Origin: Spirulina subsalsa PCC 9445 | Lineage (GTDB): Bacteria > Cyanobacteriota > Cyanobacteriia > Cyanobacteriales > Spirulinaceae | Assembly: GCF_000314005.1 (NCBI RefSeq) | Contig: NZ_JH980292.1 | Span: 2,063,725-2,127,724 of the forward strand | Direction: 5' to 3' | DNA: 64,000 nt | In this document: one piece after another, positions 1 through 64,000 of the stretch | Layout: each line of letters begins with the position of its first letter | Position numbering within the stretch: position 1 is the stretch's first letter | The notes under the pieces: model-generated | Seen by the model: the letters and a program-made list of their open reading frames with translations, nothing else | The model's database searches: none | Told to the model about the DNA's origin: nothing | Program-made: the position numbers and the translations under genes

Positions 1-1
1 T

Positions 2-1069
2 TTCACGCAAACAGGGAAACACCTCACCACCCTACAAAAAACAATTCTGCGTGAAACCTTCGGGAATCAGCCCTATTCCCGTATTGCCCGAGAATGTAAG
101 TTTACTGAAGGTCATATCAGAGATGTGGCTTCAGACTTGTGGAAAATACTGTCGGATGGGTTTGGAGAGAAAATAAACAAATCCAATGTTTCCTCAATCC
201 TAGAACGGGCAGTTTTTGCCTTTAACTCGCCCACATTCGGCGATAATACACAAATTCAAGAGTTTAATTTTTGCCCCGGCACCCATTCTACTGTACCGGA
301 CTCTACACAAACCCCCGAACCCACAACCTTTCCCTGCAAAACATACCTGATTAGTACCCCAGAAGTTCCCCAATTCTTTGGACGCACTTCAGAACTCGAC
401 ACCCTGAAACAGTACATCCTTAACCAACATTGTCGCCTCATCACGATTCAAGGACTAACTGGCATCGGGAAAACGGCCTTAACTCTGAAACTCCTTGAAG
501 AAATTCAATCCCACTTTCACACTATCTATTACTCTAGTTTGCGCTTTTCCCCTCCCCTGACGGATACCCTCACTTCCCTCCTAAAATTCCTCACGGAAAC
601 AGAAACGACTCCCCAAAACCCAGAACTTCAACTCCATCAACTGCTGGAATATCTGAAACAATACCCCACCTTGATTATTTGGGATGATGTGCAGCATCTC
701 CTGAGTGCAGAACCCGGAGGACAGTGGAAATCGGAACGGGAAAATTATGAGTTTTTGTGCAAAGTGTTGGGGGAGGTGGCACATTGTAGCTGTGTGCTGT
801 TGTTGAGTTGGGAACAACCGCTTACAGTGACGCAGTTGCAAAGCTGCTCCCCTCGGGTGAAGTCCTTGTCGTTGGGGGGTTTGGGAAAGGAGGCTGAGGA
901 ACTTTTGCAGGCAATGGGACTCCGGGAGGAGGACTGGCAAGGGTTAATTGAAAAGAGTCAAGGGAATCCCCTGTGGTTGAAATTAATGGTAGATAGGATT
1001 GAAAAGCGGTTTGAGGGTAGGGTGCAGGAGTTTTTGTCCCATCGTTCGCTACAGTTGGATAAATGTTAA
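2..1069 (+). CDS. STAND/NB-ARC-type ATPase, 5'-truncated by window edge
   Basis: The frame is open from base 2, so the true start lies left of the window; 355 residues are visible. The first ~75 residues form a helix-rich segment like the N-terminal helix-turn-helix module seen on many cyanobacterial STAND proteins. After a Pro/Thr-rich linker comes the ATPase core: FFGR, a P-loop GLTGIGKT near visible residue 151 and a Walker B-like LIIWDD near 224. STAND ATPases normally carry C-terminal WD40, TPR or pentapeptide sensor repeats; here the chain stops soon after the ATPase, so this is either a minimal form or a truncated gene. Family role (signal-induced oligomerisation, sometimes in conflict or regulated death) is known for the class; the role here is inferred only at class level. 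Its neighbours are an Uma2 nuclease (same strand) and a CHAT protein (opposite strand). Confidence 0.75.
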   Translation, partial: FTQTGKHLTTLQKTILRETFGNQPYSRIARECKFTEGHIRDVASDLWKILSDGFGEKINKSNVSSILERAVFAFNSPTFGDNTQIQEFNFCPGTHSTVPDSTQTPEPTTFPCKTYLISTPEVPQFFGRTSELDTLKQYILNQHCRLITIQGLTGIGKTALTLKLLEEIQSHFHTIYYSSLRFSPPLTDTLTSLLKFLTETETTPQNPELQLHQLLEYLKQYPTLIIWDDVQHLLSAEPGGQWKSERENYEFLCKVLGEVAHCSCVLLLSWEQPLTVTQLQSCSPRVKSLSLGGLGKEAEELLQAMGLREEDWQGLIEKSQGNPLWLKLMVDRIEKRFEGRVQEFLSHRSLQLDKC

Positions 1070-1184
1070 ATGGGATTGATAAAACCCCCATTGGGGATGA
1101 GGAAAATGATGCAAATCCTATCAGCTTATCCAGAGAGCGCGTTAACATGAGAGGAAACGAGCAAACCCATGCAATCGCGCTACC

Positions 1185-1742
1185 ATGACCCCAGCTATTA
1201 AACCCATTACTGATGCAGCATTAATGCAACTCAGTTCCCAAAATCCCGAACTGAGATTTGAACGCAATGCCGATGGTACTTTAATCACAATGCCACCAAC
1301 TGGAAAAATTTCTAGTAATCGAGAACTAAAAGCAGGTGCTTATTTATTCGCCTTTGTAGACTCTAATGAGTTAGGAGAAGTTTTTAGTTCGAGTGGGGGG
1401 TTTATACTTCCTAACGGTGCGTTATGCTCTCCTGATGTTGCTTTTATTGCCCGACAACGCCTACCAGAGGGATGGGATACTGGAGAAGACGAATTTTGCG
1501 ATATAGTCCCTGATTTTGTCATTGAAATTCGTTCTAAGACGGATAGTTTAACTAAGTTACAAGCAAAGATGGCAGAATATATCGACAATGGGGTGAAATT
1601 AGGATGGTTAATCGACCGCATCAATCGTCGTGCTTTTGTTTATCGTGGTGATGGTTCGATTACGCAATATCCAGAGAATGTAATGCTAGAAGGAGAAGAT
1701 GTGATTCCGGGTTTTACCGTCGCTTTGCAAAAATTGTTGTAG
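1185..1742 (+). CDS. Uma2-family (DUF820) putative restriction endonuclease-like protein
   Basis: The 185-residue product has the Uma2 layout: an N-terminal beta-rich region with MPPTGKISSN, the SPDVAF segment carrying the first acidic residue, then DFVIEIRSKTDS, giving the acidic/E-x-K constellation of PD-(D/E)XK nuclease folds, and a C-terminal PGFTVAL motif. The length is normal for the family, so this copy looks complete, unlike the copy at 37897. Uma2 genes are highly expanded in cyanobacteria; a nuclease activity is predicted from fold, and the cellular role is unknown. ATG at 1185 follows an upstream GAGAGGAAA stretch at some distance; no better start is seen. Confidence 0.85.
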   Translation: MTPAIKPITDAALMQLSSQNPELRFERNADGTLITMPPTGKISSNRELKAGAYLFAFVDSNELGEVFSSSGGFILPNGALCSPDVAFIARQRLPEGWDTGEDEFCDIVPDFVIEIRSKTDSLTKLQAKMAEYIDNGVKLGWLIDRINRRAFVYRGDGSITQYPENVMLEGEDVIPGFTVALQKLL

Positions 1743-1799
1743 TCGTAGTAGGGTGGGCAGTGCATCAGTCTCCTGGGAATATTCTTCAATTAGTGACGT

Positions 1800-4688
1800 T
1801 TATTTCATAACTCCCCAATCCCCCGATGGAATAAAAGCCGCCCAATAAAAAGGATGTTGATAAACTTCACCTTCTGCTAACGCTAACTGAACTAAACGTA
1901 AGGCTTCACTTCGCCCCTCCCCTTGCAACAGTTTTTCATAATAACGCACCATTAAATCCTTAGTTCCCGCATCATCTACACTCCATAAACTAATCACTTG
2001 ACTTTCTGCTCCCGCTATCACCAACGCTCGACGCAAACCATACACCCCCTCGCCATTGGTGATTTCTCCTACCCCCGTTTCACAGGCAGAAAGCACCACT
2101 AATTGAGTTCCCTGTAAGTCTAAATTAGCCACCTCTAAGGCTGTTAAAACCCCATCTTCTTCCCCACTAGACCGTTGATTAAATCCCGCTAACGCTAATC
2201 CTGAGCGTAAAAGGGGATTTTCTAACACAAGGGGGGCAGAATCTTCAGAATTGGGTAAGAATTGAGAGGGAAGAATTGCCTCTATATCGGGTAGAAAAAA
2301 GCCATGAGTGGCTAGGTGCAAAATTTGGGGAGATTGAACTTGTTTAACTACGGTTTCTGTCGCCAACTTGTCCATAAAAACCTTGACATTTTCTAGTTTT
2401 TGTGATACTAATTCGGCTTCTGTCGCGGTATTGGGAAGGGGCAAAACATTCAAATCCCGTAACCCTCGATTAGAGGGGATGGCCATTTCCTCGACTTCAC
2501 CATAATCTGGATTAGCTAAAATGATGGCTGGATTTTGACTGGGTGGGGTTGCTCCTTGACGGAGTAAATCTCGCCCGGTGGTTAAATAAGTAATGCGATA
2601 ATTCTTGAGCAGTAACTGATTATTTTCGTCTACTAAAGCGGCAAAGGGAATTAAATTGAGTTGACCATCAGGGGATAATAATAAATGAGTAATATCGCCA
2701 GAAATTTGGGTAATTTTGGCGCGGATGGGCTGCATTAACAGCGTGTCTAACTGCCGTCCTTTTTCACGGTATTGGCGAGACATGGGGCGGGCTTTTCCTA
2801 GGGTTAAAGCACGGCGAAACTCTGCCACAGCTTGATCAATTGGGGCAGTTTTGCCTAAATTGACCCATTGAGGCTCACCACTGGCGGCTAAGATATAGGC
2901 GGCATAATGGGGTTCTCCCCAGACTAATTGATCGGGAGAGGGGCGACGGTGGGGGCGATAAACGATAAACTCTACTAAAACTGCATCGGGGGGAATCTTT
3001 TCTTGAATTTGTTCTAGGGTGACGGGAGTTGTTTCTGTTCGTAAGTTGGCACTAATTCGAGCGAGTTGAGATTCCATTACTTCGATTTTATTCTGCAATT
3101 CCCGGAGGTGATCTTTATAACCCTCTGGGGTGAGATGGGTGGGGGGATTAAAACGTAATTCAGCTAGTTTAGCCCGTTGGTTTATTAGTTCATCTAGGAG
3201 TTGTTGATGAGGGGGCGTTAGATGGGCTTTAAAGGTTTGTAAGTTGTCGGTAAGGGCATCTAAAACACGACCTTTGCGGCGGAAAATTGTAGTTAGGGCT
3301 AATTGAGCGGCGTTGAGATTATTGGGGGCATTTTGGAGATGGAGGGAGATGGCTTGGTTGGTGGTGGCCGAGAAGCGATTCATATAGTTTTGTTTTTCGC
3401 TTTCTCCTAATAGGGGTAAAACTCGCTCAATGATGATTTCTTGGTCGGCTAAACTTTGGTGTAAGTAGTCGAGGGCGGGGGTAATTTCTCCTTGTTGGAG
3501 TTTAAAGCTGGCTAGGTTACTGAGGGCTTGGGCGACTAAAAAGTTGCCTGCGTAACCCCATTTTTGGAAGTAGGCTAAATGGTCTAAGTAGAGGGATTCG
3601 GCTTGATTATAGTCCCCACGGGCTTCGGCAATGTGTCCTAATGCTTGGGAAATTTCGGCGACACTTTGTAAGTCGGATTGCTGCCAACGGTGAAAGATGG
3701 CTAGGGCTTGAGTATAATAATTTTCTGCGGTTTCATATTGCCCTTGTTGGGCTAATAAATCGCCTAAGTTTTGTAAGGTGTAGGCTGTGGTAACGCTTTC
3801 TTCGGTGTCTGGGGGATGGTGACGGTTTTTCTGGTTTAAAACGGTTTGTAGGAGGCTTTCTGCGGTTTCATATTGGCCTTGTTCACGATAAAAGCGGGCG
3901 AGGAGTTCTTTTGTTCGCCAAATATCTGGATCGGCTGGGTCTAATTGTTCCTGTTGAATGGTTAGGGCTTGTTGGGCTAAGGTGATGGCTTGGGGGTGAT
4001 GGTCTTGTAGGGCGGCTAAAAGGGCTAAATCGGCTAGACTCTGGGCGACTTGTAGATGATTGTCTCCTAATACCCTTTTGCGGTGGGCTAGTGCTTGTTG
4101 ATGAAAGTCTGCCCCTTCTGCTAGACGGCCGTGAAAACGGTATAGTTGCCCTAATTCGTGGAGTAGGTCGCCGATGATGGGATGATCTGCACTGTGTAGC
4201 CTGTGCGCCATCTGGAGTGCTTGGTGTAGGGTGGCTCGACTTTGGGGGTAGTCGAACAGGGGATCGGTGTAGAATGAGGCTAGGTAACGGAGGTGGGCGA
4301 TCGCATCTTCCGATTCCCCAGCCAGTTTAACCCGCATTTCTAGGACTTGCCCATAGATCCGATTATGCTCCCTATCCTCCCCCTGAGCTAAATAAATATC
4401 AGCCAGAAGTCGCAACGTTTCCAGCACAACGGGATGATTTTGACCCAGAATCCCTTGTTGCAAAGCCAGCACCTGTTCTAATTTTGTGATGGCCTGATGA
4501 TAATTCCCCTCATTGCTTAACTCCCAAGCCTCCTCTCGCCATTGTGCCGCTTTTTCTAGGTCGGGATGTTCTGCCATAGTGAGGAGAGTGGGGGCTTGGG
4601 GGAATAGGGGAAAGGTAGGAAAAAGGAACAGAACGGGGATTAAGGCGATCGCCCAGCGTCTCGGAACGAGAATCGCAAAAAAAGCCAT
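1800..4688 (-). CDS. Secreted or membrane-anchored TPR-CHAT protease-like protein
   Basis: The 962-residue protein starts with a hydrophobic segment (about residues 11-35, preceded by PRR), which should be a signal peptide or anchor. Residues ~45-430 are tandem TPR units with repeated AxxxYxQALxI-type helices. The C-terminal third is a CHAT domain (caspase HetF associated with TPRs): LHLATHGFF places the catalytic His at about residue 795 and LSACETG the Cys at about 869, both intact, so a caspase-like cysteine protease is expected. CHAT-TPR proteins are abundant in filamentous cyanobacteria (HetF is one); substrates are mostly unknown. It lies opposite the neighbouring Uma2 gene and is separated from ftsH by a G-rich repeat. 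An exported CHAT enzyme would act in the periplasm or lumen, which is an inference from the N-terminus. Confidence 0.9.
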   Translation of the reverse strand: MAFFAILVPRRWAIALIPVLFLFPTFPLFPQAPTLLTMAEHPDLEKAAQWREEAWELSNEGNYHQAITKLEQVLALQQGILGQNHPVVLETLRLLADIYLAQGEDREHNRIYGQVLEMRVKLAGESEDAIAHLRYLASFYTDPLFDYPQSRATLHQALQMAHRLHSADHPIIGDLLHELGQLYRFHGRLAEGADFHQQALAHRKRVLGDNHLQVAQSLADLALLAALQDHHPQAITLAQQALTIQQEQLDPADPDIWRTKELLARFYREQGQYETAESLLQTVLNQKNRHHPPDTEESVTTAYTLQNLGDLLAQQGQYETAENYYTQALAIFHRWQQSDLQSVAEISQALGHIAEARGDYNQAESLYLDHLAYFQKWGYAGNFLVAQALSNLASFKLQQGEITPALDYLHQSLADQEIIIERVLPLLGESEKQNYMNRFSATTNQAISLHLQNAPNNLNAAQLALTTIFRRKGRVLDALTDNLQTFKAHLTPPHQQLLDELINQRAKLAELRFNPPTHLTPEGYKDHLRELQNKIEVMESQLARISANLRTETTPVTLEQIQEKIPPDAVLVEFIVYRPHRRPSPDQLVWGEPHYAAYILAASGEPQWVNLGKTAPIDQAVAEFRRALTLGKARPMSRQYREKGRQLDTLLMQPIRAKITQISGDITHLLLSPDGQLNLIPFAALVDENNQLLLKNYRITYLTTGRDLLRQGATPPSQNPAIILANPDYGEVEEMAIPSNRGLRDLNVLPLPNTATEAELVSQKLENVKVFMDKLATETVVKQVQSPQILHLATHGFFLPDIEAILPSQFLPNSEDSAPLVLENPLLRSGLALAGFNQRSSGEEDGVLTALEVANLDLQGTQLVVLSACETGVGEITNGEGVYGLRRALVIAGAESQVISLWSVDDAGTKDLMVRYYEKLLQGEGRSEALRLVQLALAEGEVYQHPFYWAAFIPSGDWGVMK

Positions 4689-4701
4689 TTTTATTATTTT
4701 T

Positions 4702-4911
4702 AGGGAACAGGGAACGGGGAACAGGGAACAGGGGGGGGGAGGGGGAGAGGGGGAACAGGGGGGGGCAGGGGAGCAAGGGGGCAGGGGGGCAGGGGAGAGG
4801 GGGAGTTGATAATTATTCCCTATTACCTATTCCCGACTCCCGATTCCCGACTCCCGACTCCCCAACTCTCGGACTTATTCAGCAAGCCCTATGGAGGGCG
4901 TGCTGTTTACA
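4702..4911. repeat. Intergenic G-rich array ending in CAGCAAGCCCT palindrome
   Basis: The gap between the CHAT gene and ftsH holds GGGAACA-type units, long G runs, then pyrimidine-rich 7-mers (CCCGACT/CCCGATT), and ends with TTATTCAGCAAGCCCT and its imperfect inverted partner AGGGCGTGCTG (about 4879-4903). The same array-plus-palindrome recurs in many gaps of this window. The last ~100 bp before ftsH contain no repeat and should hold its promoter. No gene is visible in the gap. Confidence 0.8.
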
Positions 4912-5012
4912 GACCACTTTTCACGGATAAGAGCCTCTAATTTCGTTAAACTAAAGAATTATTGCCTCTCCTGTGCTGAAGTTTATTATCTCAAAATTAC
5001 GGAGTCTCACCT

Positions 5013-6959
5013 ATGACCGCCCATCACACCAAAAAACCTAAACCGTTCTGGATGACCTTGGGACAGGGACAGTCAAAACGAGGCGCACAATCCCCCTCAC
5101 AGCCCCGTAAACACCCCTTACTCAAGGTGGCGGTGGGGTGGATGGTCTGTCAAACTCTGCTGGCTGGAATGCCCCTAGAAGCCCAAGAACAGAACAATAA
5201 CAACGCTTTGACCTATAGCCAACTGCTCGAACAGATTGACCAGGGACAGGTGCAACGCATTCAATATGACCCCACCACAGGGATGGCACAAGTGGAATTA
5301 GTGGGACAGCAGGGAACACCCAAAGAGGTTAAGTTATTAGATCAAAACCCAGAATTGATCGAACGAGTCCGTCGTCAACAAGTCGAATTTGATGTAAAGC
5401 CCAAGAGCGACAATTCAGCCGCTATGGGTTTATTAATTAATATGCTCCTGTTGTTTTTCCTCTTCGGCTTTGTGATCCTGATTCTACGCCGCTCTGCCGC
5501 CTCTTCCGGTCAAGCCCTGAATTTTGGCAAATCAAAAGCCAGATTTCAAATGGAGGCCAAAACCGGGATTTTATTTAATGACGTGGCCGGAATTGATGAA
5601 GCCAAAGAAGAATTACAGGAAGTCGTCACCTTCTTAAAAGAAACTGAACGCTTTACCTCCATTGGGGCGAGAATTCCCAAAGGGGTGTTACTCATTGGAC
5701 CACCCGGAACCGGGAAAACCTTACTAGCCAAGGCCGTGGCCGGGGAGGCCGGAGTTCCCTTCTTTAGTATTTCCGGATCCGAATTTGTCGAGATGTTTGT
5801 AGGAGTCGGGGCCTCTCGGGTGCGGGATTTATTCCGTAAAGCCAAGGAAAATGCTCCCTGTTTGATTTTTATTGATGAAATTGATGCCGTCGGCCGTCAA
5901 CGGGGGGCCGGGATTGGGGGCGGTAACGATGAACGGGAACAAACCCTCAACCAGTTATTAACGGAAATGGACGGTTTTGAGGGCAATACGGGAATTATTG
6001 TCATTGCCGCCACCAACCGCCCCGATGTGTTAGATACGGCTTTGTTACGGCCGGGACGGTTTGATCGTCAGGTTACGGTGGATTTACCGGGATATAAAGG
6101 CCGTTTGGGGATTTTGGAAGTTCATTCCCGCACGAAAAAACTATCTGAGGAGATTTCCCTAGAGGCGATCGCACGAAAAACCCCCGGACTCTCCGGAGCA
6201 GACCTCGCCAACTTACTCAACGAGGCCGCCATTTTAACCGCCCGTCGTCGCAAAGAAGCCATCACCGGATTAGAAATTGATGACGCACTCGACCGGATCA
6301 CCATTGGCATGACCTTAAATCCTCTCTTGGACAGCAAGAAAAAGCGTCTGATTGGCTATCACGAGGTTGGCCACGCCCTGTTAATGACCCTGTTGGAGCA
6401 TTCTGACCCTTTAAACAAAGTCACGATTATTCCCCGCTCTGGGGGCATAGGTGGCTTTGCACAACAAACCTTTGACGAAGAAATGGTAGACAGTGGCTTT
6501 TATAGTCGCGCTTGGTTAATGGATCGGATTACTATTACCTTGGGGGGACGGGCAGCCGAACAGATTGTTTTCGGCGATGCAGAAGTCACCATCGGAGCCA
6601 GCAATGATTTACGAGTGGTGGCCGATTTAACCCGTGAAATGGTCACTCGTTATGGAATGTCGGATCTCGGGCCTCTGGCCTTGGAAAGTCCCGAAGCAGA
6701 AGTGTTTTTAGGGGGAGGATGGCAGTCCAGAGCAGAGTATTCTGAGCAGGTCGCCAGTAAGATTGATCAACAGGTCAAGGCGATCGCCCAAGGCTGTTAC
6801 GAAAAAGCCCTAGACCTCATCGCCCAAAACCGTCCTTTGATGGATCACTTGGTCGATTTACTCATTGACCGAGAAACCATCGAAGGAGAAGATTTCCGCC
6901 AAATCGTCGCCGAATATACTCCTCTACCGAAAAAACAGTTAGCCGTGAGTGGTAAATAG
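5013..6959 (+). CDS. ftsH: ATP-dependent zinc metalloprotease FtsH
   Basis: The 648-residue membrane AAA+ protease degrades damaged or unassembled membrane proteins; in cyanobacteria FtsH complexes act on photosystem II repair and on regulators. Order of parts: a basic N-terminal tail, a hydrophobic segment near 36-54, a lumenal/periplasmic domain, a second membrane segment near 138-158 ([19 protein letters not shown]), AAA+ domain with GPPGTGKT (229-236), [15 protein letters not shown] and [19 protein letters not shown], and an M41 protease domain with zinc motif HEVGH (about 450-454). All key residues are present. ATG at 5013 has GGAG 8 bp upstream. Cyanobacteria carry about four FtsH paralogues; which one this is cannot be decided by eye. 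Confidence 0.97.
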
Positions 6960-7165
6960 GGAACGGGGAACGGGGGGGAGTCGGGAGTCGGGAATCGGGA
7001 GTCGGGAATCGGGAGTCGGGAGTTGGAAGTAATGTCATTGCGTTCGCGTAGCGTTCCGAAGGAAGGTACGAAGCAATCTAGTCAGGAGTCAGGAGATTGC
7101 CTCTCCCTCTCTCCCCCTCTCCCTCTCTCCCTCTCCCCTCCCCCCCTCTCCCCTCCCCCTGCCAA
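6960..7165. repeat. GGGAGTC/GGGAATC array, REP-type inverted repeat and CT-rich tract
   Basis: Directly after the ftsH stop (TAG-GGAACGGGG) come tandem 7-mers alternating GGGAGTC and GGGAATC, then an inverted repeat ATTGCGTTCGCGTAG ... TACGAAGCAAT (about 7035-7078), then a 70 bp CT-rich tract. The tract lies in frame with the following ClC gene and could mislead start calling. Confidence 0.75.
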
Positions 7166-7180
7166 CAGAGAGAAACCATA

Positions 7181-9811
7181 ATGAAGCAGGAATTATTCAA
7201 TGTCTTAGCCTTCAAACGCCGTTGGAAAGGATTGCACTGGGGCAACCATGCCGTCGAAACGAACTACGCCCTTCTAGAAGCCTGTTTAATTGGGGGGGTT
7301 TCTGCGATCGCCGCCCTGCTCCTCAAAGAAGGAATCGGCATCCTCGGGCGATTCCGTCTACAACTGGTCGAAGAAACAGGAGTCTATATCCTGCCCCTCC
7401 TTGGTTTAGTTTTAGGGGGTTTAGCCGGATTCCTGCTCGAAAACCTCTCCCCCTCCGCCAAAGGGGGCGGCATCCCCCAAGTGAAAGCCGCCCTCGCCAA
7501 ATTTCCCGTCGCCCTCTCCCTCCGCGTCGCCGTAGTGAAAATGCTCGGCACCATGTTAATCCTCGGAGCAGGCATGACTTTGGGACGACGAGGCCCCACC
7601 GTCCACATCGGAGCCGCCCTTGCCGCCCAACTCAGTAATTGGGTGCCGACATCCCCCCAACACCGTCGCCAGATGATAGCCGCCGGAGCCGCCGCCGGAT
7701 TAGCCGCCGGATTTAACACCCCCATTGCTGGGGTGTTATTTGTTGTGGAGGAACTCTCCCGGGATATGTCCGGCCTAACCCTTGAAACCGCTATTCTCGC
7801 CTCCTTTACCGGATCCATCGTCTCCCGTCTCCTCGGTCCGACAGACCTTAAACTGGTCGCCAGTATCCTCCCCCTCTCTGAAACCCATTTCACCTCCCCA
7901 GAAATCCCCTTTTATTTAATTCTCGGTGCCCTGGCCGGGGTTTTGGGGGCTTTATTTAATCGGGGAATCCTCCTCTGTTTGCGTTTCTACCGATGGCTCA
8001 ATGTCTCCCTGATCTGGCAAATTGCTCTGGCCGGGCTTATTTCCGGCGCAATCATCGCCCTCTCTCCCCCCATCCTGCGGGATAATGCCGGATTGCGAGA
8101 CTTCCTGATCACGGGATACGCCACTTGGCAAAAAAGCACCTTTGTTTTTATCGCCCACTTTTGCCTGACGATTTTGGCCTACGGCTCCGGCGCACCGGGG
8201 GGACTCTTTGCCCCGGCCTTAGTTTTGGGGTCATCCTTGGGCTATTTGGTGGGTATGGCAGAGGTGGCAACCTTGGGCATCGGTTATGCCAGCACCTACG
8301 CCTTGGTAGGGATGAGTGCCTTTTTTACCGCCGTGGCTCGGGTACCGATTACGGCCATTGTCATTGTCTTTGAGATGACCGCCGACTTTACTTTAGTGTT
8401 GCCCTTAATGATTAGTTCGGTGGTGGCCTATGGGGTAGCCGAAACGATTAAAAAAGGCTCACTCTACCAACATTTACTACAAGCCAGTGGCATTGAATTG
8501 AGGGATGAGGGGACGCAAAATGAGGTGTTATCGGACTTAAAAGCGGTAGATGTGATGAAACGTCGGGTGGAGTCCTTTCGCCCCGATATGACCCTAGAAG
8601 AAGTCTTAGCGGCCTTTGCTCGTTCCGCTCATCATGGTTTCCCGGTGTTGGATGAAGAGAAGTTAGTGGGCATGGTAACGGAGGCCAATTTAGAGAATTT
8701 AGTCAGCCAAGATAGTACAACGCGCTTACAGGATATTATGACCCCGCGCCCGGTAACTGTACAGCCTGATGGGTCTTTAAGTGATGTGCTGTATTTAATG
8801 GATCGTTATCAACTAACTCATTTACCTGTCACCGAGGGGCGGCGACTATTGGGGATTATTACCCGCAGTGATTTAATTCATGCCACAGCCGATCAGTTAA
8901 AGATGACTCCGAAGACCCAAGGGGCAAAAGTCGAGCCGTCTTATTTGGTTTATCAAACTCGTTCCCCGGCTGTGGGGAAGGGGCGTTTGTTGCTGCCTTT
9001 AGCTAATCCTCAAACGGCGGAGGCTTTGGTGAAAATCGCCGGTGCGATCGCCCAACAACAGGGCTATGAGTTGGAATGTCTCCATATTGTCCTTGTGCCG
9101 CGTCATATTGCCCCCTCCCAGACCTCGGTTTCCCTGAAAAAAAGTCATCAACTCCTGAAGGATGCCAAACGAGAAGCCGCCGCTTGGGATGTTCCCCTCC
9201 ACGTGCAAATCCGACTGGCCCACAATTTAGCCCAAGCCATTTTAGAGGTAATTAATGAACGCCACATCGACCTCTTGATTATGGGCTGGAAAGGCAACAC
9301 CTCCACCCCCGGCCGCATTTTCGGCGATGTGGTGGATACCCTCATCCGTCAAGCGCCTTGTGATGTGGCGATGATTAAATTAGGGGAGGGGAAACAGAGT
9401 TTTCCCTATCGAGACTATCTCCCCACTAACTGGTTAATTCCCATTGCTGGGGGGCCAAATGTAAGACGGGCGGTGCAGTTATTACCCGGATTACAAGTCT
9501 TAGCGCGATCGCGTCATGTCTTCCTCTGTCAAGTCCATCCCCCCGACACCAACATCCCCGACACCCGCATCCTGCAAGAAATGGCCGCCCAAGTGAAGTT
9601 ACAACTCAATGCCTCGGTGTTTCCCATCCCCATCCGTTCTGCTTCTGTCTCTGATGCCATTATTCGTTTAGCGGAGTCGGAAAGTTGTCAGGTGGTGATC
9701 ATTGGGGCTAGTCGGGAGGGTTTGTTACAACAGGCCATTCATGGCAATATCCCTGAAGCCATTACTTCTGGGGTGAAAAGTACGGTGATCCTAGTGCGCA
9801 GTGCCATGTAA
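7181..9811 (+). CDS. ClC-family anion transporter with CBS pair and two Usp-like domains
   Basis: The 876-residue protein has a ClC membrane core (about 30-430), paired CBS domains (about 450-580; VMKRRVESFRPDMTLEEV and DIMTPRPVTVQPDGSL) and two universal-stress-protein-like domains at the C-terminus (about 600-745 and 750-876). It should move chloride or another anion across a membrane, with adenine-nucleotide or stress control through CBS/Usp parts. The ClC signature positions differ from the classical exchanger: GGGIP instead of GSGIP, and GRRGP instead of GREGP, so the gating glutamate is Arg; the VVEEL segment is kept. I start at ATG 7181: an upstream in-frame ATG at 7097 would add only translated CT-repeat (Pro/Ser/Leu). 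Confidence 0.9.
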   Translation: MKQELFNVLAFKRRWKGLHWGNHAVETNYALLEACLIGGVSAIAALLLKEGIGILGRFRLQLVEETGVYILPLLGLVLGGLAGFLLENLSPSAKGGGIPQVKAALAKFPVALSLRVAVVKMLGTMLILGAGMTLGRRGPTVHIGAALAAQLSNWVPTSPQHRRQMIAAGAAAGLAAGFNTPIAGVLFVVEELSRDMSGLTLETAILASFTGSIVSRLLGPTDLKLVASILPLSETHFTSPEIPFYLILGALAGVLGALFNRGILLCLRFYRWLNVSLIWQIALAGLISGAIIALSPPILRDNAGLRDFLITGYATWQKSTFVFIAHFCLTILAYGSGAPGGLFAPALVLGSSLGYLVGMAEVATLGIGYASTYALVGMSAFFTAVARVPITAIVIVFEMTADFTLVLPLMISSVVAYGVAETIKKGSLYQHLLQASGIELRDEGTQNEVLSDLKAVDVMKRRVESFRPDMTLEEVLAAFARSAHHGFPVLDEEKLVGMVTEANLENLVSQDSTTRLQDIMTPRPVTVQPDGSLSDVLYLMDRYQLTHLPVTEGRRLLGIITRSDLIHATADQLKMTPKTQGAKVEPSYLVYQTRSPAVGKGRLLLPLANPQTAEALVKIAGAIAQQQGYELECLHIVLVPRHIAPSQTSVSLKKSHQLLKDAKREAAAWDVPLHVQIRLAHNLAQAILEVINERHIDLLIMGWKGNTSTPGRIFGDVVDTLIRQAPCDVAMIKLGEGKQSFPYRDYLPTNWLIPIAGGPNVRRAVQLLPGLQVLARSRHVFLCQVHPPDTNIPDTRILQEMAAQVKLQLNASVFPIPIRSASVSDAIIRLAESESCQVVIIGASREGLLQQAIHGNIPEAITSGVKSTVILVRSAM

Positions 9812-9839
9812 TATCTGCTGAATAACACGCCTACGCTAG

Positions 9840-10358
9840 TCAATAAATACCCTGCTGTTGATTAACCCCGGAAGAATCGACCAAACTGGCTAATTGTGCG
9901 ATCGCCATTCCCGAAATTGGTTCAATCCAATCCGGTGCAATTTCCGCTAAAGGCAGCAAGACAAAAGCCCGTTGTGTCATGCGAGGATGGGGAATCTGGA
10001 GGGGGGGAGTTTCTAAAACCCAATCTTCGTATAACAGTAAGTCTAAATCTAAAGTGCGCGGCCCCCACGGTTCACGACGCACTCGCCCAAATTGACGTTC
10101 AATCTCTAGTAGTTTCCCGAGCAGTTCCCTCGGGGACAGTTCCACCTCTAACACCGCGCAACCGTTGAAATAATCGGGTTGAGGGGGACCAACGGGGGCG
10201 GTTTTGTACCAACTGGATGTTAACTTAACCTGAATGCCCGGACTCTGATTAAGGGTTGCGATCGCCTTATTTAAAATTGTCAGAGAGTCGCCAACCGGAC
10301 TGGTAAGATTACTACCGAGAGCGATCGCTACGCGACACTTCGTGAACGCACTGCGCAT
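9840..10358 (-). CDS. folK: 2-amino-4-hydroxy-6-hydroxymethyldihydropteridine pyrophosphokinase
   Basis: HPPK transfers pyrophosphate from ATP to 6-hydroxymethyl-dihydropterin in folate synthesis (cytosol). The family blocks are present: VAIALGSNL near the start, SSWYKTAPVG, the VLEVELSPRELL strand-helix, RVRREPWGPRTLDLDLLLYED (the catalytic R-W-PRTxDxDxL region) and IPHPRMTQRAFVLLPLAEIAPDW. Start chosen at the ATG ending at 10358, which has GGGGAAC 8-9 bp upstream; a longer frame to 10412 runs into a repeat and adds no family sequence. About 172 residues, normal length. It converges on the ClC gene with a 28 bp gap. Confidence 0.93.
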   Translation of the reverse strand: MRSAFTKCRVAIALGSNLTSPVGDSLTILNKAIATLNQSPGIQVKLTSSWYKTAPVGPPQPDYFNGCAVLEVELSPRELLGKLLEIERQFGRVRREPWGPRTLDLDLLLYEDWVLETPPLQIPHPRMTQRAFVLLPLAEIAPDWIEPISGMAIAQLASLVDSSGVNQQQGIY

Positions 10359-10393
10359 AAATTCTGTTCCCCATTTCAATCCGTGCAGATTAC

Positions 10394-10504
10394 TGTGACA
10401 TCCTCCCGACACCGACCCTAGGGGTACGGTGCGGGCTTCCCCATATTACTATGAGGTCTTCGGTGCTTCTACGGGAGGCTCTAGATGTCTTTTTAGGGAC
10501 ATCC
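10394..10504 (-). repeat. ~110 bp dispersed repeat, copy A (possible insertion-sequence right end)
   Basis: This block is nearly identical to 59686-59796 in the same orientation. Shared landmarks on the minus strand are ATGTCCCTAAAAAG, CATCTAGAGCCTCCCGTAGA, GAAGCCCGCAC and GTGTCGGGAGGATGTCACA. Such a conserved end-like block resembles the 3' end plus right end of IS200/IS605-type elements that carry tnpB, but no intact tnpB is here; the IS link is inference. It sits directly upstream of folK. Confidence 0.55.
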
Positions 10505-10553
10505 CTGATAACCTCTTCCTCTACAGATCGTCACTCCCTCGTAAGTGATTGTT

Positions 10554-10589
10554 GGTTAATTTTCGGGGCATCGAACCCCTCAATTAACC
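10554..10589. repeat. Strong hairpin GGTTAATT...AATTAACC with GGGG/CCCC inner stem
   Basis: An 8 bp outer arm (GGTTAATT / AATTAACC) encloses an inner GGGG(CATCGAA)CCCC stem-loop. There is no T-run, so it is not a simple terminator; it lies among mobile-element-like debris. The inner loop looks like a tRNA T-arm but no acceptor or anticodon arm can be built around it. Confidence 0.5.
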
Positions 10590-10597
10590 GTCTTTCA

Positions 10598-10665
10598 TCC
10601 CGACACTGACATTTGCTACGCAACGCTTCGCGAAGTGAACGCGAACGCACAGTGCGGGGCTTCCC
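10598..10665. repeat. Partial dispersed repeat split by a GCGTTCGC-type short repeat
   Basis: CCCGACACTGAC and AGTGCGGGGCTTCCCGAC match the inner part of the 10394-10504 repeat, but between them lies GCTACGCAACGCTTCGCGAAGTGAACGCGAACGC, of the GCGTTGCGTAGC/GCGTTCGCG short-repeat type. This looks like a third, interrupted copy. The rest of the 10359-10807 gap holds no gene that I can see. Confidence 0.45.
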
Positions 10666-10807
10666 GACGATGAGCTAACACCCTAGGTTTATCCGATGCC
10701 AAGAATCGCCGTCGCTTCAGCGCGGCGAGTGTCAAAGGTGAACCCACGGTCTAGGAATGCCCTTTTCGGTTTATGCTGAACGGGGAAACCTTCACCCCAG
10801 AGGAATC

Positions 10808-12670
10808 ATGAGTGGAATTTGTGGGATATGGCATCGCGATCGCAGCCCACTCGATAGTAGCATTTTGCACCGGATGACTGAATTTTTGGTTTACCGGGGG
10901 CGCGATAGTACCCACTGCTGGCAACAAGCAGAAATCGGTTTTGGCCATACCCTGTTACACTGTCACCAAGATAGCCAACCCGATGGCATTTGCCATTTAC
11001 CGCCCTTCTCCCTAACGGCCGATGTGCGCTTAGATAATCGTCGGGCTTTAGTCACCCAGTTACAACAAAATGATTGTCCTGTCACCCTTCACACGTCCGA
11101 CTCCCAATTACTGCTTTGGGCTTATCACACTTGGGGTAAAGCCTGCTTAGATTACCTACTCGGGGATTATGTCTTTGCCTTGTGGGATAGTCAAGCCCAG
11201 CAACTCTGGTGTGTGCGAGATCCTTTGGGAGTCAAACCCTTTTTTTTTGCCCAAGTGGGGAGCCTTTTCCTGTTTAGTAATACCCTAAACGCCCTACGTT
11301 TACATCCAGCCGTCTCGACTCAACTCAATGAAGAGGCGATCGCCGATTTCCTCCTCTTCGACTTTAACCAAACCCCCCAGACTACGGTTTTCCAAGACAT
11401 TCAACGCCTCCCCGGTGGTCATACCCTCACCTGCACTCCCCAACACTTTAACCTTCAACGTTACTGGACTCTCCCGATTCCCGAATTCCTGCCCTATCGT
11501 CGCGATGAGGACTACCTTGAACCCTTCCAACACCTAATGAATCAAGCCGTCAGCGACCGTTTACGGCGACGAGAAGCCGCCCTTTTCCTGAGTGGTGGGT
11601 TGGACTCCACTATGCTGGCACAAACCGCCTTAAACGCTATGCCAGAGGTCAATTATCAAGCCTTTACCGTCATCTATCGGGAACTCTTCAAGGATCCTGA
11701 AGGAGACTACGCTCAAATTGTCGCCAACTCCCTCCACCTCCCCCTAAAACTCATCCCGGCCGATCATTATGTGCCCTTTGAAGGGTGGCAAAATCCCGCC
11801 TTCCACCCCCCGGAACCCTACAATATTCCTTTTCTGACCCAAGACTATAGCGTTTATCAACAGGTTTTAACCCATAGTCCTGTCGTCCTCTACGGCCAAG
11901 GAAGTGATGAAGGAATGCGCCCCTCCCCCCTCACAGAATTATGCCGGGGGATGCCCCTAGGTGAGCTATTACGAGGACTAAAGCGTACTCTGTGGCACGC
12001 CCACTTAAAACCCCCCTTGGGAACCGGAATTTTAGGGAAATTGCGGGGATCCCATCGGGATATTTGGCAGGGATATCCCCAATGGTTGAACCCGGACTTT
12101 GAGCGTCGTTATGAATTGCGCGATCGCTGGCAAACCTTCGCCCAACCTCAACCTCCCTCCCCCCATCCTTGGCGCAGCAAAGCCTACTCTGATCTTCTAC
12201 AGCCCCTCTGGTGGTACAATTTTGAGGCCACAGATCCGGGTTTCTCCCGTGTCCCCCTCGAAGTTCGCTATCCTTTCCTTGACCTACGACTCCTCAACTA
12301 CCTACTCTCCCTCTCCCCCCTACCTTGGTTTATCAATAAACACCTCCTGCGTGTCACCCTACAAAAGCACCTCCCCCCCACCATTTGGCAACGTCCCAAA
12401 ACCCCCTTAGCAGGAGATCCTGTCTACATCTACCTACAAAAAGGACTCCAACCTTGGCAATCTGCCCAGCAACAACACCGAGAATTCTTGACAACCTATA
12501 TTGATTTGGACGCATTATTCTGTTTTACTCAGCAACCGAATCTACCTCCCCCTCTGGCTTGGTCAAGTTTACGTCCGGTCAGTTTAGGATATTGGTTAAA
12601 ACACTGCAAACTCCCTCACTCTGCCCTTCGCAAGGATAGGACTTCCAACAACAACTCAAGGACGGTTTAA
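10808..12670 (+). CDS. AsnB-like lasso-peptide macrolactam synthetase (C protein)
   Basis: The 620-residue protein has an N-terminal class II glutamine-amidotransferase-like domain and a C-terminal ATP-pyrophosphatase domain with the PP-loop LFLSGGLDST (about residue 260-270). In AsnB the residue after Met is the catalytic Cys; here the start reads MSGICGIW, so that position is Ser, and RGRD replaces RGPD. This fits lasso cyclases, which adenylate an Asp/Glu side chain of the core peptide and close it on the N-terminal amine. The C-terminal blocks VPLEVRYPFLDLRLL, WQRPKTPLAGDP and PVSLGYWLK are also of that type. ATG 10808 has AGAGGA directly upstream and is preferred over 10757. A lasso-type precursor lies 193 bp downstream. 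Alternative: another asparagine-synthetase-like amide synthetase. Confidence 0.85.
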   Translation: MSGICGIWHRDRSPLDSSILHRMTEFLVYRGRDSTHCWQQAEIGFGHTLLHCHQDSQPDGICHLPPFSLTADVRLDNRRALVTQLQQNDCPVTLHTSDSQLLLWAYHTWGKACLDYLLGDYVFALWDSQAQQLWCVRDPLGVKPFFFAQVGSLFLFSNTLNALRLHPAVSTQLNEEAIADFLLFDFNQTPQTTVFQDIQRLPGGHTLTCTPQHFNLQRYWTLPIPEFLPYRRDEDYLEPFQHLMNQAVSDRLRRREAALFLSGGLDSTMLAQTALNAMPEVNYQAFTVIYRELFKDPEGDYAQIVANSLHLPLKLIPADHYVPFEGWQNPAFHPPEPYNIPFLTQDYSVYQQVLTHSPVVLYGQGSDEGMRPSPLTELCRGMPLGELLRGLKRTLWHAHLKPPLGTGILGKLRGSHRDIWQGYPQWLNPDFERRYELRDRWQTFAQPQPPSPHPWRSKAYSDLLQPLWWYNFEATDPGFSRVPLEVRYPFLDLRLLNYLLSLSPLPWFINKHLLRVTLQKHLPPTIWQRPKTPLAGDPVYIYLQKGLQPWQSAQQQHREFLTTYIDLDALFCFTQQPNLPPPLAWSSLRPVSLGYWLKHCKLPHSALRKDRTSNNNSRTV

Positions 12671-12863
12671 GGTTTTTTGCTCCGACTGTTTAACAAATTT
12701 GCCGGGAATTTCCCATCCCACAAGGGGAGTGGGGATAAGAGGTACATCCAGACCGTGATAATTTGTGCTAGGATCATGGAGCCGGGTTTCCTCGGTTCAA
12801 AATGTTTGGTCAGATGCGGTCATTTCTGTTTCCGCACATGAATAGAATTCACTAGATCATCCC

Positions 12864-13025
12864 ATGACAAACCACGCCACTGAAACTGAACTCAAGCCAA
12901 AACAGCCCTATTATGCTCCTCAAGTCCAATGTTACGGGGACATTAAAACTCTGACCCAAAGTGTAGCGATTCGCGGGAATTTAGATGGTGCAGGGCCTCG
13001 GGCTGTTCCTAACCGAACTATTTAG
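12864..13025 (+). CDS. Lasso-peptide precursor (53 aa)
   Basis: This short frame encodes a 53-residue peptide whose leader matches the lasso consensus YxxPxLx3Gx5Tx at every position: Tyr16, Pro19, Val21, Gly25 and Thr31 with Gln32 as last leader residue. The predicted core is residues 33-53, beginning SVAIRGNLD and ending NRTI. Ser33 as residue 1 and Asp41 as residue 9 would give a nine-membered macrolactam, leaving GAGPRAVPNRTI as loop and tail. It follows the AsnB-like cyclase on the same strand. No strong ribosome binding site is seen before ATG 12864. The TAG stop is the first three bases of a downstream repeat element. Leader consensus and ring size are family knowledge; cleavage and cyclisation are predicted. 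Confidence 0.8.
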   Translation: MTNHATETELKPKQPYYAPQVQCYGDIKTLTQSVAIRGNLDGAGPRAVPNRTI

Positions 13026-13147
13026 GGTCTGCTGAATAACTGGGCTAGGGAACCGGGAGCAGGGGAGAGGAGGAGTTGATAATTATTCCCGATTCCCGAT
13101 TCCCCAACTCTCGGATTTATGGAGCAAGCCCTAGATAGGGCTTGCTA
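13026..13147. repeat. Repeat element with both ends visible
   Basis: The element runs from GGTCTGCTGAATAAC (left, abutting the precursor stop TAG) through GGGAGCAGGGGAGAGG and CCCGATTCCCGATTCCCC arrays to TTATGGAGCAAGCCCTA and a perfect palindrome AGCAAGCCCTA-GA-TAGGGCTTGCT. The ends are inverted copies of each other, so it resembles a small MITE or REP composite. Confidence 0.75.
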
Positions 13148-13253
13148 GATTGCTATGAGCAGCACCGCGCCCTCCCGTTGGCGCGTCCTGCCCGTGGGGC
13201 TTAGGGGAACCTTGGGAGGGAGTCCCCTGTTGATTTTGAGGAGGGGTGAAAAG

Positions 13254-13985
13254 GTGTTAGAACTGGTGGGGGTGGGTGTCCGGGAAATGGTAGGGATTGG
13301 GGGGATTGATCTACTGCGGGATCTGTCCTTTAAGTTGGAGGCTGGCGATCGCACGGTTTTGGTCGGACCGTCAGGTGCGGGGAAAACAACGCTGCTCCGT
13401 CTACTGAATCGTTTAATAAGTCCCACGATGGGACAACTCTATTTTCGTCAACAAGCCTACGGTAAAATCCCGGTGCTTGAGTTGAGGCGACAGGTGGTTT
13501 TAGTTCCCCAAGAGCCGAAATTATTGGGGATGCGAGTCCAAGATGCGATCGCCTATCCTCTCCAACTCCAACACCTCCCCCCCCGCGAAATTGACCAGCG
13601 CGTTCAAGTCTGCTGTCAGAGTTTACGCCTCCCCAATGAATGGCGAGAACGCACAGAATTACAGCTTTCCCAAGGTCAACGGCAGTTAGTGGCGATCGCC
13701 CGTGCCTTAGTGATGCAGCCCAAAGTCCTGGTACTCGACGAACCCACCTCCGCCCTCGATTTTGGTTTAGCCTCCCATCTTTTAACCGTTTTAGGGGAAT
13801 TAGACAACACCACTATCTTGATGGTTAACCACCAACTAGATTTAATATCCTCTTTTGCTCAACGGGTGCTATACCTTGAAAGCGGCATCCTACGAGAGGA
13901 TCTACCAGCTAACGCCGTTCAATGGGACCAATTGCGCGATCGCCTCCGCACTCAACAAGAACAACAACAAGCCGAGTGGGAATAA
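13254..13985 (+). CDS. ABC transporter ATP-binding protein (YbbL/FetA-like)
   Basis: A single ABC ATPase of 243 residues: Walker A GPSGAGKTTLL, Q-loop LVPQEPKLLG, signature LSQGQRQLVAIARAL, Walker B VLVLDEPTSALD and switch His in NHQLD. GTG 13254 is chosen because AGGAGGGG lies 6 bp upstream and the family fold begins there; the longer frame from 13155 starts at a repeat edge. No permease gene is adjacent, so the transported substrate is unknown; the sequence type is closest to the YbbL/FetA group known to me. It could serve export of the lasso product by position, but lasso exporters are usually full-length fused transporters, so that is weak. Confidence 0.85.
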   Translation: MLELVGVGVREMVGIGGIDLLRDLSFKLEAGDRTVLVGPSGAGKTTLLRLLNRLISPTMGQLYFRQQAYGKIPVLELRRQVVLVPQEPKLLGMRVQDAIAYPLQLQHLPPREIDQRVQVCCQSLRLPNEWRERTELQLSQGQRQLVAIARALVMQPKVLVLDEPTSALDFGLASHLLTVLGELDNTTILMVNHQLDLISSFAQRVLYLESGILREDLPANAVQWDQLRDRLRTQQEQQQAEWE

Positions 13986-14140
13986 GAAACTCCGATCTCA
14001 TCGCAGATTCCTCTTCCTCTATCCGCAATATCACGGATTTTTAAAGGCTAGAAATAATCCGTTATTTTACTTAAATAAACCTACGGATATACCAGAATAA
14101 TAACCTTACTATTCGCCAACAAAATCCGTGTATATCATGA

Positions 14141-14162
14141 ATTGTGAAAGAACTGTCACAAT
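14141..14162. promoter_or_regulatory. Inverted repeat ATTGTGA-N8-TCACAAT
   Basis: A perfect 7 bp inverted repeat with an 8 bp spacer lies about 155 bp upstream of the ATG at 14317. It resembles a CRP-family half-site pair, but the spacing is 2 bp too long for the TGTGA-N6-TCACA consensus. The remainder of the 13986-14316 gap is AT-rich and shows no gene. Confidence 0.35.
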
Positions 14163-14316
14163 ATCTTTCCGTAAACTTTACAGAAGTTATTTTTTTCGCT
14201 ATGTTAGGAACAGCCTAGAAAACTGCTAACATTCGGGACGACGAAAATAAAACAACTGCATAGATCAATCCATTACAACCGCATAACTTCAACCCTAGGG
14301 AGTAACCACAAATACG

Positions 14317-14604
14317 ATGGCACTTTCATCAGAAGACTTGATGACTCGTTCATCTATCCGCACTTATTTACATGACCTCAAAAATTCCCTCAACTTAGTT
14401 AAAAACTGTGTTGAGTTATCTAGTGACCTCACCCAAGAATTGCGTCAGCAGATCGATAACATCACCCAAGACCCCTCTTCTGGTAGTTCCATCAACCGGG
14501 AAATTAACGAAAATCTAAGCGATTTACAGCAAAACTCAGAAATCGTCCAGCGTCATAGTCATCGAATCCTCACCCTGATCCAGCGTCTTGAATTGGAACT
14601 GTAA
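14317..14604 (+). CDS. Small protein resembling a free-standing histidine-kinase DHp hairpin
   Basis: The 95-residue product begins after TAGGGAG, a good ribosome binding site. Residues ~12-30 read SIRTYLHDLKNSLNLVKN, very like the H-box of histidine kinases (H-D/E-L-K/R-N-x-L), and a second long helix (about 62-95) follows after a Gly/Ser-containing turn. There is no HATPase domain in or next to it. It could be a phosphotransfer partner, a kinase inhibitor, or simply a helical hairpin with a chance H-box. I do not recognise a named family. Confidence 0.7.
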   Translation: MALSSEDLMTRSSIRTYLHDLKNSLNLVKNCVELSSDLTQELRQQIDNITQDPSSGSSINREINENLSDLQQNSEIVQRHSHRILTLIQRLELEL

Positions 14605-14779
14605 CTGGATCTAAACAATCAAAATGACACTGTAATTGCTCAGTTTAATTCATCAGCCTGAAACGGTGCATCTCCTCGCCTTACCGTCTTTTCTCAGTTT
14701 TTATAAGATTGTCCAGAAAACTCCATCCCCTTGTGAGTGGGTCAGTTCATCTATCCCCAATCATCAGAAAACTAGGGCG

Positions 14780-15688
14780 TTAATCCCCCCGCAAAAAAGC
14801 CCTTATTCCCCTTAAATAAGCCTCCCCATCTTCCAACATCGGGAAATGAGCCGTCTGGGGAATTTCTAAATACTCAATTCTTCCATTTAACGCCGCCGCA
14901 TTGCGCCCTAATTGTGGCGGGATAATAATATCCTTCTCCCCGGAGACTAACAACGTCGGAACGGCTAAATTGGCGAAGACTTGGGGCATTTCTAAAGCCG
15001 CTTGCTCACTAACGGCCGTATAAATTGTTCCCACCGCGGCCGCCTCATCCGCCATTAAGTAATCCTCCAAAAACTCCCGACTGATCACATCGGGTAAAGG
15101 ACGATGCAAAAAACGCGCCATAAATAAACGCCCCGCCAAGGGAACGCTTAAAAACCACGGAAAGCGGAACTTAACCACATATCCGCCAACAAAATGGAAT
15201 GTTTTAAACGACAGGGCATTATATTCAAAAATGCCGTTACAAGTCAGGATTAAGCGTTCCACTCGTTGGGGAAATTGCCCCGCAAATAAGGCCGCAATGG
15301 AAGCCCCCAAAGAATGACCATTCAAATAAACCCGCTCTAAGCCAAAATGGTCTAATAATAATCCTAAATCCTGGGCATAGTCCCCCAACTCATAACCCCC
15401 CAAGGACTCAAGCCCTGTTTTTGGCAAGGGGGAACGGGCAAAACCCCGCAAATCATAAAGCAAGCAGTCAAAGTCTTGACAAATGGCGCGGGCTGTGCTT
15501 TCCCAATACCGGGCAGACCCCCCCCAGCCATGAACAAACACTATCACAGGTTTTTTCCCGATGGGCGTTTCTCCTACCCCACCAGGAGAGCGAATCCACT
15601 GATAAAAGTGATCCACTCCCCCAAGGTTTACCCGTCCGGTTTCTGTCGATCCGGTTTCTCGATAGCTGAGGCTAGTTTCAAACTGCAC
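14780..15688 (-). CDS. Alpha/beta-hydrolase
   Basis: About 302 residues with alpha/beta-hydrolase landmarks: oxyanion-hole segment VFVHGWGGSARYW, DLRGFARS, nucleophile elbow GHSLGAS (Ser), an acid in the SGEKDIIIPP strand and the catalytic His in TAHFPMLED. The substrate is not predictable. I use the GTG whose first base is at 15688 because GGGGGAGGAGC lies just upstream; a TTG at 15709 would overlap the clpX stop. Either way the gene directly follows clpX on the same strand and is probably cotranscribed with it. Confidence 0.88.
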   Translation of the reverse strand: MQFETSLSYRETGSTETGRVNLGGVDHFYQWIRSPGGVGETPIGKKPVIVFVHGWGGSARYWESTARAICQDFDCLLYDLRGFARSPLPKTGLESLGGYELGDYAQDLGLLLDHFGLERVYLNGHSLGASIAALFAGQFPQRVERLILTCNGIFEYNALSFKTFHFVGGYVVKFRFPWFLSVPLAGRLFMARFLHRPLPDVISREFLEDYLMADEAAAVGTIYTAVSEQAALEMPQVFANLAVPTLLVSGEKDIIIPPQLGRNAAALNGRIEYLEIPQTAHFPMLEDGEAYLRGIRAFLRGD

Positions 15689-15705
15689 CCTTGCTCCTCC
15701 CCCCT

Positions 15706-17058
15706 TCAAGCGGATTCCGGTTTAGGCAGGGTGGACGGGTGAACCAACAGGTCCGCCGTTGAGCGTTTTTCCACCATTTCCGGGGTAATTAAGCAGCGCC
15801 GCACGTCTTTCCTGGAGGGCAGTTCATACATGACTTCTAGCATTAATTCCTCGACGATTCCCCGCAAGGCTCGCGCTCCAGTTTTGCGGCGGTAGGCTTC
15901 CTGTGCGATCGCCCTCACCGCATCTTGACGGAATTCTAGCTGTACATTGTCCATCCAGAGCAGTTTCTGATATTGCTTAACTAACGCATTACGCGGCTGG
16001 GTGAGGATTTCCATTAAGGCCTCTTCGTCCAAAGGATTCAAGGTAGCCATCACAGGCATCCGTCCGATAAACTCGGGAATTAAGCCGAATTTCACTAAAT
16101 CCTGTGGCTCTAGGAAGGGCATAATATCCACGGCGCGCTGTTCTTTCGAGGCCGGATTATCTCCGGGTCGCACAAAACCCATTGATTTCTTACCAATGCG
16201 CTGTTCTACCACTTTCTCTAAGCCAACAAACGCCCCCCCACAAATAAACAAGATGTTGCTGGTGTCGATTTGAATACAGTCTTGATAGGGGTGTTTCCGT
16301 CCGCCTTGGGGAGGAACATTGGCGAGAGTCCCTTCTAACATCTTCAAGAGGGCTTGTTGTACCCCTTCCCCCGAGACATCCCGGGTGATGGAGGGGTTTT
16401 CACTCTTGCGGGCAATTTTATCAATTTCGTCGATGTAAATAATGCCTCGTTGGGCTTCTTCTACGTCTAAATCCGCTACTTGTAATAGGCGCAGCAGAAT
16501 ATTTTCTACATCTTCTCCCACATAGCCCGCTTCGGTGAGGGTGGTGGCATCGGCTACGGCAAAGGGAACATCAAGGATTTTTGCTAAGGTTTGAGCGAGG
16601 AGGGTTTTTCCGGAACCGGTGGGACCAATTAAGAGAATATTGGATTTTTGTAGCTCAATATTGTCATCTAACCCGCCTTTGCCGCCATTATTATTTTTGG
16701 ACTGGACAAAACTCAGGCGTTTATAGTGGTTATAAACTGCCACTGATAACACTTTCTTCGCTTCATCCTGTCCAATGACGTGTTCATCTAAATATTTTTT
16801 GATTTCCGTGGGTTTGGGGATCTGGCTAAAGGAGAAACGATCCGCATGAACCCGACGTTTGGGGGGTTGTTCTTCCCGAGGGGCTACGGGTTGAGGGGCA
16901 GGGCTTGACGAATCGATCAACTCCTCATCTAAAATTTCATTACAGAGCTCTACGCATTCGTCACAAATGTAAACCCCTGGCCCGGCTATGAGCTTACGCA
17001 CTTGTTCCTGAGATTTGCCACAGAATGAACACTTTAGATGGGAGTCGTACTTCGGCAT
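15706..17058 (-). CDS. clpX: ClpXP protease unfoldase ClpX
   Basis: The 450-residue AAA+ unfoldase starts with the C4 zinc domain ([11 protein letters not shown] ... CDECVELC), then Walker [16 protein letters not shown], Walker [14 protein letters not shown], a GYVGEDVE pore loop region and [12 protein letters not shown] sensor 2 region. It recognises tagged substrates and feeds them to ClpP. GAGGTAGAT immediately precedes the ATG, and the clpP stop is 9 bp upstream, so clpP-clpX form an operon with the hydrolase behind them. Confidence 0.97.
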
Positions 17059-17067
17059 ATCTACCTC

Positions 17068-17823
17068 TTATTGGATTGCAGTTAAGGGGACTTCAATTTG
17101 AGGAAGTCCGGGTTTAGTAATTACTTGGTCAATCAGACCGTAATTTTTGGCTTCTTGTGCGGACATAAAGAAGTCGCGATCTGTGTCAACGGCAATTTTT
17201 TCTAAGGGTTGACCTGTGTGACTCGCGAGCATTTCGTTCAGTTGGTTTTTGATATAGAGGATTTCTTTGGCTTGAATTTCTATATCTACGGCTTGTCCTT
17301 GGGCGCCTCCGAGAGGTTGATGAATCATAATCCGCGAACTGGGCAGGGCAAGACGTTTTCCTTGGGTTCCCCCTGAAAGTAAAAACGCCCCCATGCTGGC
17401 GGCTAATCCATAACAAATGGTCACGACATCCGGCCGCACCTGCTGCATGGTGTCGTAGATGGCCATTCCGGCATACACTGAACCCCCAGGGGAGTTAATG
17501 TAAAGTTGAATGTCTTTGTCGGGGTCTTCTGCATCTAGACACAGCAGTTGGGCAACCACAGAATCGGCGATCGCATCATCAACCACCGTCCCTAAAAAGA
17601 TAATCCGTTCTCGCAGTAGACGGGAGTATATATCAAAGGCTCGTTCACCCATCCCTGATTGCTCAATTACAATGGGGATTACAGCACTAGGGATTACCGC
17701 ATTAGAACAATTAGAATCCACCACCCCAGAAACAATCTGACCCGATTTGCTGTTGCTCAAAGAGTGGTAATCATGAATAAAATGACTATTGGGCGAGTAG
17801 TCGGGCGATCGCGATTGAATCAT
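17068..17823 (-). CDS. clpP: ATP-dependent Clp protease proteolytic subunit
   Basis: Serine protease subunit with the family core from [20 protein letters not shown]: catalytic Ser in [14 protein letters not shown], His in [11 protein letters not shown] and Asp in DTDRDFFMS. The frame gives 251 residues, about 50 more than most ClpP proteins, because no ATG lies at the usual start; a long N-terminal extension or a non-ATG start in that stretch are both possible. Directly upstream of clpX. Cyanobacteria have several clpP genes; the clpP-clpX pair is a conserved arrangement. Confidence 0.94.
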
Positions 17824-18232
17824 AACAAAGCTTCTAAGCCTGAGAACTAAATGGGTTGAAGAATAATCAGATTGAAGAACAATCAGAGTCGCTGAAATGG
17901 ATTTTGAATGACTTTTGAATCGTGGGTTGTTATCCCTATTATTCCCCCCTTCCTCTATTATGCCTTAATTCCCCAGAATAGGGGGGACTTCTGCACAAAC
18001 GGGGCGACTCCCCTGATAGTTTAACACAGAGGATGGAGGGGTTATCAAGCCTCCAACGCCAGATCCAAAAAAACAGAGGGACTCAATCCCCCTGTTTTCC
18101 GTTATTTGACACTCCCCGCGCTATTTCTCCTGTCCCCTAGACATCCCCCATCACTAGGCTGAAATGCCTATACTACCGTTCCAAAAAGGGGGTTTTAGGA
18201 GATGTCTAATCTGTGTCTAATATTGGTCTAAC
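17824..18232. other. Gap between tig and clpP: clpP promoter region and tig terminator
   Basis: The 409 bp hold the tig terminator (separate entry) and, nearer clpP, AT-rich DNA that should contain the clpP-clpX promoter. I see no coding frame and no RNA gene. Confidence 0.5.
18067..18097 (-). terminator. Rho-independent terminator downstream of tig
   Basis: On the minus strand AAACAGGGGG-ATTGAGT-CCCTCTGTTT forms a 9-10 bp stem with one mismatch, followed by seven T. It lies about 135 bp past the tig stop and separates tig from clpP. Confidence 0.75.
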
Positions 18233-19636
18233 TTATTCTGCCGTCGCTTCCACATCAACTGTAGCTTCCGATGCGGATTCCTCAGCTTCGGTTTCCTCTT
18301 CCTCCGGCTTAGATAACGTCCCCTCCGGCACCAACTCAATCACCGCCTTTTCCTTTAACCAATCAATCGCTTGATTTTGCAGTAACTCATCCACCACAAA
18401 CTCTCGCAACTTCAACGGATCAACCTCCTGGCGATCCTTCACTTGCCCTAAGACTTCTTGGATTCGTTCCTCAACTTGTTCCTCCTCCGGTTTCAGTCCC
18501 TCTTCTTGGGCAATTTTGACTAGGGCTAAGGACGTACTCAGCCGTTTAATCGCTTCTGGGCGAGAATTTTCCCGCAACTGGGGAAGCATTTCCTTGCTGA
18601 ACAAACTGCGCACATCAACCCCATACTGACTCATGCGCATGGCCGTCTGTTGTAGCAGGGCATCAATTTCTTGATTCACTAAGGTCTTAGGTAAATCTAC
18701 CTCAACCACCTCTAACAACGCCTCAACTAAGGCTTCCTCCACGTTGGCGTTGGTTTTATCTTCCGCTTCCGTTTGATAGCGTTTTTCCAAGTGTTCCCGC
18801 AATTGGGCTAGCGTAGAAAACTCGCTAATCTCCTCGGCAAAATCATCATCGACTTCGGGAAGTTCTTTCTCCTTCAGTTCCTTTAGCGTCACAGTAAACC
18901 GCGTTGACACCCCAGCTAAATCCTCGCGGGCATAGTTTTCAGGAAAATCCACGGAAATTTCCTTGGTTTCCCCCAAATTCATCCCTTTAATGCCATTCAC
19001 TAAATCATCCAAAAACTGACCCAGGACTAACTCCATTTGGAAATCTGTCGCCGTCGCCCCTTCAATCAATAAATCCTCGGCCTCGCCCTCTTGGGGGATT
19101 CGACCTTCATAGTCCACGACCGCCACATCCCCCTCTTGGGCTGGGCGACCTTCTACAGGGGCTAAAATGGCCTGTCTTGACCGTTGTTCCTCTAAAAACT
19201 CATCCACCTGCGCAGGATTATATGGGATTTCTTCTGCCTGAATTTTTAAACCCGTATAATCACCCAGTTTAACCTCGGGCTGCACATCCACAGAAGCCGT
19301 GAAGGTCAAAGCTTCACCGGGCTTATACCCCTCGACCAGTTGGTTAATATCGGACACTAATTGGTAATTGCCGAGGGGGTCAATGTTCTCTTGCTTCAGA
19401 GCTTCTTGCAAGCTATCCTGAATCAAGGTTTCAACCACTTCCGCCCGAATCCGCGCAGCCCCTATGCGCTGAATCAAGACTTGACGCGGGATTTTCCCCT
19501 TACGAAACCCAGGAAGCTTAATAGTGCGCGCAAGATCATTAACTATCCGCTCATAGGTCAGTTTAGATGTTTCTGCGGGGATTTCAATGGCTAGGCCGAT
19601 CTGACTTTCGGGGAGCTTTTCCTGGGTAACTTTCAT
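18233..19636 (-). CDS. tig: Trigger factor
   Basis: The 467-residue ribosome-bound chaperone and peptidyl-prolyl isomerase. The N-terminal ribosome-binding domain contains the signature LPGFRKGKIPRQVL, followed by the FKBP-like domain (QEGDVAVVDYEGRI) and a long helical chaperone domain; the tail is Glu-rich (EEEETEAEESASE). ATG with first base at 19636 (MKVTQEKL) matches the family start; the frame extends upstream by 43 codons without family sequence. tig upstream of clpP-clpX is a conserved bacterial order. Confidence 0.96.
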   Translation of the reverse strand: MKVTQEKLPESQIGLAIEIPAETSKLTYERIVNDLARTIKLPGFRKGKIPRQVLIQRIGAARIRAEVVETLIQDSLQEALKQENIDPLGNYQLVSDINQLVEGYKPGEALTFTASVDVQPEVKLGDYTGLKIQAEEIPYNPAQVDEFLEEQRSRQAILAPVEGRPAQEGDVAVVDYEGRIPQEGEAEDLLIEGATATDFQMELVLGQFLDDLVNGIKGMNLGETKEISVDFPENYAREDLAGVSTRFTVTLKELKEKELPEVDDDFAEEISEFSTLAQLREHLEKRYQTEAEDKTNANVEEALVEALLEVVEVDLPKTLVNQEIDALLQQTAMRMSQYGVDVRSLFSKEMLPQLRENSRPEAIKRLSTSLALVKIAQEEGLKPEEEQVEERIQEVLGQVKDRQEVDPLKLREFVVDELLQNQAIDWLKEKAVIELVPEGTLSKPEEEETEAEESASEATVDVEATAE

Positions 19637-20204
19637 TGATAACTCGTATTCAACCAAGTGAAGTGAAACTATGACTTGAAACTGCTCATACACCCCCCCA
19701 CTCAACAGGACGCAGATGAGGGAGTCTCTTGACACAGCAAATGCGATCTTATCACAAGTCGCCATCCTTCGACTGTCTAGAGAGACAAAAAACCTTCGGA
19801 TTCCCCTCTCAAGGGACGTCTCCCGGCTGTGGATTCTCGCCCCGGTTCGGGCAAAGATGCAGATTTCTTTTAGATTTGCGGGCAGTTAAACTAAAATGTT
19901 AGTTCTAGATTAGAATAAGGACTTACCCGAACTTCATCGAAGGGGTTACTGAGGATAGGGAATTTATGATATCCTAGGGATTTTAGAGTTATATTTCTGA
20001 AGTTTAGTGTAAGCGGTATCCGAAACAAGCTCAAAACAAGCTGGAAAATGTTCCACAAAGTTTAAGTATTATTGGTTTGATATTATTGGTTTGAAACGAT
20101 ATAGAGTAAAGCCTTATTAAAGCCAAACTTGAGCAAAATATGCACCCAGTCTAGGCAGGAAGTCTCTCCCATTACCCACTCTGTAAATTTTGGAGGATGA
20201 TCAT
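19637..20204. other. Divergent promoter region between tig and asd
   Basis: This 568 bp gap separates leftward tig from rightward asd, so it should hold promoters for both. It contains AT-rich stretches around 19880-20110 and no coding frame with a credible ribosome binding site. No repeat of the GGGAGTC family is present here. Confidence 0.5.
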
Positions 20205-21248
20205 TTGTCAAAACCAGTTCATGTAGCCATTCTTGGCGCAACCGGAGCCGTCGGCAGCGAGTTTTTAGCTCTACTGGCAGAGCGTCAGTTTCCGTTAGCC
20301 TCCTTGAAGTTGCTGGCTTCCGAACGTTCTGCGGGACAGCAAATCCCTTTCCGAGGGGAAACCTTGACGGTGGAAGCGGTACAAGCAAGCTCCTTTGAAG
20401 GGGTGGATGTCGTGTTGGCTTCGGCCGGGGGGTCTACGTCCAAGCGTTGGGCAAAGGTGGCCGTAGAAGCGGGGGCGGTGGTGATTGATAACTCTAGCGC
20501 CTTCCGTATGGATCCCCAAGTGCCGTTAGTGGTGCCGGAAATTAACCCCCAAGCGGCGGCGGAACATCAAGGAATTATTGCCAATCCCAACTGTACGACG
20601 ATTTTGTTGGGGGTGGCTATTTATCCCCTCCATCAAGTGCAGCCGATTCAGCGTGTGGTGGTGGCTACCTACCAGTCGGCCAGTGGGGCGGGTGCGAGGG
20701 CAATGGAGGAGGTGAAAACCCAAGCGGCGGCTATTTTACGGGGAGAAGCACCCCAACCGGAAATCCTGCCCTATCCTTTGGCGTTTAATCTGTTCCCCCA
20801 CAATTCCCCCCTCAAGGACAATGGGTATTGTGAGGAGGAGTTGAAGATGCTCCAGGAAACCCGTAAGATTTTCGGGGAGCCAGAGTTACGGGTGAGTGCT
20901 ACTTGTGTGAGGGTTCCGGTGTTGCGGGCCCACTCGGAGGCGGTGAATTTGGAGTTTAGCCAACCCTTCCTGGTGGAAAAAGCCCGGGAGGTCATCGCTC
21001 AAGCGCCGGGAGTGCGTTTGGTGGAAGATTGGCAACAGAATTATTTCCCCATGCCAATGGATGCGACGGGAGAGGATGATGTGTTGGTGGGACGCATTCG
21101 CCAAGATTTATCCCATGCCTGTGGTTTGGAGTTGTGGTTATGTGGGGATCAAATTCGCAAGGGCGCGGCCTTAAATGCGGTACAAATTGCGGAGTTATTG
21201 CTAGAGCGGGACTGGTTAAAACCGGGTCAACATCTAGCAACCTGCTAG
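20205..21248 (+). CDS. asd: Aspartate-semialdehyde dehydrogenase
   Basis: NADP-dependent enzyme reducing aspartyl-4-phosphate to aspartate semialdehyde, the branch to lysine, threonine and methionine. 347 residues. N-terminal Rossmann motif VAILGATGAVGSEF, SAGGSTSK phosphate site, catalytic Cys in NPNCTTI, and His in the RVPVLRAHSEAV region. The TTG at 20205 is taken as start because GGAGG lies 8 bp upstream; a TTG at 20190 is too close to that site. Followed after 51 bp (or 3 bp if the longer frame is used) by dapA. Confidence 0.95.
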   Translation: MSKPVHVAILGATGAVGSEFLALLAERQFPLASLKLLASERSAGQQIPFRGETLTVEAVQASSFEGVDVVLASAGGSTSKRWAKVAVEAGAVVIDNSSAFRMDPQVPLVVPEINPQAAAEHQGIIANPNCTTILLGVAIYPLHQVQPIQRVVVATYQSASGAGARAMEEVKTQAAAILRGEAPQPEILPYPLAFNLFPHNSPLKDNGYCEEELKMLQETRKIFGEPELRVSATCVRVPVLRAHSEAVNLEFSQPFLVEKAREVIAQAPGVRLVEDWQQNYFPMPMDATGEDDVLVGRIRQDLSHACGLELWLCGDQIRKGAALNAVQIAELLLERDWLKPGQHLATC

Positions 21249-21299
21249 GGGTTGAGGAATAACCTAGCCGTAGAAGTCAATGTTGATGTGAAGGTAGGA

Positions 21300-22196
21300 G
21301 TGGATGACAGTGTGGTAGAGTTCGGACGAGTTATTACAGCGATGGTTACGCCCTTTTCGCCGGATGGGACGGTGAACTATGCTCTGGCGGAAAAGTTGGC
21401 GGATCATCTCGTGAACTTGGGCAGTGAGAGTTTAGTGGTCTGTGGGACTACGGGAGAGTCTCCTACGTTGTCGGAGGAGGAGGAGTTAGAGTTGTTCCGG
21501 GTGGTGCAGACGGCCATCGGGGGGAAAGCTAAGGTAATTGTGGGAACGGGGTCAAATTCTACCCATGAGGCGATCGCCCGCAGTCAAAAAGCAGCTAAGT
21601 TAGGTGTGGCGGCGAGTTTGCAGGTGGTGCCTTACTATAACAAGCCCCCCCAAGCCGGGTTATTCGCCCATTTTAAGGCGATCGCCCAAGCTTGCCCCGA
21701 TTTACCCCTAATGCTCTATAACATCCCCGGTCGCACCGGACAGAGTTTGCAAGCGGAAACGGTCGGGGAACTTGCCCAAATTGAGAACATTGTGGCGATT
21801 AAAGAAGCCAGTGGGAGTTTAGACTTAGTGAGTCAAATTCGAGTCGCCACCCCCCCAGAGTTCTTGATTTACTCCGGCGATGATTCCCTGACTTTACCCC
21901 TGTTAGCCGTTGGGGGAACGGGGGTCGTGAGTGTGGCGAGTCATTTAGTGGGCGATCGCATTAAAGCCATGATTGAGGCCTTTGTCTCCGGTCAACCCCA
22001 GACCGCCCAAGCCATGCACGTGGAACTATTCCCCCTCTTTAAAGTGTTATTCTGTACCACCAATCCCATTCCCATTAAAGCCGCCTTAAAACTTCAAGGG
22101 TGGGATGTCGGGGGACTCCGTTCCCCCTTAACCGACCTTCCCCCAGAATTAGAAGGGAAAGTGAAAAGCGTTTTAACGGATCTAAAACTCCTATAA
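21300..22196 (+). CDS. dapA: 4-hydroxy-tetrahydrodipicolinate synthase
   Basis: Condenses pyruvate with aspartate semialdehyde, the first committed lysine step, so it uses the product of the upstream gene. Motifs: [22 protein letters not shown] (TTGE), YYNKPPQ (catalytic Tyr), YNIPGRTG and the Schiff-base lysine in VAIKEASG. I choose GTG 21300 (298 residues, normal length); the open frame begins with TTG at 21252 and would add a low-complexity Val-rich segment. The order asd-dapA-rnj is conserved in cyanobacteria. Confidence 0.94.
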
Positions 22197-22213
22197 AGGC
22201 GACGCAAAGCCCT

Positions 22214-22254
22214 AATCGTGAGAGAAGTTCAGCTTCTCCTCTTCCCTCACGATT
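22214..22254. repeat. Hairpin AATCGTGAG ... CTCACGATT between dapA and rnj
   Basis: A 9 bp perfect inverted repeat with an inner AGAAG/CTTCT stem starts about 18 bp after the dapA stop. It has no T-run. It may be an mRNA processing or stability element separating dapA from the RNase J gene, which is inference. Confidence 0.45.
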
Positions 22255-22310
22255 CGGCACAGTACAGGGAATTGGGATTAATGTCATGGCGAGGTACGAA
22301 CCAACCTAGT

Positions 22311-22384
22311 CGGGCATCGGGAGTCGGGAGTTGATTAGTATTCCCTATTACCTATTACCTGCTCCCCCTTCCTGTTCCCTCAAA
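22311..22384. repeat. GGGAGTC array copy between dapA and rnj
   Basis: CGGGCATCGGGAGTCGGGAG followed by CCCTATTACCTATTACC and TGCTCCCCCTTCCTGTTCCCT is a short version of the repeat family, without the GCTGAATAA palindrome. Confidence 0.6.
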
Positions 22385-22503
22385 CATAAGTTTTGTGAAT
22401 CACCATAAAATTGGGAGAGCCATAGAGCCTTGATGATGAACCATGGATTATTTCAGCCTCCCATCACCTGAGTAACTATAAAAACTAGGAAAAATAAAGC
22501 ATT

Positions 22504-24366
22504 TTGAGCAACAACCAGAACAGGGTAGTCGCAAAACCCCTGAAAAAAACCAGCGTTTCAACAGCCAATCAACCTGATCTAAACCAACAAAATCCCATGA
22601 AAAATAACAATCAAAACGCCTCCCTAAAAATCATTCCGTTAGGAGGACTCCATGAAATTGGCAAAAATACCTGTATCTTTGAGTACGGCGACGAAATGAT
22701 CCTGCTTGATGCCGGGATTGGCTTCCCCACCGACGGAATGCACGGCATTAACGTAGTCCTGCCCGACATGACCTACGTCCGAGAGAATCGCCATAAAATC
22801 AAAGGGATGATCGTCACCCACGGCCACGAGGATCATATTGGCGGCATTGCCCACCACCTCAAACAGTTTGACATCCCCCAAATTTATGGCCCCCGTTTAG
22901 CCATGGCTCTCTTGCGGGATAAATTGGATGAAGCAGGCGTATTAGAACGCACCCAACTGAATAGCGTCATGCCCCGGCAAACCGTCCAACTTAGCCCCTC
23001 CTTCCGGGTGGAATACATTCGGAACACCCACTCCATCGCCGACAGTTTCAGCGTCGCCATTACCACCCCCTTGGGTGTCCTTATCCACACCGGGGACTTC
23101 AAAATTGACCACACCCCCGTAGATGGCGAGTATTTTGATCTGCACCGCATCGCCGAATATGGCGCAAAAGGCGTGTTGTGTTTATTAAGTGACTCCACCA
23201 ACGCCGAAGTTCCCGGCCATACCCCCTCGGAACAGTCCGTTTATCCCAACTTAGACCGGGTATTTGCCGAAACCAAAGGTCGTCTCTTTGTCACCACCTT
23301 TGCTTCCTCCGTCCATCGGGTGAATATTGTTTTACAGTTAGCCCAAAAACATAACCGCAAAGTGATCACCTTGGGGCGTTCCATGTTAAACGTCATCGCC
23401 CACGCCCGCGAATTAGGTTACATCAAGTGTCCCGAGGATTTATTTGCCCCCCTCAAAGCCCTTTACAGTTTACCGGATGAAAAGGTCTTGATTTTAACCA
23501 CAGGCTCCCAAGGGGAAACCTTAGCCGCCCTCACCCGCATTTCCCGCAAAGATCACCGCCAAGTCCGGGTAAAACAAGGGGATACCATTGTCTTTAGTGC
23601 TAATCCCATTCCCGGCAATACCTTAGCCGTAGTGGATACCATCGACCGCTTAATGATGTTGGGGGCGAATGTTGTCTATGGTCGTCATTTAGGGATTCAC
23701 GTTTCCGGTCACGGGGCGCAGGAAGACCATAAATTGATGTTAGCTTTAGCCAAACCCAAGTTTTTTGTCCCCGTCCATGGAGAACACCGGATGCTGGTGA
23801 AACACGCTCAAATGGCGCAAAATATGGGCATTCCGGCGGAAAACATGGTGATCATTAACAATGGGGACATTGTAGAGTTAACGGAGGATCGGATTGGTAT
23901 TGCCGGACAAGTTCCCTCGGGGATTGAGTTGGTGGATGGGGCAGGCATTGTTCATGATCATGTGATGAAAGAGCGCCAACAACTGGCCGAAGATGGCGTT
24001 GTAACTGTAGCGGCCGCTGTGGATAACAATTTACAGTTACTCGCTCCCCCAGCCATTCATTTACGCGGTGTGGTTTCTACGGCAGATCAGACCTTTATTA
24101 AGCAGTTGATGATCCGCAATGTGGAACGGTTACTCTCGGATTACAGTAAACAGATCAGCGAATCCAAAAATGGTGGGATGAACTGGGATAAAGTTTGTGC
24201 GGAGATTGAGAACAGTTTACAGCGTTTGACCCAACGGGAGTTACGCAGTCGTCCCTTAGTGATTTTCCTCTTACAAACGCCCCCCACGTCTTCGGATGAT
24301 CAAGCCAGTTCCACTCCGGCGAGTTCCCGTCGTCGCCGACGTTCTACGGCAACGATGGCCTCTTAA
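22504..24366 (+). CDS. rnj: Ribonuclease J
   Basis: Beta-CASP metallo-beta-lactamase ribonuclease with endo- and 5'-exonuclease activity, a major mRNA decay enzyme in cyanobacteria. Family core begins LKIIPLGGLHEIGKNT; metal motif THGHEDHIGG; HTGDFKIDHTP; SDSTNAE; HVSGHGAQEDH. The C-terminus ends in a Ser/Arg-rich tail (SSRRRRRSTATMAS). The frame starts with TTG 22504 preceded by AGGA at long spacing; ATG 22597 is a second candidate and lies just before the conserved core. Third gene of the asd-dapA-rnj set. Confidence 0.94.
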   Translation: MSNNQNRVVAKPLKKTSVSTANQPDLNQQNPMKNNNQNASLKIIPLGGLHEIGKNTCIFEYGDEMILLDAGIGFPTDGMHGINVVLPDMTYVRENRHKIKGMIVTHGHEDHIGGIAHHLKQFDIPQIYGPRLAMALLRDKLDEAGVLERTQLNSVMPRQTVQLSPSFRVEYIRNTHSIADSFSVAITTPLGVLIHTGDFKIDHTPVDGEYFDLHRIAEYGAKGVLCLLSDSTNAEVPGHTPSEQSVYPNLDRVFAETKGRLFVTTFASSVHRVNIVLQLAQKHNRKVITLGRSMLNVIAHARELGYIKCPEDLFAPLKALYSLPDEKVLILTTGSQGETLAALTRISRKDHRQVRVKQGDTIVFSANPIPGNTLAVVDTIDRLMMLGANVVYGRHLGIHVSGHGAQEDHKLMLALAKPKFFVPVHGEHRMLVKHAQMAQNMGIPAENMVIINNGDIVELTEDRIGIAGQVPSGIELVDGAGIVHDHVMKERQQLAEDGVVTVAAAVDNNLQLLAPPAIHLRGVVSTADQTFIKQLMIRNVERLLSDYSKQISESKNGGMNWDKVCAEIENSLQRLTQRELRSRPLVIFLLQTPPTSSDDQASSTPASSRRRRRSTATMAS

Positions 24367-24389
24367 CTGAGATCAGTTAGCGGTGGGGT

Positions 24390-24529
24390 GTGGGGGAGCA
24401 GGGGAGCAGGGGAGCAGGGGAGCAGGGGAGCAGGGGAGAGGCAATCTCCCGACTCCCGACTCCCGATTCCCGACTCCCGATTCCCGATTCCCGACTCCCC
24501 AACTTTCGGACTTATTCAGCAAACCCTAA
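24390..24529. repeat. GGGAGCA / CCCGACT array ending in TTATTCAGCAAACCCTA
   Basis: Six or so tandem GGGGAGCA units, then CCCGACTCCCGATT 7-mers, then GGACTTATTCAGCAAACCCTA. It lies between the rnj stop and the next gene, a full-type member of the repeat family. Confidence 0.8.
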
Positions 24530-24550
24530 CGACTCAATTGAATTAGGATC

Positions 24551-25294
24551 ATGGCGCAAAATTTACCACTCACCAACCCCTTGTTAGGGAATCATATTGA
24601 GATGCAGGAGGTGGCTGTTGCGATCGCCGCCACCGATCTCAATCCCGGCAGCATTAGTTTAGACTTCCTCCGCTTTAGCGGCATTATTCCCACAGACTGG
24701 GAATTAACCCAGCAGCCCGTTTTGAACAATGCCGTCGCCCAACTAAACTTTAGTAATGGGGTAAATATTTTTGCTCAACCCCGTTCCATTAACTTCCTAG
24801 AAGCCATTAAACAAAATCCCCAAGACCTCCAAGCCCCCATCGTCGCCCGTCAGTACCTCGAAAAACTCCCCCACGCCAATTATCAGGGCATTAGTATTAA
24901 CCCCAAAATTCTCATCGGCTTTCCCAATCAAGAAGATGCCGCCCGCAAATACATTGTCGAAACCTTGTTAGCCCCCGGAGGCTGGCAACAGTTAGGACAA
25001 GCCCCCCTCAAAGCCTCGGTTAACTTAAGTTATCAGTTAAAACGCTGTCCTCTCAACTTGGGGATTAATGAAGTCCGTTTACAACAGCCCGATCAAACCT
25101 CTATCGCCGCCCTCTTATTTTCGGGAGGATTTACCTATGGTATTCCCCCAGAATATCAAGACCAAAAAACCGCTTATTTAAGTAAACGGATTAGCACATG
25201 GCAGACCGATTTTGAGACATTTCGGGAAATTATTACTAAAAAGTTTTTCGCCCAAAGTCAAGGCTCTAGTTTATTTCCTCCAACCTTGATGTAG
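24551..25294 (+). CDS. Hypothetical protein, 247 aa
   Basis: I do not recognise a family. The product is soluble, without signal peptide or membrane segment. Notable stretches are VAVAIAATDLNPGSISLDFLR near the N-terminus, a central INPKILIGFP and a C-terminal LFSGGFTYGIPPEYQ. The ATG has AGGA 6 bp upstream. It converges on sodB with a shared palindromic terminator between them. Confidence 0.75.
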   Translation: MAQNLPLTNPLLGNHIEMQEVAVAIAATDLNPGSISLDFLRFSGIIPTDWELTQQPVLNNAVAQLNFSNGVNIFAQPRSINFLEAIKQNPQDLQAPIVARQYLEKLPHANYQGISINPKILIGFPNQEDAARKYIVETLLAPGGWQQLGQAPLKASVNLSYQLKRCPLNLGINEVRLQQPDQTSIAALLFSGGFTYGIPPEYQDQKTAYLSKRISTWQTDFETFREIITKKFFAQSQGSSLFPPTLM

Positions 25295-25311
25295 GTGCAA
25301 AAATCACCACC

Positions 25312-25361
25312 AAGAAACCCGGTTTTTGGCAAAAAACAAACGCCAGAAACCGGGTTTCTTT
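25312..25361. terminator. Bidirectional hairpin AAGAAACCCGGTTT ... AAACCGGGTTTCTT
   Basis: A long palindrome between two convergent genes; inner TTTGGC/GCCA extends the stem. The sequence belongs to the AGAAACCCGGTTTCT-type palindromes common in cyanobacteria. T-rich flanks on both strands suit termination in both directions. Confidence 0.7.
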
Positions 25362-25410
25362 CGGTAGGGACTGGGGGCTAAATTGAAAAACTCGCCCCCC
25401 ACTTAAAAAC

Positions 25411-26010
25411 CTAGGCAGCCGCCAAGTTTTGAGCCACAAAATCCCAATTCACTAAGCTACTTAAGAACGTCTCAATATACTTAGGACGAGCATTTTGGTA
25501 ATCCAAATAATAAGCGTGTTCCCACACATCCATTGTTAACAGAGGGGTTTGGCCTGCGGTCATGGGATTTTCTGCATTCAGGGTTTTTGTTACCTTCAGG
25601 GTACCGCCATCCAGCACTAACCAAGCCCAACCACTACCGAATTGAGTTGCTCCCGCTTTGGCAAACGCTTCTTTAAACGCCTCGAAACTGCCAAAATCCG
25701 CCGCGATTTTATCCGCTAAAGCCCCGGTGGGAGTCCCTCCCCCATTGGGTTTCATGCAGTTCCAGTAAAAGCTATGATTCCAAGCTTGGGCGGCATTGTT
25801 GAAAATACCCGCCTTATCCGGATCCCCTGCAACAGCTTTGATAACCTCTTCAATGCTTTGGCTATCATAGTCAGTCCCTTGAACAGCCGCGTTGTAGTTG
25901 TTCACATAGGCCGCATGATGCTTGTCATGGTGGAACTCAAGGGTACTTTTAGAAATGTACGGGTCTAAAGCCGTGTAATCGTAGGGTAAAGGGGGTAATT
26001 GATAAGCCAT
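25411..26010 (-). CDS. sodB: Superoxide dismutase (Fe type)
   Basis: The 199-residue cytosolic enzyme dismutates superoxide. Metal ligands are visible in FHHDKHHAAYVNNYN (His), NHSFYW (His), and DVWEHAYYLDYQNARPKY (Asp, His). AAQAWNHSFYW and GATQFGSGWAWLVL fit the iron form found in cyanobacteria rather than the Mn form. Single gene, with the shared palindromic terminator downstream. Confidence 0.96.
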   Translation of the reverse strand: MAYQLPPLPYDYTALDPYISKSTLEFHHDKHHAAYVNNYNAAVQGTDYDSQSIEEVIKAVAGDPDKAGIFNNAAQAWNHSFYWNCMKPNGGGTPTGALADKIAADFGSFEAFKEAFAKAGATQFGSGWAWLVLDGGTLKVTKTLNAENPMTAGQTPLLTMDVWEHAYYLDYQNARPKYIETFLSSLVNWDFVAQNLAAA

Positions 26011-26274
26011 GATTGTATTTCTGTGTTCTCTAACGACATCCTACAAGAGGTGTCACCCTCAATGATGCTTGAACCCAGTATATCATGGCTGTTTGTCGCC
26101 TACAGCACAGCTTAGGGAATACACCCCAAGGCAGAGATTCTCACAAAATCTATAATCCGTTCTCAAAATTTCCCCATCACTACCCCAGAGGGCAACGTCT
26201 CGACTTTTGGCTAGTAGGCTTTCACCGATCCCCTCCCTTACACTGAAGAAAGCCAATTTACTCTGAGGGGGACT

Positions 26275-26547
26275 ATGGCTAAATTTCCCTTTAAACAGAT
26301 TAGCAACTGGAAAACCGCCGAAGGACAAGCCCAACCGTCCTTAGAACCCCTTGGAGATGCCACAACTCCGGCTGGGTACACTGCCCCAGTTGTCCTACAA
26401 ACCAAGCACTTTGAAAACCTGCCCCGTTTGGGACGGATTGCCCATCAAGTCTTGAATGAACCTAGTGCTATCCGCAAAGTAGGCGATCGCGTTTACGAAC
26501 TCATGGAGGAGGATCTCCGTTCCCGACGGGAGCGTAGCCAGTTTTAG
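26275..26547 (+). CDS. Hypothetical protein, 90 aa, upstream of injection-system tube gene
   Basis: ATG follows GAGGGGG closely, so translation is likely. The product is small, Pro-containing in the first half (LEPLGDATTPAGYTAP) and basic-helical at the end (VYELMEEDLRSRRERSQF). I do not recognise a family. It precedes the tube gene on the same strand with a 53 bp gap, but its relation to the injection system is unproven. Confidence 0.7.
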   Translation: MAKFPFKQISNWKTAEGQAQPSLEPLGDATTPAGYTAPVVLQTKHFENLPRLGRIAHQVLNEPSAIRKVGDRVYELMEEDLRSRRERSQF

Positions 26548-26600
26548 TGCAAATTTTAGTCACAAGTAACCCATTGTATAAAAAAGTATAACACACAATC

Positions 26601-27134
26601 ATGGTTAATGCAAGCAGAATTGTTGAAAATTATGTACAGGAGAATCGATTTTATGTGGTCATGGAGTCACAAATTACCGCTTATTTTAGCGAATGTTCGG
26701 GGTTGAGTATGGATGCCAAACCCAAGAACTTTTTAGAAGGAGGAGTTAATGATCGGGAGCGTTCCCTGATTAGTCCGGCTAAATTCAAACCCATTAAATT
26801 AAAACGAGGCGTTACCGATAACTTATTATTTTTACAGTGGCTGGCGCAAACCCAACGCTCCCAAACCTTAGTTAAACCTGCTCCCAACAGTTCACAGGGA
26901 ATGCGGAGAAATGTCAATATTTTAATCTTTAATCAAGCGGGGGAGATTATGCAAAACTGGACATTGATTGCCGCGTTTCCCATTGGTTGGAAAGCGCCAT
27001 CATTCAAGGCAAAAGGCAAAGGAGTTGCCCTAGAAGAAATCACCTTATCCTATGAAACCTTAGAAATTTCTAACACGGGTGTAAGTAGTGCCGTGTTCTT
27101 AAAAAATCGCAATGAGTTAGGGGATTTTGTTTAG
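26601..27134 (+). CDS. Contractile injection system tail-tube protein (gp19/Afp1-5 family)
   Basis: The 177-residue protein has the phage-tail/eCIS tube pattern: FYVVMESQITAYFSECSGL near the N-terminus, EGGVNDRE, PIKLKRGVTDNLLFLQWL, and WTLIAAFPIGWKAPSF followed by EEITLSYETLEI. Tube proteins stack as hexamers inside the contractile sheath. A Gly/Asn region differs from typical members, but length and motif order agree. It opens a four-gene set with the repeat protein, adaptor and spike. No sheath gene is next to it, unlike usual eCIS loci. Confidence 0.88.
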   Translation: MVNASRIVENYVQENRFYVVMESQITAYFSECSGLSMDAKPKNFLEGGVNDRERSLISPAKFKPIKLKRGVTDNLLFLQWLAQTQRSQTLVKPAPNSSQGMRRNVNILIFNQAGEIMQNWTLIAAFPIGWKAPSFKAKGKGVALEEITLSYETLEISNTGVSSAVFLKNRNELGDFV

Positions 27135-27291
27135 ATACTCTCAGGACAACATAATACAATATGTCGCGTCATATTTCCTTGATAAACAAGCCAATAACGC
27201 AACCTATTATATCCTTACTTGCTCCGTTTTCATAGACTATCATCACCATGATTTTAACCTGAACCCATCACTGATTTAATCATCTTTAACC

Positions 27292-30200
27292 ATGACCAGT
27301 TCAGAAGCACATCCTCCCTCTTCAATTCTGCCTCTAACAACTCCGATTCAACTAAAAATTGCCGGGGACCCTCCTCTAGGGGTTGAACCTGCAATAGTTG
27401 ATACTTCCTCATCAGTTGCTTCTGATACTGGTTTTGTTCAGAGACAAGTCGATACACCTTCAGGGGATACTTCTATTCAACGGGAAACAATTGGGGATAC
27501 TTCTACAACTCTATCCCCATCGGAAACACCCACGATTCAGAGACAAGTCGATACACCTTCGGGGGATACTTCTATTCAACGGGAAGTAACTGGGGATACT
27601 CCCACGATTCAGAGACAAGTTGATACACCTTCAGGAGAAACTCCTATCCAACGAGAAACAACTGGAGATACTCCCACGATTCAGAGACAAGTTGATACAC
27701 CTTCAGGGGATACTCCTATCCAACGAGAAACAACTGGAGATACTCCCACGACTCCATCCTCATCGGAAACACCCACGATTCAAAGACAAGTTGATACACC
27801 TTCAGGGGATACTTCTATCCAACGGGAAACAACTGGAGATACTCCCACGATTCAGAGACAAGTTGATACACCTTCAGGGGATACTTCTATTCAACGGGAA
27901 ACAACTGGAGATACTCCCACAATTCAGAGACAAATCGATACACCTTCAGGGGATACTTCTATTCAACGAGAAACTCCTATCCAACGGGAAGTAACTGGAG
28001 ATACTCCCACGACTCCATCCTCATCGGAAACACCCACGATTCAGAGACAAATCGATACACCTTCAGGGGATACTTCTATTCAACGGGAAACGATTGGAGA
28101 CACTCCCACAATTCAGAGACAAATTGATACATCTTCGGGGGATACTTCTATTCAACGGGAAGTAACTGGAGATACTCCCACGATTCAGAGACAAGTTGAT
28201 ACATCTTCAGGGGATACTTCTATTCAACGGGAAGTAACTGGAGATACTCCCACGATTCAGAGACAAGTTGATACACCTTCAGGGGATACTCCTATCCAAC
28301 GAGAAACAACTGGAGATACTCCCACGACTCCATCCTCATCGGAAACACCCACGATTCAAAGACAAGTTGATACACCTTCAGGGGATACTTCTATCCAACG
28401 GGAAACAACTGGAGATACTCCCACGATTCAGAGACAAGTTGATACACCTTCAGGGGATACTTCTATTCAACGGGAAACAACTGGAGATACTCCGACAATT
28501 CAGAGACAAATCGATACACCTTCAGGGGATACTTCTATTCAACGGGAAACAACTGGAGATACTCCCACAATTCAGAGACAAATCGATACACCTTCAGGGG
28601 ATACTCCTATCCAACGAGAAACAATTGGAGATACTCCCACAATTCAGAGACAAATCGATACACCTTCAGGGGATACTCCTATCCAACGAGAAACAATTGG
28701 AGATACTCCCACAATTCAGAGACAAATCGATACACCTTCAGGGGATACTTCTATTCAACGAGAAGTAACTGGAGATACTCCGACAATTCAGAGACAAATT
28801 GATACACCTTCAGGGGATACTCCTATCCAACGAGAAACAACTGGAGATACTCCGACAATTCAGAGACAAATCGATACACCTTCAGGGGATACTTCTATTC
28901 AACGGGAAACAACTGGAGATACTCCCACAATTCAGAGACAAATTGATACACCTTCAGGGGATACTCCTATCCAACGAGAAACAACTGGAGATACTCCGAC
29001 AATTCAGAGACAAATCGATACACCTTCAGGGGATACTTCTATTCAACGAGAAGTAACTGGAGATACTCCGACAATTCAGAGACAAATCGATACACCTTCA
29101 GGGGATACTTCTATTCAACGAGAAGTAACTGGAGATACTCCGACAATTCAGAGACAAATCGATACACCTTCAGGGGATACTCCTATCCAACGAGAAGTAA
29201 CTGGAGATACTCCGACAATTCAGAGACAAATCGATACACCTTCAGGGGATACTCCTATCCAACGAGAAACAACTGGAGATACTCCGACAATTCAGAGACA
29301 AATCGATACACCTTCAGGGGATACTCCTATCCAACGAGAAACAACTGGGGATACTTCTACAACTCCATCCTCATCGGAAACACCAACAATTCAGAGACAA
29401 GTCGATACATCTTCAGGGAATACTTCTATCCAACGAGAAGTAACTGGGGATACTTCTACGATTCAGAGACAAGTCGATACATCTTCAGGGGATACTCCTA
29501 TCCAACGAGAAACAACTGGGGATACTTCTACAACTCCATCCTCATCGGAAACACCAACAATTCAGAGACAAGTCGATACATCTTCAGGGGATACTTCTAT
29601 CCAACGGGAAGTGACTGGAGATACTCCCACGATTCAGAGACAAGTCGATACCTCTTCAGGGAATACTTCTATCCAACGAGAAGTAACTGGGGATACTTCT
29701 ACGATTCAGAGACAAGTCGATACCTCTTCAGGGGATACTTCTATCCAACGGGAAACAGTTGGGGATACTTCTACAACTCCATCCTCATCGGAAACACCCA
29801 CGATTCAGAGACAAGTCGATACCTCTTCAGGGGATACTTCTATCCAACGGGAAGTGACTGGAGATACTCCGACAATTCAGAGACAAGTCGATACCTCTTC
29901 GAGTGAAACTCCTATCCAACGAGAAGTAACTGGAGATACTCCGACAATTCAGAGACAAATCGATACCTCTTCGAGTGAAACTCCTATCCAACGGGAAACA
30001 GTTGGGGATACTTCTACAACTCCATCCTCATCGGAAACACCCACGATTCAGAGACAAATCGATACACCTTCAGGGGATACTTCTATCCAACGAGAAATAA
30101 CTGGGGATACTCCCACGATTCAGAGACAAATCGATACCTCTTCGAGTGAAACTCCTATCCAACGAGAAACAACTGGGGATACTTCTACAACTCCATCCTC

Positions 30201-31842
30201 ATCGGAAACACCAACAATTCAGAGACAAGTCGATACACCTTTGGGGGATACTTCTATCCAACGGGAAGTAACTGGAGATACTCCGACAATTCAGAGACAA
30301 ATCGATACACCTTCAGGGGATACTCCTATCCAACGAGAAGTAACTGGAGATACTCCGACAATTCAGAGACAAATCGATACACCTTCAGGGGATACTTCTA
30401 TCCAACGGGAAACAGTTGGGGATACTTCTACAACTCCATCCTCATCGGAAACACCAACAATTCAGAGACAAGTCGATACCTCTTCAGGGAATACTTCTAT
30501 CCAACGAGAAGTAACTGGGGATACTTCTACGATTCAGAGACAAGTCGATACATCTTCAGGGGATACTTCTATCCAACGGGAAACAGTTGGGGATACTTCT
30601 ACAACTCCATCCTCATCGGAAACACCCACGATTCAAAGACAAGTTGATACACCTTCGGGGGATACTTCTATCCAACGGGAAACGACTGGAGATACTCCGA
30701 CAATTCAGAGACAAGTTGATACACCTTCAGGGGATACTTCTATTCAACGGGAAACAGTTGGGGATACTTCTACAACTCCATCCTCATCGGAAACACCCAC
30801 GATTCAAAGACAAGTTGATACACCTTCAGGGGATACTTCTATTCAACGAGAAGTAACTGGAGATACTCCGACAATTCAGAGACAAGTTGATACATCTTCA
30901 GGAGAAACTCCTATCCAACGGGAAACAACTGGAGATACTCCCACGATTCAGAGACAAGTCGATACACCTTCAGGAGAAACTCCTATCCAACGGGAAACAA
31001 CTGGAGATACTCCCACGATTCAGAGACAAGTCGATACACCTTCAGGGGATACTTCTATCCAACGGGAAACGACTGGAGATACTCCCACGATTCAACCTAA
31101 ATCTGAGTCGGTAAAACCTGCTTTATCGGTTCCCAATTCTTGGGAAAATGCTGCACAATTATTCGGAGAAGAATCAACTCAAAATACAGAACCTCAAGTA
31201 GTGCAAAGATTCTTAAATCAGGGTATTCAATCAGATGATACCCAGACAGAGGATGATATTTCTAGTTCCGCAGAAGCACCCATAGTTGACCAAAATTTTG
31301 CTGAAAATTTAAGGCGTAGTTTTAAGAAAATTCTACCCTTTCAAGAGGAACAAGATGAAGCTTATATTGAAAGTTTAATTGCACGAATTGCTCAATTAGA
31401 AGACGGATTTAATGAACAATTTGCTGATGCTTCTGTAACTCGTATTGCCGGAAATGATATATTTACAGAAACTTTTCGAGAAACACAAAAAGATAAAGAT
31501 CCTAATTTTTCTGACAATGTTTTAGTTTTGCTGGAAGAAAAACTAGACGATTCTGATAGTGCTTTTGAGGAACAGTTAGGAGAAACAATTAAGTCGGCGG
31601 ATGTTGCAATATTGAAAGCCTTAGAGTTAAGATTAAAGGAGGCAGATGATCTATTCTTGAAAGAACTAAAAGCGGTAATTATTGCGGCAGATGTTGAATT
31701 TCCAGAGGATGAAACTATTGATGAAGAAGCGGCACAGGATTTAGAGATTTTAGCGCGGGAAATGTATCATATGATTTGTCAACGTTTGGAGGTGGAACGA
31801 GAACGTAAGGGTTTGTTATATAATAGTCGTATGTCTTGGTGA
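27292..31842 (+). CDS. Giant IQR-repeat protein of the injection-system locus, 1516 aa
   Basis: A 46-residue N-terminal segment is followed by about 46 repeats (by hand count) and a ~250-residue C-terminal domain. The common repeat is 24 residues, made of two related halves, TIQRQVDTPSGD and TSIQRETTGDTP; about 12 units carry a 9-residue insert TTPSSSETP. The repeat part is Thr/Ser/Asp/Gln-rich and should be disordered or extended. The C-terminal domain is acidic and helical and ends LEVERERKG...W, like short proteins placed between tube and adaptor genes in other injection-system loci. IQR/VQR motifs are also known in DUF4157-type eCIS cargo. The function is not established: scaffold, cargo or length-variable linker are options. 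Confidence 0.85.
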   Translation: MTSSEAHPPSSILPLTTPIQLKIAGDPPLGVEPAIVDTSSSVASDTGFVQRQVDTPSGDTSIQRETIGDTSTTLSPSETPTIQRQVDTPSGDTSIQREVTGDTPTIQRQVDTPSGETPIQRETTGDTPTIQRQVDTPSGDTPIQRETTGDTPTTPSSSETPTIQRQVDTPSGDTSIQRETTGDTPTIQRQVDTPSGDTSIQRETTGDTPTIQRQIDTPSGDTSIQRETPIQREVTGDTPTTPSSSETPTIQRQIDTPSGDTSIQRETIGDTPTIQRQIDTSSGDTSIQREVTGDTPTIQRQVDTSSGDTSIQREVTGDTPTIQRQVDTPSGDTPIQRETTGDTPTTPSSSETPTIQRQVDTPSGDTSIQRETTGDTPTIQRQVDTPSGDTSIQRETTGDTPTIQRQIDTPSGDTSIQRETTGDTPTIQRQIDTPSGDTPIQRETIGDTPTIQRQIDTPSGDTPIQRETIGDTPTIQRQIDTPSGDTSIQREVTGDTPTIQRQIDTPSGDTPIQRETTGDTPTIQRQIDTPSGDTSIQRETTGDTPTIQRQIDTPSGDTPIQRETTGDTPTIQRQIDTPSGDTSIQREVTGDTPTIQRQIDTPSGDTSIQREVTGDTPTIQRQIDTPSGDTPIQREVTGDTPTIQRQIDTPSGDTPIQRETTGDTPTIQRQIDTPSGDTPIQRETTGDTSTTPSSSETPTIQRQVDTSSGNTSIQREVTGDTSTIQRQVDTSSGDTPIQRETTGDTSTTPSSSETPTIQRQVDTSSGDTSIQREVTGDTPTIQRQVDTSSGNTSIQREVTGDTSTIQRQVDTSSGDTSIQRETVGDTSTTPSSSETPTIQRQVDTSSGDTSIQREVTGDTPTIQRQVDTSSSETPIQREVTGDTPTIQRQIDTSSSETPIQRETVGDTSTTPSSSETPTIQRQIDTPSGDTSIQREITGDTPTIQRQIDTSSSETPIQRETTGDTSTTPSSSETPTIQRQVDTPLGDTSIQREVTGDTPTIQRQIDTPSGDTPIQREVTGDTPTIQRQIDTPSGDTSIQRETVGDTSTTPSSSETPTIQRQVDTSSGNTSIQREVTGDTSTIQRQVDTSSGDTSIQRETVGDTSTTPSSSETPTIQRQVDTPSGDTSIQRETTGDTPTIQRQVDTPSGDTSIQRETVGDTSTTPSSSETPTIQRQVDTPSGDTSIQREVTGDTPTIQRQVDTSSGETPIQRETTGDTPTIQRQVDTPSGETPIQRETTGDTPTIQRQVDTPSGDTSIQRETTGDTPTIQPKSESVKPALSVPNSWENAAQLFGEESTQNTEPQVVQRFLNQGIQSDDTQTEDDISSSAEAPIVDQNFAENLRRSFKKILPFQEEQDEAYIESLIARIAQLEDGFNEQFADASVTRIAGNDIFTETFRETQKDKDPNFSDNVLVLLEEKLDDSDSAFEEQLGETIKSADVAILKALELRLKEADDLFLKELKAVIIAADVEFPEDETIDEEAAQDLEILAREMYHMICQRLEVERERKGLLYNSRMSW
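27436..31086 (+). repeat. 72-bp coding tandem repeat array (99-bp in units with insert)
   Basis: About 46 units in 3.65 kb, in one reading frame with no frameshift. Units differ by phased synonymous and conservative changes (GTC/GTT/ATC for Val/Ile, CCT/TCT for Pro/Ser), and long stretches such as 27590-28010 and 28200-28560 are almost identical, indicating recent block duplications. The +1/+2 shifted frames are also open over parts of the array because of the repeat. Confidence 0.95.
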
Positions 31843-31867
31843 TTTTTATGTTATAATGGGAGGCTTT

Positions 31868-32635
31868 ATGGCGGTTTTACAAAAAGCAAGGTTGTTTTGT
31901 ACAGATAATAGAGATTACGATTTCCAGTTTTTGTTTAACCCGGAAATGTTGCAGTTTCAGGAATCTATTAAGGTGAAAGATTCTAAGTCTGCTAGAACCG
32001 ATCAAGGAACGCCTAAAGTCAGTTTCGAGTACCCCAAGGCACGGAGTACGACTCTTAATAAGATTATGTTTGATACTTATGAGTCTGGTAAAAGTGTGAT
32101 GAAAGAATATATCGAAAAATTACAAAATTCTGTCAAGTTTCAAGGGTATTCATCGGGGGGAACTGTTGTGTCTCGTCCTCCGATTTATCAATTATGTTGG
32201 GGGGATCAAAATTATTTAACTTGTTTTGTTGAAAAGTTGGATTATAAGTTAACGATGTTTTTAGCAGATGGAACGCCTGTGAGGGCGGAGGTTAAGTTAA
32301 CATTGAAAGAGGTGGATAGTTCTTTTTTAGCGGCTAATGCCAGAACATACAATAAGGACTTATTTGGGAGTCGGGATACTCGGCAACAACCGGCTAAACC
32401 TTTAACTGCCGCACAGGCAAGGGAACAAGCGGTAAAGAATGCGGAAGAAGCGCATAAAAGGTGTAATCAAGAAGTAGCTGATATGAGGAGGGAAGCTGAT
32501 CAAATGATGCTTTTATTTAGTGGAAAGTTTAATCCAGGTGAGGCTAGTAAATTGAGAGAAAAAGCGGATAAGCGGGCTAAGGAATGTGAGGCTTTGGGGA
32601 AGGAAATGGAAGAGTTGAAAAAATGGAATTCTTAA
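31868..32635 (+). CDS. Injection-system tube-cap/LysM-type adaptor (Afp7-like)
   Basis: The first ~165 residues fit the CIS tube-initiator family: KARLFCTDNRDYDFQFLFNP, FEYPKARSTTLNKIMFDTYESG, and RPPIYQLCWGDQNYLTCFVEKLDYKLTMFLADGTPVRAEVKLTLKE. Most family members continue into a LysM domain; here the C-terminal ~80 residues are instead a charged coiled coil (EEAHKRCNQEVADMRREAD). The protein should link tube and spike. ATG 31868 is preferred over 31856 because GGGAGG lies between them as ribosome binding site. Confidence 0.85.
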   Translation: MAVLQKARLFCTDNRDYDFQFLFNPEMLQFQESIKVKDSKSARTDQGTPKVSFEYPKARSTTLNKIMFDTYESGKSVMKEYIEKLQNSVKFQGYSSGGTVVSRPPIYQLCWGDQNYLTCFVEKLDYKLTMFLADGTPVRAEVKLTLKEVDSSFLAANARTYNKDLFGSRDTRQQPAKPLTAAQAREQAVKNAEEAHKRCNQEVADMRREADQMMLLFSGKFNPGEASKLREKADKRAKECEALGKEMEELKKWNS

Positions 32636-32827
32636 GGGGTGTTGGTGATAATTGATCAGGAAAAATTATCAAGAATATATGACGAGTTTTTGCTATAGCG
32701 TTTTCGCGACTCATGAGGTAGACCTTTGTTGGACGCTCTGTTCCCTGTTCCCTCAAACTAGAGACTCTGTACCTCGCCAGTAGGGAAATTGCTATATCGA
32801 TAATTACTGTTTGCTCAAGGCTTAGAT

Positions 32828-34768
32828 ATGACACAATCTCAGGATTCTAGTTATGTGGCGATACCCTTTTTACAATTAGGGGGGCAAGATGCACCGCAGG
32901 AGTTAATGAATGATCTTGAACAGATTACGGTGGAGGAGAGTTTACATCTGCCTGCAATGTTTACGATTGTGGTAGAAAATCCTTATTTTCCGGGACGGGA
33001 TGAGGATAAGCCTTGGCGGTATGATGATATTTTGAAAATTGGGCAAACGGTGAAGATTGGGTTTCAGTCCAGTACGACGAAGGATCCGGAGTTTAGTGAG
33101 GTGAATCGAGGGTTTTTAATTGAGGGGGAAATTACGGGGATTGAGAGTCATTTTAGTGAAAATTCTCAAGCACCTGTTTTAGTGCGGGGTTATGATATTT
33201 CCCATCGTTTACATCGAGGCCGTTATAATCGTTCGTTTCAGAATTATACGGATAGCGATATTGTGCGGGAAATTGCCCGGGAGGTGGGGATTAATGTGGG
33301 GGGAATTGATGCGAGTGGGGACCCTCATGAATATGTTTTTCAAGAGAATCAAACCAATATGGAGTTTTTGCGCCATCGGGCGGCTAGGATTGGGTTTGAG
33401 TTGTTTGTGCAGGATGGTAAGTTGTATTTTCGGAAACCCCAGGGGGGGGAGAATTTAGCGTTAACGTGGCTGAAGGATTTCGGGGGGTTTCGGGTGCGGG
33501 TGACGAGTGCGGAACAGGTGAGTGGGGTGGAGGTGCGAGGATGGGATTATGGCCAGAAAAAGGCGATTGTGGGGACGGCCCAACGGGAACAGGTGATTAC
33601 CCAAAGTCAGCAGGGGATGGGGTCCACGGCGGGGGGACAGTTTGGACCGAAGAATCCGCCGACGATGGGGGCGACTCCGCCGCCTAAGATGATTGTAGTG
33701 GATCAACCTGTGTTTCAGGCGAAGGAGGCGGATGCGATCGCCCAATCCCTGTTTAATGAGTTAGGGGGGGCCTATATTTACGCTGATGCCAATGGAGAAG
33801 GCAACCCCAAAATCCGCACGGGACGGGTGGTTAGGCTGCAAGATATGGGAAAATATGACGGGCAGTATTACATCACGGCGACTCGTCATGTTTACTATCA
33901 ACGCAGTTATCGGACGGAGTTTAGTGTGCGGGGTTTACGAGGGGGGGATCTCTTCTCTATTCTTTCTCCTAAGCCCCAATTAAAGCCGGGACAGACGTTT
34001 TTAGTGGGCATTGTGACGGATAATAAGGATCCCCAAGGTTGGGGGCGGGTACGGGTCAAATTCCCCACGCTCACGCCGGAGGAGGATGGCAGTGCCCACG
34101 CCAGTAATTGGGCGCGGGTGGTGGCTTTGGGCGCGGGGGAGCAACGGGGATTTGACTGTTTGCCGGAGATTAATGATGAGGTGTTGGTGGGGTTTGAACA
34201 TGGGGATATTCACCGTCCTTATGTGGTGGGGGGGGTGTGGAATGGGAAGGATAAACCCCCGGTGGCGGTGAATCAGAGTGTGGAGAATGGCAAGGTGCGG
34301 GTGCGGACGCTGAAGACGCGGACGGGGCATCAGTTGCAGTTTGTGGAGGAGGATAAGACGAGTAGTAAGCGGGGGATTGCTTTACAAACGGCGGGCAATC
34401 ATGAGATTCAGTTGAAGGATAGTAATGGCGATCGCGCTATTGAGATTAAGACCAGTGGCGGCCATAAAATTATTTTGGATGAAACCAACCACAGGATTCA
34501 GATTATCAGCCAAGGTGGACAGGAATGTACTCTCAATGATGGCGATCGCAGTATTACCCTAAAAGCCCTCGGAACCGTTACGATTCAAGGCGGGGCGGGT
34601 TTAAATTTAAATGCCGCAGGGGGGATAACCTTGAAAGCAGGAGGGGTGATTAGTGTCAGCGCAGGGGGAGCCACTACCATCACCTCTGGCGGTGCCACTA
34701 CGATTACTTCGGGAGGTGCTAATACCCTCACCGGGACGGCCAATGTGATTATACCTCCTGCGGGTTAG
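32828..34768 (+). CDS. VgrG/gpV-like spike protein of the injection system (Afp8-like)
   Basis: 646 residues. The N-terminal half follows the gp27-like/phage late control fold (LVRGYDISHRLHRGRY, NYTDSDIVREIAREVG, NQTNMEFLRHRAARIGFELF). Then the gpV/OB module GIVTDNKDPQGWGRVRVKFP and NDEVLVGFEHGD, and a C-terminal beta-helix with Gly-rich short repeats (ITLKAGGVISVSAGGATTI) ending the needle. It trimerises at the tip of the tube. No PAAR-tip, gp25 or baseplate gene follows; the next 877 bp are non-coding apart from a possible mini-gene. Confidence 0.93.
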   Translation: MTQSQDSSYVAIPFLQLGGQDAPQELMNDLEQITVEESLHLPAMFTIVVENPYFPGRDEDKPWRYDDILKIGQTVKIGFQSSTTKDPEFSEVNRGFLIEGEITGIESHFSENSQAPVLVRGYDISHRLHRGRYNRSFQNYTDSDIVREIAREVGINVGGIDASGDPHEYVFQENQTNMEFLRHRAARIGFELFVQDGKLYFRKPQGGENLALTWLKDFGGFRVRVTSAEQVSGVEVRGWDYGQKKAIVGTAQREQVITQSQQGMGSTAGGQFGPKNPPTMGATPPPKMIVVDQPVFQAKEADAIAQSLFNELGGAYIYADANGEGNPKIRTGRVVRLQDMGKYDGQYYITATRHVYYQRSYRTEFSVRGLRGGDLFSILSPKPQLKPGQTFLVGIVTDNKDPQGWGRVRVKFPTLTPEEDGSAHASNWARVVALGAGEQRGFDCLPEINDEVLVGFEHGDIHRPYVVGGVWNGKDKPPVAVNQSVENGKVRVRTLKTRTGHQLQFVEEDKTSSKRGIALQTAGNHEIQLKDSNGDRAIEIKTSGGHKIILDETNHRIQIISQGGQECTLNDGDRSITLKALGTVTIQGGAGLNLNAAGGITLKAGGVISVSAGGATTITSGGATTITSGGANTLTGTANVIIPPAG

Positions 34769-34850
34769 GGTGTCGGGAGTTGGGAGAGGGGGAGCAGGAG
34801 AGATAAGGAATTAAGACTTATTATCTATCACCTATTCCCTATTCCCCAAC
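34769..34850. repeat. Repeat-family array after the spike gene
   Basis: The stop TAG continues into GGTGTCGGGAGTTGGGAGAGGGGGAGCAGGAG and then into ATTAAGACTTATTATCTATCACC and CCCTATTCCCC. It is a short copy of the G-rich family. Confidence 0.6.
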
Positions 34851-35043
34851 CTTAACCAGTTAGGCTTTTGTCCAATTTGTGGAACGCTATATCTGGTACT
34901 TGACAAAATTCACACAGGCTTAACTTGTCAAAATTGCCTATTACCTCTCCCCCTCTCCCCTTGTTGGGTCTAGCATCTGGTGTTCTTCAGCAGATCCTAG
35001 ACATCTTTGAATCAAGGATTGGAGTCTGACCAAAGGAGGATCA

Positions 35044-35085
35044 TTGAAGTGGGAAGGCAACTTTTTTAGTGGGTTGATCGACTAA
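35044..35085 (+). CDS. Possible 13-residue leader peptide or small-RNA-embedded ORF
   Basis: AAAGGAGGA, an excellent Shine-Dalgarno sequence, lies 3 bp before TTG 35044, which opens a 13-codon frame (MKWEGNFFSGLID) ended by TAA. A terminator follows 28 bp later. The frame may be coding, or the element may be an RNA whose ribosome-binding-like motif has another use. Confidence 0.25.
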   Translation: MKWEGNFFSGLID

Positions 35086-35113
35086 GAGTCTATCTAGTTT
35101 GGCGTTGGGTTTT

Positions 35114-35144
35114 GGGGGAGGTCATCGGATTTCCCCCTTTTTTT
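35114..35144 (+). terminator. Rho-independent terminator GGGGGA...TCCCCC-T7
   Basis: GGGGGA (35114-35119) pairs with TCCCCC (35132-35137), followed by seven T. No annotated gene ends just upstream, so it should end a short transcript that starts somewhere in 34860-35040, or a long read-through from the spike gene. Confidence 0.7.
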
Positions 35145-35341
35145 GTGTTTTGAACAAAAATAGTGATGCACTCCCCCACGCCGCGCAATCATAGAGAAAA
35201 GCCTTCTGCTAAGGTTGATGTCATGTTTTGTACTTTGATGGAAAATCGACCTGACAAAATCTACAATTCACTATAAATTATTCTGTTTGATTCCTTAAAC
35301 TATCCGCCAACCTACTGAGTTTAAATAAATTCAAGAGAAAA

Positions 35342-35357
35342 CATGATCGGGATCACA
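35342..35357. promoter_or_regulatory. CRP-like palindrome CATGATCGGGATCACA
   Basis: TGATC-GG-GATCA is a perfect palindrome and the whole 16-mer matches the CRP/SYCRP1 consensus TGTGA-N6-TCACA except in the outer left bases. It lies about 290 bp upstream of the HD-domain gene. Confidence 0.3.
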
Positions 35358-35645
35358 GACTGACTCATTTTCTTATGATATGATGAGAAATAGGGGCTAT
35401 TTTTTATATGGCTATAAATACTGTAAATTATAGTTCGCATTTTAACAGGTATTGTTTACACTGGACGAAATTCCTTTAAACTAAATATAGCTACTCCTAA
35501 TGAGACGTGAACTCTGAGTTATTGTCCTATCTGGATTGCAGACGAGCCTTTTTTACACGACTCAGGTAGGTTGGCTATATAAGGAGTTGGGGGAATTTCC
35601 TTCGGTTCAAACAATGGGAGATGAAGAACATTCATCAGGGAGAGG

Positions 35646-36497
35646 ATGATGTTGCAGGCACAACGAACCTCCATTGAGCATTGTATCCAACGCTTGCAGG
35701 AGGGCTATGGCAGGAATTACGGTTCTCTCAAGGGCGAATATGCTGAGATTATTGGCGAAGCGGCGCATCTGGCTTTGAAGGCGATCGCACAAACCGATGC
35801 GGCCTATCATGATATAGAACACACCATTCTTGTGGCGTTAACGGGACAGGAGATTCTGCGGGGCAAACAGTTACAAGAGGGAGTGGTTTCCTGTGAGGAC
35901 TGGCTTCACTGCATTCTATCGTTGTTATATCATGATATTGGCTATCTCAAAGGCATTTGTCATCAAGATCAACCGAGTCAAAGACGCTATACCACAGGCT
36001 ATAATCGAGATTTTATTGTTCTTCCTCCCGATGCTACAGATGCCAGCTTAACCGCGTATCATGTGGATCGGGGCAAACGGTTTGTCGCTGAACAATTTGC
36101 GGCTCATCCTCAATTAGATATTGCCTTTATTCAGCACAATATTGAACTGACTCGCTTCCCTGTACCTCCCGATGAAGCCCACGAGGATACGATTCATTAC
36201 CCCGGATTAATGCGAGCGGCTGATTTAATAGGTCAGTTAGCCGATCCCGGTTATTTAGCCAAACTTCCGGCTTTATTTGCCGAATTTACTGAGAATGGAA
36301 CAAATAAAACCTTGGGCTATCAAACACCGGAAGATTTAAAAGCTGGATTTCCGCCTTTTTTCTGGAATGTGGTGCATCCCTATATTAAAAACAGTCTGTC
36401 TTATTTAAAGATGACCTCAAGTGGTCAACAAATTATTACTAACCTCTACGGTAATGTGTTTACCGTTGAACGAGAGGTGATGTACTCCCGACGCTAA
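35646..36497 (+). CDS. HD-domain phosphohydrolase-like protein
   Basis: 283 residues with HD-domain metal motifs: YHDIEHTILV (first His), LLYHDIGYL (His-Asp pair), and further His/Asp in AYHVDRGKRF and ADLIGQLADPGY. HD proteins hydrolyse phosphomonoesters or cyclic and alarmone nucleotides; the substrate is not predictable here. ATG 35646 or 35649 are both preceded by GGGAGAGG. It stands alone between a long gap and a repeat. Confidence 0.85.
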   Translation: MMLQAQRTSIEHCIQRLQEGYGRNYGSLKGEYAEIIGEAAHLALKAIAQTDAAYHDIEHTILVALTGQEILRGKQLQEGVVSCEDWLHCILSLLYHDIGYLKGICHQDQPSQRRYTTGYNRDFIVLPPDATDASLTAYHVDRGKRFVAEQFAAHPQLDIAFIQHNIELTRFPVPPDEAHEDTIHYPGLMRAADLIGQLADPGYLAKLPALFAEFTENGTNKTLGYQTPEDLKAGFPPFFWNVVHPYIKNSLSYLKMTSSGQQIITNLYGNVFTVEREVMYSRR

Positions 36498-36564
36498 TTT
36501 TGTGCATATAGTGCGGTTTTCTCAAGATCGCTCTTGATGAATTTCCCACTTCATCGGTCTTCAC

Positions 36565-36630
36565 CAGCAAGCCCTAGGCGAGGGCTTGCTGAATAAGTCG
36601 GAGCGTGGGGAGTCGGGAATGAGGAGTCGG
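36565..36630. repeat. Perfect palindrome CAGCAAGCCCT-AGGCG-AGGGCTTGCTG plus GGGAGTC array
   Basis: This copy shows the family palindrome in full, followed by AATAAGTCGGAG and a short GGGGAGTCGGGAATGAGGAGTC array. It lies upstream of the glycosyltransferase gene. Confidence 0.8.
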
Positions 36631-36748
36631 AAATAATTAGGACTGAATTGAGACGAGCAACGACCCCAGAACAAGGCAAAATAGAAAGAGTAGATTCAGC
36701 CCATCGTCTGTCACCGAGCAGGATTATTCGTGAGGGAGTATTAACAGC

Positions 36749-37900
36749 TTGCAGACTACAGACACCCCCATCCATCATGTTTTTGTCTTTCTGGAAATTT
36801 TTGCCCAAGAAGGAGGAATTCAGTCTTATGTTAAAGATATTCTCGAAGCTTATCAAAATCTGACTGAGAAGCCAGATTGTCCTTATCAGGCTGATGTTTT
36901 GCTTCTGCGGGACTCGGCCGACAGTCAAAATCCCTTTTCTGGGGGGGATTTAACCTTTCACTATTTCCTCTCGGGTATGCCTTGGCTGGGGCGCTTACGT
37001 CTGGCAGCCGCGTTGCTGAAAACTTTACTCACCCAACGTCCTCACCATGTTTTCTGTGGTCATATTAATTTAGCGCCTCTGATTCATACTTTATGTAAAC
37101 CTTTGGGGATTCCCTATACTGTCCTGACCTATGGGAAGGAAGTGTGGGAGGTGTTGCCGGAATCGAAACGCTACGCATTACAGGCGGCGCAAGGGATTTG
37201 GACAATTAGCCGCTATAGCCGCGATCGCCTTTGTAAAGCTAATCAAATCCCGGAAAATCAGGTGCAGTTTTTGCCCTGTATTGTGGATGAAACCCAATTT
37301 ACCCCCGGAGAAAAACCCCCCAGCCTACTGGAAAAATACCACCTCACCGGATGCACTGTTTTAATGACCGTTGCCCGTTTGTGGTCGGGAGATCCCTATA
37401 AGGGGGTAGATGTCACGATTCGCGCCCTCCCAGCCATCCTCAAGGAGTTTCCAGAGGTGAAGTATCTCATCATTGGACGGGGGGATGATCAGCCCCGTCT
37501 GGCGCAACTGGCGCAGGATCTGGGCGTTGCAGAACGGGTGATTTTTGCGGGATTTGTGCCGACAGAAGATTTGAGCGCTCATTATCGGGTGGCGGATATT
37601 TATGTGATGCCTTCTCAAGAAGGTTTCGGAATTGTCTATTTAGAGGCGATGGTCAGCGGAATTCCGGTGATTTCCGGGGATAATGATGGTTCGGCGGATC
37701 CCCTACAAGATGGTCGGGTGGGGTGGCGTGTTCCTCATCGGGATGTGGACTCTGTGGCTCAAGCTTGTTTGGAGGTCTTGAGGAATCTTAATAATCCGGC
37801 TGAGTTGCGCTGTAAGGGTTCTTGGTTACGGGAACAGACTATTGCTAAGTTTAGTAAAGGGGCTTTGACCCAACAGTTAAAGGTGTTAATTGAACCATGA
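36749..37900 (+). CDS. Glycosyltransferase family 4 (GT-B fold)
   Basis: 383 residues. The N-terminal Rossmann half begins HHVFVFLEIFAQEGGIQSYV (the Gly-Gly acceptor loop); the C-terminal half has LIIGRGDDQPRLAQLA, the ADIYVMPSQEGFGIVYLEAM segment with the E-x7-E donor motif, and GIPVISGDNDGSADPL. It transfers a sugar from a nucleotide donor, probably to a polysaccharide or lipid. It starts at TTG 36749 with GAGGGAG upstream. A 4 bp overlap (ATGA) with the following Uma2 fragment suggests cotranscription. Confidence 0.92.
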   Translation: MQTTDTPIHHVFVFLEIFAQEGGIQSYVKDILEAYQNLTEKPDCPYQADVLLLRDSADSQNPFSGGDLTFHYFLSGMPWLGRLRLAAALLKTLLTQRPHHVFCGHINLAPLIHTLCKPLGIPYTVLTYGKEVWEVLPESKRYALQAAQGIWTISRYSRDRLCKANQIPENQVQFLPCIVDETQFTPGEKPPSLLEKYHLTGCTVLMTVARLWSGDPYKGVDVTIRALPAILKEFPEVKYLIIGRGDDQPRLAQLAQDLGVAERVIFAGFVPTEDLSAHYRVADIYVMPSQEGFGIVYLEAMVSGIPVISGDNDGSADPLQDGRVGWRVPHRDVDSVAQACLEVLRNLNNPAELRCKGSWLREQTIAKFSKGALTQQLKVLIEP

Positions 37901-38259
37901 GCATTGCTACCTCAGAACCCCCAGCAACACAACCCACGAAAGGAGAACAACGGGTTGTTTTTCGCTACATTTCTTGGGATGCCTATGTGCAGTTATTAGA
38001 AGTGTTGCCCCCATCCCGGGGGGCGCGTTTGACTTACGATCAGGGAGTTCTAGAGATTACGATGCCTTTGGAAGATCATGAGTTTTTTCGCTGCCTGATT
38101 GAACGATTTATTATTGTTTTGGAGGTGGATTGCAGTCCAACGTTTCCCCAAGTGCCGAAGGAGTGGTTGTATGATTTTTTGGTGATGGCGAAGGAGGATG
38201 AGATTGGGGCAATGCGGGCGTTAAGAGAACGTTGGCGTGCCTGTTGTGGGGAAAATTGA
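37897..38259 (+). pseudogene. Internally deleted Uma2-family gene
   Basis: The 120-residue frame starts like a complete Uma2 protein (VFRYISWDAYVQLLEVLPPS, RLTYDQGVLEITMPLEDHEF) but after FIIVLE jumps to VDCSPTFPQVPKEWLYDFL, which corresponds to the C-terminal part of this subfamily. Roughly 100 codons that carry the nuclease D/E-x-K residues are missing, in frame. An active nuclease is therefore unlikely. It ends exactly one base before the end of the convergent aldo/keto reductase gene. Confidence 0.7.
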
Positions 38260-39381
38260 TTATCCCCATAAACGACGGCGGGATGTGCCTTTTAACCGTT
38301 GATGACTGTCTCGCAAGAGGCGGGGGATGTCTAACTGTTCTGGACAACGGGGGAGACAGTCGCCGCAGTCGGTGCAGTGATTGGCGGTGCGTCCGGGGAA
38401 CCAGTGTCCGGCGTTGCCGAACATCCCATAACGATATTGTCCAAATTGGGTCATGTTGTAGGCGATCGCTAAATTGCGTAAGCGCAACACTTCGGGGATG
38501 GAAATCCTTTCAGGACAAGGCAAACAGGCGTAACATTGCCGACATAAATCTGTCCCTAATTGTTCTTCTAAGACTCGTTCTAACCGTTGTTGGATTTCCC
38601 GCAATTGTGCGGCATCCCCGGCGTTGAGTTGTAATACGAGGTCTAAATCTTGGGGTTGGGCAGCCCCTACACTTAGGGTCGTAATCCGAGGATCCCCTAG
38701 GAGGAATTGATAGTTAAAGACCATGGGAGAGAGGGGAGAACAAAGTTGTGTTAACTGTTCTGGGGGTTGGTACAGTTGCCCGCCTTTATCGAGGGGGGAG
38801 ATAATAAACACGCCTAAATCTTGTTCTTGGGCGAGGTCTAAAATGGGGGCGTTGCGTTGGAAAAAATAGTAGTAGTGGAGATTGACGAAGGAAAAGGCTT
38901 GGGTTGCGATCGCCTGTTGAATAAGCTCTAGAGGGCCATGAGTCGAAAAACCGACAAATTTAACCTTTCCGGCTCGTTGTGCGGCTTCTAGCACGTCTAA
39001 ACAGCCTTTGGGGGCGCAAATCCACTGTAGATGCTCCGGGGTATTGATCCCATGAATGGCTAAACCGTCTACATAGTCTACCTGTAAACGGGAGAGGGAT
39101 TGGTCTAACTGGGTTTGAAACTGTTTCGGGTCGGGGTGGGGGGGAATTTTGGTCGTGATGTAGAGTTGTTCTCGGGGCAGGGGGAGTCCAGTGTGTAGCG
39201 ATCGCCCTAAAAACACCTCACTTTGTCCATACCCTTGGGCTGTTTCGAGATGATTAATTCCCCCGGCAATAGCACGATGTAACGTTTGGTGGAACGGCTC
39301 AAAACCGGACAAACAACGCATTGTCCCCAAGGAAAAAACCGACAAAGGGAGTTCTGTTTTGCCGAAGCGCCGATAGTCCAT
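38260..39381 (-). CDS. Aldo/keto reductase with C-terminal 4Fe-4S motifs
   Basis: 373 residues: an aldo/keto-reductase TIM barrel (MDYRRFGKTELPLSVFSLGTM, GINHLETAQGYGQSE, VDYVDGLAIHG) followed by two Cys clusters, DLCRQCYACLPCPE and NHCTDCGDCLPRCPE, the ferredoxin-type tail found in this subfamily. It should couple a NAD(P)H- or flavin-independent carbonyl reduction to iron-sulfur electron transfer; the substrate is unknown. The bifunctional nuclease gene lies 23 bp upstream on the same strand. Confidence 0.92.
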   Translation of the reverse strand: MDYRRFGKTELPLSVFSLGTMRCLSGFEPFHQTLHRAIAGGINHLETAQGYGQSEVFLGRSLHTGLPLPREQLYITTKIPPHPDPKQFQTQLDQSLSRLQVDYVDGLAIHGINTPEHLQWICAPKGCLDVLEAAQRAGKVKFVGFSTHGPLELIQQAIATQAFSFVNLHYYYFFQRNAPILDLAQEQDLGVFIISPLDKGGQLYQPPEQLTQLCSPLSPMVFNYQFLLGDPRITTLSVGAAQPQDLDLVLQLNAGDAAQLREIQQRLERVLEEQLGTDLCRQCYACLPCPERISIPEVLRLRNLAIAYNMTQFGQYRYGMFGNAGHWFPGRTANHCTDCGDCLPRCPEQLDIPRLLRDSHQRLKGTSRRRLWG

Positions 39382-39404
39382 AATCGGTTTAGGAGAATAT
39401 CCTG

Positions 39405-39908
39405 TTAGGATTCACTACTTTGATGGCGATCGCGCTCAATAAAATCCTCCGGTCGTAAATTGGCGATAAAATTCCGAAAGGCTTCCCGTTCTTCCTCATC
39501 CGCATCCCGATCCACCGGGATAGAAGCATCGGCAATGACTTCCTCCATCACCCAGATCGGACTGCCCGTGCGGAGGGCTAAGGCGATCGCATCACTGGGA
39601 CGGCAATCTACCTCTCTCGTTTCCTCCCCCTTCGTCAGACACAACACCGCATAGAACGTATTATCTTGTAGGGAGTGAATCACCACTTTAGAAAGGGACA
39701 TCTCCCAAACATCCAGAATATTGCTTAACAGATCATGAGTTAAAGGGCGAGGTGGTCGTTGGTTTTCCAGCGCACCCATAATCGACTTAGCCTGTTCCTG
39801 TCCAATATAAATAGGCAAAGCACGCCGATCAGAACCGTCCTTGAGCAACACAATCGGACTACGGGTAACAGCATCTAAAGCAATGCCAGCAACTTTCATT
39901 TCAATCAT
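39405..39908 (-). CDS. Bifunctional nuclease family protein (DUF151)
   Basis: 167 residues of the BFN domain: MKVAGIALDAVTRSPIVLLKD, RALPIYIGQEQAKSI, PLTHDLLSNILD, VDCRPSDAIALALRTGSPIWV. Members related to plant BFN1-type proteins were reported with DNase/RNase activity. The C-terminal tail is Arg/Glu-rich. Probably cotranscribed with the aldo/keto reductase. The upstream gap to 40195 (287 bp) holds no gene. Confidence 0.9.
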   Translation of the reverse strand: MIEMKVAGIALDAVTRSPIVLLKDGSDRRALPIYIGQEQAKSIMGALENQRPPRPLTHDLLSNILDVWEMSLSKVVIHSLQDNTFYAVLCLTKGEETREVDCRPSDAIALALRTGSPIWVMEEVIADASIPVDRDADEEEREAFRNFIANLRPEDFIERDRHQSSES

Positions 39909-40195
39909 GGGCTTTTCATCTCTAAAATACAGTTCGTCTCAGAGTTGAACTCTAGGCGTAGGGTTGACCCCCCATTTAAACCCAGTTGTGACCGTAATAG
40001 CCAAAGTATAGCAGTCCTCCATAGCCTAAACCACTTTCTTCAACTTGGGGGATTGTGGCCGGAAATTGATAATTTATAATTAATAACTGTTGAACATGGT
40101 GCGTCAAGACTACAGTAGGGGTAACATGAATTTCCCCTACTCAACCCAAGTCATTAGGTTTGACCAACTGACTACTCCTTACGAATTACTTTCTG

Positions 40196-41278
40196 ATGGT
40201 CGAGTTTATTACATCCTCCTCTCCCGTCCTTGCTATCCTAGAAACTGCTCTCACTGAGATTGCTAGCACCCCCGAAGAACTAGAACAAGATGCCTCCGCC
40301 CTGAGCGGGGCCATTCAAATCCTAGGGCGACATAATTTATTGGCCTTACGAGTTCCCCAACGCTACGGGGGGCGGGAATTGGGGGATTTGGATTGGTTTT
40401 GTTATCAAGAGGCGATCGCAAAGTATTCCGGAACCCTCGCCTTTGTGCAAACCCAACAACAAACCGCCGCCGCCTTCCTAGCCGGAGGAGAAAATAACCC
40501 CTTAAAACAACAACATTTAGCCCAAATCAGCCAAGGGCATCTAGCACTAGGCGTAGGGTTTGCCCACTTACGCCGAGAAACCCCCCCCTTAAAAGCCATA
40601 CCCACCCAAAGCGGTTATCTCCTCACCGGACAGATTCCTTGGCTAACCGGAGTCAACATTTTCACCCAGGCCATCATTGCCGCCACCCTCCCCGACACCA
40701 CCATCCTCCTCACCATCATCCCCCTGCAAACCACCACCCAAACCACCGGAGGCTCTCTTACCCTCTCCCCTCCCTTAAACCTCGCCGCCATGTCCGGAAG
40801 CCACACCGTCCAAGCCGATTTACAGCAGTGGTTCGTCCCCCATAACCAAGTCATTAGTCATAAACCCGCCAACTGGTTAACTCAAAAAGACCAACAAGGC
40901 ATTCTCAACCCCACCCCCTTAATTTTAGGCTGTGCGCAAGCCGGATTAGCCATCCTTGAACAAGCCCGGCACAAACAAGACTCCCCCACCCTACATCACA
41001 CCCTACAAAAACTAACTCACAACGTCCTAGAGTGTCGCCAAACCATCCGAGAAGCCCAACAATGCGCCCATTATCCCCTCGAAGAGAAGTATAACCTCCG
41101 CGCCCGTGCCATCCACCTAGCCACCCGTTGCGCTCATGCAGCAGTGATTGTCTCCAGAGGAACAGCCAATCTCTCCACCCATCCCGCCCAAAGGATTTAT
41201 CGGGAAGCCCTAGTCTTCACCGTAACCGGACAAACAACAGCCATTTTAGACGCAACCTTACGCCAACTGATTAGCTGA
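40196..41278 (+). CDS. Acyl-CoA dehydrogenase-like flavoprotein
   Basis: 360 residues with the acyl-CoA dehydrogenase order: helical N-terminus (RVPQRYGGRELGDLDWF), central beta domain (LTGQIPWLTGVNIFTQAIIAA) and C-terminal helices (NLRARAIHLATRCAHAAVIVSRG). Several family members in cyanobacteria act outside fatty-acid beta-oxidation, which these organisms mostly lack, so the reaction is open. Weak ribosome binding site at ATG 40196. The C-terminal IYREALVFTVTGQT matches the usual flavin-proximal helix. Confidence 0.88.
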   Translation: MVEFITSSSPVLAILETALTEIASTPEELEQDASALSGAIQILGRHNLLALRVPQRYGGRELGDLDWFCYQEAIAKYSGTLAFVQTQQQTAAAFLAGGENNPLKQQHLAQISQGHLALGVGFAHLRRETPPLKAIPTQSGYLLTGQIPWLTGVNIFTQAIIAATLPDTTILLTIIPLQTTTQTTGGSLTLSPPLNLAAMSGSHTVQADLQQWFVPHNQVISHKPANWLTQKDQQGILNPTPLILGCAQAGLAILEQARHKQDSPTLHHTLQKLTHNVLECRQTIREAQQCAHYPLEEKYNLRARAIHLATRCAHAAVIVSRGTANLSTHPAQRIYREALVFTVTGQTTAILDATLRQLIS

Positions 41279-41371
41279 TAAAACCGGACGTTACAGAATA
41301 AGTATTCTTGTCCTAAAAGCTTGCTAGACTGAAAAAGACAATTCACCCCTCACCCAGAGGAGATAATTTCT

Positions 41372-42220
41372 ATGACCATTTCCTTGGATTGTGAGATTTT
41401 CTATCCCGACAGTGATGGTCAGCCCATGGCAGACAATACCTTACAATTTCGCTGGATTGTCTTGATTAAAGAAAACCTAGACCTGCTTTTTGCTGACCAG
41501 CCCGATGTTTTTGTAGCGGGTGATTTACTCTGGTATCCCGTAGAAGGCCACCCGGAAATCCGCGTCGCTCCCGATGCTCTCGTAGCATTTGGTCGCCCCA
41601 AAGGAGAGCGAGGGTCTTATAAACAGTGGGAAGAAGGGAATATTGCCCCGCAAGTGGTCTTTGAAATTCTATCTCCCGGCAATCGTTCAGGGGAAATGAG
41701 CAAAAAGCAGCAATTCTATGATGATTATGGGGTAGAAGAATATTATATTTACAACCCAGACCGGAACAATTTACAAGGATTTTGTCGTACAGAGGCAGGA
41801 TTGAGAGGGATTGAAGAAATCCAAAACTGGACAAGTCCCCGTCTAGGGATTCGGTTTGTTGTAACGGCGACCACATTGGAACTGTATCGTCCCGATGGGC
41901 GAGGATTCCTGAGCTTTTTGGAGTTGGAACAACGAGCGGAACAAGCTGACCAGAGGGCAGAACAAGAACGGCAACGAGCGGAATAGGAACGTCAACAAGC
42001 TCAACAAGAGCGCCAACGAGCGGAACAAGCTGACCAGAGGGCGGCACTGGAACGCCAACGAGCGGAACAAGCTGACCGAAGGGCAGAACAAGCTGACCGA
42101 AGGGCAGAACAAGCTGACCAACGGGCAGAACTGGAACGCCAACAAGCTGAACAGGAGCGCCAACGAGCCGAACGATTAGCGGCACAACTGAGAGCGTTAG
42201 GCATTGACCCGGAAAACTAA
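41372..42220 (+). pseudogene. Uma2-family nuclease copy 1, premature stop in coiled-coil tail
   Basis: The 204 residues up to TAG 41984-41986 contain the whole Uma2 domain (RVAPDALVAFG, VVFEILSPGNRSGEM, YYIYNPDRNNLQGF). The stop reads GCG GAA TAG GAA CGT where copies 2 and 3 have a Gln codon at equivalent repeats, and the frame stays open beyond it to TAA 42220 through a further 78 codons of RAEQADRRAEQ-type coiled coil ending LRALGIDPEN. So the copy is truncated by one nonsense change; the catalytic part may still fold. Tail repeats would multimerise the enzyme. Confidence 0.75.
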
Positions 42221-42303
42221 ACCCTAGATAATCAGTATTCTTGTCCTAAAGGTTTGCTAGACTAAAAAAGACGATTCACCCTCATCCAGAGGAGATAATT
42301 TCT

Positions 42304-43089
42304 ATGACCATTTCCTTGGATTGTGAGATTTTCTATCCCGACAGTGACGGTCAGCCTATGGCAGACAATACCCTACAATTTCGCTGGATTGTACTGATTA
42401 AAGAAAACTTAGACCTGCTCTTTGCTGACCAGCCCGATGTTTTTGTAGCCGGAGATTTACTCTGGTATCCCGTAGAAGGACACCCAGAAATCCGAGTCGC
42501 TCCCGATGCTCTCGTAGCATTTGGTCGCCCTAAAGGAGAGCGAGGGTCTTATAAACAGTGGGAAGAAGGGAATATTGCCCCGCAAGTGGTCTTTGAAATT
42601 CTCTCCCCCGGCAATCGTTCAGGGGAAATGAGCAAAAAGCAGCAATTCTATGATGATTATGGGGTAGAGGAATATTATATCTACAACCCAGACCGGAACA
42701 ATTTACAAGGATTTTGTCGTACAGAGGCAGGATTGAGAGGGATTGAAGAAATCCAAAACTGGACAAGTCCCCGTCTAGGGATTCGGTTTGTTGTAACGGC
42801 GACCACATTGGAACTGTATCGTCCCGATGGGCGAGGATTCCTGAGCTTTTTGGAGTTGGAACAACGAGCGGAACAAGCTGACCAGAGGGCTGAACTGGAA
42901 CGCCAACGGGCGGAACAAGCTGACCGAAGAGCCGAACAAGCTGACCAGAGGGCTGAACTGGAACGCCAACAAGCTGAACTCGAACGCCAACGAGCCGAAC
43001 AAGCTGACCAGCGTGCCGAACAAGCTGACCAACGAGCCGAGCGATTAGCGGCACAACTGAGAGCGTTAGGCATTGACCCTGAAAGCTAA
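42304..43089 (+). CDS. Uma2-family nuclease with coiled-coil tail, copy 2
   Basis: The 261-residue intact copy of the tandem pair. Nuclease part as in copy 1; after FLELEQRAEQADQRAELERQ the tail is a charged coiled coil of RAEQADRRAEQADQ units and ends LRALGIDPES. Starts at ATG 42304 after AGAGGAGATAATTTCT. Its stop overlaps the end of the convergent devA gene by four bases. Tail length differs from both other copies, as expected from slippage in the repeat. Confidence 0.9.
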   Translation: MTISLDCEIFYPDSDGQPMADNTLQFRWIVLIKENLDLLFADQPDVFVAGDLLWYPVEGHPEIRVAPDALVAFGRPKGERGSYKQWEEGNIAPQVVFEILSPGNRSGEMSKKQQFYDDYGVEEYYIYNPDRNNLQGFCRTEAGLRGIEEIQNWTSPRLGIRFVVTATTLELYRPDGRGFLSFLELEQRAEQADQRAELERQRAEQADRRAEQADQRAELERQQAELERQRAEQADQRAEQADQRAERLAAQLRALGIDPES

Positions 43090-43826
43090 CCCCCAGTGGA
43101 TAAGTATGTTTGATGATTGGTCACGGATATTTTAGGAGTTGGTGTGATCAATACTTGTTCTGTGAGGTGTCCGTCTTCCATTTCCACAATACGATCGGCT
43201 ACGTCCAAAATCCGGTCATCGTGGGTGACAAGCAGAATGCTACAGCCTTGTTCTTGCGCTAGTTTCTGCATTAATTCGACTACATCTCGGCCGGATTTAC
43301 TATCGAGGGAGGCGGTGGGTTCGTCGGCTAGGACTAATTTGGGGTGGCTGACTAAAGCACGAGCAATGGCGACTCGTTGTTTTTGACCTCCTGAAAGTTG
43401 GGCAGGATAGTAGTTAACATGATCTTCTAATCCGACGGCTTTTAAAATCTCAATGGAACGCTGTTTGGCTTCTTTTTCGCTGTAGGGATGGAGTTCAATG
43501 GACATCTGGACGTTTTGGCGGGCGGTGAGGGAATTCAGCAGGTTATGGGCTTGAAAAATATAGCCGATGTTGCGGCGAATTTTCACCATCTGGCGGCGGT
43601 TTGCGCCGACTAATTCTTGACCAAGGACTTTCAGACTTCCACTATGGGGCGATCGCAATCCTCCCATTAAGGTGAGTAATGTGGTTTTTCCAGAACCTGA
43701 GGGACCTTTCATAATCACGATTTCCCCGGAATAGAGGATTAAGTGAATATTAAACAGAATTTGTTTTTTCAGTGCGCCCTGACCAAAGAAAAAATCTAGA
43801 TTGTGGATTTCTATAATGGGCTTCAT
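43086..43826 (-). CDS. devA: ABC exporter ATPase DevA
   Basis: 246 residues of the MacB/LolD class: KGPSGSGKTTLLTLMGGLR, Q-loop IFQAHNLLN, signature LSGGQKQRVAIARAL and VLADEPTASLD, switch His in VTHDDRILDVADR. In heterocyst-forming strains DevBCA with TolC exports glycolipids; other cyanobacteria have paralogues for envelope material. It is normally contiguous with devC; here 550 bp and an opposite-strand gene lie between. Substrate unknown. Confidence 0.93.
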   Translation of the reverse strand: MKPIIEIHNLDFFFGQGALKKQILFNIHLILYSGEIVIMKGPSGSGKTTLLTLMGGLRSPHSGSLKVLGQELVGANRRQMVKIRRNIGYIFQAHNLLNSLTARQNVQMSIELHPYSEKEAKQRSIEILKAVGLEDHVNYYPAQLSGGQKQRVAIARALVSHPKLVLADEPTASLDSKSGRDVVELMQKLAQEQGCSILLVTHDDRILDVADRIVEMEDGHLTEQVLITPTPKISVTNHQTYLSTGG

Positions 43827-43938
43827 TAGTCTAGGAGAGTTAACTTACAGCAAAATAGTAGGATAATTGGATCGTTACGGGATCATGATCTTGAGCCAGG
43901 GGATATGTTAAACCGGGGGATAAAAGGACTCCAAAACG

Positions 43939-44322
43939 ATGAATTTATGGTTGCGCGGGATAAAAAAAAGCCGATGGGTTATTTTAGGATTTATCTTGGG
44001 AATTTCCGTATTTTTGCGGTTGACTATTCCCTCGTTCGCTCACAGTAGTTTAACTCAGTGCCATTATAAAAATCAACCCCTCTATGGCAAGGTCAAAATT
44101 GTTGAAAATTTCCCGGATTTTAAAATCAAAGTGGTTTCTAGTTTTCCCCAACTGAAAGTTCAGTGGGTGAACGCGTTTCCCAATCGTTGTGGACAATGGC
44201 AGTTTGTTGAGCATTTTCCAGATTTTACGGTGCAGTTTGTTGAACATTTTCCAGATTTTACGGTGCAGTTTGTTGAACATTTTTCGGGTGTTTCTGCTGT
44301 GTCAGGAGGGGGGAATTTGTGA
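43939..44322 (+). CDS. Secreted FPDF-repeat protein
   Basis: 127 residues with an N-terminal hydrophobic signal (about 12-33, ending SFAHS). The mature part is made of repeating strands such as KIVENFPDFKIKVVSSFPQ, NRCGQWQFVEHFPDF and TVQFVEHFPDFTVQFVEHF. This pattern (xxVxxFPDFxVxxV with a CGxWQFV centre) belongs to a widespread family of small exported beta-repeat proteins without known function. It sits on the plus strand between devA and devC, opposite to both. AAAGGACTCC lies upstream of ATG 43939. It may be an insertion into the operon. Confidence 0.8.
   Translation: MNLWLRGIKKSRWVILGFILGISVFLRLTIPSFAHSSLTQCHYKNQPLYGKVKIVENFPDFKIKVVSSFPQLKVQWVNAFPNRCGQWQFVEHFPDFTVQFVEHFPDFTVQFVEHFSGVSAVSGGGNL
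44200..44290 (+). repeat. 33-bp tandem coding repeat, 2.75 copies
   Basis: Two complete units (44200-44232, 44233-44265) and a partial third share CAGTTTGTTGA-CATTTTCCAGATTTTACGGTG with one A/G difference, encoding QFVEHFPDFTV. The near identity shows recent duplication inside the secreted protein. Confidence 0.9.
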
Positions 44323-44376
44323 CTTCCTCCCGACGCTTCTCTATAGGGCAAGCACTGGGCAACTGGGGCGGATTAG

Positions 44377-45528
44377 CTAAAAAATATCGGCGGGATCGGC
44401 TGCATCTAAACGTCGTACAGCAATCACTCCTGAACCAATACACATCACTAAGGTTAAGTTAAAAACTAAACTGGCTTTTTGTGCATCCATTTGCACGGGT
44501 AAGCTGGTTGAATCGGCTGTGACAGAATATAAGGCAGTGGAGAGTAAAAAACCCGGAATATAGCCCACAACGGCTAAGATAATGGCTTCTTGAAAGACAA
44601 CTTTCAGTAAATAAGAAGACTTGTAACCCATTGCTTTTAATGTGGCATATTCAGGCAAATGATCGGAAACGTCGGTATAGAGAATCTGGTAGACAATCAC
44701 CATACCAACAATAAACCCCATGCCTGCCCCAAGGGAGAAAATAAAACCAATGGCGGTGCTTTCTTGCCAGTAGGATTTTTCAAAATCAATGAATTCTTGA
44801 CGAGATAAGACTAAAACATCATTGGGAAGTTGCTCCCTTAAAACATTGATAATGGGCTGAGGATCTGTCCCCGGATGAATTTTAATCACCCCCACATCAA
44901 TGACACTGGGATCTCGTGTTTTGCTAAACATCCGAATAAAGTTTAAATCACTGGTGACAATGTTCCCATCTGCGCCAAAGGATGCCCCAAGGGGGAATAA
45001 TCCGCCAACGGTTAAGCGTCGCCCTACGGCTTCGGTGGTGACGGTTTTTCCTTGATTAAACCATTCCACCACCGGCCCAAATTCGGGGCGGGAACGTTCA
45101 TCAAATAACACGACATCAGAGAGTTTAATTTTATCTAAATTAGATTCAATAGCAGGAATTTTTAAAATGTTTTCATTGGGATTAATCCCAATGACCATGA
45201 TGGAGCGGGTGGCGTTAGTTTCAGGGTTTTTCCAGAGGGCAAAGTCTAAATATAAGGGATGCACAGAAGCGACTCCCTGAACGCCCAAGGCTTGATAAAT
45301 CCGACGTTTAGAAAAGCTAGCCATGGCGATGAGGGCGTTGGATTCGGGACTCATGAGAAAAATATCCCCTTCGAGTTGGTTATGTAGCACAACGGCACTG
45401 GCAAAGAGGGCATCTCTAAAACCAAACTGCATGAACATTAAAATATTGGCAAAACTAATGCCTGCTAGGGCGACGAGGAGGCGTACTTTTTCGTGGGTGA
45501 GTTGCAGCCAAGCGAGGGGAATTTTCAT
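44377..45528 (-). CDS. devC: ABC exporter permease DevC
   Basis: 383 residues: one N-terminal membrane helix (LLVALAGISFANILMFMQFGF), a large periplasmic domain, and three C-terminal helices with AIGFIFSLGAGMGFIVGMVIVYQ and the LPEYATLKAMGYKSSYLL motif. This is the DevC/MacB-type FtsX permease. It begins 3 bp after the devB stop, so devB-devC are translationally close. Confidence 0.94.
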   Translation of the reverse strand: MKIPLAWLQLTHEKVRLLVALAGISFANILMFMQFGFRDALFASAVVLHNQLEGDIFLMSPESNALIAMASFSKRRIYQALGVQGVASVHPLYLDFALWKNPETNATRSIMVIGINPNENILKIPAIESNLDKIKLSDVVLFDERSRPEFGPVVEWFNQGKTVTTEAVGRRLTVGGLFPLGASFGADGNIVTSDLNFIRMFSKTRDPSVIDVGVIKIHPGTDPQPIINVLREQLPNDVLVLSRQEFIDFEKSYWQESTAIGFIFSLGAGMGFIVGMVIVYQILYTDVSDHLPEYATLKAMGYKSSYLLKVVFQEAIILAVVGYIPGFLLSTALYSVTADSTSLPVQMDAQKASLVFNLTLVMCIGSGVIAVRRLDAADPADIF

Positions 45529-45531
45529 GGT

Positions 45532-46737
45532 TTAAAGCAGGATTCTAACTAAAACTTTGGCGTTGGTGAGTCCGGCGACTTGTTGGCTGGCGGCTGGGGG
45601 GAGCATAATATTCACTTCGACTACGCGAACATCGACATCGGCGGCGGGATCGGTGTCTAATACATCCCGTTTGCCAATTTGTAGCCCAATGTTGCTGACG
45701 ATGCCTTGTAGTTCTCCCTCGAAGGAACCGCTTTGACTGGTAATGATGGCGCGTTGGTTGGGTTGTACTTTGCTGATGTCGCTTTCGTAGACTTCTGCCA
45801 CTACCATCATTTGGTTGGTTTGCCCAATTTGCACGATGCCTCCTGTGTCTTTGACGGTTTCTCCGGGGTGGGTGTTGATTTTGAGGATTTGGCCGGGGAT
45901 GGGCGATCGCACAACGGCTAAGTCTAGATCGGCTTGGGCTTGCAAGAAGGCGGCTTTGGCTCGTTCGACTTGGGCTTGGGCTTGACGAATTTCGACGGGG
46001 CGGATTTCTTGAATGCGGGCGAGGTTGGCGCGGGCTTCTTGGATTTGTTTGGTTAGGGTGGTTAGGAGGTTCTGGGCGTTGGCGTTGGCTTCTTCTAGGC
46101 GTTTGTTGGCGGTTTCGAGGTTGAGGCGCAGGCGATCGCGTTCGGAGGCGGAAACGGCCCCATCGTCGTATAACTGGGCATAGCGTTCATATTCAACCTT
46201 GGCGTTGTTCCGTTCGGCTTCGAGACGTTGCAGGATGGCTCTTTGGCTTTCTTGTTCTAGGTTGACTTGGGCGGTGAGGCGTTCAATGGTGGTGCGGGCG
46301 ACTTCGATTTCTCCCTGTTTAGCCCCTGCTTGGACTATCGCTAGATTGGCTTCGGCGACGGTAATCTCCTGTCGGGCGCGTTCGGCGGCGGCCATGAGGC
46401 GGTTGTAATTGTCGAGAACGGCAATCACTTGTTCGGGTTCGACGCGATCGCCTTGTTGCACCAATAACCGCGCTACTTTCGCCCCCCCTGTGTTGGAGGG
46501 GGGAGCAACGTTAATCACTTCTCCGAGGGGTTCTATACGTCCTAGGGCGGTGACGGCCTCAATGGTGGGGGCCGGTGCGCTCTGTTCTGCTGAGGGGTTC
46601 TCGGCGACGTTAGAGGTCATTCGTAACGCATACCAAGTGCTTCCTCCGACGGCTGCGATCGCCACTACAATCGCACCCACGATCAACCGTTTATCTCCGA
46701 GGATTTGCTCTAAGCGGGATTGTAGTTCAGTAGCCAT
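45532..46737 (-). CDS. devB: Membrane-fusion protein DevB (HlyD family)
   Basis: 401 residues: N-terminal anchor (LIVGAIVVAIAAVGGSTWYAL), lipoyl-type half (GRIEPLGEVINVAPPSN, GDRVEPEQVIAVLDN), a long coiled-coil hairpin (about 125-270) and the returning beta-barrel (RSPIPGQILKINTHPGETV). It bridges DevC with an outer-membrane TolC-type channel. First gene of devB-devC-(interruption)-devA; the start at 46737 follows recQ's end by about 110 bp. Confidence 0.94.
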   Translation of the reverse strand: MATELQSRLEQILGDKRLIVGAIVVAIAAVGGSTWYALRMTSNVAENPSAEQSAPAPTIEAVTALGRIEPLGEVINVAPPSNTGGAKVARLLVQQGDRVEPEQVIAVLDNYNRLMAAAERARQEITVAEANLAIVQAGAKQGEIEVARTTIERLTAQVNLEQESQRAILQRLEAERNNAKVEYERYAQLYDDGAVSASERDRLRLNLETANKRLEEANANAQNLLTTLTKQIQEARANLARIQEIRPVEIRQAQAQVERAKAAFLQAQADLDLAVVRSPIPGQILKINTHPGETVKDTGGIVQIGQTNQMMVVAEVYESDISKVQPNQRAIITSQSGSFEGELQGIVSNIGLQIGKRDVLDTDPAADVDVRVVEVNIMLPPAASQQVAGLTNAKVLVRILL

Positions 46738-46846
46738 GACACTCTCTGTTCTAATTCAGAGTTTCCCTTAATGTACCACTGTTTTGAGAATCCGTCGGGT
46801 TTGGGTGTGGCAGAGAATGGGGAATTGAGAATTAATAACTGTTTCC

Positions 46847-48991
46847 TCAAGACTGTTTACTATTCCCCTCCCTTTGCCACCAGCTACAAACCAAACGAAT
46901 TTCATCATAAGAAAAACTCTCATCCAAACAGTCTTTAATCGGCGTTAATCTCTCGAAACCTACCTTTTGAATGATTTCTATAATCTGCCCTTGCCGCTCT
47001 GAACTCACAAAGCGATTAATGTCAATATCCTGTTGACATTTTATTAACTCACTTAAATGGGTAGAAATCGTACTCGTCTTTAACTGCCGCGCTTCGGCAA
47101 TTTCGGCTAAACTCAAACCCTGCCGATATAACTCCAGAGTTTGCATTTGAGTATCACTCAGGCGATTAATAAAAGTATTATTCTGATAACAAAACTCCCG
47201 AATTGCTGAAACAAATTGTTCCCCATACCGTTCCAACTTTTGCGCCCCCACCCCGGAAATTTTAGCAAAATCATCTAAATTTTGGGGCGTTTTCTCTGCC
47301 ATCAACCGCAAACTATAATCGGCAAAAATAACATAGGGTGGGACACCATTTGCATCCGCCAGTTGTTTCCGTAATTTTCGTAACTTTTCAAACAACATCT
47401 GGGCATCAGAACTTTGTAACGGTTCTTCCCCTGCCCGTTTAGTTGATTTTTGCGGAGTCACTGCAATGGAAACCTCGCGCTGTTTCCGCAGAACCTCCCA
47501 ACTTTTCTTGTTTAATTTTAAGGTATTATAACCGTCTTGAGTTTGATTCATCAAACCCTGATGAAGTAAAGCACGAGCTAACATTTTCCACTCATCCTTA
47601 CTCCTATCCTTACCAATACCATAAGTCGAGAGTAAATGATGACCATAACTCTCAACCTTTTTACTCCGAGAACCCCGCAATACGTCAATAATGTGAATCA
47701 TGCCAAACTTTTCCTTAGTTCGGGCAACACAAGATAAAAACTTTTGGGCTTCAATCGTCCAATCTTCTATCGGTTTCGGGTCACGACAATTATCGCAGTT
47801 TTGGCAATTTCCCTTAAACTTTTCCCCAAAATAACTTAACTGGATTGTGCGGCGGCAACTGGTAGCTTCCGCATAATCAATCATTTGTTCAAGTTGTTGG
47901 TAAGCAATGCGTTGTTCCTTGGGATCGGTTTTTTGCTCGATGAAATATCGCACGCGAAAAATATCACTGGAACTGTACAATAGAATGCAACTCGCATTCT
48001 CCCCATCCCGTCCAGCCCGCCCTGATTCTTGATAGTATCCTTCTAAATTTCGAGGCAGATCATAATGAACCACAAAGCGCACATCCGGCTTATTAATCCC
48101 CATGCCAAAGGCAATCGTTGCCACAATAATTTGTACATCATCCCGAATAAAACGGGTTTGGTTATGGTTACGCAGTTCTGAAGTCATACCCCCATGGTAG
48201 GGTAACGCCGAAACATTATCTCGTTGCAAACGGGCGGCAATCTCTTCTACATTTTTACGACTGAGACAATAGACAATCCCTGAACTGTTGGCATGGTTTT
48301 GAATCACTTTCAACAGTTGGGGATAACTGCGTTTTTCTTTAGGAATAACCCCGTAATATAAATTAGGACGGTTAAAACTGGAAATGTGAAAATGGGGGTC
48401 TTGTAGTGCCAGTTGGTTAATGATATCCTGTTGGACTCGTTGGGTTGCCGTAGCTGTGAGTGCCATCATGGGGGTATCAGGATAACGTTGGCGTAAAAGC
48501 CTGAGTTGACGGTATTCTGGGCGGAAATCATGGCCCCACTCCGAGACACAATGGGCTTCATCAATGGCAAAAGAAGCCAAACCAAGGCGATCGCGCAAAA
48601 TATCCAAAAACGGGATAAAAGACTCACTCAGCAAGCGTTCTGGGGCAACATAGAGCAGCTTAATAGAACCCGAAAGGATTTGTTGTTCGCGATCGCGCAC
48701 CTCCTCCCGCTCCAAGCTACTATTTAAAAAAGTCGCCCCCACCCCATTATTCTGTAGCGCATCCACCTGATCCTTCATCAGCGCAATCAAAGGAGACACC
48801 ACAATTGTCACCCCAGAACGCAACAACGCCGGGAGTTGATAACACAAAGACTTCCCGCCCCCCGTCGGCATAATCACCAACACATCCCGATTTTGCAGCG
48901 CCTCAGTAATGACTTGCCGTTGTCCTGGGCGGAAAGCATCATAACCAAAAAAGTGCTTGAGGGAACTTTCAAGGGAATTTAGTTGATACAT
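46847..48991 (-). CDS. recQ: ATP-dependent DNA helicase RecQ
   Basis: 714 residues. 3'-5' helicase with MPTGGGKSLCYQLPALL, DEAH-type IDEAHCVSEWGHDFR, TATATQRVQQDI, GRAGRDGENASC, RQC zinc cluster (SCRRTIQLSYFGE ... NCQNCDNC), winged-helix, and HRDC domain around SDAQMLFEKLRKLRKQLA ... AKISGVGAQKLERYG, then an extra helical tail. It acts in recombination and fork repair. A 23 bp gap to the upstream hypothetical gene suggests an operon. Confidence 0.96.
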   Translation of the reverse strand: MYQLNSLESSLKHFFGYDAFRPGQRQVITEALQNRDVLVIMPTGGGKSLCYQLPALLRSGVTIVVSPLIALMKDQVDALQNNGVGATFLNSSLEREEVRDREQQILSGSIKLLYVAPERLLSESFIPFLDILRDRLGLASFAIDEAHCVSEWGHDFRPEYRQLRLLRQRYPDTPMMALTATATQRVQQDIINQLALQDPHFHISSFNRPNLYYGVIPKEKRSYPQLLKVIQNHANSSGIVYCLSRKNVEEIAARLQRDNVSALPYHGGMTSELRNHNQTRFIRDDVQIIVATIAFGMGINKPDVRFVVHYDLPRNLEGYYQESGRAGRDGENASCILLYSSSDIFRVRYFIEQKTDPKEQRIAYQQLEQMIDYAEATSCRRTIQLSYFGEKFKGNCQNCDNCRDPKPIEDWTIEAQKFLSCVARTKEKFGMIHIIDVLRGSRSKKVESYGHHLLSTYGIGKDRSKDEWKMLARALLHQGLMNQTQDGYNTLKLNKKSWEVLRKQREVSIAVTPQKSTKRAGEEPLQSSDAQMLFEKLRKLRKQLADANGVPPYVIFADYSLRLMAEKTPQNLDDFAKISGVGAQKLERYGEQFVSAIREFCYQNNTFINRLSDTQMQTLELYRQGLSLAEIAEARQLKTSTISTHLSELIKCQQDIDINRFVSSERQGQIIEIIQKVGFERLTPIKDCLDESFSYDEIRLVCSWWQREGNSKQS

Positions 48992-49014
48992 TTAGACTAG
49001 CTCCCAAAAACCCC

Positions 49015-49479
49015 TTACAACACCTGATGAGTATAGGCGTGTTGCTTCACATTATCCTCAGCACTCACCATATTTTCCGCATTCAGTACCCGCTTTTTCT
49101 CCGTCGAGTAATTAAAATCCTCCTTCTTCATCCCCACAGGAATCAAAGCTTGGGCTTCAGGGCGACGCTTATAAGTCCGAGAAGCCGCCACCGCCCGTTC
49201 CGCGAAATTTTCGCACAGTTTCGCACTGCTGGGAAATTCCCCCGGAATCGTAATTTCATCCGTCCCAAAAAAATCCCCTAAATTCTTACCATAAGCCCAT
49301 TGATAAGACGTAGGAATCCCCTTCATCAGAGCTTCCAGTGCAGAACTCGGAATCGGTTCAATCACGTCCACTGCGGAAACTTCCCCCCCATCCCGCACAA
49401 AACAAGTCGCCAAACCGAAAACACAATAATCCGTAGCCGAAACATCCGGGGCATTCGGAAATAAAGTTGCAGAAGTCAT
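49015..49479 (-). CDS. Hypothetical protein, 154 aa, upstream of recQ
   Basis: I do not recognise a family. It is a small soluble protein beginning SATLFPNAPDVSATDYCVFGLATCFVRDGG, with a conserved-looking DVIEPIPSSALEALMKG and a basic middle (SRTYKRRPEAQALIP). Two early Cys residues are notable. Same strand as recQ and 23 bp upstream of it, probably cotranscribed. Confidence 0.8.
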   Translation of the reverse strand: MTSATLFPNAPDVSATDYCVFGLATCFVRDGGEVSAVDVIEPIPSSALEALMKGIPTSYQWAYGKNLGDFFGTDEITIPGEFPSSAKLCENFAERAVAASRTYKRRPEAQALIPVGMKKEDFNYSTEKKRVLNAENMVSAEDNVKQHAYTHQVL

Positions 49480-49708
49480 AAAAAGTGCCAGAATAATTTC
49501 TCTCTGAAAGGATCTTATCAGAAATTTCCCTCTTCCAAGACCCCCAAACTCAGAGTTTAGCCCACCCGCCTACTCTTTTTCCCCCTCCCCCTAGACAATT
49601 CCTGAAACCATATGTAATATGTATGTAGTATGTTTTGCACTTCAAAATCAGCACCTTCCCAAGGCGCAGAATCCAGCAAAACCCCTAACTTTATTGGCAT
49701 AGAACATC

Positions 49709-50890
49709 ATGGCTTACGAACCCTTATCCTTATCTACGCCAACACCTGTATTATCTTGGGCAGGTCATCCCCTCGCCTCAGATGAACTAAAAATGGCGAA
49801 AAATGTTGCCTCCTTACCCTTTGTGTTCAAGCACGTTGCCCTAATGCCAGATGTTCACCTCGGGAAAGGAGCCCTAGTTGGCTCAGTCATTGCCACCAAA
49901 GACGCCGTTATTCCCGCCGCCGTTGGCGTTGACATTGGCTGCGGCATGGCTGCCGTCAAAATGCCATTTCATGCCGATCAATTAGACGGGAAACTAAAGC
50001 AAATTCGCCTTGATATTGAGGCAGAAATTCCTGTTGGCTTTAACCAAAACAAAGAAATTGAAAAAGTCGTCACCAACTGGCAAGGCTGGAAAGACTTTAA
50101 AGAACTCCATTCCGGCATTCAACGTTTTGAAAGTCGAGCCATGCACCAAATGGGAACATTAGGCGGCGGAAATCACTTCATTGAATTATGTTTAGACAGT
50201 GAAAACTCCGTCTGGCTCATGCTTCATTCCGGCTCCCGTTATATCGGCAACCAATTAGCCCAATGCCATATCAACACCGCCAAAGAATTAATGAAACTCG
50301 CTGGGCAAAAATTACCCGACCCCGATTTAGCGTACTTTGTCGCAGAAACCCCCGAATTCCAAAACTATTGGCGGGACTTACAATGGGCGCAAAACTACGC
50401 CCGTTATAACCGGGATGTCATGATGATGCGGTTTAAACGCATTATTGAAAAGTATCTTGCCGGAGGAAAACCCACCAAACCATTATTAACCGTCAACTGT
50501 CATCACAACTACGCCGAAAAAGAAATTCATTTTGGCGAAGAAGTGTATGTAACCCGGAAAGGTGCTGTGCGCGCAACCCCTGAAGATTATGGGATTATTC
50601 CCGGCTCTATGGGCGCAAAATCCTTTATTGTCAAAGGCAAAGGCAATGTTCAAAGTTACTGTAGCTGTAGTCATGGTGCAGGGCGCAAAATGTCTCGGAC
50701 AAAAGCGAAAAAGCACTTTTCCGTAGATGATTTAGTTGAACAAACCAAGGGCATTGAATGTCGAAAAGATGCCCATGTTTTAGATGAAATTCCCGGGGCT
50801 TATAAATCCATTGAGGAGGTCATGAATCAACAAGCGGATTTAGTGGAAATTGTCGCCACTTTACATCAAGTCGTTTGCGTTAAAGGTTAG
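49709..50890 (+). CDS. rtcB: RtcB-family RNA ligase
   Basis: 393 residues, shorter than the ~480-residue classical enzymes. Motifs: MPDVHLGKGALVGSV, GVDIGCGM (metal Cys), LGGGNHFIEL, HSGSRYIGN, NCHHNYAEKE, and SHGAGRKMSRTKAKK, containing the guanylylated His of the active site. RtcB joins 2',3'-cyclic phosphate and 5'-OH RNA ends with GTP and Mn(II) in tRNA or RNA repair. Single gene with its own terminator. Confidence 0.94.
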   Translation: MAYEPLSLSTPTPVLSWAGHPLASDELKMAKNVASLPFVFKHVALMPDVHLGKGALVGSVIATKDAVIPAAVGVDIGCGMAAVKMPFHADQLDGKLKQIRLDIEAEIPVGFNQNKEIEKVVTNWQGWKDFKELHSGIQRFESRAMHQMGTLGGGNHFIELCLDSENSVWLMLHSGSRYIGNQLAQCHINTAKELMKLAGQKLPDPDLAYFVAETPEFQNYWRDLQWAQNYARYNRDVMMMRFKRIIEKYLAGGKPTKPLLTVNCHHNYAEKEIHFGEEVYVTRKGAVRATPEDYGIIPGSMGAKSFIVKGKGNVQSYCSCSHGAGRKMSRTKAKKHFSVDDLVEQTKGIECRKDAHVLDEIPGAYKSIEEVMNQQADLVEIVATLHQVVCVKG

Positions 50891-50892
50891 GC

Positions 50893-50927
50893 AAAACTCC
50901 CACTGTTTTGTAGCAGTGGGAGTTTTT
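50893..50927 (+). terminator. Rho-independent terminator of rtcB
   Basis: AAAACTCCCACTG-TTTTGTAG-CAGTGGGAGTTTTT: an 11-13 bp perfect stem with five T at the end, 3 bp after the rtcB stop. Confidence 0.92.
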
Positions 50928-51014
50928 CTCAGGCAACAGGCTGTAATTTTTCGGGACTCCTAAGCCAGTGAACTCCTCCCACTACAAGGGGATAGGGAAT
51001 TTTTGGCAAATTGG

Positions 51015-51674
51015 TTAAACCTCTGGCTCAATGCCTAAAGCTCTCAGTTGAGCCGCTAGTCGTTCTGCCCTTTGGTCAGCTTGTTCTGCCCGTTGTCGTT
51101 CCTGTTCCACCCTTTGTTCCAACTCCAAAAAGCTCAAGAATCTTCGCCCATCGGGACGATATAATTCCAAAGTGGTCGCACTTAAAACAAACCGAATCCC
51201 TAAACGGGGACTTGTCCAGTTTTGGATTTCTTCTATCGCTCTTAATCCTGCCTCTGTACGGCAAAATCCTTGTAAATTGTTCCGGTCTGGGTTGTAAATA
51301 TAATATTCTTCTACTCCGTAATCGTCATAGAATTGCTGCTTTTTACTCATTTCCCCTGAACGATTGCCGGGGGAGAGTATTTCAAACACGACTTGCGGGG
51401 CAATATTATCCTCTTCCCACTGTTTATAAGACCCTCGTTCTCCTTTGGGGCGACCAAATGCTACGAGAGCATCGGGAGCAACGCGGATTTCTGGGTGTCC
51501 TTCTACAGGATACCAGAGTAAATCTCCGGCTACAAAAACATCGGGCTGGTCAGCAAAAAGCAGTTCTAGATTTTCTTTAATCAAGACAATCCAGCGAAAT
51601 TGTAGGGTATTGTCTGCTATGGGCTGACCGTCACTGTCGGGGTAGAGAATCTCACAATCCAAGGAAATGGTCAT
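51015..51674 (-). CDS. Uma2-family nuclease with short coiled-coil tail, copy 3
   Basis: 219 residues, very close to the 41372 and 42304 copies across the nuclease part (RVAPDALVAFG, VFEILSPGNRSGEM) and in the upstream leader, which also reads AGAGGAGATAATTAG before ATG in this orientation. The coiled coil is shorter (EQRVEQERQRAEQADQ) and ends LRALGIEPEV. As an inverted dispersed copy some 8-9 kb from the tandem pair it is a partner for inversion of the 42-51 kb segment. Confidence 0.9.
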   Translation of the reverse strand: MTISLDCEILYPDSDGQPIADNTLQFRWIVLIKENLELLFADQPDVFVAGDLLWYPVEGHPEIRVAPDALVAFGRPKGERGSYKQWEEDNIAPQVVFEILSPGNRSGEMSKKQQFYDDYGVEEYYIYNPDRNNLQGFCRTEAGLRAIEEIQNWTSPRLGIRFVLSATTLELYRPDGRRFLSFLELEQRVEQERQRAEQADQRAERLAAQLRALGIEPEV

Positions 51675-51795
51675 ATCTAATTATCTCCTCTGGGTGAGGG
51701 TCGAATCGTCTTTTTTAGTCTAGCAAACCTTGAGAAAAATAGACCTATCTTTCTCTTCTCATTGTTTATTTTTCAAATATTGCGTTTAAAAAATG

Positions 51796-52263
51796 CTAAC
51801 TTCTCAATAATTGCTTTTCTAAAAAGATACTTAAGGGATCTTCTTTATAAGAACCAAAAGGCGGACAGGGTTGATATCCTCGTTTTTCATATAACTTTAA
51901 GGCTTCTGGCTGAAAAACACCAGTTTCTAGACGCATCCAAGGAAGCTTGAAAGAGATGGCATATTCTTCTAACGTTGCTAAAAGGCGATCGCCAATCTTG
52001 AACCGCCGCAACTCTGGTGTGACGAACAGACGCTTGATCTCACCATATTTTCCCTGCTGATTAACCAAGGCAGCACATCCGACTACTTCCTCTTGCACAC
52101 AAGCGGCTAAAAAGGTCACATTGGGTTGTCGCAAGGATTCAAGGGAGGGAATATAATTCACCTCTGGGGGATATAAGTCCATCAAATATTGATTCAATTT
52201 CTCCAGCAAGTGACCAATTTTCGGTTCAGCCGGATCACTTGCTCGGATCACAAAATTATCCAT
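51796..52263 (-). CDS. GNAT-family N-acetyltransferase
   Basis: About 155 residues. Acetyl-CoA-binding elements: LAACVQEEVVGCAALV, YGEIKRLFVTPELRRFKIGDRLLATLEE (the R-x-x-G-x-G/A loop), LPWMRLETGVFQPEALKLYEKRGY. Substrate unknown. ATG with first base at 52263 is preferred; a GTG at 52302 would add 13 residues. Confidence 0.85.
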   Translation of the reverse strand: MDNFVIRASDPAEPKIGHLLEKLNQYLMDLYPPEVNYIPSLESLRQPNVTFLAACVQEEVVGCAALVNQQGKYGEIKRLFVTPELRRFKIGDRLLATLEEYAISFKLPWMRLETGVFQPEALKLYEKRGYQPCPPFGSYKEDPLSIFLEKQLLRS

Positions 52264-52401
52264 AACTGGCAAAAGGGCAACCTCAATCCGAGGATTCACC
52301 ACAAATATAGAACGATTCTATAGGAGTCACGCAATTCCCCAAGATTCACCTAATATGTTAGGCGAACCCTAGATTCTATCTTGGTTGATGAGGAGTGAGT
52401 G

Positions 52402-54663
52402 ATGAACCGAAAATTTTATGCTGGAAAGGTGGCTTCTTCTACCTTCCTATTTACTTTGCTGGGGGCAGTCACCCAGATGGCTATGGCCCAAAGCAGCCCA
52501 GAAGCTATCTCCCCCTATCTGGAAGAGGATTCCTCGCTGTTAGATGCTGTCACAACTGGGGGGGAGATGAGCCAAGAGGGGGCTACAGGGCTTTCCTCTG
52601 ATGCTCAACCCTATGCGCTTCTCCCTACTATTGAGGAAGAACCCTTAACCTCCTTGGATGAGCTAGAACGGGATGCCGGGGTAAGTGCTAAGGAGGAGGG
52701 AATAATAGGATTAGACGTTTTGGAGGTTGATCCATTGGCGGGGGAGGAGGGAACTCTATCCTCAGAACTGGCTCTAGAGGAGATAGAAGAGGATAGGGGG
52801 GAATTTTGGGAGTCTGCGATCGCGAATCCTTCCCCAGAAATCCCCACCCCTTCTCCCGCAATCACTTTAGACGAACTGGAAACCCAAGGACATTTAGCCC
52901 CAGATTTAACCCTCTCTCCCCAAAACCCAGAGGATAATCACCTCAAAACGCCCCCATCTCAGGCGTTTCCCACCGTCCACGCCCTCCAAAACCCGCCACA
53001 AGACCCTGTGGAACTCTCCCCAACTGTATTGGACTCCAGTCCTGACCGAGAATACACTACCCCCCTGCCAGATTCCCTAACCCTGAGTGATGCAGAAATT
53101 ACCTTTGAGGGAGTCTATCAAGCGGCCATTGATGGCAACCATCCCATTGCTCAATTTACCCCTGCGAGCCAATTCAGGGACGTTTCCCCCACCGATTGGG
53201 CCTATGAGGCCTTAATGGACTTAACGACCCGCTACGGCTGTTTAAGCGGCTATCCAGATAATACATTCCGGGGAACACGCCCCCTCACTCGTTATGAATT
53301 CGCCGCCGGACTGAATGCCTGCATCCAATACTTAGAAAGGCTAATTGCTCAACAGGCCAACGCGGTGACATTGCAGGATCTCGAAGTGATGCAGCGCTTG
53401 GTGACAGAGTTTCAAGCAGACATCGACACCCTGGCCACCCGGGTAGATAGTTTAGAGGGACGAGTGGCCTTTTTAGAAGAAAACCAATTTTCCACGACAA
53501 CCAAACTCTTTGGACAAGCGGTAATCGGCATTCAAGGACGAAGCCCGGATAACGATTTTGACCTGTTCCAGAACCGTTTACGGGATCAAGACACCAAAAT
53601 CAATGTCATCCACAATGCCCAACTGAGTTTATTTACTCAATTTAGTCCCTTTAGTCTTCTGCTAACCAGTTTCCAAATGGGAGACGGCAACACCGGACGC
53701 ACCTTTACCAATACCCTAGGAAATTATGTCAGCTTGGGCTATGAAGGGGACACAGACAACAGTATGCTGCTTTCTGACCTCAATTATCGTCATCTGATTG
53801 CCAATCGTTTGGCCGTCATTGTGGGGCCAATGGGGGTCAGTCCGACCAATGTTTTCCGGGGGGTAAACCGCATTGAAAGTGCGGGGTCTGGCCCTCTGTC
53901 CCGTTTTGCCCAACGGAATCCAATTATTAATGTGGGCAGTGGACAAGGGGGTTTAGGGATTGATTGGCAAGTTTCAGACCGTTTAAGTTTTCAGGCCGTT
54001 TATTCTACCGGAGATCCCGAAAACTCTCTAGGTGGGGGGTTATTTGGGGGCGAAAATGGTAGCACCATTTTGGGCGGCCAGTTAGTAGTTTCTCCGACGG
54101 ATAATATTGACCTTTCCCTGCAATATGTGAATGCTTATACGCCGATTTTGGGTAGTTTAAGGACAGGAGTAGGGGATGATCTGGTGATTATTCCCAATGC
54201 TGACAATTTACGCGCCCCCATGACGACGGATGCCTTTGGTGGGGCGCTGGAGTTCCGGGTAACTCCCCAAGTGGCGTTAGGGGGATGGGTGGGGTATACC
54301 ACCACGAACTATAAAGTCGAGGCGGGAAGTGTGCAAACCCTCAACTGGATGGCGTTCCTCCGGTTCTCGGATTTGTTGGGACAGGGCAATGTGGCGGGGT
54401 TATATGTGGGACAACCGCCGAAAATTACCAGTAGTAATCTGCCTGATGGTCGCAATGTGCCAACATTCTTGAGTTTGGGGAATCCTAACGCCACTCCGGG
54501 GGGACAACCAAGTACGACGACTCACGTCGAACTGTTCTATCGTTTTCGGGTGTCGGATAATGTCAGTGTGACTCCGGGGGTAATTGTAATTTTTAATCCC
54601 CTGCAAAATTCCGCTAATGACACGATCACGATTGGGGCATTACGGACGACGTTTAATTTCTAA
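52402..54663 (+). CDS. SLH-domain outer-membrane porin (cyanobacterial OprB/Som type)
   Basis: 753 residues. Signal peptide to about residue 29 (cleavage after MAMA). Residues ~30-230 are an acidic, Glu/Pro/Ser-rich region (EEDRGEFWESAI, PSPEIPTPSPAI) not usual in the family. Then an SLH domain (FRDVSPTDWAYEALMDL ... GYPDNTFRGTRPLTRYEF), a coiled coil (QLVTEFQADIDTLATRVDSLEGRVAFLEE type) and a beta-barrel with C-terminal Phe (TTFNF). It should form a general or iron-related porin anchored to the cell wall. AGGAG lies 6 bp before ATG 52402. Confidence 0.92.
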   Translation: MNRKFYAGKVASSTFLFTLLGAVTQMAMAQSSPEAISPYLEEDSSLLDAVTTGGEMSQEGATGLSSDAQPYALLPTIEEEPLTSLDELERDAGVSAKEEGIIGLDVLEVDPLAGEEGTLSSELALEEIEEDRGEFWESAIANPSPEIPTPSPAITLDELETQGHLAPDLTLSPQNPEDNHLKTPPSQAFPTVHALQNPPQDPVELSPTVLDSSPDREYTTPLPDSLTLSDAEITFEGVYQAAIDGNHPIAQFTPASQFRDVSPTDWAYEALMDLTTRYGCLSGYPDNTFRGTRPLTRYEFAAGLNACIQYLERLIAQQANAVTLQDLEVMQRLVTEFQADIDTLATRVDSLEGRVAFLEENQFSTTTKLFGQAVIGIQGRSPDNDFDLFQNRLRDQDTKINVIHNAQLSLFTQFSPFSLLLTSFQMGDGNTGRTFTNTLGNYVSLGYEGDTDNSMLLSDLNYRHLIANRLAVIVGPMGVSPTNVFRGVNRIESAGSGPLSRFAQRNPIINVGSGQGGLGIDWQVSDRLSFQAVYSTGDPENSLGGGLFGGENGSTILGGQLVVSPTDNIDLSLQYVNAYTPILGSLRTGVGDDLVIIPNADNLRAPMTTDAFGGALEFRVTPQVALGGWVGYTTTNYKVEAGSVQTLNWMAFLRFSDLLGQGNVAGLYVGQPPKITSSNLPDGRNVPTFLSLGNPNATPGGQPSTTTHVELFYRFRVSDNVSVTPGVIVIFNPLQNSANDTITIGALRTTFNF

Positions 54664-55010
54664 GTTCTGGTTTTCGGAAGCTCTTGTCCTGAATGGGTTA
54701 TAGCTCTAGGTTGTTCTGAGTCGATCGCCCTGCACTAGAGTCAGAGGATCAGATATCCGAGAAAATACTGAGGTTCTTGCTTGTAAAAAAGTTTACAAAA
54801 CTTTTTGTCAGGGGTGGGAACTTCCCCAGAGGAAAATAGTCTATGGAGTTTAGACCTTAAAAAAAATTCGCTGTTGGGAGAATTTTAGGCATGGCTCAAG
54901 GTTTACTCCTTCCCTTCTACTAGGCTGTTGCAGTCTGATCCGGAACAATCAACAGGGGATGGCAGGGGTAGGAATTTAAAGTCTACAGTGTGAAGATGAG
55001 AGGAAATATG
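54664..55010. other. Gap between porin and acidic secreted protein
   Basis: About 350 bp. AAAAAAGTTTACAAAACTTTTTG near 54785-54807 forms a weak hairpin, and the rest is a likely promoter region of the next gene. No coding frame is visible. Confidence 0.4.
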
Positions 55011-57539
55011 ATGATTGACAATCGCTATCGGGCGGCATTATATATCGGGTTAACGGTAGGGTCGGTCTGTGCGATGAACGCACCGACACAAGCCCAAATT
55101 CCTGTAACAGGCGGGAATCTGGCGGGGGAGGCGGCTTTTTTTGTTCCCAATGCAGAGGGAGCGATTCGGTTGTTTGACCTCAACCTGAATGAGTTAAAAA
55201 TTGAGAGTCCCAATGGGGTGTTAACGAACCCCGCTTTTGTGCCGACAGCCGCGAGTTTTGATAATCGTGGTACGGTGGGAGAAATTGAATCAGGCGATCG
55301 CGGACTCATTCAAGGACAACTCTCCGGCATTGCTTTCACCCCCCAAGGGATGTTAGTTCCCTTCATTAACCGCGACACCATCCTAAGTTTCACCCTCACG
55401 AACTTTAGTGATTCCCCCCTCGACATCCCAGGCACCCTCATCCGTCCTGAAGTCATTGGAGCCAGTCCCCTCATTTTCCTCCCCAATGCAGGAGATGTTA
55501 CCCTTGCCGATGATTCCTCCGACCGTTTTATTGCTGATCCCGGCAACCTACAAGTCGGGGAATTTGAAGCTGATATTAATGCCGGACTCATTGATCTGCC
55601 CGCCAGTTTAACCCTCGTCAACTCCAGAGAATTTCGTCTCCCGGAACCCGAAACCCTAATCCGTCGCATTCGATTTGAGTTTGAAGGGAAAGACTTAGAA
55701 GCAGGTGAGTATGATTTAGAATTTGCCGAAGACGGTTTAAACTTCCTTGGTGCCGCTAACCGCACCTTCCGCATCCAAAGCGTTGGTACCCGAGGCGAGC
55801 GGGAATTCAAAGTACAGGGCGAAGTTGGCTATATAGACATTAATATCCCCGGAGTCTCTAACGACATAGACGGTGAGATTAACCTCAATCGAGACTTAGA
55901 TTCCTTCCGCATTACAACCCAAAACCGAGGCGTTACCGGAATCACCTCTATTTTCGGTCGAGGAGCCTTAGCCTTTAGTGGACAGGAAGGAGACGTTAGC
56001 TTTGAATTCAAACAAGGCAACACCACCATTAAAGGAGAAGCGGACGAAGGCGTAAACTTTTATGCCACGACGGGATTAGCCCCCTTCAGCCGCAATATTG
56101 ATCTGACCGAATATAGTTATTTCAATCCCCTTGATGATGAGAACGTCACCCTCGTCTACAACATTACAAACCCCACCATCGTAACGGGATCTGACGTACA
56201 AATTGGCTCCTCCGTTGTCCGGTTCTTTGATGATGGAACCCTCCGTTTCCGACGCAGTGGGGGAACTTTCGTCACCCTGACCCGGAACACCTCTTTCTCT
56301 GACTTAGGGATTATCTTTAGTCCTCAACCCGCTCCTCAACAGGAATCCAACCTGGTGGTGATTAGCCAACCCAGTTCACCCCCACCCAGCCCGACAATCA
56401 CCATTGTTCCAGCCCCCACCCTAGAACAAACCCTACAGGTTTTCATTACCACCTTCTTTATCAATGCCCCGAACACCTTGACTGTGTTCAATAGTCCTTC
56501 TAATCTGAGCGTCTTCACGTTATCTGACGCTTCGAGTACCGCCCAGGCCAACTATGAAATCCTGCAATCGGTGCGGTTCAATGCGCGGAATATTCGTCCG
56601 GGACGGGTGAAGGTGCGCAGCGTGAATAATCGGGGTGCGTCCTATTTGGTGGCGACCAGAAGCGATCGCGGTCGTGCCGTCGGTTTACGCGGATTCCAGC
56701 AAATTGGCCCCAATAGCCGCATTTTCCCCGGTTTAGTGGGGTTAAATGAACTGTCCCCAGAACAAGTGCAGGAAATCACTAGCTTGTTAGGGGTAGAGGA
56801 TGACATTCCCATTGAATCAGAAACCGGGTTAACGGAATTAGAGAGCAGTCCGGATGATTTCGAGGGGGAATTAGAAACCAGTCCCAATGATGAGCTAGAA
56901 GCACCGGAAACCCCGACTGGGGAGGATGACACCCTTGAAGAGGTAGAGATTGAACTGGAATTCACCCCGGAAGAAGTCGAGGGAGAATTGGAAACCAGTC
57001 CTGACGATAATTTAGAAGCACCGGAAACCCCGGCCGGAGAGGATGATAGTGGGGTTGAGGCAGTGGAAACACAAACCGGGTTAAGTGAACTAGACTTGAC
57101 TCCGGATGATTTTGAGGAACAGTTAGGAATTCCGACCGAAAATGATCTAGACGTGCCGGAATCCCCTGCTGTGGATGATGACGCTCTTGAAGAGGTCGCG
57201 GGTGAACTGGAATTGACACAGGATGATGTTGAGGAACAGTTAGAAACTTCGACCGAAAATGATCTAGACGTGCCGGAATCCCCTGCTGTGGATGATGGCG
57301 CTCTTGAAGAGGTCGAGGGTGAAGTAGAAACAGCCGTGGAATCTGTAGACTCTTCGGAAGCGGTGGTCACTGAGCGCAGTGGAAGTGAGGACACCCCCAG
57401 CGAGGAACTGGTGGAGGAATTAGAAACCACTGCTGAGGAAGCGCTGGCCACCCCTGCCAGTCCATTCACAGAAATGATGGGTTTGCGGGAAATTTCCTTG
57501 GAGGATGTGCCGGAGTTAAAACCTCTGTTGGCTAAATAG
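55011..57539 (+). CDS. Secreted protein with acidic C-terminal repeats, 842 aa
   Basis: A signal peptide (LYIGLTVGSVCAMNAPTQAQ) is followed by a beta-rich region (about 30-420), a Pro-rich linker, a second beta region near 450-560 and a C-terminal ~240 residues of acidic repeats built from blocks like TGLTELESSPDDFEGELE, APETPTGEDD and VPESPAVDDDALEEV. I do not recognise the family. The start at ATG 55011 has AGAGGA 6 bp upstream; GTG 54990 and ATG 54996/55008 are in frame. It follows the porin, which also has an acidic region, so an envelope role is possible. Its TAG stop is the first triplet of a repeat element. Confidence 0.85.
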   Translation: MIDNRYRAALYIGLTVGSVCAMNAPTQAQIPVTGGNLAGEAAFFVPNAEGAIRLFDLNLNELKIESPNGVLTNPAFVPTAASFDNRGTVGEIESGDRGLIQGQLSGIAFTPQGMLVPFINRDTILSFTLTNFSDSPLDIPGTLIRPEVIGASPLIFLPNAGDVTLADDSSDRFIADPGNLQVGEFEADINAGLIDLPASLTLVNSREFRLPEPETLIRRIRFEFEGKDLEAGEYDLEFAEDGLNFLGAANRTFRIQSVGTRGEREFKVQGEVGYIDINIPGVSNDIDGEINLNRDLDSFRITTQNRGVTGITSIFGRGALAFSGQEGDVSFEFKQGNTTIKGEADEGVNFYATTGLAPFSRNIDLTEYSYFNPLDDENVTLVYNITNPTIVTGSDVQIGSSVVRFFDDGTLRFRRSGGTFVTLTRNTSFSDLGIIFSPQPAPQQESNLVVISQPSSPPPSPTITIVPAPTLEQTLQVFITTFFINAPNTLTVFNSPSNLSVFTLSDASSTAQANYEILQSVRFNARNIRPGRVKVRSVNNRGASYLVATRSDRGRAVGLRGFQQIGPNSRIFPGLVGLNELSPEQVQEITSLLGVEDDIPIESETGLTELESSPDDFEGELETSPNDELEAPETPTGEDDTLEEVEIELEFTPEEVEGELETSPDDNLEAPETPAGEDDSGVEAVETQTGLSELDLTPDDFEEQLGIPTENDLDVPESPAVDDDALEEVAGELELTQDDVEEQLETSTENDLDVPESPAVDDGALEEVEGEVETAVESVDSSEAVVTERSGSEDTPSEELVEELETTAEEALATPASPFTEMMGLREISLEDVPELKPLLAK

Positions 57540-57694
57540 GGTCTGCTGAATAACTCTACTCGTGGGGTTACGGGACGGGGAGCAGGGGGAATAGTGGATA
57601 GTGTCTAGTAGCTAGTGAATAGCTAAAACTCTTGACTATTTCCCGACTCCCTATTCCCTATTACCTATTCCCAACTCCCGACACCCCCCTCCGT
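57539..57694. repeat. Repeat element TAGGGTCTGCTGAATAAC ... CCCGACACCC
   Basis: Starts at the stop of the acidic-repeat protein with GGGTCTGCTGAATAAC, then G-rich and CCCTATTCCC arrays up to the trmJ-like gene. Left edge is the palindrome half seen in other copies. Confidence 0.75.
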
Positions 57695-57695
57695 C

Positions 57696-58421
57696 ATGAT
57701 TCTTGAACACATTCGGATTATTTTAGTTGAACCTGCCGGCCCTTTAAACGTGGGTTCCGTGGCACGGGTGATGAAAAATATGGGATTGTCCCAATTAGTT
57801 TTAGTCAATCCTCAATGTAATCCTTGGGGGGAAGAAGCGCGACGGATGGCCGTACATGGGGAGGATGTGTTAGCCCAAGCGCGTCAAGTGGACAGTCTAC
57901 CCGAAGCCCTACAGGGGTGTTATCACGCTGTAGCCACCACAGGACGGGATGGGACGGTTCCGGTTCCCCTCGAATCCCCCCGCGTCGTTTTCCCTTGGTT
58001 AATCGCCCAAAATGCCCCCTCTGCGGTGATTTTTGGTCGGGAAGATAGCGGTTTAACTAATCAAGAACTCCACTATGCCCAGCGCTGTGTGAGTATTCCG
58101 GCTAATCCCGTTTATCCGTCCCTCAACCTTGCCCAAGCGGTGGCCGTTTGTGCTTACGAATTATACCAAGCCACCCCAGAAGACATCCCCCCACCTTCCC
58201 CCCCCACCACAGCGCCCCTAGAAGCCTTAGAGGGCTATTACCAACATCTTGAACAGGTTTTAATGAATATTGGTTATCTGTATCCCCACACGGCCGAGGC
58301 AAAAATGGAAAAGTTCCGCCGTTTGTATGGTCGGGCGGATTTAACCTCCCAAGAAGTGGCTCTATTACGGGGGATTTTGCGACAAATGGAATGGTTTGTC
58401 AAACAGAACCATAAAAAATAA
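57696..58421 (+). CDS. TrmJ/SpoU-type RNA 2'-O-methyltransferase
   Basis: 241 residues of the SPOUT superfamily: RIILVEPAGPLNVGSVARV (N-terminal motif), GCYHAVATTGRDG, VIFGREDSGLTNQEL and YPSLNLAQAVAVCAYELYQ, the trefoil-knot SAM-binding segment, followed by a helical C-terminal extension typical of TrmJ. TrmJ methylates position 32 of tRNA; a related rRNA target cannot be excluded. A 5' fragment of this gene is duplicated at 60205. Confidence 0.92.
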   Translation: MILEHIRIILVEPAGPLNVGSVARVMKNMGLSQLVLVNPQCNPWGEEARRMAVHGEDVLAQARQVDSLPEALQGCYHAVATTGRDGTVPVPLESPRVVFPWLIAQNAPSAVIFGREDSGLTNQELHYAQRCVSIPANPVYPSLNLAQAVAVCAYELYQATPEDIPPPSPPTTAPLEALEGYYQHLEQVLMNIGYLYPHTAEAKMEKFRRLYGRADLTSQEVALLRGILRQMEWFVKQNHKK

Positions 58422-58877
58422 ATCGGCAATTTTAACAAAAATGTTGCGGAATTCCCCTTCCTCGCTTGCAGGGACCGGATGGACTTGACCACTAACTCCC
58501 AAAGCGAAAACCAAGCTAAAAAGGGCTGTGTTGCAAGAGAAAATTTGGGTCTTAGGAACTAGGACTTCTGCCTGGGGAGGGAAGATAAGACTCGCTATAT
58601 TTCGGTATAGAAAGCACTTCCCATTGAATCAGGAAGCTCCATCCTCGCGCCTAGGCAGGGTGGGGTAGTTCACTTGTTGCTTTTACCTGAATGGGGTCTG
58701 CTGAATATCCATCTAAGCACTGTTTAATAAGGTTTTTAGCCGTTTTGAGAGCGAGAAAGTGCAAGGTTTTAGCGATAAAGAATCAAAAAGGCTTGCTTTT
58801 TTCCGACTCTCTATCCCCCTTCTCCCCTCTCCCCCTTCCCGTTCCCTAACCCCACCAGCAGACTTATTCAGCAAGCC
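58422..58877. other. Gap holding a repeat element
   Basis: The 456 bp after the trmJ-like gene contain the repeat at 58693-58880 and otherwise AT/GC-mixed DNA with no coding frame that I can support. Confidence 0.5.
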
Positions 58878-58880
58878 CTA
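58693..58880. repeat. Repeat element with inverted ends GGGTCTGCTGAATA / TTATTCAGCAAGCCC
   Basis: The two edges are inverted copies about 170 bp apart; inside are unrelated AT-rich sequence and CCCTTCTCCCCTCTCCCCC arrays. The right edge runs into the stop codon of hicA. Confidence 0.75.
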
Positions 58881-59117
58881 CTTGATTATGTTATCAATTT
58901 CTTCATCTGTAAAACCAAACTGTCTAAAAATCCTTAAAACATAAGCAGGAGACATTTCTTTTGCTCCCATATCAATAGGAACAATCCGTTTTGTTTTTTC
59001 CAAAACTCGAATATATAGACAATGATCTCCTTTTCCTTCTCGATAAAATTGACAACCTGATTGTTCTAAAAGTTTTATCAATTGCCTCGGTTTAATAGAA
59101 GGGATATTTTTAGGCAT
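58878..59117 (-). CDS. hicA: HicA-type mRNA interferase toxin
   Basis: 79 residues with the HicA fold: PSIKPRQLIKLLEQSGCQFYREGKGDHCLYIR, in which the conserved His sits in GDH, and the GAKEMSPAYVLRIFRQFGF helix end. HicA cleaves mRNA when not bound by HicB. It overlaps the upstream hicB-like gene by 8 bp, the usual coupling. The TAG stop belongs to the repeat element on its downstream side. Confidence 0.85.
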   Translation of the reverse strand: MPKNIPSIKPRQLIKLLEQSGCQFYREGKGDHCLYIRVLEKTKRIVPIDMGAKEMSPAYVLRIFRQFGFTDEEIDNIIK

Positions 59118-59376
59118 AAACTTTTCTCAATTCGTAAATATCTGTTTTTTCTTCCGAGTCTTCGAGAGTTAAAAATTCATGTAACTCTTGAATCGAGATA
59201 GGTGCAGAATAAATATTATTTTCTGACTGAGAAACTTCAACAAAAGACGCTATAGCTTCTTGGATTTTATTAATGGCTTGTTCTTGAGTATTTCCTTGTC
59301 CAACAAGACCATTTTCTAAGCATAAAGAAACCCAATACGCTTGGCTTTTTTTCAAAATTATTGTATAAAAAATCAT
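59110..59376 (-). CDS. hicB: HicB-type antitoxin
   Basis: 88 residues; N-terminal HicB-like beta-fold (YTIILKKSQAYWVSLCLENGLVGQGNTQEQAINKIQEAI) with partial loss of the RNase-H-like core signature. It lies upstream of the toxin gene and should neutralise it and autoregulate. Gap to the next feature (59377-59498) may be its promoter. Confidence 0.85.
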   Translation of the reverse strand: MIFYTIILKKSQAYWVSLCLENGLVGQGNTQEQAINKIQEAIASFVEVSQSENNIYSAPISIQELHEFLTLEDSEEKTDIYELRKVYA

Positions 59377-59498
59377 CCCTCGAACCTCTCTGTTTGAGTT
59401 GTTTTTGCTAACAGCAAAACTCCACCTGTCTATTGTAGAACGTGACAGAAGAAATCGCCTAGGCAGGGGCGAACATCAGAAAGGAGAACCAAACTCCT

Positions 59499-59693
59499 CT
59501 ACTTTTTCCCGTCCCGTTGAGCTAACAAACGAGTCACCCGTTGTTTAATCCAAAGTCCCTCTGACTTCATGGCTTTTAATCGAGCCTCAATCCTTTCCCA
59601 TTCTCCCTCAGTAGCCATCAATAACCCCGCTTCGGCTCCTTCCCCATACCCTATCCCTCCTACAGTCAACTCCCAACAATAGGCTTGTGACAT
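59499..59693 (-). CDS. Hypothetical protein, 64 aa, started from a repeat end
   Basis: The frame begins at ATG 59693 inside the repeat end GTCGGGAGGATGTCACA, so GGGAGG is its ribosome binding site. The product (WELTVGGIGYGEGAEAGLLM..., C-terminal helix EWERIEARLKAMK) is not recognised. It may be a chance gene set up by the repeat, or a gene that the repeat captured. Confidence 0.4.
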   Translation of the reverse strand: MSQAYCWELTVGGIGYGEGAEAGLLMATEGEWERIEARLKAMKSEGLWIKQRVTRLLAQRDGKK

Positions 59694-59796
59694 CCTCCCG
59701 ACACAGACCCTACGGGTACAGTGCGGGCTTCCTCATATCACTATGAGGCTTTCCTGCTTCTACGGGAGGCTCTAGATGCCTTTTTAGGGACATCCC
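59686..59796 (-). repeat. ~110 bp dispersed repeat, copy B
   Basis: Second copy of the 10394-10504 block with matching landmarks and orientation. Its minus strand ends an open frame GDVPKKASRASRRSRKAS with a TAG stop, of the basic type seen at transposase C-termini; this is a weak hint of a tnpB remnant. Confidence 0.55.
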
Positions 59797-59938
59797 CGTT
59801 CGCGTTCACTTCGTGACGCTTCGCGAACGCGAAGCGTTGCGTAGCAAAGCGTTGCGTAGCAAAGCGTTGCGTAGCAATCACCTCTTCCGACCCAGGCAGC
59901 TTGACCCCCAGCACTTCTGGGTTTGTCCAACAAAACAA
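59741..59938 (-). pseudogene. Possible C-terminal remnant of an IS transposase/TnpB-like gene
   Basis: The 65-codon frame reads EVLGVKLPGSEEV, then three TQRFA repeats, then GDVPKKASRASRRSRKAS. The TQRFA part is the translation of an inserted 15 bp repeat, so it looks like a coding end invaded by a short repeat. Family assignment is uncertain. Confidence 0.3.
59833..59877. repeat. 3 x 15 bp tandem repeat AGCGTTGCGTAGCAA
   Basis: Units 59833-59847, 59848-59862 and 59863-59877 are identical. Upstream bases 59805-59832 hold degenerate GCGTTCGCG forms. The same short-repeat family appears near 7035, 10311 and 10612. Confidence 0.9.
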
Positions 59939-60085
59939 AAAAGAGGTCTAGTTTAACTAGACCCCTCCGTTGATTTCAGTTTGAATAAGGGAACGGGGAA
60001 CAGGGGGAGACGAGGAATTAAGACTTATTACCTATTCCCGACTCCCTAGGGCGCAAGCATTGCGCCCCTACACCGACTCCCTATT
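59938..60085. repeat. Flanking direct repeat, left copy
   Basis: Contains the hairpin GGTCTAGTTTAACTAGACC (59945-59963), TTGATTTCAGTTTGAATAAGGGAA, a G-rich array, and CCCTAGGGCGCAAGCATTGCGCCCCTACACCGACTCCCTATT. The same order and near-identical ends recur at 63567-63731 in the same orientation. Confidence 0.88.
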
Positions 60086-60204
60086 ACCGATGATAGTCAT
60101 AGGTCAGGGTTTCCGCTACCCGTTTCCCCTCATCATAACAAGCCCGGATGACGTAAAGTTTTTGTTAAGGCTAGGAAAGTCCTGTCGGACTCCAAAAAAC
60201 AAAA

Positions 60205-60548
60205 TTCGGATTATTTTAGTTGAACCTGCCGACCCCTTAAACGCGGGTTCTGTGGCACGGGTGACGAAAAATATGGGATTGTCCCACTTAGTTTTAGTCA
60301 ATCCTCAATGTCATCCTTGGGGGGAAGAAGCGCGACGGATGGCCGTACATGGGGATGATGTGTTAGCCCAAGCGCGCCAAGTGAACAGTCTACCGGAAGC
60401 CCTACAGGGGTGTTATCACGCTGTAGCCACCACAGGACGGGATGGGACGGTTCCGGTTCCCCTTGAATCCCCCCACGTCGTCTTCCCTTGGTTAATCGCG
60501 CAAAATGCCTCCTCTTTACTGATTTCTAAAAAAAGGTTCGCTGTGTGA
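60205..60548 (+). pseudogene. Duplicated 5' fragment of the trmJ-like gene
   Basis: Codons from RIILVEPADPLNAGSVARV through VVFPWLIAQNA match residues ~6-110 of the gene at 57696 with few changes (bases ~60205-60519 against ~57710-58024). After that the sequence is unrelated and the frame ends SSLLISKKRFAV. The start of the ORF at 60060 comes from unrelated DNA. SAM-binding C-terminal knot is missing, so it is non-functional. Confidence 0.9.
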
Positions 60549-60606
60549 TTTCCGTAACGTAAGTGGGAATACTTAAAGTAACAACTCAAGAAAACTTGTC
60601 AGCCCT

Positions 60607-62016
60607 ATGAATATTGGCACTCGGTTTGATACCGATGAGATCGCCGCGTCTCTCAATGACCTTCTCGAATTTTTTGATCTAACTGTCTCTAAAGTCTCCC
60701 TCAAAGGAACTTGTCTGATGATCATGATTGAGGCTGCTGACGTTCCCGATCAGGATAAGTCCATTAAGCTTGTTCGAGAAAGTCTAACTGAACTAAGCCT
60801 TGAATCAATCGAGAAAATAAAAGTTTATGGCAAAAAACAAGGTAATACTTTACCCGACTGGGATCAAGTCTTTCTTTTAGAGTCATCAGCTTATCAGGAT
60901 AACACCTCATCAGCAATTCAATCGACCATCCAACACACACAAAATCCTTGGCAGGATATGGCTGGTCAAACTGCATCAGAAGTCGCTAAAAATGCCAGCA
61001 AAACATGGGATTCCATTATCAACAATCCGACGTGGAATTCTATTCATAAAACTGCCACAGAAGCAGCGAGGAATGTATCAGAAACGATTGATTATTCTAT
61101 GGATGATAAATTCAAGAAGACTGATCATGTTAATCCTCAAGAACCGCTAGACTTAGCCCAAGTCCCAGAAGTCCAACGGATTGCTTTCTATGGTGCATTA
61201 TTTGCGATCGCTTTAGCCGATGGCACAATTGACAAAGAAGAAATGGAACTCATTTTCGGCATGATGGATTTAGAAGGAATGTCAGAAAAAGGGAAACGTC
61301 TATGTCTATCTTTTATCATTGAAGCCCCTCCTTTTGAATATTGTTTGCAAAAGTTAAAAAATGCAGACGAAAGACTCCGTTACGGCTTAATGGTTAATTT
61401 ACTTGATGTGGCTTGGGTAAATAATGAAATCGATGAAAAAGAGTTAAAAGCGATTAGTTTAACACAGAAAAAATTCAATATAACCAATGAACAAGTAGTA
61501 GCGATTAGCAAATTTGTCAAGCAAGTTCAAAAAATTCGTGAAGGAGGTTTAGATGATAATAAAGCTGCCGATGCGATGAAAACAGCAACAGCAGGATTAT
61601 CAGCCGTTGGTGTTCCCATTGCGGCGGTTTGGTTTTCTGGTTCAGTTATTGGTTTAAGTGCAGCAGGAATCACGTCAGGATTAGCTGCATTAGGCGCATT
61701 GGTGGGTTTAGGGGGAATGATCCCCGGAATTGGGGTGGCGATTTTGTTAGGGACGGGAATTTTTCTAGGAGTTAATAAGTTCTTAGATACAGGAGATAAG
61801 CGCAAAAAAGAGGCACTCCAAGCTGAAAGAGAACGTAAAGCGCAATTAGTTATTCAGAATCTTCAAGCATCTCTTAATAGGGTGATAGAAAGAATGGCTG
61901 AATTGACTCAAAGCGCGAGTCAGTGTGAAGCTAATAAGCAAGCTATTCTAATTCTAAATGACAAAATGAAAAAACTTCAACAGTTAGTTAATAAAAGAAA
62001 AAATGCCAGACACTAA
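60607..62016 (+). CDS. TerB-domain membrane protein
   Basis: 469 residues. Residues ~1-100 form a domain seen at the N-terminus of various cyanobacterial proteins (LNDLLEFFDLTVSKVSLKGTC ... DWDQVFLLE). Residues ~190-310 are a TerB-like helical domain (FYGALFAIALADGTIDKEEMEL, with further acidic residues). Residues ~335-400 are hydrophobic and Gly/Ala-rich (GLSAAGITSGLAALGALVGLGG), a likely membrane hairpin, and a coiled coil closes the protein. TerB domains sense or organise membrane and stress processes in several conflict systems. The gene is AT-richer than its surroundings and is followed by an unrecognised partner. Confidence 0.8.
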   Translation: MNIGTRFDTDEIAASLNDLLEFFDLTVSKVSLKGTCLMIMIEAADVPDQDKSIKLVRESLTELSLESIEKIKVYGKKQGNTLPDWDQVFLLESSAYQDNTSSAIQSTIQHTQNPWQDMAGQTASEVAKNASKTWDSIINNPTWNSIHKTATEAARNVSETIDYSMDDKFKKTDHVNPQEPLDLAQVPEVQRIAFYGALFAIALADGTIDKEEMELIFGMMDLEGMSEKGKRLCLSFIIEAPPFEYCLQKLKNADERLRYGLMVNLLDVAWVNNEIDEKELKAISLTQKKFNITNEQVVAISKFVKQVQKIREGGLDDNKAADAMKTATAGLSAVGVPIAAVWFSGSVIGLSAAGITSGLAALGALVGLGGMIPGIGVAILLGTGIFLGVNKFLDTGDKRKKEALQAERERKAQLVIQNLQASLNRVIERMAELTQSASQCEANKQAILILNDKMKKLQQLVNKRKNARH

Positions 62017-62136
62017 ATGGTCTAGAACAAGAACTCTAACAATTTCCATAGGGGTGTGAGACAAGACAGCTTATGCCCCTAACTACTCATTATTTTCTTG
62101 ATAGTTATCTCTTCACTCCATTAATAAAGTTTAGTC

Positions 62137-63567
62137 ATGTTTTCCGATTCTTTTGTGATCGAACTAAGAGCCGTCTTACAAGCACAGAATCATCTATTAC
62201 AGCAAATTGAAGATGCGCTTTCAGAACTTGAAGAAAAATTCTCAGATGTCGATGAACAAACCCGACAGATTCAAGAACTTGAAAAAATGATGGCAGAACT
62301 GGAAGCCTCTCTTGATTATCTAGAAGCAGATGATTTTGAGGACTTTGATGCTGATCAAATCATTCAACTTTACGAAAATCGTCAAAAATCTGTCTCTCAT
62401 GAGTTAATAAAAATTGGCTATAAAGATTGGAATAGCTTTGTTCGTCAATGTCAAATTTATACACTAGAAAGAAGAATTGACCCTTTAACTCCTTATGAAA
62501 GTTTATTAACCGAAGCTGATCTTCAACAGCTAAAAAGCGAATCTTATAAAGCTCAATATCAATGGGATCAGTTTGATTATATGGCTGTTGGTACAAGTGG
62601 AATGTTAGCCGCCTTAACTGATTATTTTTTGGTAGCTATACCCCAAACTATTAATGGTGGTCAATATGCTGGACAATTAGGAAGTCCCCTTACAGCATGG
62701 CTCAAACAATATAATATTAATCAATCTGATGATTGGTTTGCTCAATGGACAAAAACCTTAGAGAAAACTTGTAAAACACCTTATGATAATCAAACACTAA
62801 TTGATGGAATGTCTGCAAAAAGTCACCGCTTTCAATCTTTAGGACATGACCCTGTATTGGGATTTATTTTCGGTATTTTAGATATTATGCGAGGTACGAT
62901 TACAGGTTTCTCTTATAAAAAATTAATTAACTTGAATGTTCATAAATGGGAATGTCATCCTGTTCCTGAAGCTCAAACTGTTGGACTAATAGAAGCCTTG
63001 TTACGTCACCTTGGTCATTTAATTTCCGATGTAGCAACACCGATGGGACTTCCTGCACCTTTTATGACATTGATGCAGGGTATAAACATGGGTAGCTTTG
63101 GAGAAAAAAAACGAACGGTTGCTGAAATTGCGCGTTGGATGTATCTAAATGGCTATGATTTTCGACATTTCTTAGTAACAGGAATTACTCCTGCTGTTAT
63201 TGAAGTAACCCTTAGAGCTTATATTATGTTAAGACACTACTCTGAGAAAAAAGAATTTAAAATTGACATCTGTTCTAATCCTAAATATCGAACCATGCTC
63301 TTATCGGCTCATGGAATAGCGACATTAGCCAATGCAGGTAAAATTGCCTTAATGCAAGGGAATCCTTTAGCGATTAATTATGCTCAGTGGTTAGCCTGTA
63401 TTCGTTATCTTATCCCTAGTATGAAATATTGGGTATTTGACAAACATCAATTAAAGTTAGACCACCTTGAAAAAATCAATGAAGATAACTGGGATAGCTT
63501 ATTAGATAATAGCGATAAAATCTTGCAGATGGTAACTCAATCTAGTGATCTGATCTATTTAAACTGA
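62137..63567 (+). CDS. Unrecognised 476-aa partner of the TerB-domain protein
   Basis: I do not recognise the family. An N-terminal coiled coil (about 10-70; QNHLLQQIEDALSELEEKF) is followed by a helical body with hydrophobic segments (VGTSGMLAALTDYFLVAIP, GHDPVLGFIFGILDIMRGT, LPAPFMTLMQGINMG) and a region HWFLVTGITPAVIEVTLRAY-like near 340-365. It starts 120 bp after the TerB gene on the same strand, shares its low GC, and stops 3 bp before the rplL terminator repeat. The two together look like a module; function unknown. Confidence 0.75.
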   Translation: MFSDSFVIELRAVLQAQNHLLQQIEDALSELEEKFSDVDEQTRQIQELEKMMAELEASLDYLEADDFEDFDADQIIQLYENRQKSVSHELIKIGYKDWNSFVRQCQIYTLERRIDPLTPYESLLTEADLQQLKSESYKAQYQWDQFDYMAVGTSGMLAALTDYFLVAIPQTINGGQYAGQLGSPLTAWLKQYNINQSDDWFAQWTKTLEKTCKTPYDNQTLIDGMSAKSHRFQSLGHDPVLGFIFGILDIMRGTITGFSYKKLINLNVHKWECHPVPEAQTVGLIEALLRHLGHLISDVATPMGLPAPFMTLMQGINMGSFGEKKRTVAEIARWMYLNGYDFRHFLVTGITPAVIEVTLRAYIMLRHYSEKKEFKIDICSNPKYRTMLLSAHGIATLANAGKIALMQGNPLAINYAQWLACIRYLIPSMKYWVFDKHQLKLDHLEKINEDNWDSLLDNSDKILQMVTQSSDLIYLN

Positions 63568-63593
63568 AAAAGAGGTCTAGTTAAAACTAGACC
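63566..63593 (-). terminator. rplL: Rho-independent terminator of rplL (minus strand)
   Basis: On the minus strand GGTCTAGTT-TT-AACTAGACC forms a 9 bp stem followed by TCTTTTT. It is about 165 bp past the rplL stop. The hairpin of the left direct repeat is the same terminator duplicated. Confidence 0.7.
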
Positions 63594-63731
63594 CATCTGT
63601 TGATTTCAGTTTGAATAAGGGAAAGGGGAGAGGGGGAGAGGGGGAGCAGGGGAATAACCAAAACTCTTGACTATTGCCTTTTCCCGACTCCCTAGGGCGC
63701 AAGCATTGCGCCCCTACACCGACTCCCTATT
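63567..63731. repeat. Flanking direct repeat, right copy
   Basis: Near copy of 59938-60085: hairpin GGTCTAGTTAAAACTAGACC, TTGATTTCAGTTTGAATAAGGGAAAGG, arrays, CCCTAGGGCGCAAGCATTGCGCC. Lies immediately past rplL on its 3' side. Confidence 0.88.
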
Positions 63732-63757
63732 CCCGATTACTCAACTCTCAGCAAGCC

Positions 63758-64000
63758 CTATTTAATGGTCACTTTCGCGCCAGCTTCTTCAAGCTGTTTC
63801 TTGACGGATTCAGCATCATCTTTGCCCGTGGCTTCTTTGATGGGTTTAGGCACAGATTCGACCAATTCTTTGGCTTCTTTGAGGCCTAAGCCTGTGATAC
63901 CGCGCACGACTTTGAGGATGGCAATTTTCTTGTCGGCGGGGAACTCTTCGAGAATTACGTCGAATTCGGTTTTTTCTTCGACTTCTTCGGCGGGGGCAGC
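63758..64000 (-). CDS. rplL: 50S ribosomal protein L7/L12, 3' part
   Basis: The last 80 residues and stop are in the window (5' end is cut by the edge). The C-terminal domain is intact: [45 protein letters not shown], and [13 protein letters not shown], binding elongation factors on the ribosomal stalk; the visible part starts in the Ala/Glu-rich hinge. The TAG stop is followed directly by GGGCTTGCTGA of the repeat family. Confidence 0.97.

Follow-up and report, generated by a model that had tools for sequence, protein, structure and literature searches.

A probable lasso peptide pathway with genes scattered over the chromosome in a cyanobacterial family

A question posed by this locus is whether a lasso precursor gene and a lasso cyclase gene that lie next to each other, with no leader-processing B protein nearby, are the debris of a decaying cluster or the visible part of a pathway with its peptidase encoded elsewhere. 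The original prediction, made from the window (the whole 64-kb stretch of DNA that was analysed), had offered both alternatives. We searched the genome that carries the window (G000; two contigs, 5.32 Mb, with the window on contig C2) and a sample of 291 genomes of the order, in which the window's family, probably Spirulinaceae, has 13 members, G000 counted (thresholds: E up to 1e-60 for the cyclase and up to 1e-4 for B2). On the evidence below we consider it very probable that the pair belongs to a lasso pathway whose genes are scattered over the chromosome and whose products would still cooperate in trans.

The precursor gene, A, occupies 12864–13025 on the forward strand and encodes 53 residues. 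Its predicted leader spans residues 1–32 (12864–12959) and its predicted core the following 21 residues (12960–13022), with Ser33 as core residue 1, Asp41 as core residue 9 and putative site of ring closure, and core Thr20 as the likely phosphorylation site; the computed lasso mass is 2115.166, or 2195.132 with one phosphate added. The residues from which a lasso precursor had been predicted (Tyr16, Pro19, Val21, Gly25, Thr31, Ser33 and Asp41) are all present. Counted from Ser33, Tyr16 stands at −17, Pro at −14, Val at −12 and Thr31 at −2; a YxxPxL motif at −17 is the spacing described in PMC10368454 (here and below, papers are cited for what their accessible sections state), with Val replacing Leu at −12 in the window precursor. 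Pfam gave no match to A, and the NCBIfam lasso_cyano model scored 16.9 bits, below its cut-off of 33. A precursor search of the 291 genomes matched 16, of which 12 fall within the 13-member family; a family-profile search again found A in 12 of 13 family genomes, every time beside the cyclase gene C or a kinase gene K. Compared with the sister species (G071), A has 16.2 synonymous changes in 38.2 sites and 6.8 non-synonymous changes in 120.8 (Fisher P = 1.9e-7). The concentration of matches in one family, the constant neighbours and the synonymous excess therefore argue that the precursor match is more than chance. Mean identity within the family is higher in the leader (62%) than in the core (50%), and Asp41, Asn50 and Thr52 are invariant in 13 aligned family precursors. 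The family profile detects no second precursor in the window genome.

The cyclase gene, C (10808–12670, forward strand, ATG start at 10808), encodes an AsnB-like protein of 620 aa with a PF00733 domain (2.4e-25) and GATase domains in Pfam. Its best NCBIfam match is the cyanobacterial lasso cyclase model NF033535, at 327 bits and below the cut-off of 525. Loss of the glutaminase cysteine marks lasso cyclases, and C begins Met-Ser-Gly, so that Cys2 of asparagine synthetase is replaced by Ser; SGGLDS is kept, and both Ser2-Gly3 and SGGLDS are invariant in 12 aligned cyclases. Three further AsnB-like genes of the window genome (at 6.7 and 13.3 kb on contig C1 and 0.50 Mb on C2) start Met-Cys-Gly, and C is, as judged by these motifs, the only lasso-type cyclase found there. 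The reading of this frame as an AsnB-like lasso cyclase is thus upheld, and the assignment of A and C as a predicted lasso precursor plus cyclase is supported.

The earlier statement that no B protein lies near the pair holds, as family profiles detect neither B1 nor B2 in the 64-kb window. The genome-wide search for RRE and peptidase genes that had been proposed as a check returned one of each: an overlapping, single-copy B1-B2 pair at C2:4438432–4439137, on the same contig as C and 2.36 Mb from it, so that the window genome has both an RRE-protein gene and a Cys-peptidase gene. B2 (148 aa) is a transglutaminase-like peptidase that passes the NCBIfam model lasso_biosyn_B2 (74 bits, cut-off 33), and its Cys82 and His116 are invariant in 14 aligned B2 sequences (12 from the family; G088 left out). 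B1 (97 aa, TTG start) matches the solved lasso RRE TbiB1 (1.3e-7) and scores 56 bits against the lasso PqqD model NF033536, below its cut-off of 80. The flanking genes are presumably murE-like on one side and Hsp20-like on the other, names that we took from reading the translations.

No cyclase or precursor was found in the 19 kb around B1-B2, as would be expected if these two genes served another RiPP and A-C either depended on a different peptidase for maturation or stayed unprocessed. Against this, the genome has a single Transglut_core3 match (2.2e-20), which is B2, and a single PqqD match over the cut-off (PF05402, 8.4e-14), which is B1, a second match (0.125) lying below it; nor is there a second lasso-type cyclase or, by profile, a second precursor to which the pair could be assigned. 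The other three AsnB-like genes were considered as B1-B2 partners and rejected, as they keep Cys2 and show no leader pattern in the 20 and 12 kb around them.

The separation recurs across the family. C, B1 and B2 were each found in 13 of 13 genomes and A and K each in 12; A and K were not detected in G188, which is 82% complete, and the 11 family genomes with a completeness of 90% or more all carry the five genes. At these thresholds the genes are single copies throughout, except for two precursors in the sister species. Some family C, B1 and K matches cross a stop codon; the frames have normal length, and we therefore take these stops as terminal. Core and leader are conserved in relatives that keep the cyclase, and B enzymes occur in the genomes that have the pair, the two points on which the original prediction had staked itself.

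The arrangement of the five genes differs among members. Five genomes (G071, G028, G163, G176 and G052) have C-A-K together and B1-B2 at a second site, and the window genome has three places (C-A, K and B1-B2). B1-C-A-K are together with B2 elsewhere in G105, G150 and G122, and C stands apart from both A-K and the B genes in G088, G199 and G208. In G088 the genes occupy four places on one 5.0-Mb contig (A-K at 0.476, C at 0.788, B2 at 2.286 and B1 at 2.521 Mb), and in G188 C and the B genes are on different contigs. B2 is not beside C in any of the 13 family genomes, some of these contigs being short, with little visible around the cyclase (5.3 kb in G052 and 6.5 kb in G188). The separation is no assembly gap, because it was measured on long contigs: besides G000 and G088, C and B2 of G105 are 3.68 Mb apart (1.75 Mb if the contig is circular). 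The single cluster that is usual, and not defining, for lasso pathways is thus absent from the window genome. The suggestion that a B enzyme acts in trans draws support from the presence of B1 and B2 on the same contig and from the recurrence of the separation across the family.

The original prediction named only the precursor and the cyclase; that pair stands, and a kinase gene, relocated beyond what the earlier reader could see, also belongs to the pathway. K, an HprK-like (PadeK-like) kinase, lies at about C2:2214122–2215117, 137 kb from A, and in relatives follows the precursor as a protein of ~327 aa. Its matches to Pfam Hpr_kinase_C (1.7e-5, below the cut-off) and to PDB 1jb1 (0.0035) are weak; its His-Lys-Asp-Asp motif (H139, K160, D177, D178), which is the motif of the lasso kinases PadeK and ThcoK (PMC9266682), is invariant in 13 of 13 aligned sequences. 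The window-genome copy is 90% identical to that of the sister species, in which K adjoins the precursors, and comparison of the two genomes places a break between precursor and kinase in the window genome.

Repeats mark this break. A dispersed repeat of ~112 bp at 10393–10505, upstream of C, has a second window copy at 59686–59796 and another directly 5′ of the relocated K, at the rearrangement breakpoint (L128:9001–9112); the copies are 91–94% identical. The stretch 10402–10784 begins with this repeat; the corresponding position in the sister species contains just a few dozen bases. K was likely moved by a repeat-mediated rearrangement in the window species, and the repeat is possibly, as a guess, the end of an insertion sequence. 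Copies of a second family of short repeats (~50–60 bp, 85–90% identical) occur in the window at 13085–13146, 4785–4904 and 24480–24528, and at L128:1575–1632. The repeat debris noticed earlier on both sides of the pair is therefore real, at 10393–10505 and about 13085–13146. Rfam returned nothing at 9800–14600. Five family loci, and the window genome too, encode a protein of 134–213 aa in convergent orientation to K (L128:10126–10596; L095:2415–2819); the one tested, that of L095, has no Pfam match.

Repeats on both sides, the lack of B1 and B2 from the window and the fact that the second precursor of the sister species was not found in the window genome are what a decaying remnant would leave, its peptidase genes lost and A and C persisting as debris. 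The frames are intact, however, and complete gene sets recur in the family as given above. Comparison with the sister species (Nei–Gojobori) gave dN/dS values of 0.092 for A, 0.136 for C, 0.111 for K, 0.084 for B1 and 0.176 for B2, and all five genes are thus under purifying selection. Given values of 0.08–0.18 and conservation across the family, decay is very improbable, and this alternative of the original prediction is not supported.

Relatives outside the family carry the same genes as one unit. B1-B2-C-A-K are contiguous in nine members of the order, seven of them from family f32, plus G043 and G107. In a quick cyclase tree the window family forms one group (SH-aLRT 98), with G107 and G043 as the next rows. 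The ancestral order was probably B1-B2-C-A-K; the B genes would have separated from it before K did so in the window species. In family f5, B2 lies away from the clade-I cyclase in six of six genomes (126 kb away in G093, on separate contigs in the others); because f5 cyclases group with those of f32 (96), the genes must have come apart on more than one occasion. Upstream of the detached f5 B2 (L121, L122 and L124) are two small genes that, from our reading of the sequences, look like a nucleotidyltransferase and a HEPN partner. Three f5 genomes (G034, G076 and G093; L125, L126, L226 and L229–L231) each have one lasso-type cyclase of clade I and one of clade II; both are accompanied by a precursor and a kinase, neither by such a B2, and one B2 may serve two systems there. 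G121 (L223) has two cyclases, two kinases, two precursors, one B1 and two B2 frames, one of them short, within about 12 kb.

B2 itself does not always follow the family. Those of G105, G150 and G122 are only 23–31% identical to the window genome's B2 and group with B2 of Nostoc, Acaryochloris, Pleurocapsa and Plectonema (88). Another group (98) joins four B2 of f5 to those of G130, G277 and G121. Resolution of this B2 tree is poor, with stars on 13 of its 44 branches, and the tree is compatible with a single origin of the family B2. Some lineages seem, from these sequences, to use the B2 of another lineage, as if borrowed, and it would serve this precursor. The divergence of the three means that C and the window type of B2 are lasting partners in at most 10 of the 13 family genomes. 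Across the order, all 40 cyclase-bearing genomes have a B2, compared with 32 of the 251 that lack the cyclase (P = 1e-29, a value that overstates independence, as the genomes are related). The foreign look of these three B2 and the 32 genomes with a B2 match and no such cyclase are compatible with B1-B2 serving another RiPP; the contiguity of the genes in relatives, together with the single matches in the window genome, makes this unlikely, and we favour B1-B2 as the leader-processing enzymes of A.

From the known roles of these protein families, B1 would bind the leader motif Tyr-x-x-Pro-x-Val and present the leader to K and B2; K would phosphorylate a tail hydroxyl, most likely that of Thr52 (core Thr20); B2 would cut after Gln32, leaving Thr31 at −2; and C would activate Asp41 with ATP, by adenylation, and join it to the amine of Ser33. 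The expected product has a ring of nine residues through which a tail of 12 residues is threaded. Distant genes should suffice for this if the proteins are made simultaneously. No exporter was identified for the window pathway. The ABC ATPase at 13155–13985 was set aside as a candidate, a similar protein occurring in only one of the 14 C- or A-side family loci examined (L099, about 7 kb from the precursor). In f5, an ABC protein of 604–608 aa two genes beyond K could be the exporter.

The comparison of peptides covered 28 precursors encoded next to a clade-I cyclase or kinase; the family supplied 13 of them, f32 seven and f5 six, and the other two are those of G043 and G107. G010 and G086, with weak precursor matches, were left out, as they have no cyclase at E up to 1e-60; G066 has a cyclase and no precursor was found in it, hence it supplies no core. 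The spacing from Tyr to Thr is identical in all 28. With the cut placed by Thr(−2), the conserved Asp falls on core residue 9 in 11 precursors, on 10 in 16 and on 11 in one. An acidic residue at positions 7–9, the ring sizes given for lasso peptides in a review (PMC9266682), is present in 12 of 28 cores, including one Asp10 core that also has Glu7, and absent from 16. A cut one residue later, leaving Thr at −3, would restore 9-residue rings. The first core residue is Gly, Ala, Ser or Asn, a set chosen after the data were seen, in 27 of 28 precursors at the Thr(−2) site versus 13 of 28 one residue later; for the 16 Asp10 cores the counts are 16 versus 10, and none starts with Gly. These counts favour the canonical site, without proving it, and hence predict 10-residue rings in many relatives in which the only usable Asp is at 10, the shifted cut being the other reading. 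The ring of the window peptide itself is predicted to have the ordinary nine residues.

The 16 clade-I cores with no acid at 7–9 under the Thr(−2) rule are also what would be seen if these enzymes made a macrolactam other than a classical lasso, either unthreaded or, in relatives, of another ring size. The window core, by comparison, has Ser1 and Asp9, and the best family or structure matches of C, B1 and B2 are all to lasso proteins; we therefore regard such a product as improbable and a lasso peptide as the expected one.

The tails share a feature of their own. A [K/R][T/S] pair stands among the six C-terminal residues of all 28 clade-I cores (2,000 rounds of shuffling gave a mean of 2.2 such cores and a maximum of 8; the cores are related), and all 13 family precursors have Thr as their next-to-last residue. 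Only one of the 28 ends in Ser, the residue found at the end of known kinase substrates. All five cores neighbouring clade-II cyclases end in Ser and have no such pair (a sixth, of G121, was left out because it adjoins a different cyclase of that genome); the kinases there are more distant (254–261 bits), and an acid at 7–9, Asp8, is present in two of these five cores and absent from three.

Several known systems resemble parts of this one. Paeninodin-type clusters with a kinase likewise have a B2, a cyclase of the AsnB type and a kinase of the HprK type that bears His-Lys-Asp-Asp (PMC9266682); here the genes are spread over two to four sites, and the cores finish with [K/R]-[T/S] and a few further residues instead of Ser. 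The cyanobacterial lasso cluster of Roseofilum has an equal enzyme set (98-aa RRE protein, 135-aa peptidase and 633-aa cyclase) but is described, in the accessible sections of PMC9967302, as one cluster, with no dispersed lasso enzymes. Citrulassin is a lasso pathway with a PAD tailoring enzyme encoded outside the cluster (PMC12971885), whereas here it is the leader-processing B1-B2, and in some relatives C, that lie apart from A. Some lanthipeptides have leader proteases far from the precursor (PMC8960859); in the portion of that paper available, the authors trace those proteases to general families, unlike the lasso-type proteins here, which are clustered in relatives. Metanodin provides experimental precedent for Asn1 as first ring residue (PMC12670498), as predicted for several relatives here, and BsfA, phosphorylated on Ser3, for a kinase target other than a C-terminal Ser (PMC10368454), but neither the predicted 10-residue rings nor the [K/R]-[T/S] tail site appears in the accessible text on these two peptides. 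A literature search, mostly without subscription papers, returned no dispersed lasso B1-B2 and no 10-residue lasso ring.

These results bear on how lasso pathways are found. Mining expects peptidase, RRE and cyclase to be nearby, and by that expectation the whole family would be scored as incomplete or missed. RRE-Finder reported almost 8,000 discrete lasso RRE matches, about 4,000 of them with peptidase and cyclase, and its authors suspected that the remainder might be false positives (PMC7470986, accessible part); we raise the question of whether some unpaired matches could be dispersed systems like the one described here.

Retention of all five genes in every sampled family genome that is at least 90% complete suggests a physiological role rather than that of an optional weapon. 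The graded series, from one cluster to two, three and four places, lets one ask why clusters hold together and which requirements a pathway must satisfy to survive unclustered. The full proposal, that a lasso pathway kept in all good-quality Spirulinaceae genomes of the sample is being dismantled, with an exchangeable, diffusible peptidase and, in relatives, 10-residue rings and [K/R]-[T/S] phosphorylation, is one that we put forward tentatively, at a little under an even chance for all of its parts jointly. If the Asp10 prediction is true, natural lasso rings can exceed 7–9 residues; if some lineages do replace their peptidase with that of another lineage, or share it, leader removal would be a diffusible, exchangeable service in these cyanobacteria.
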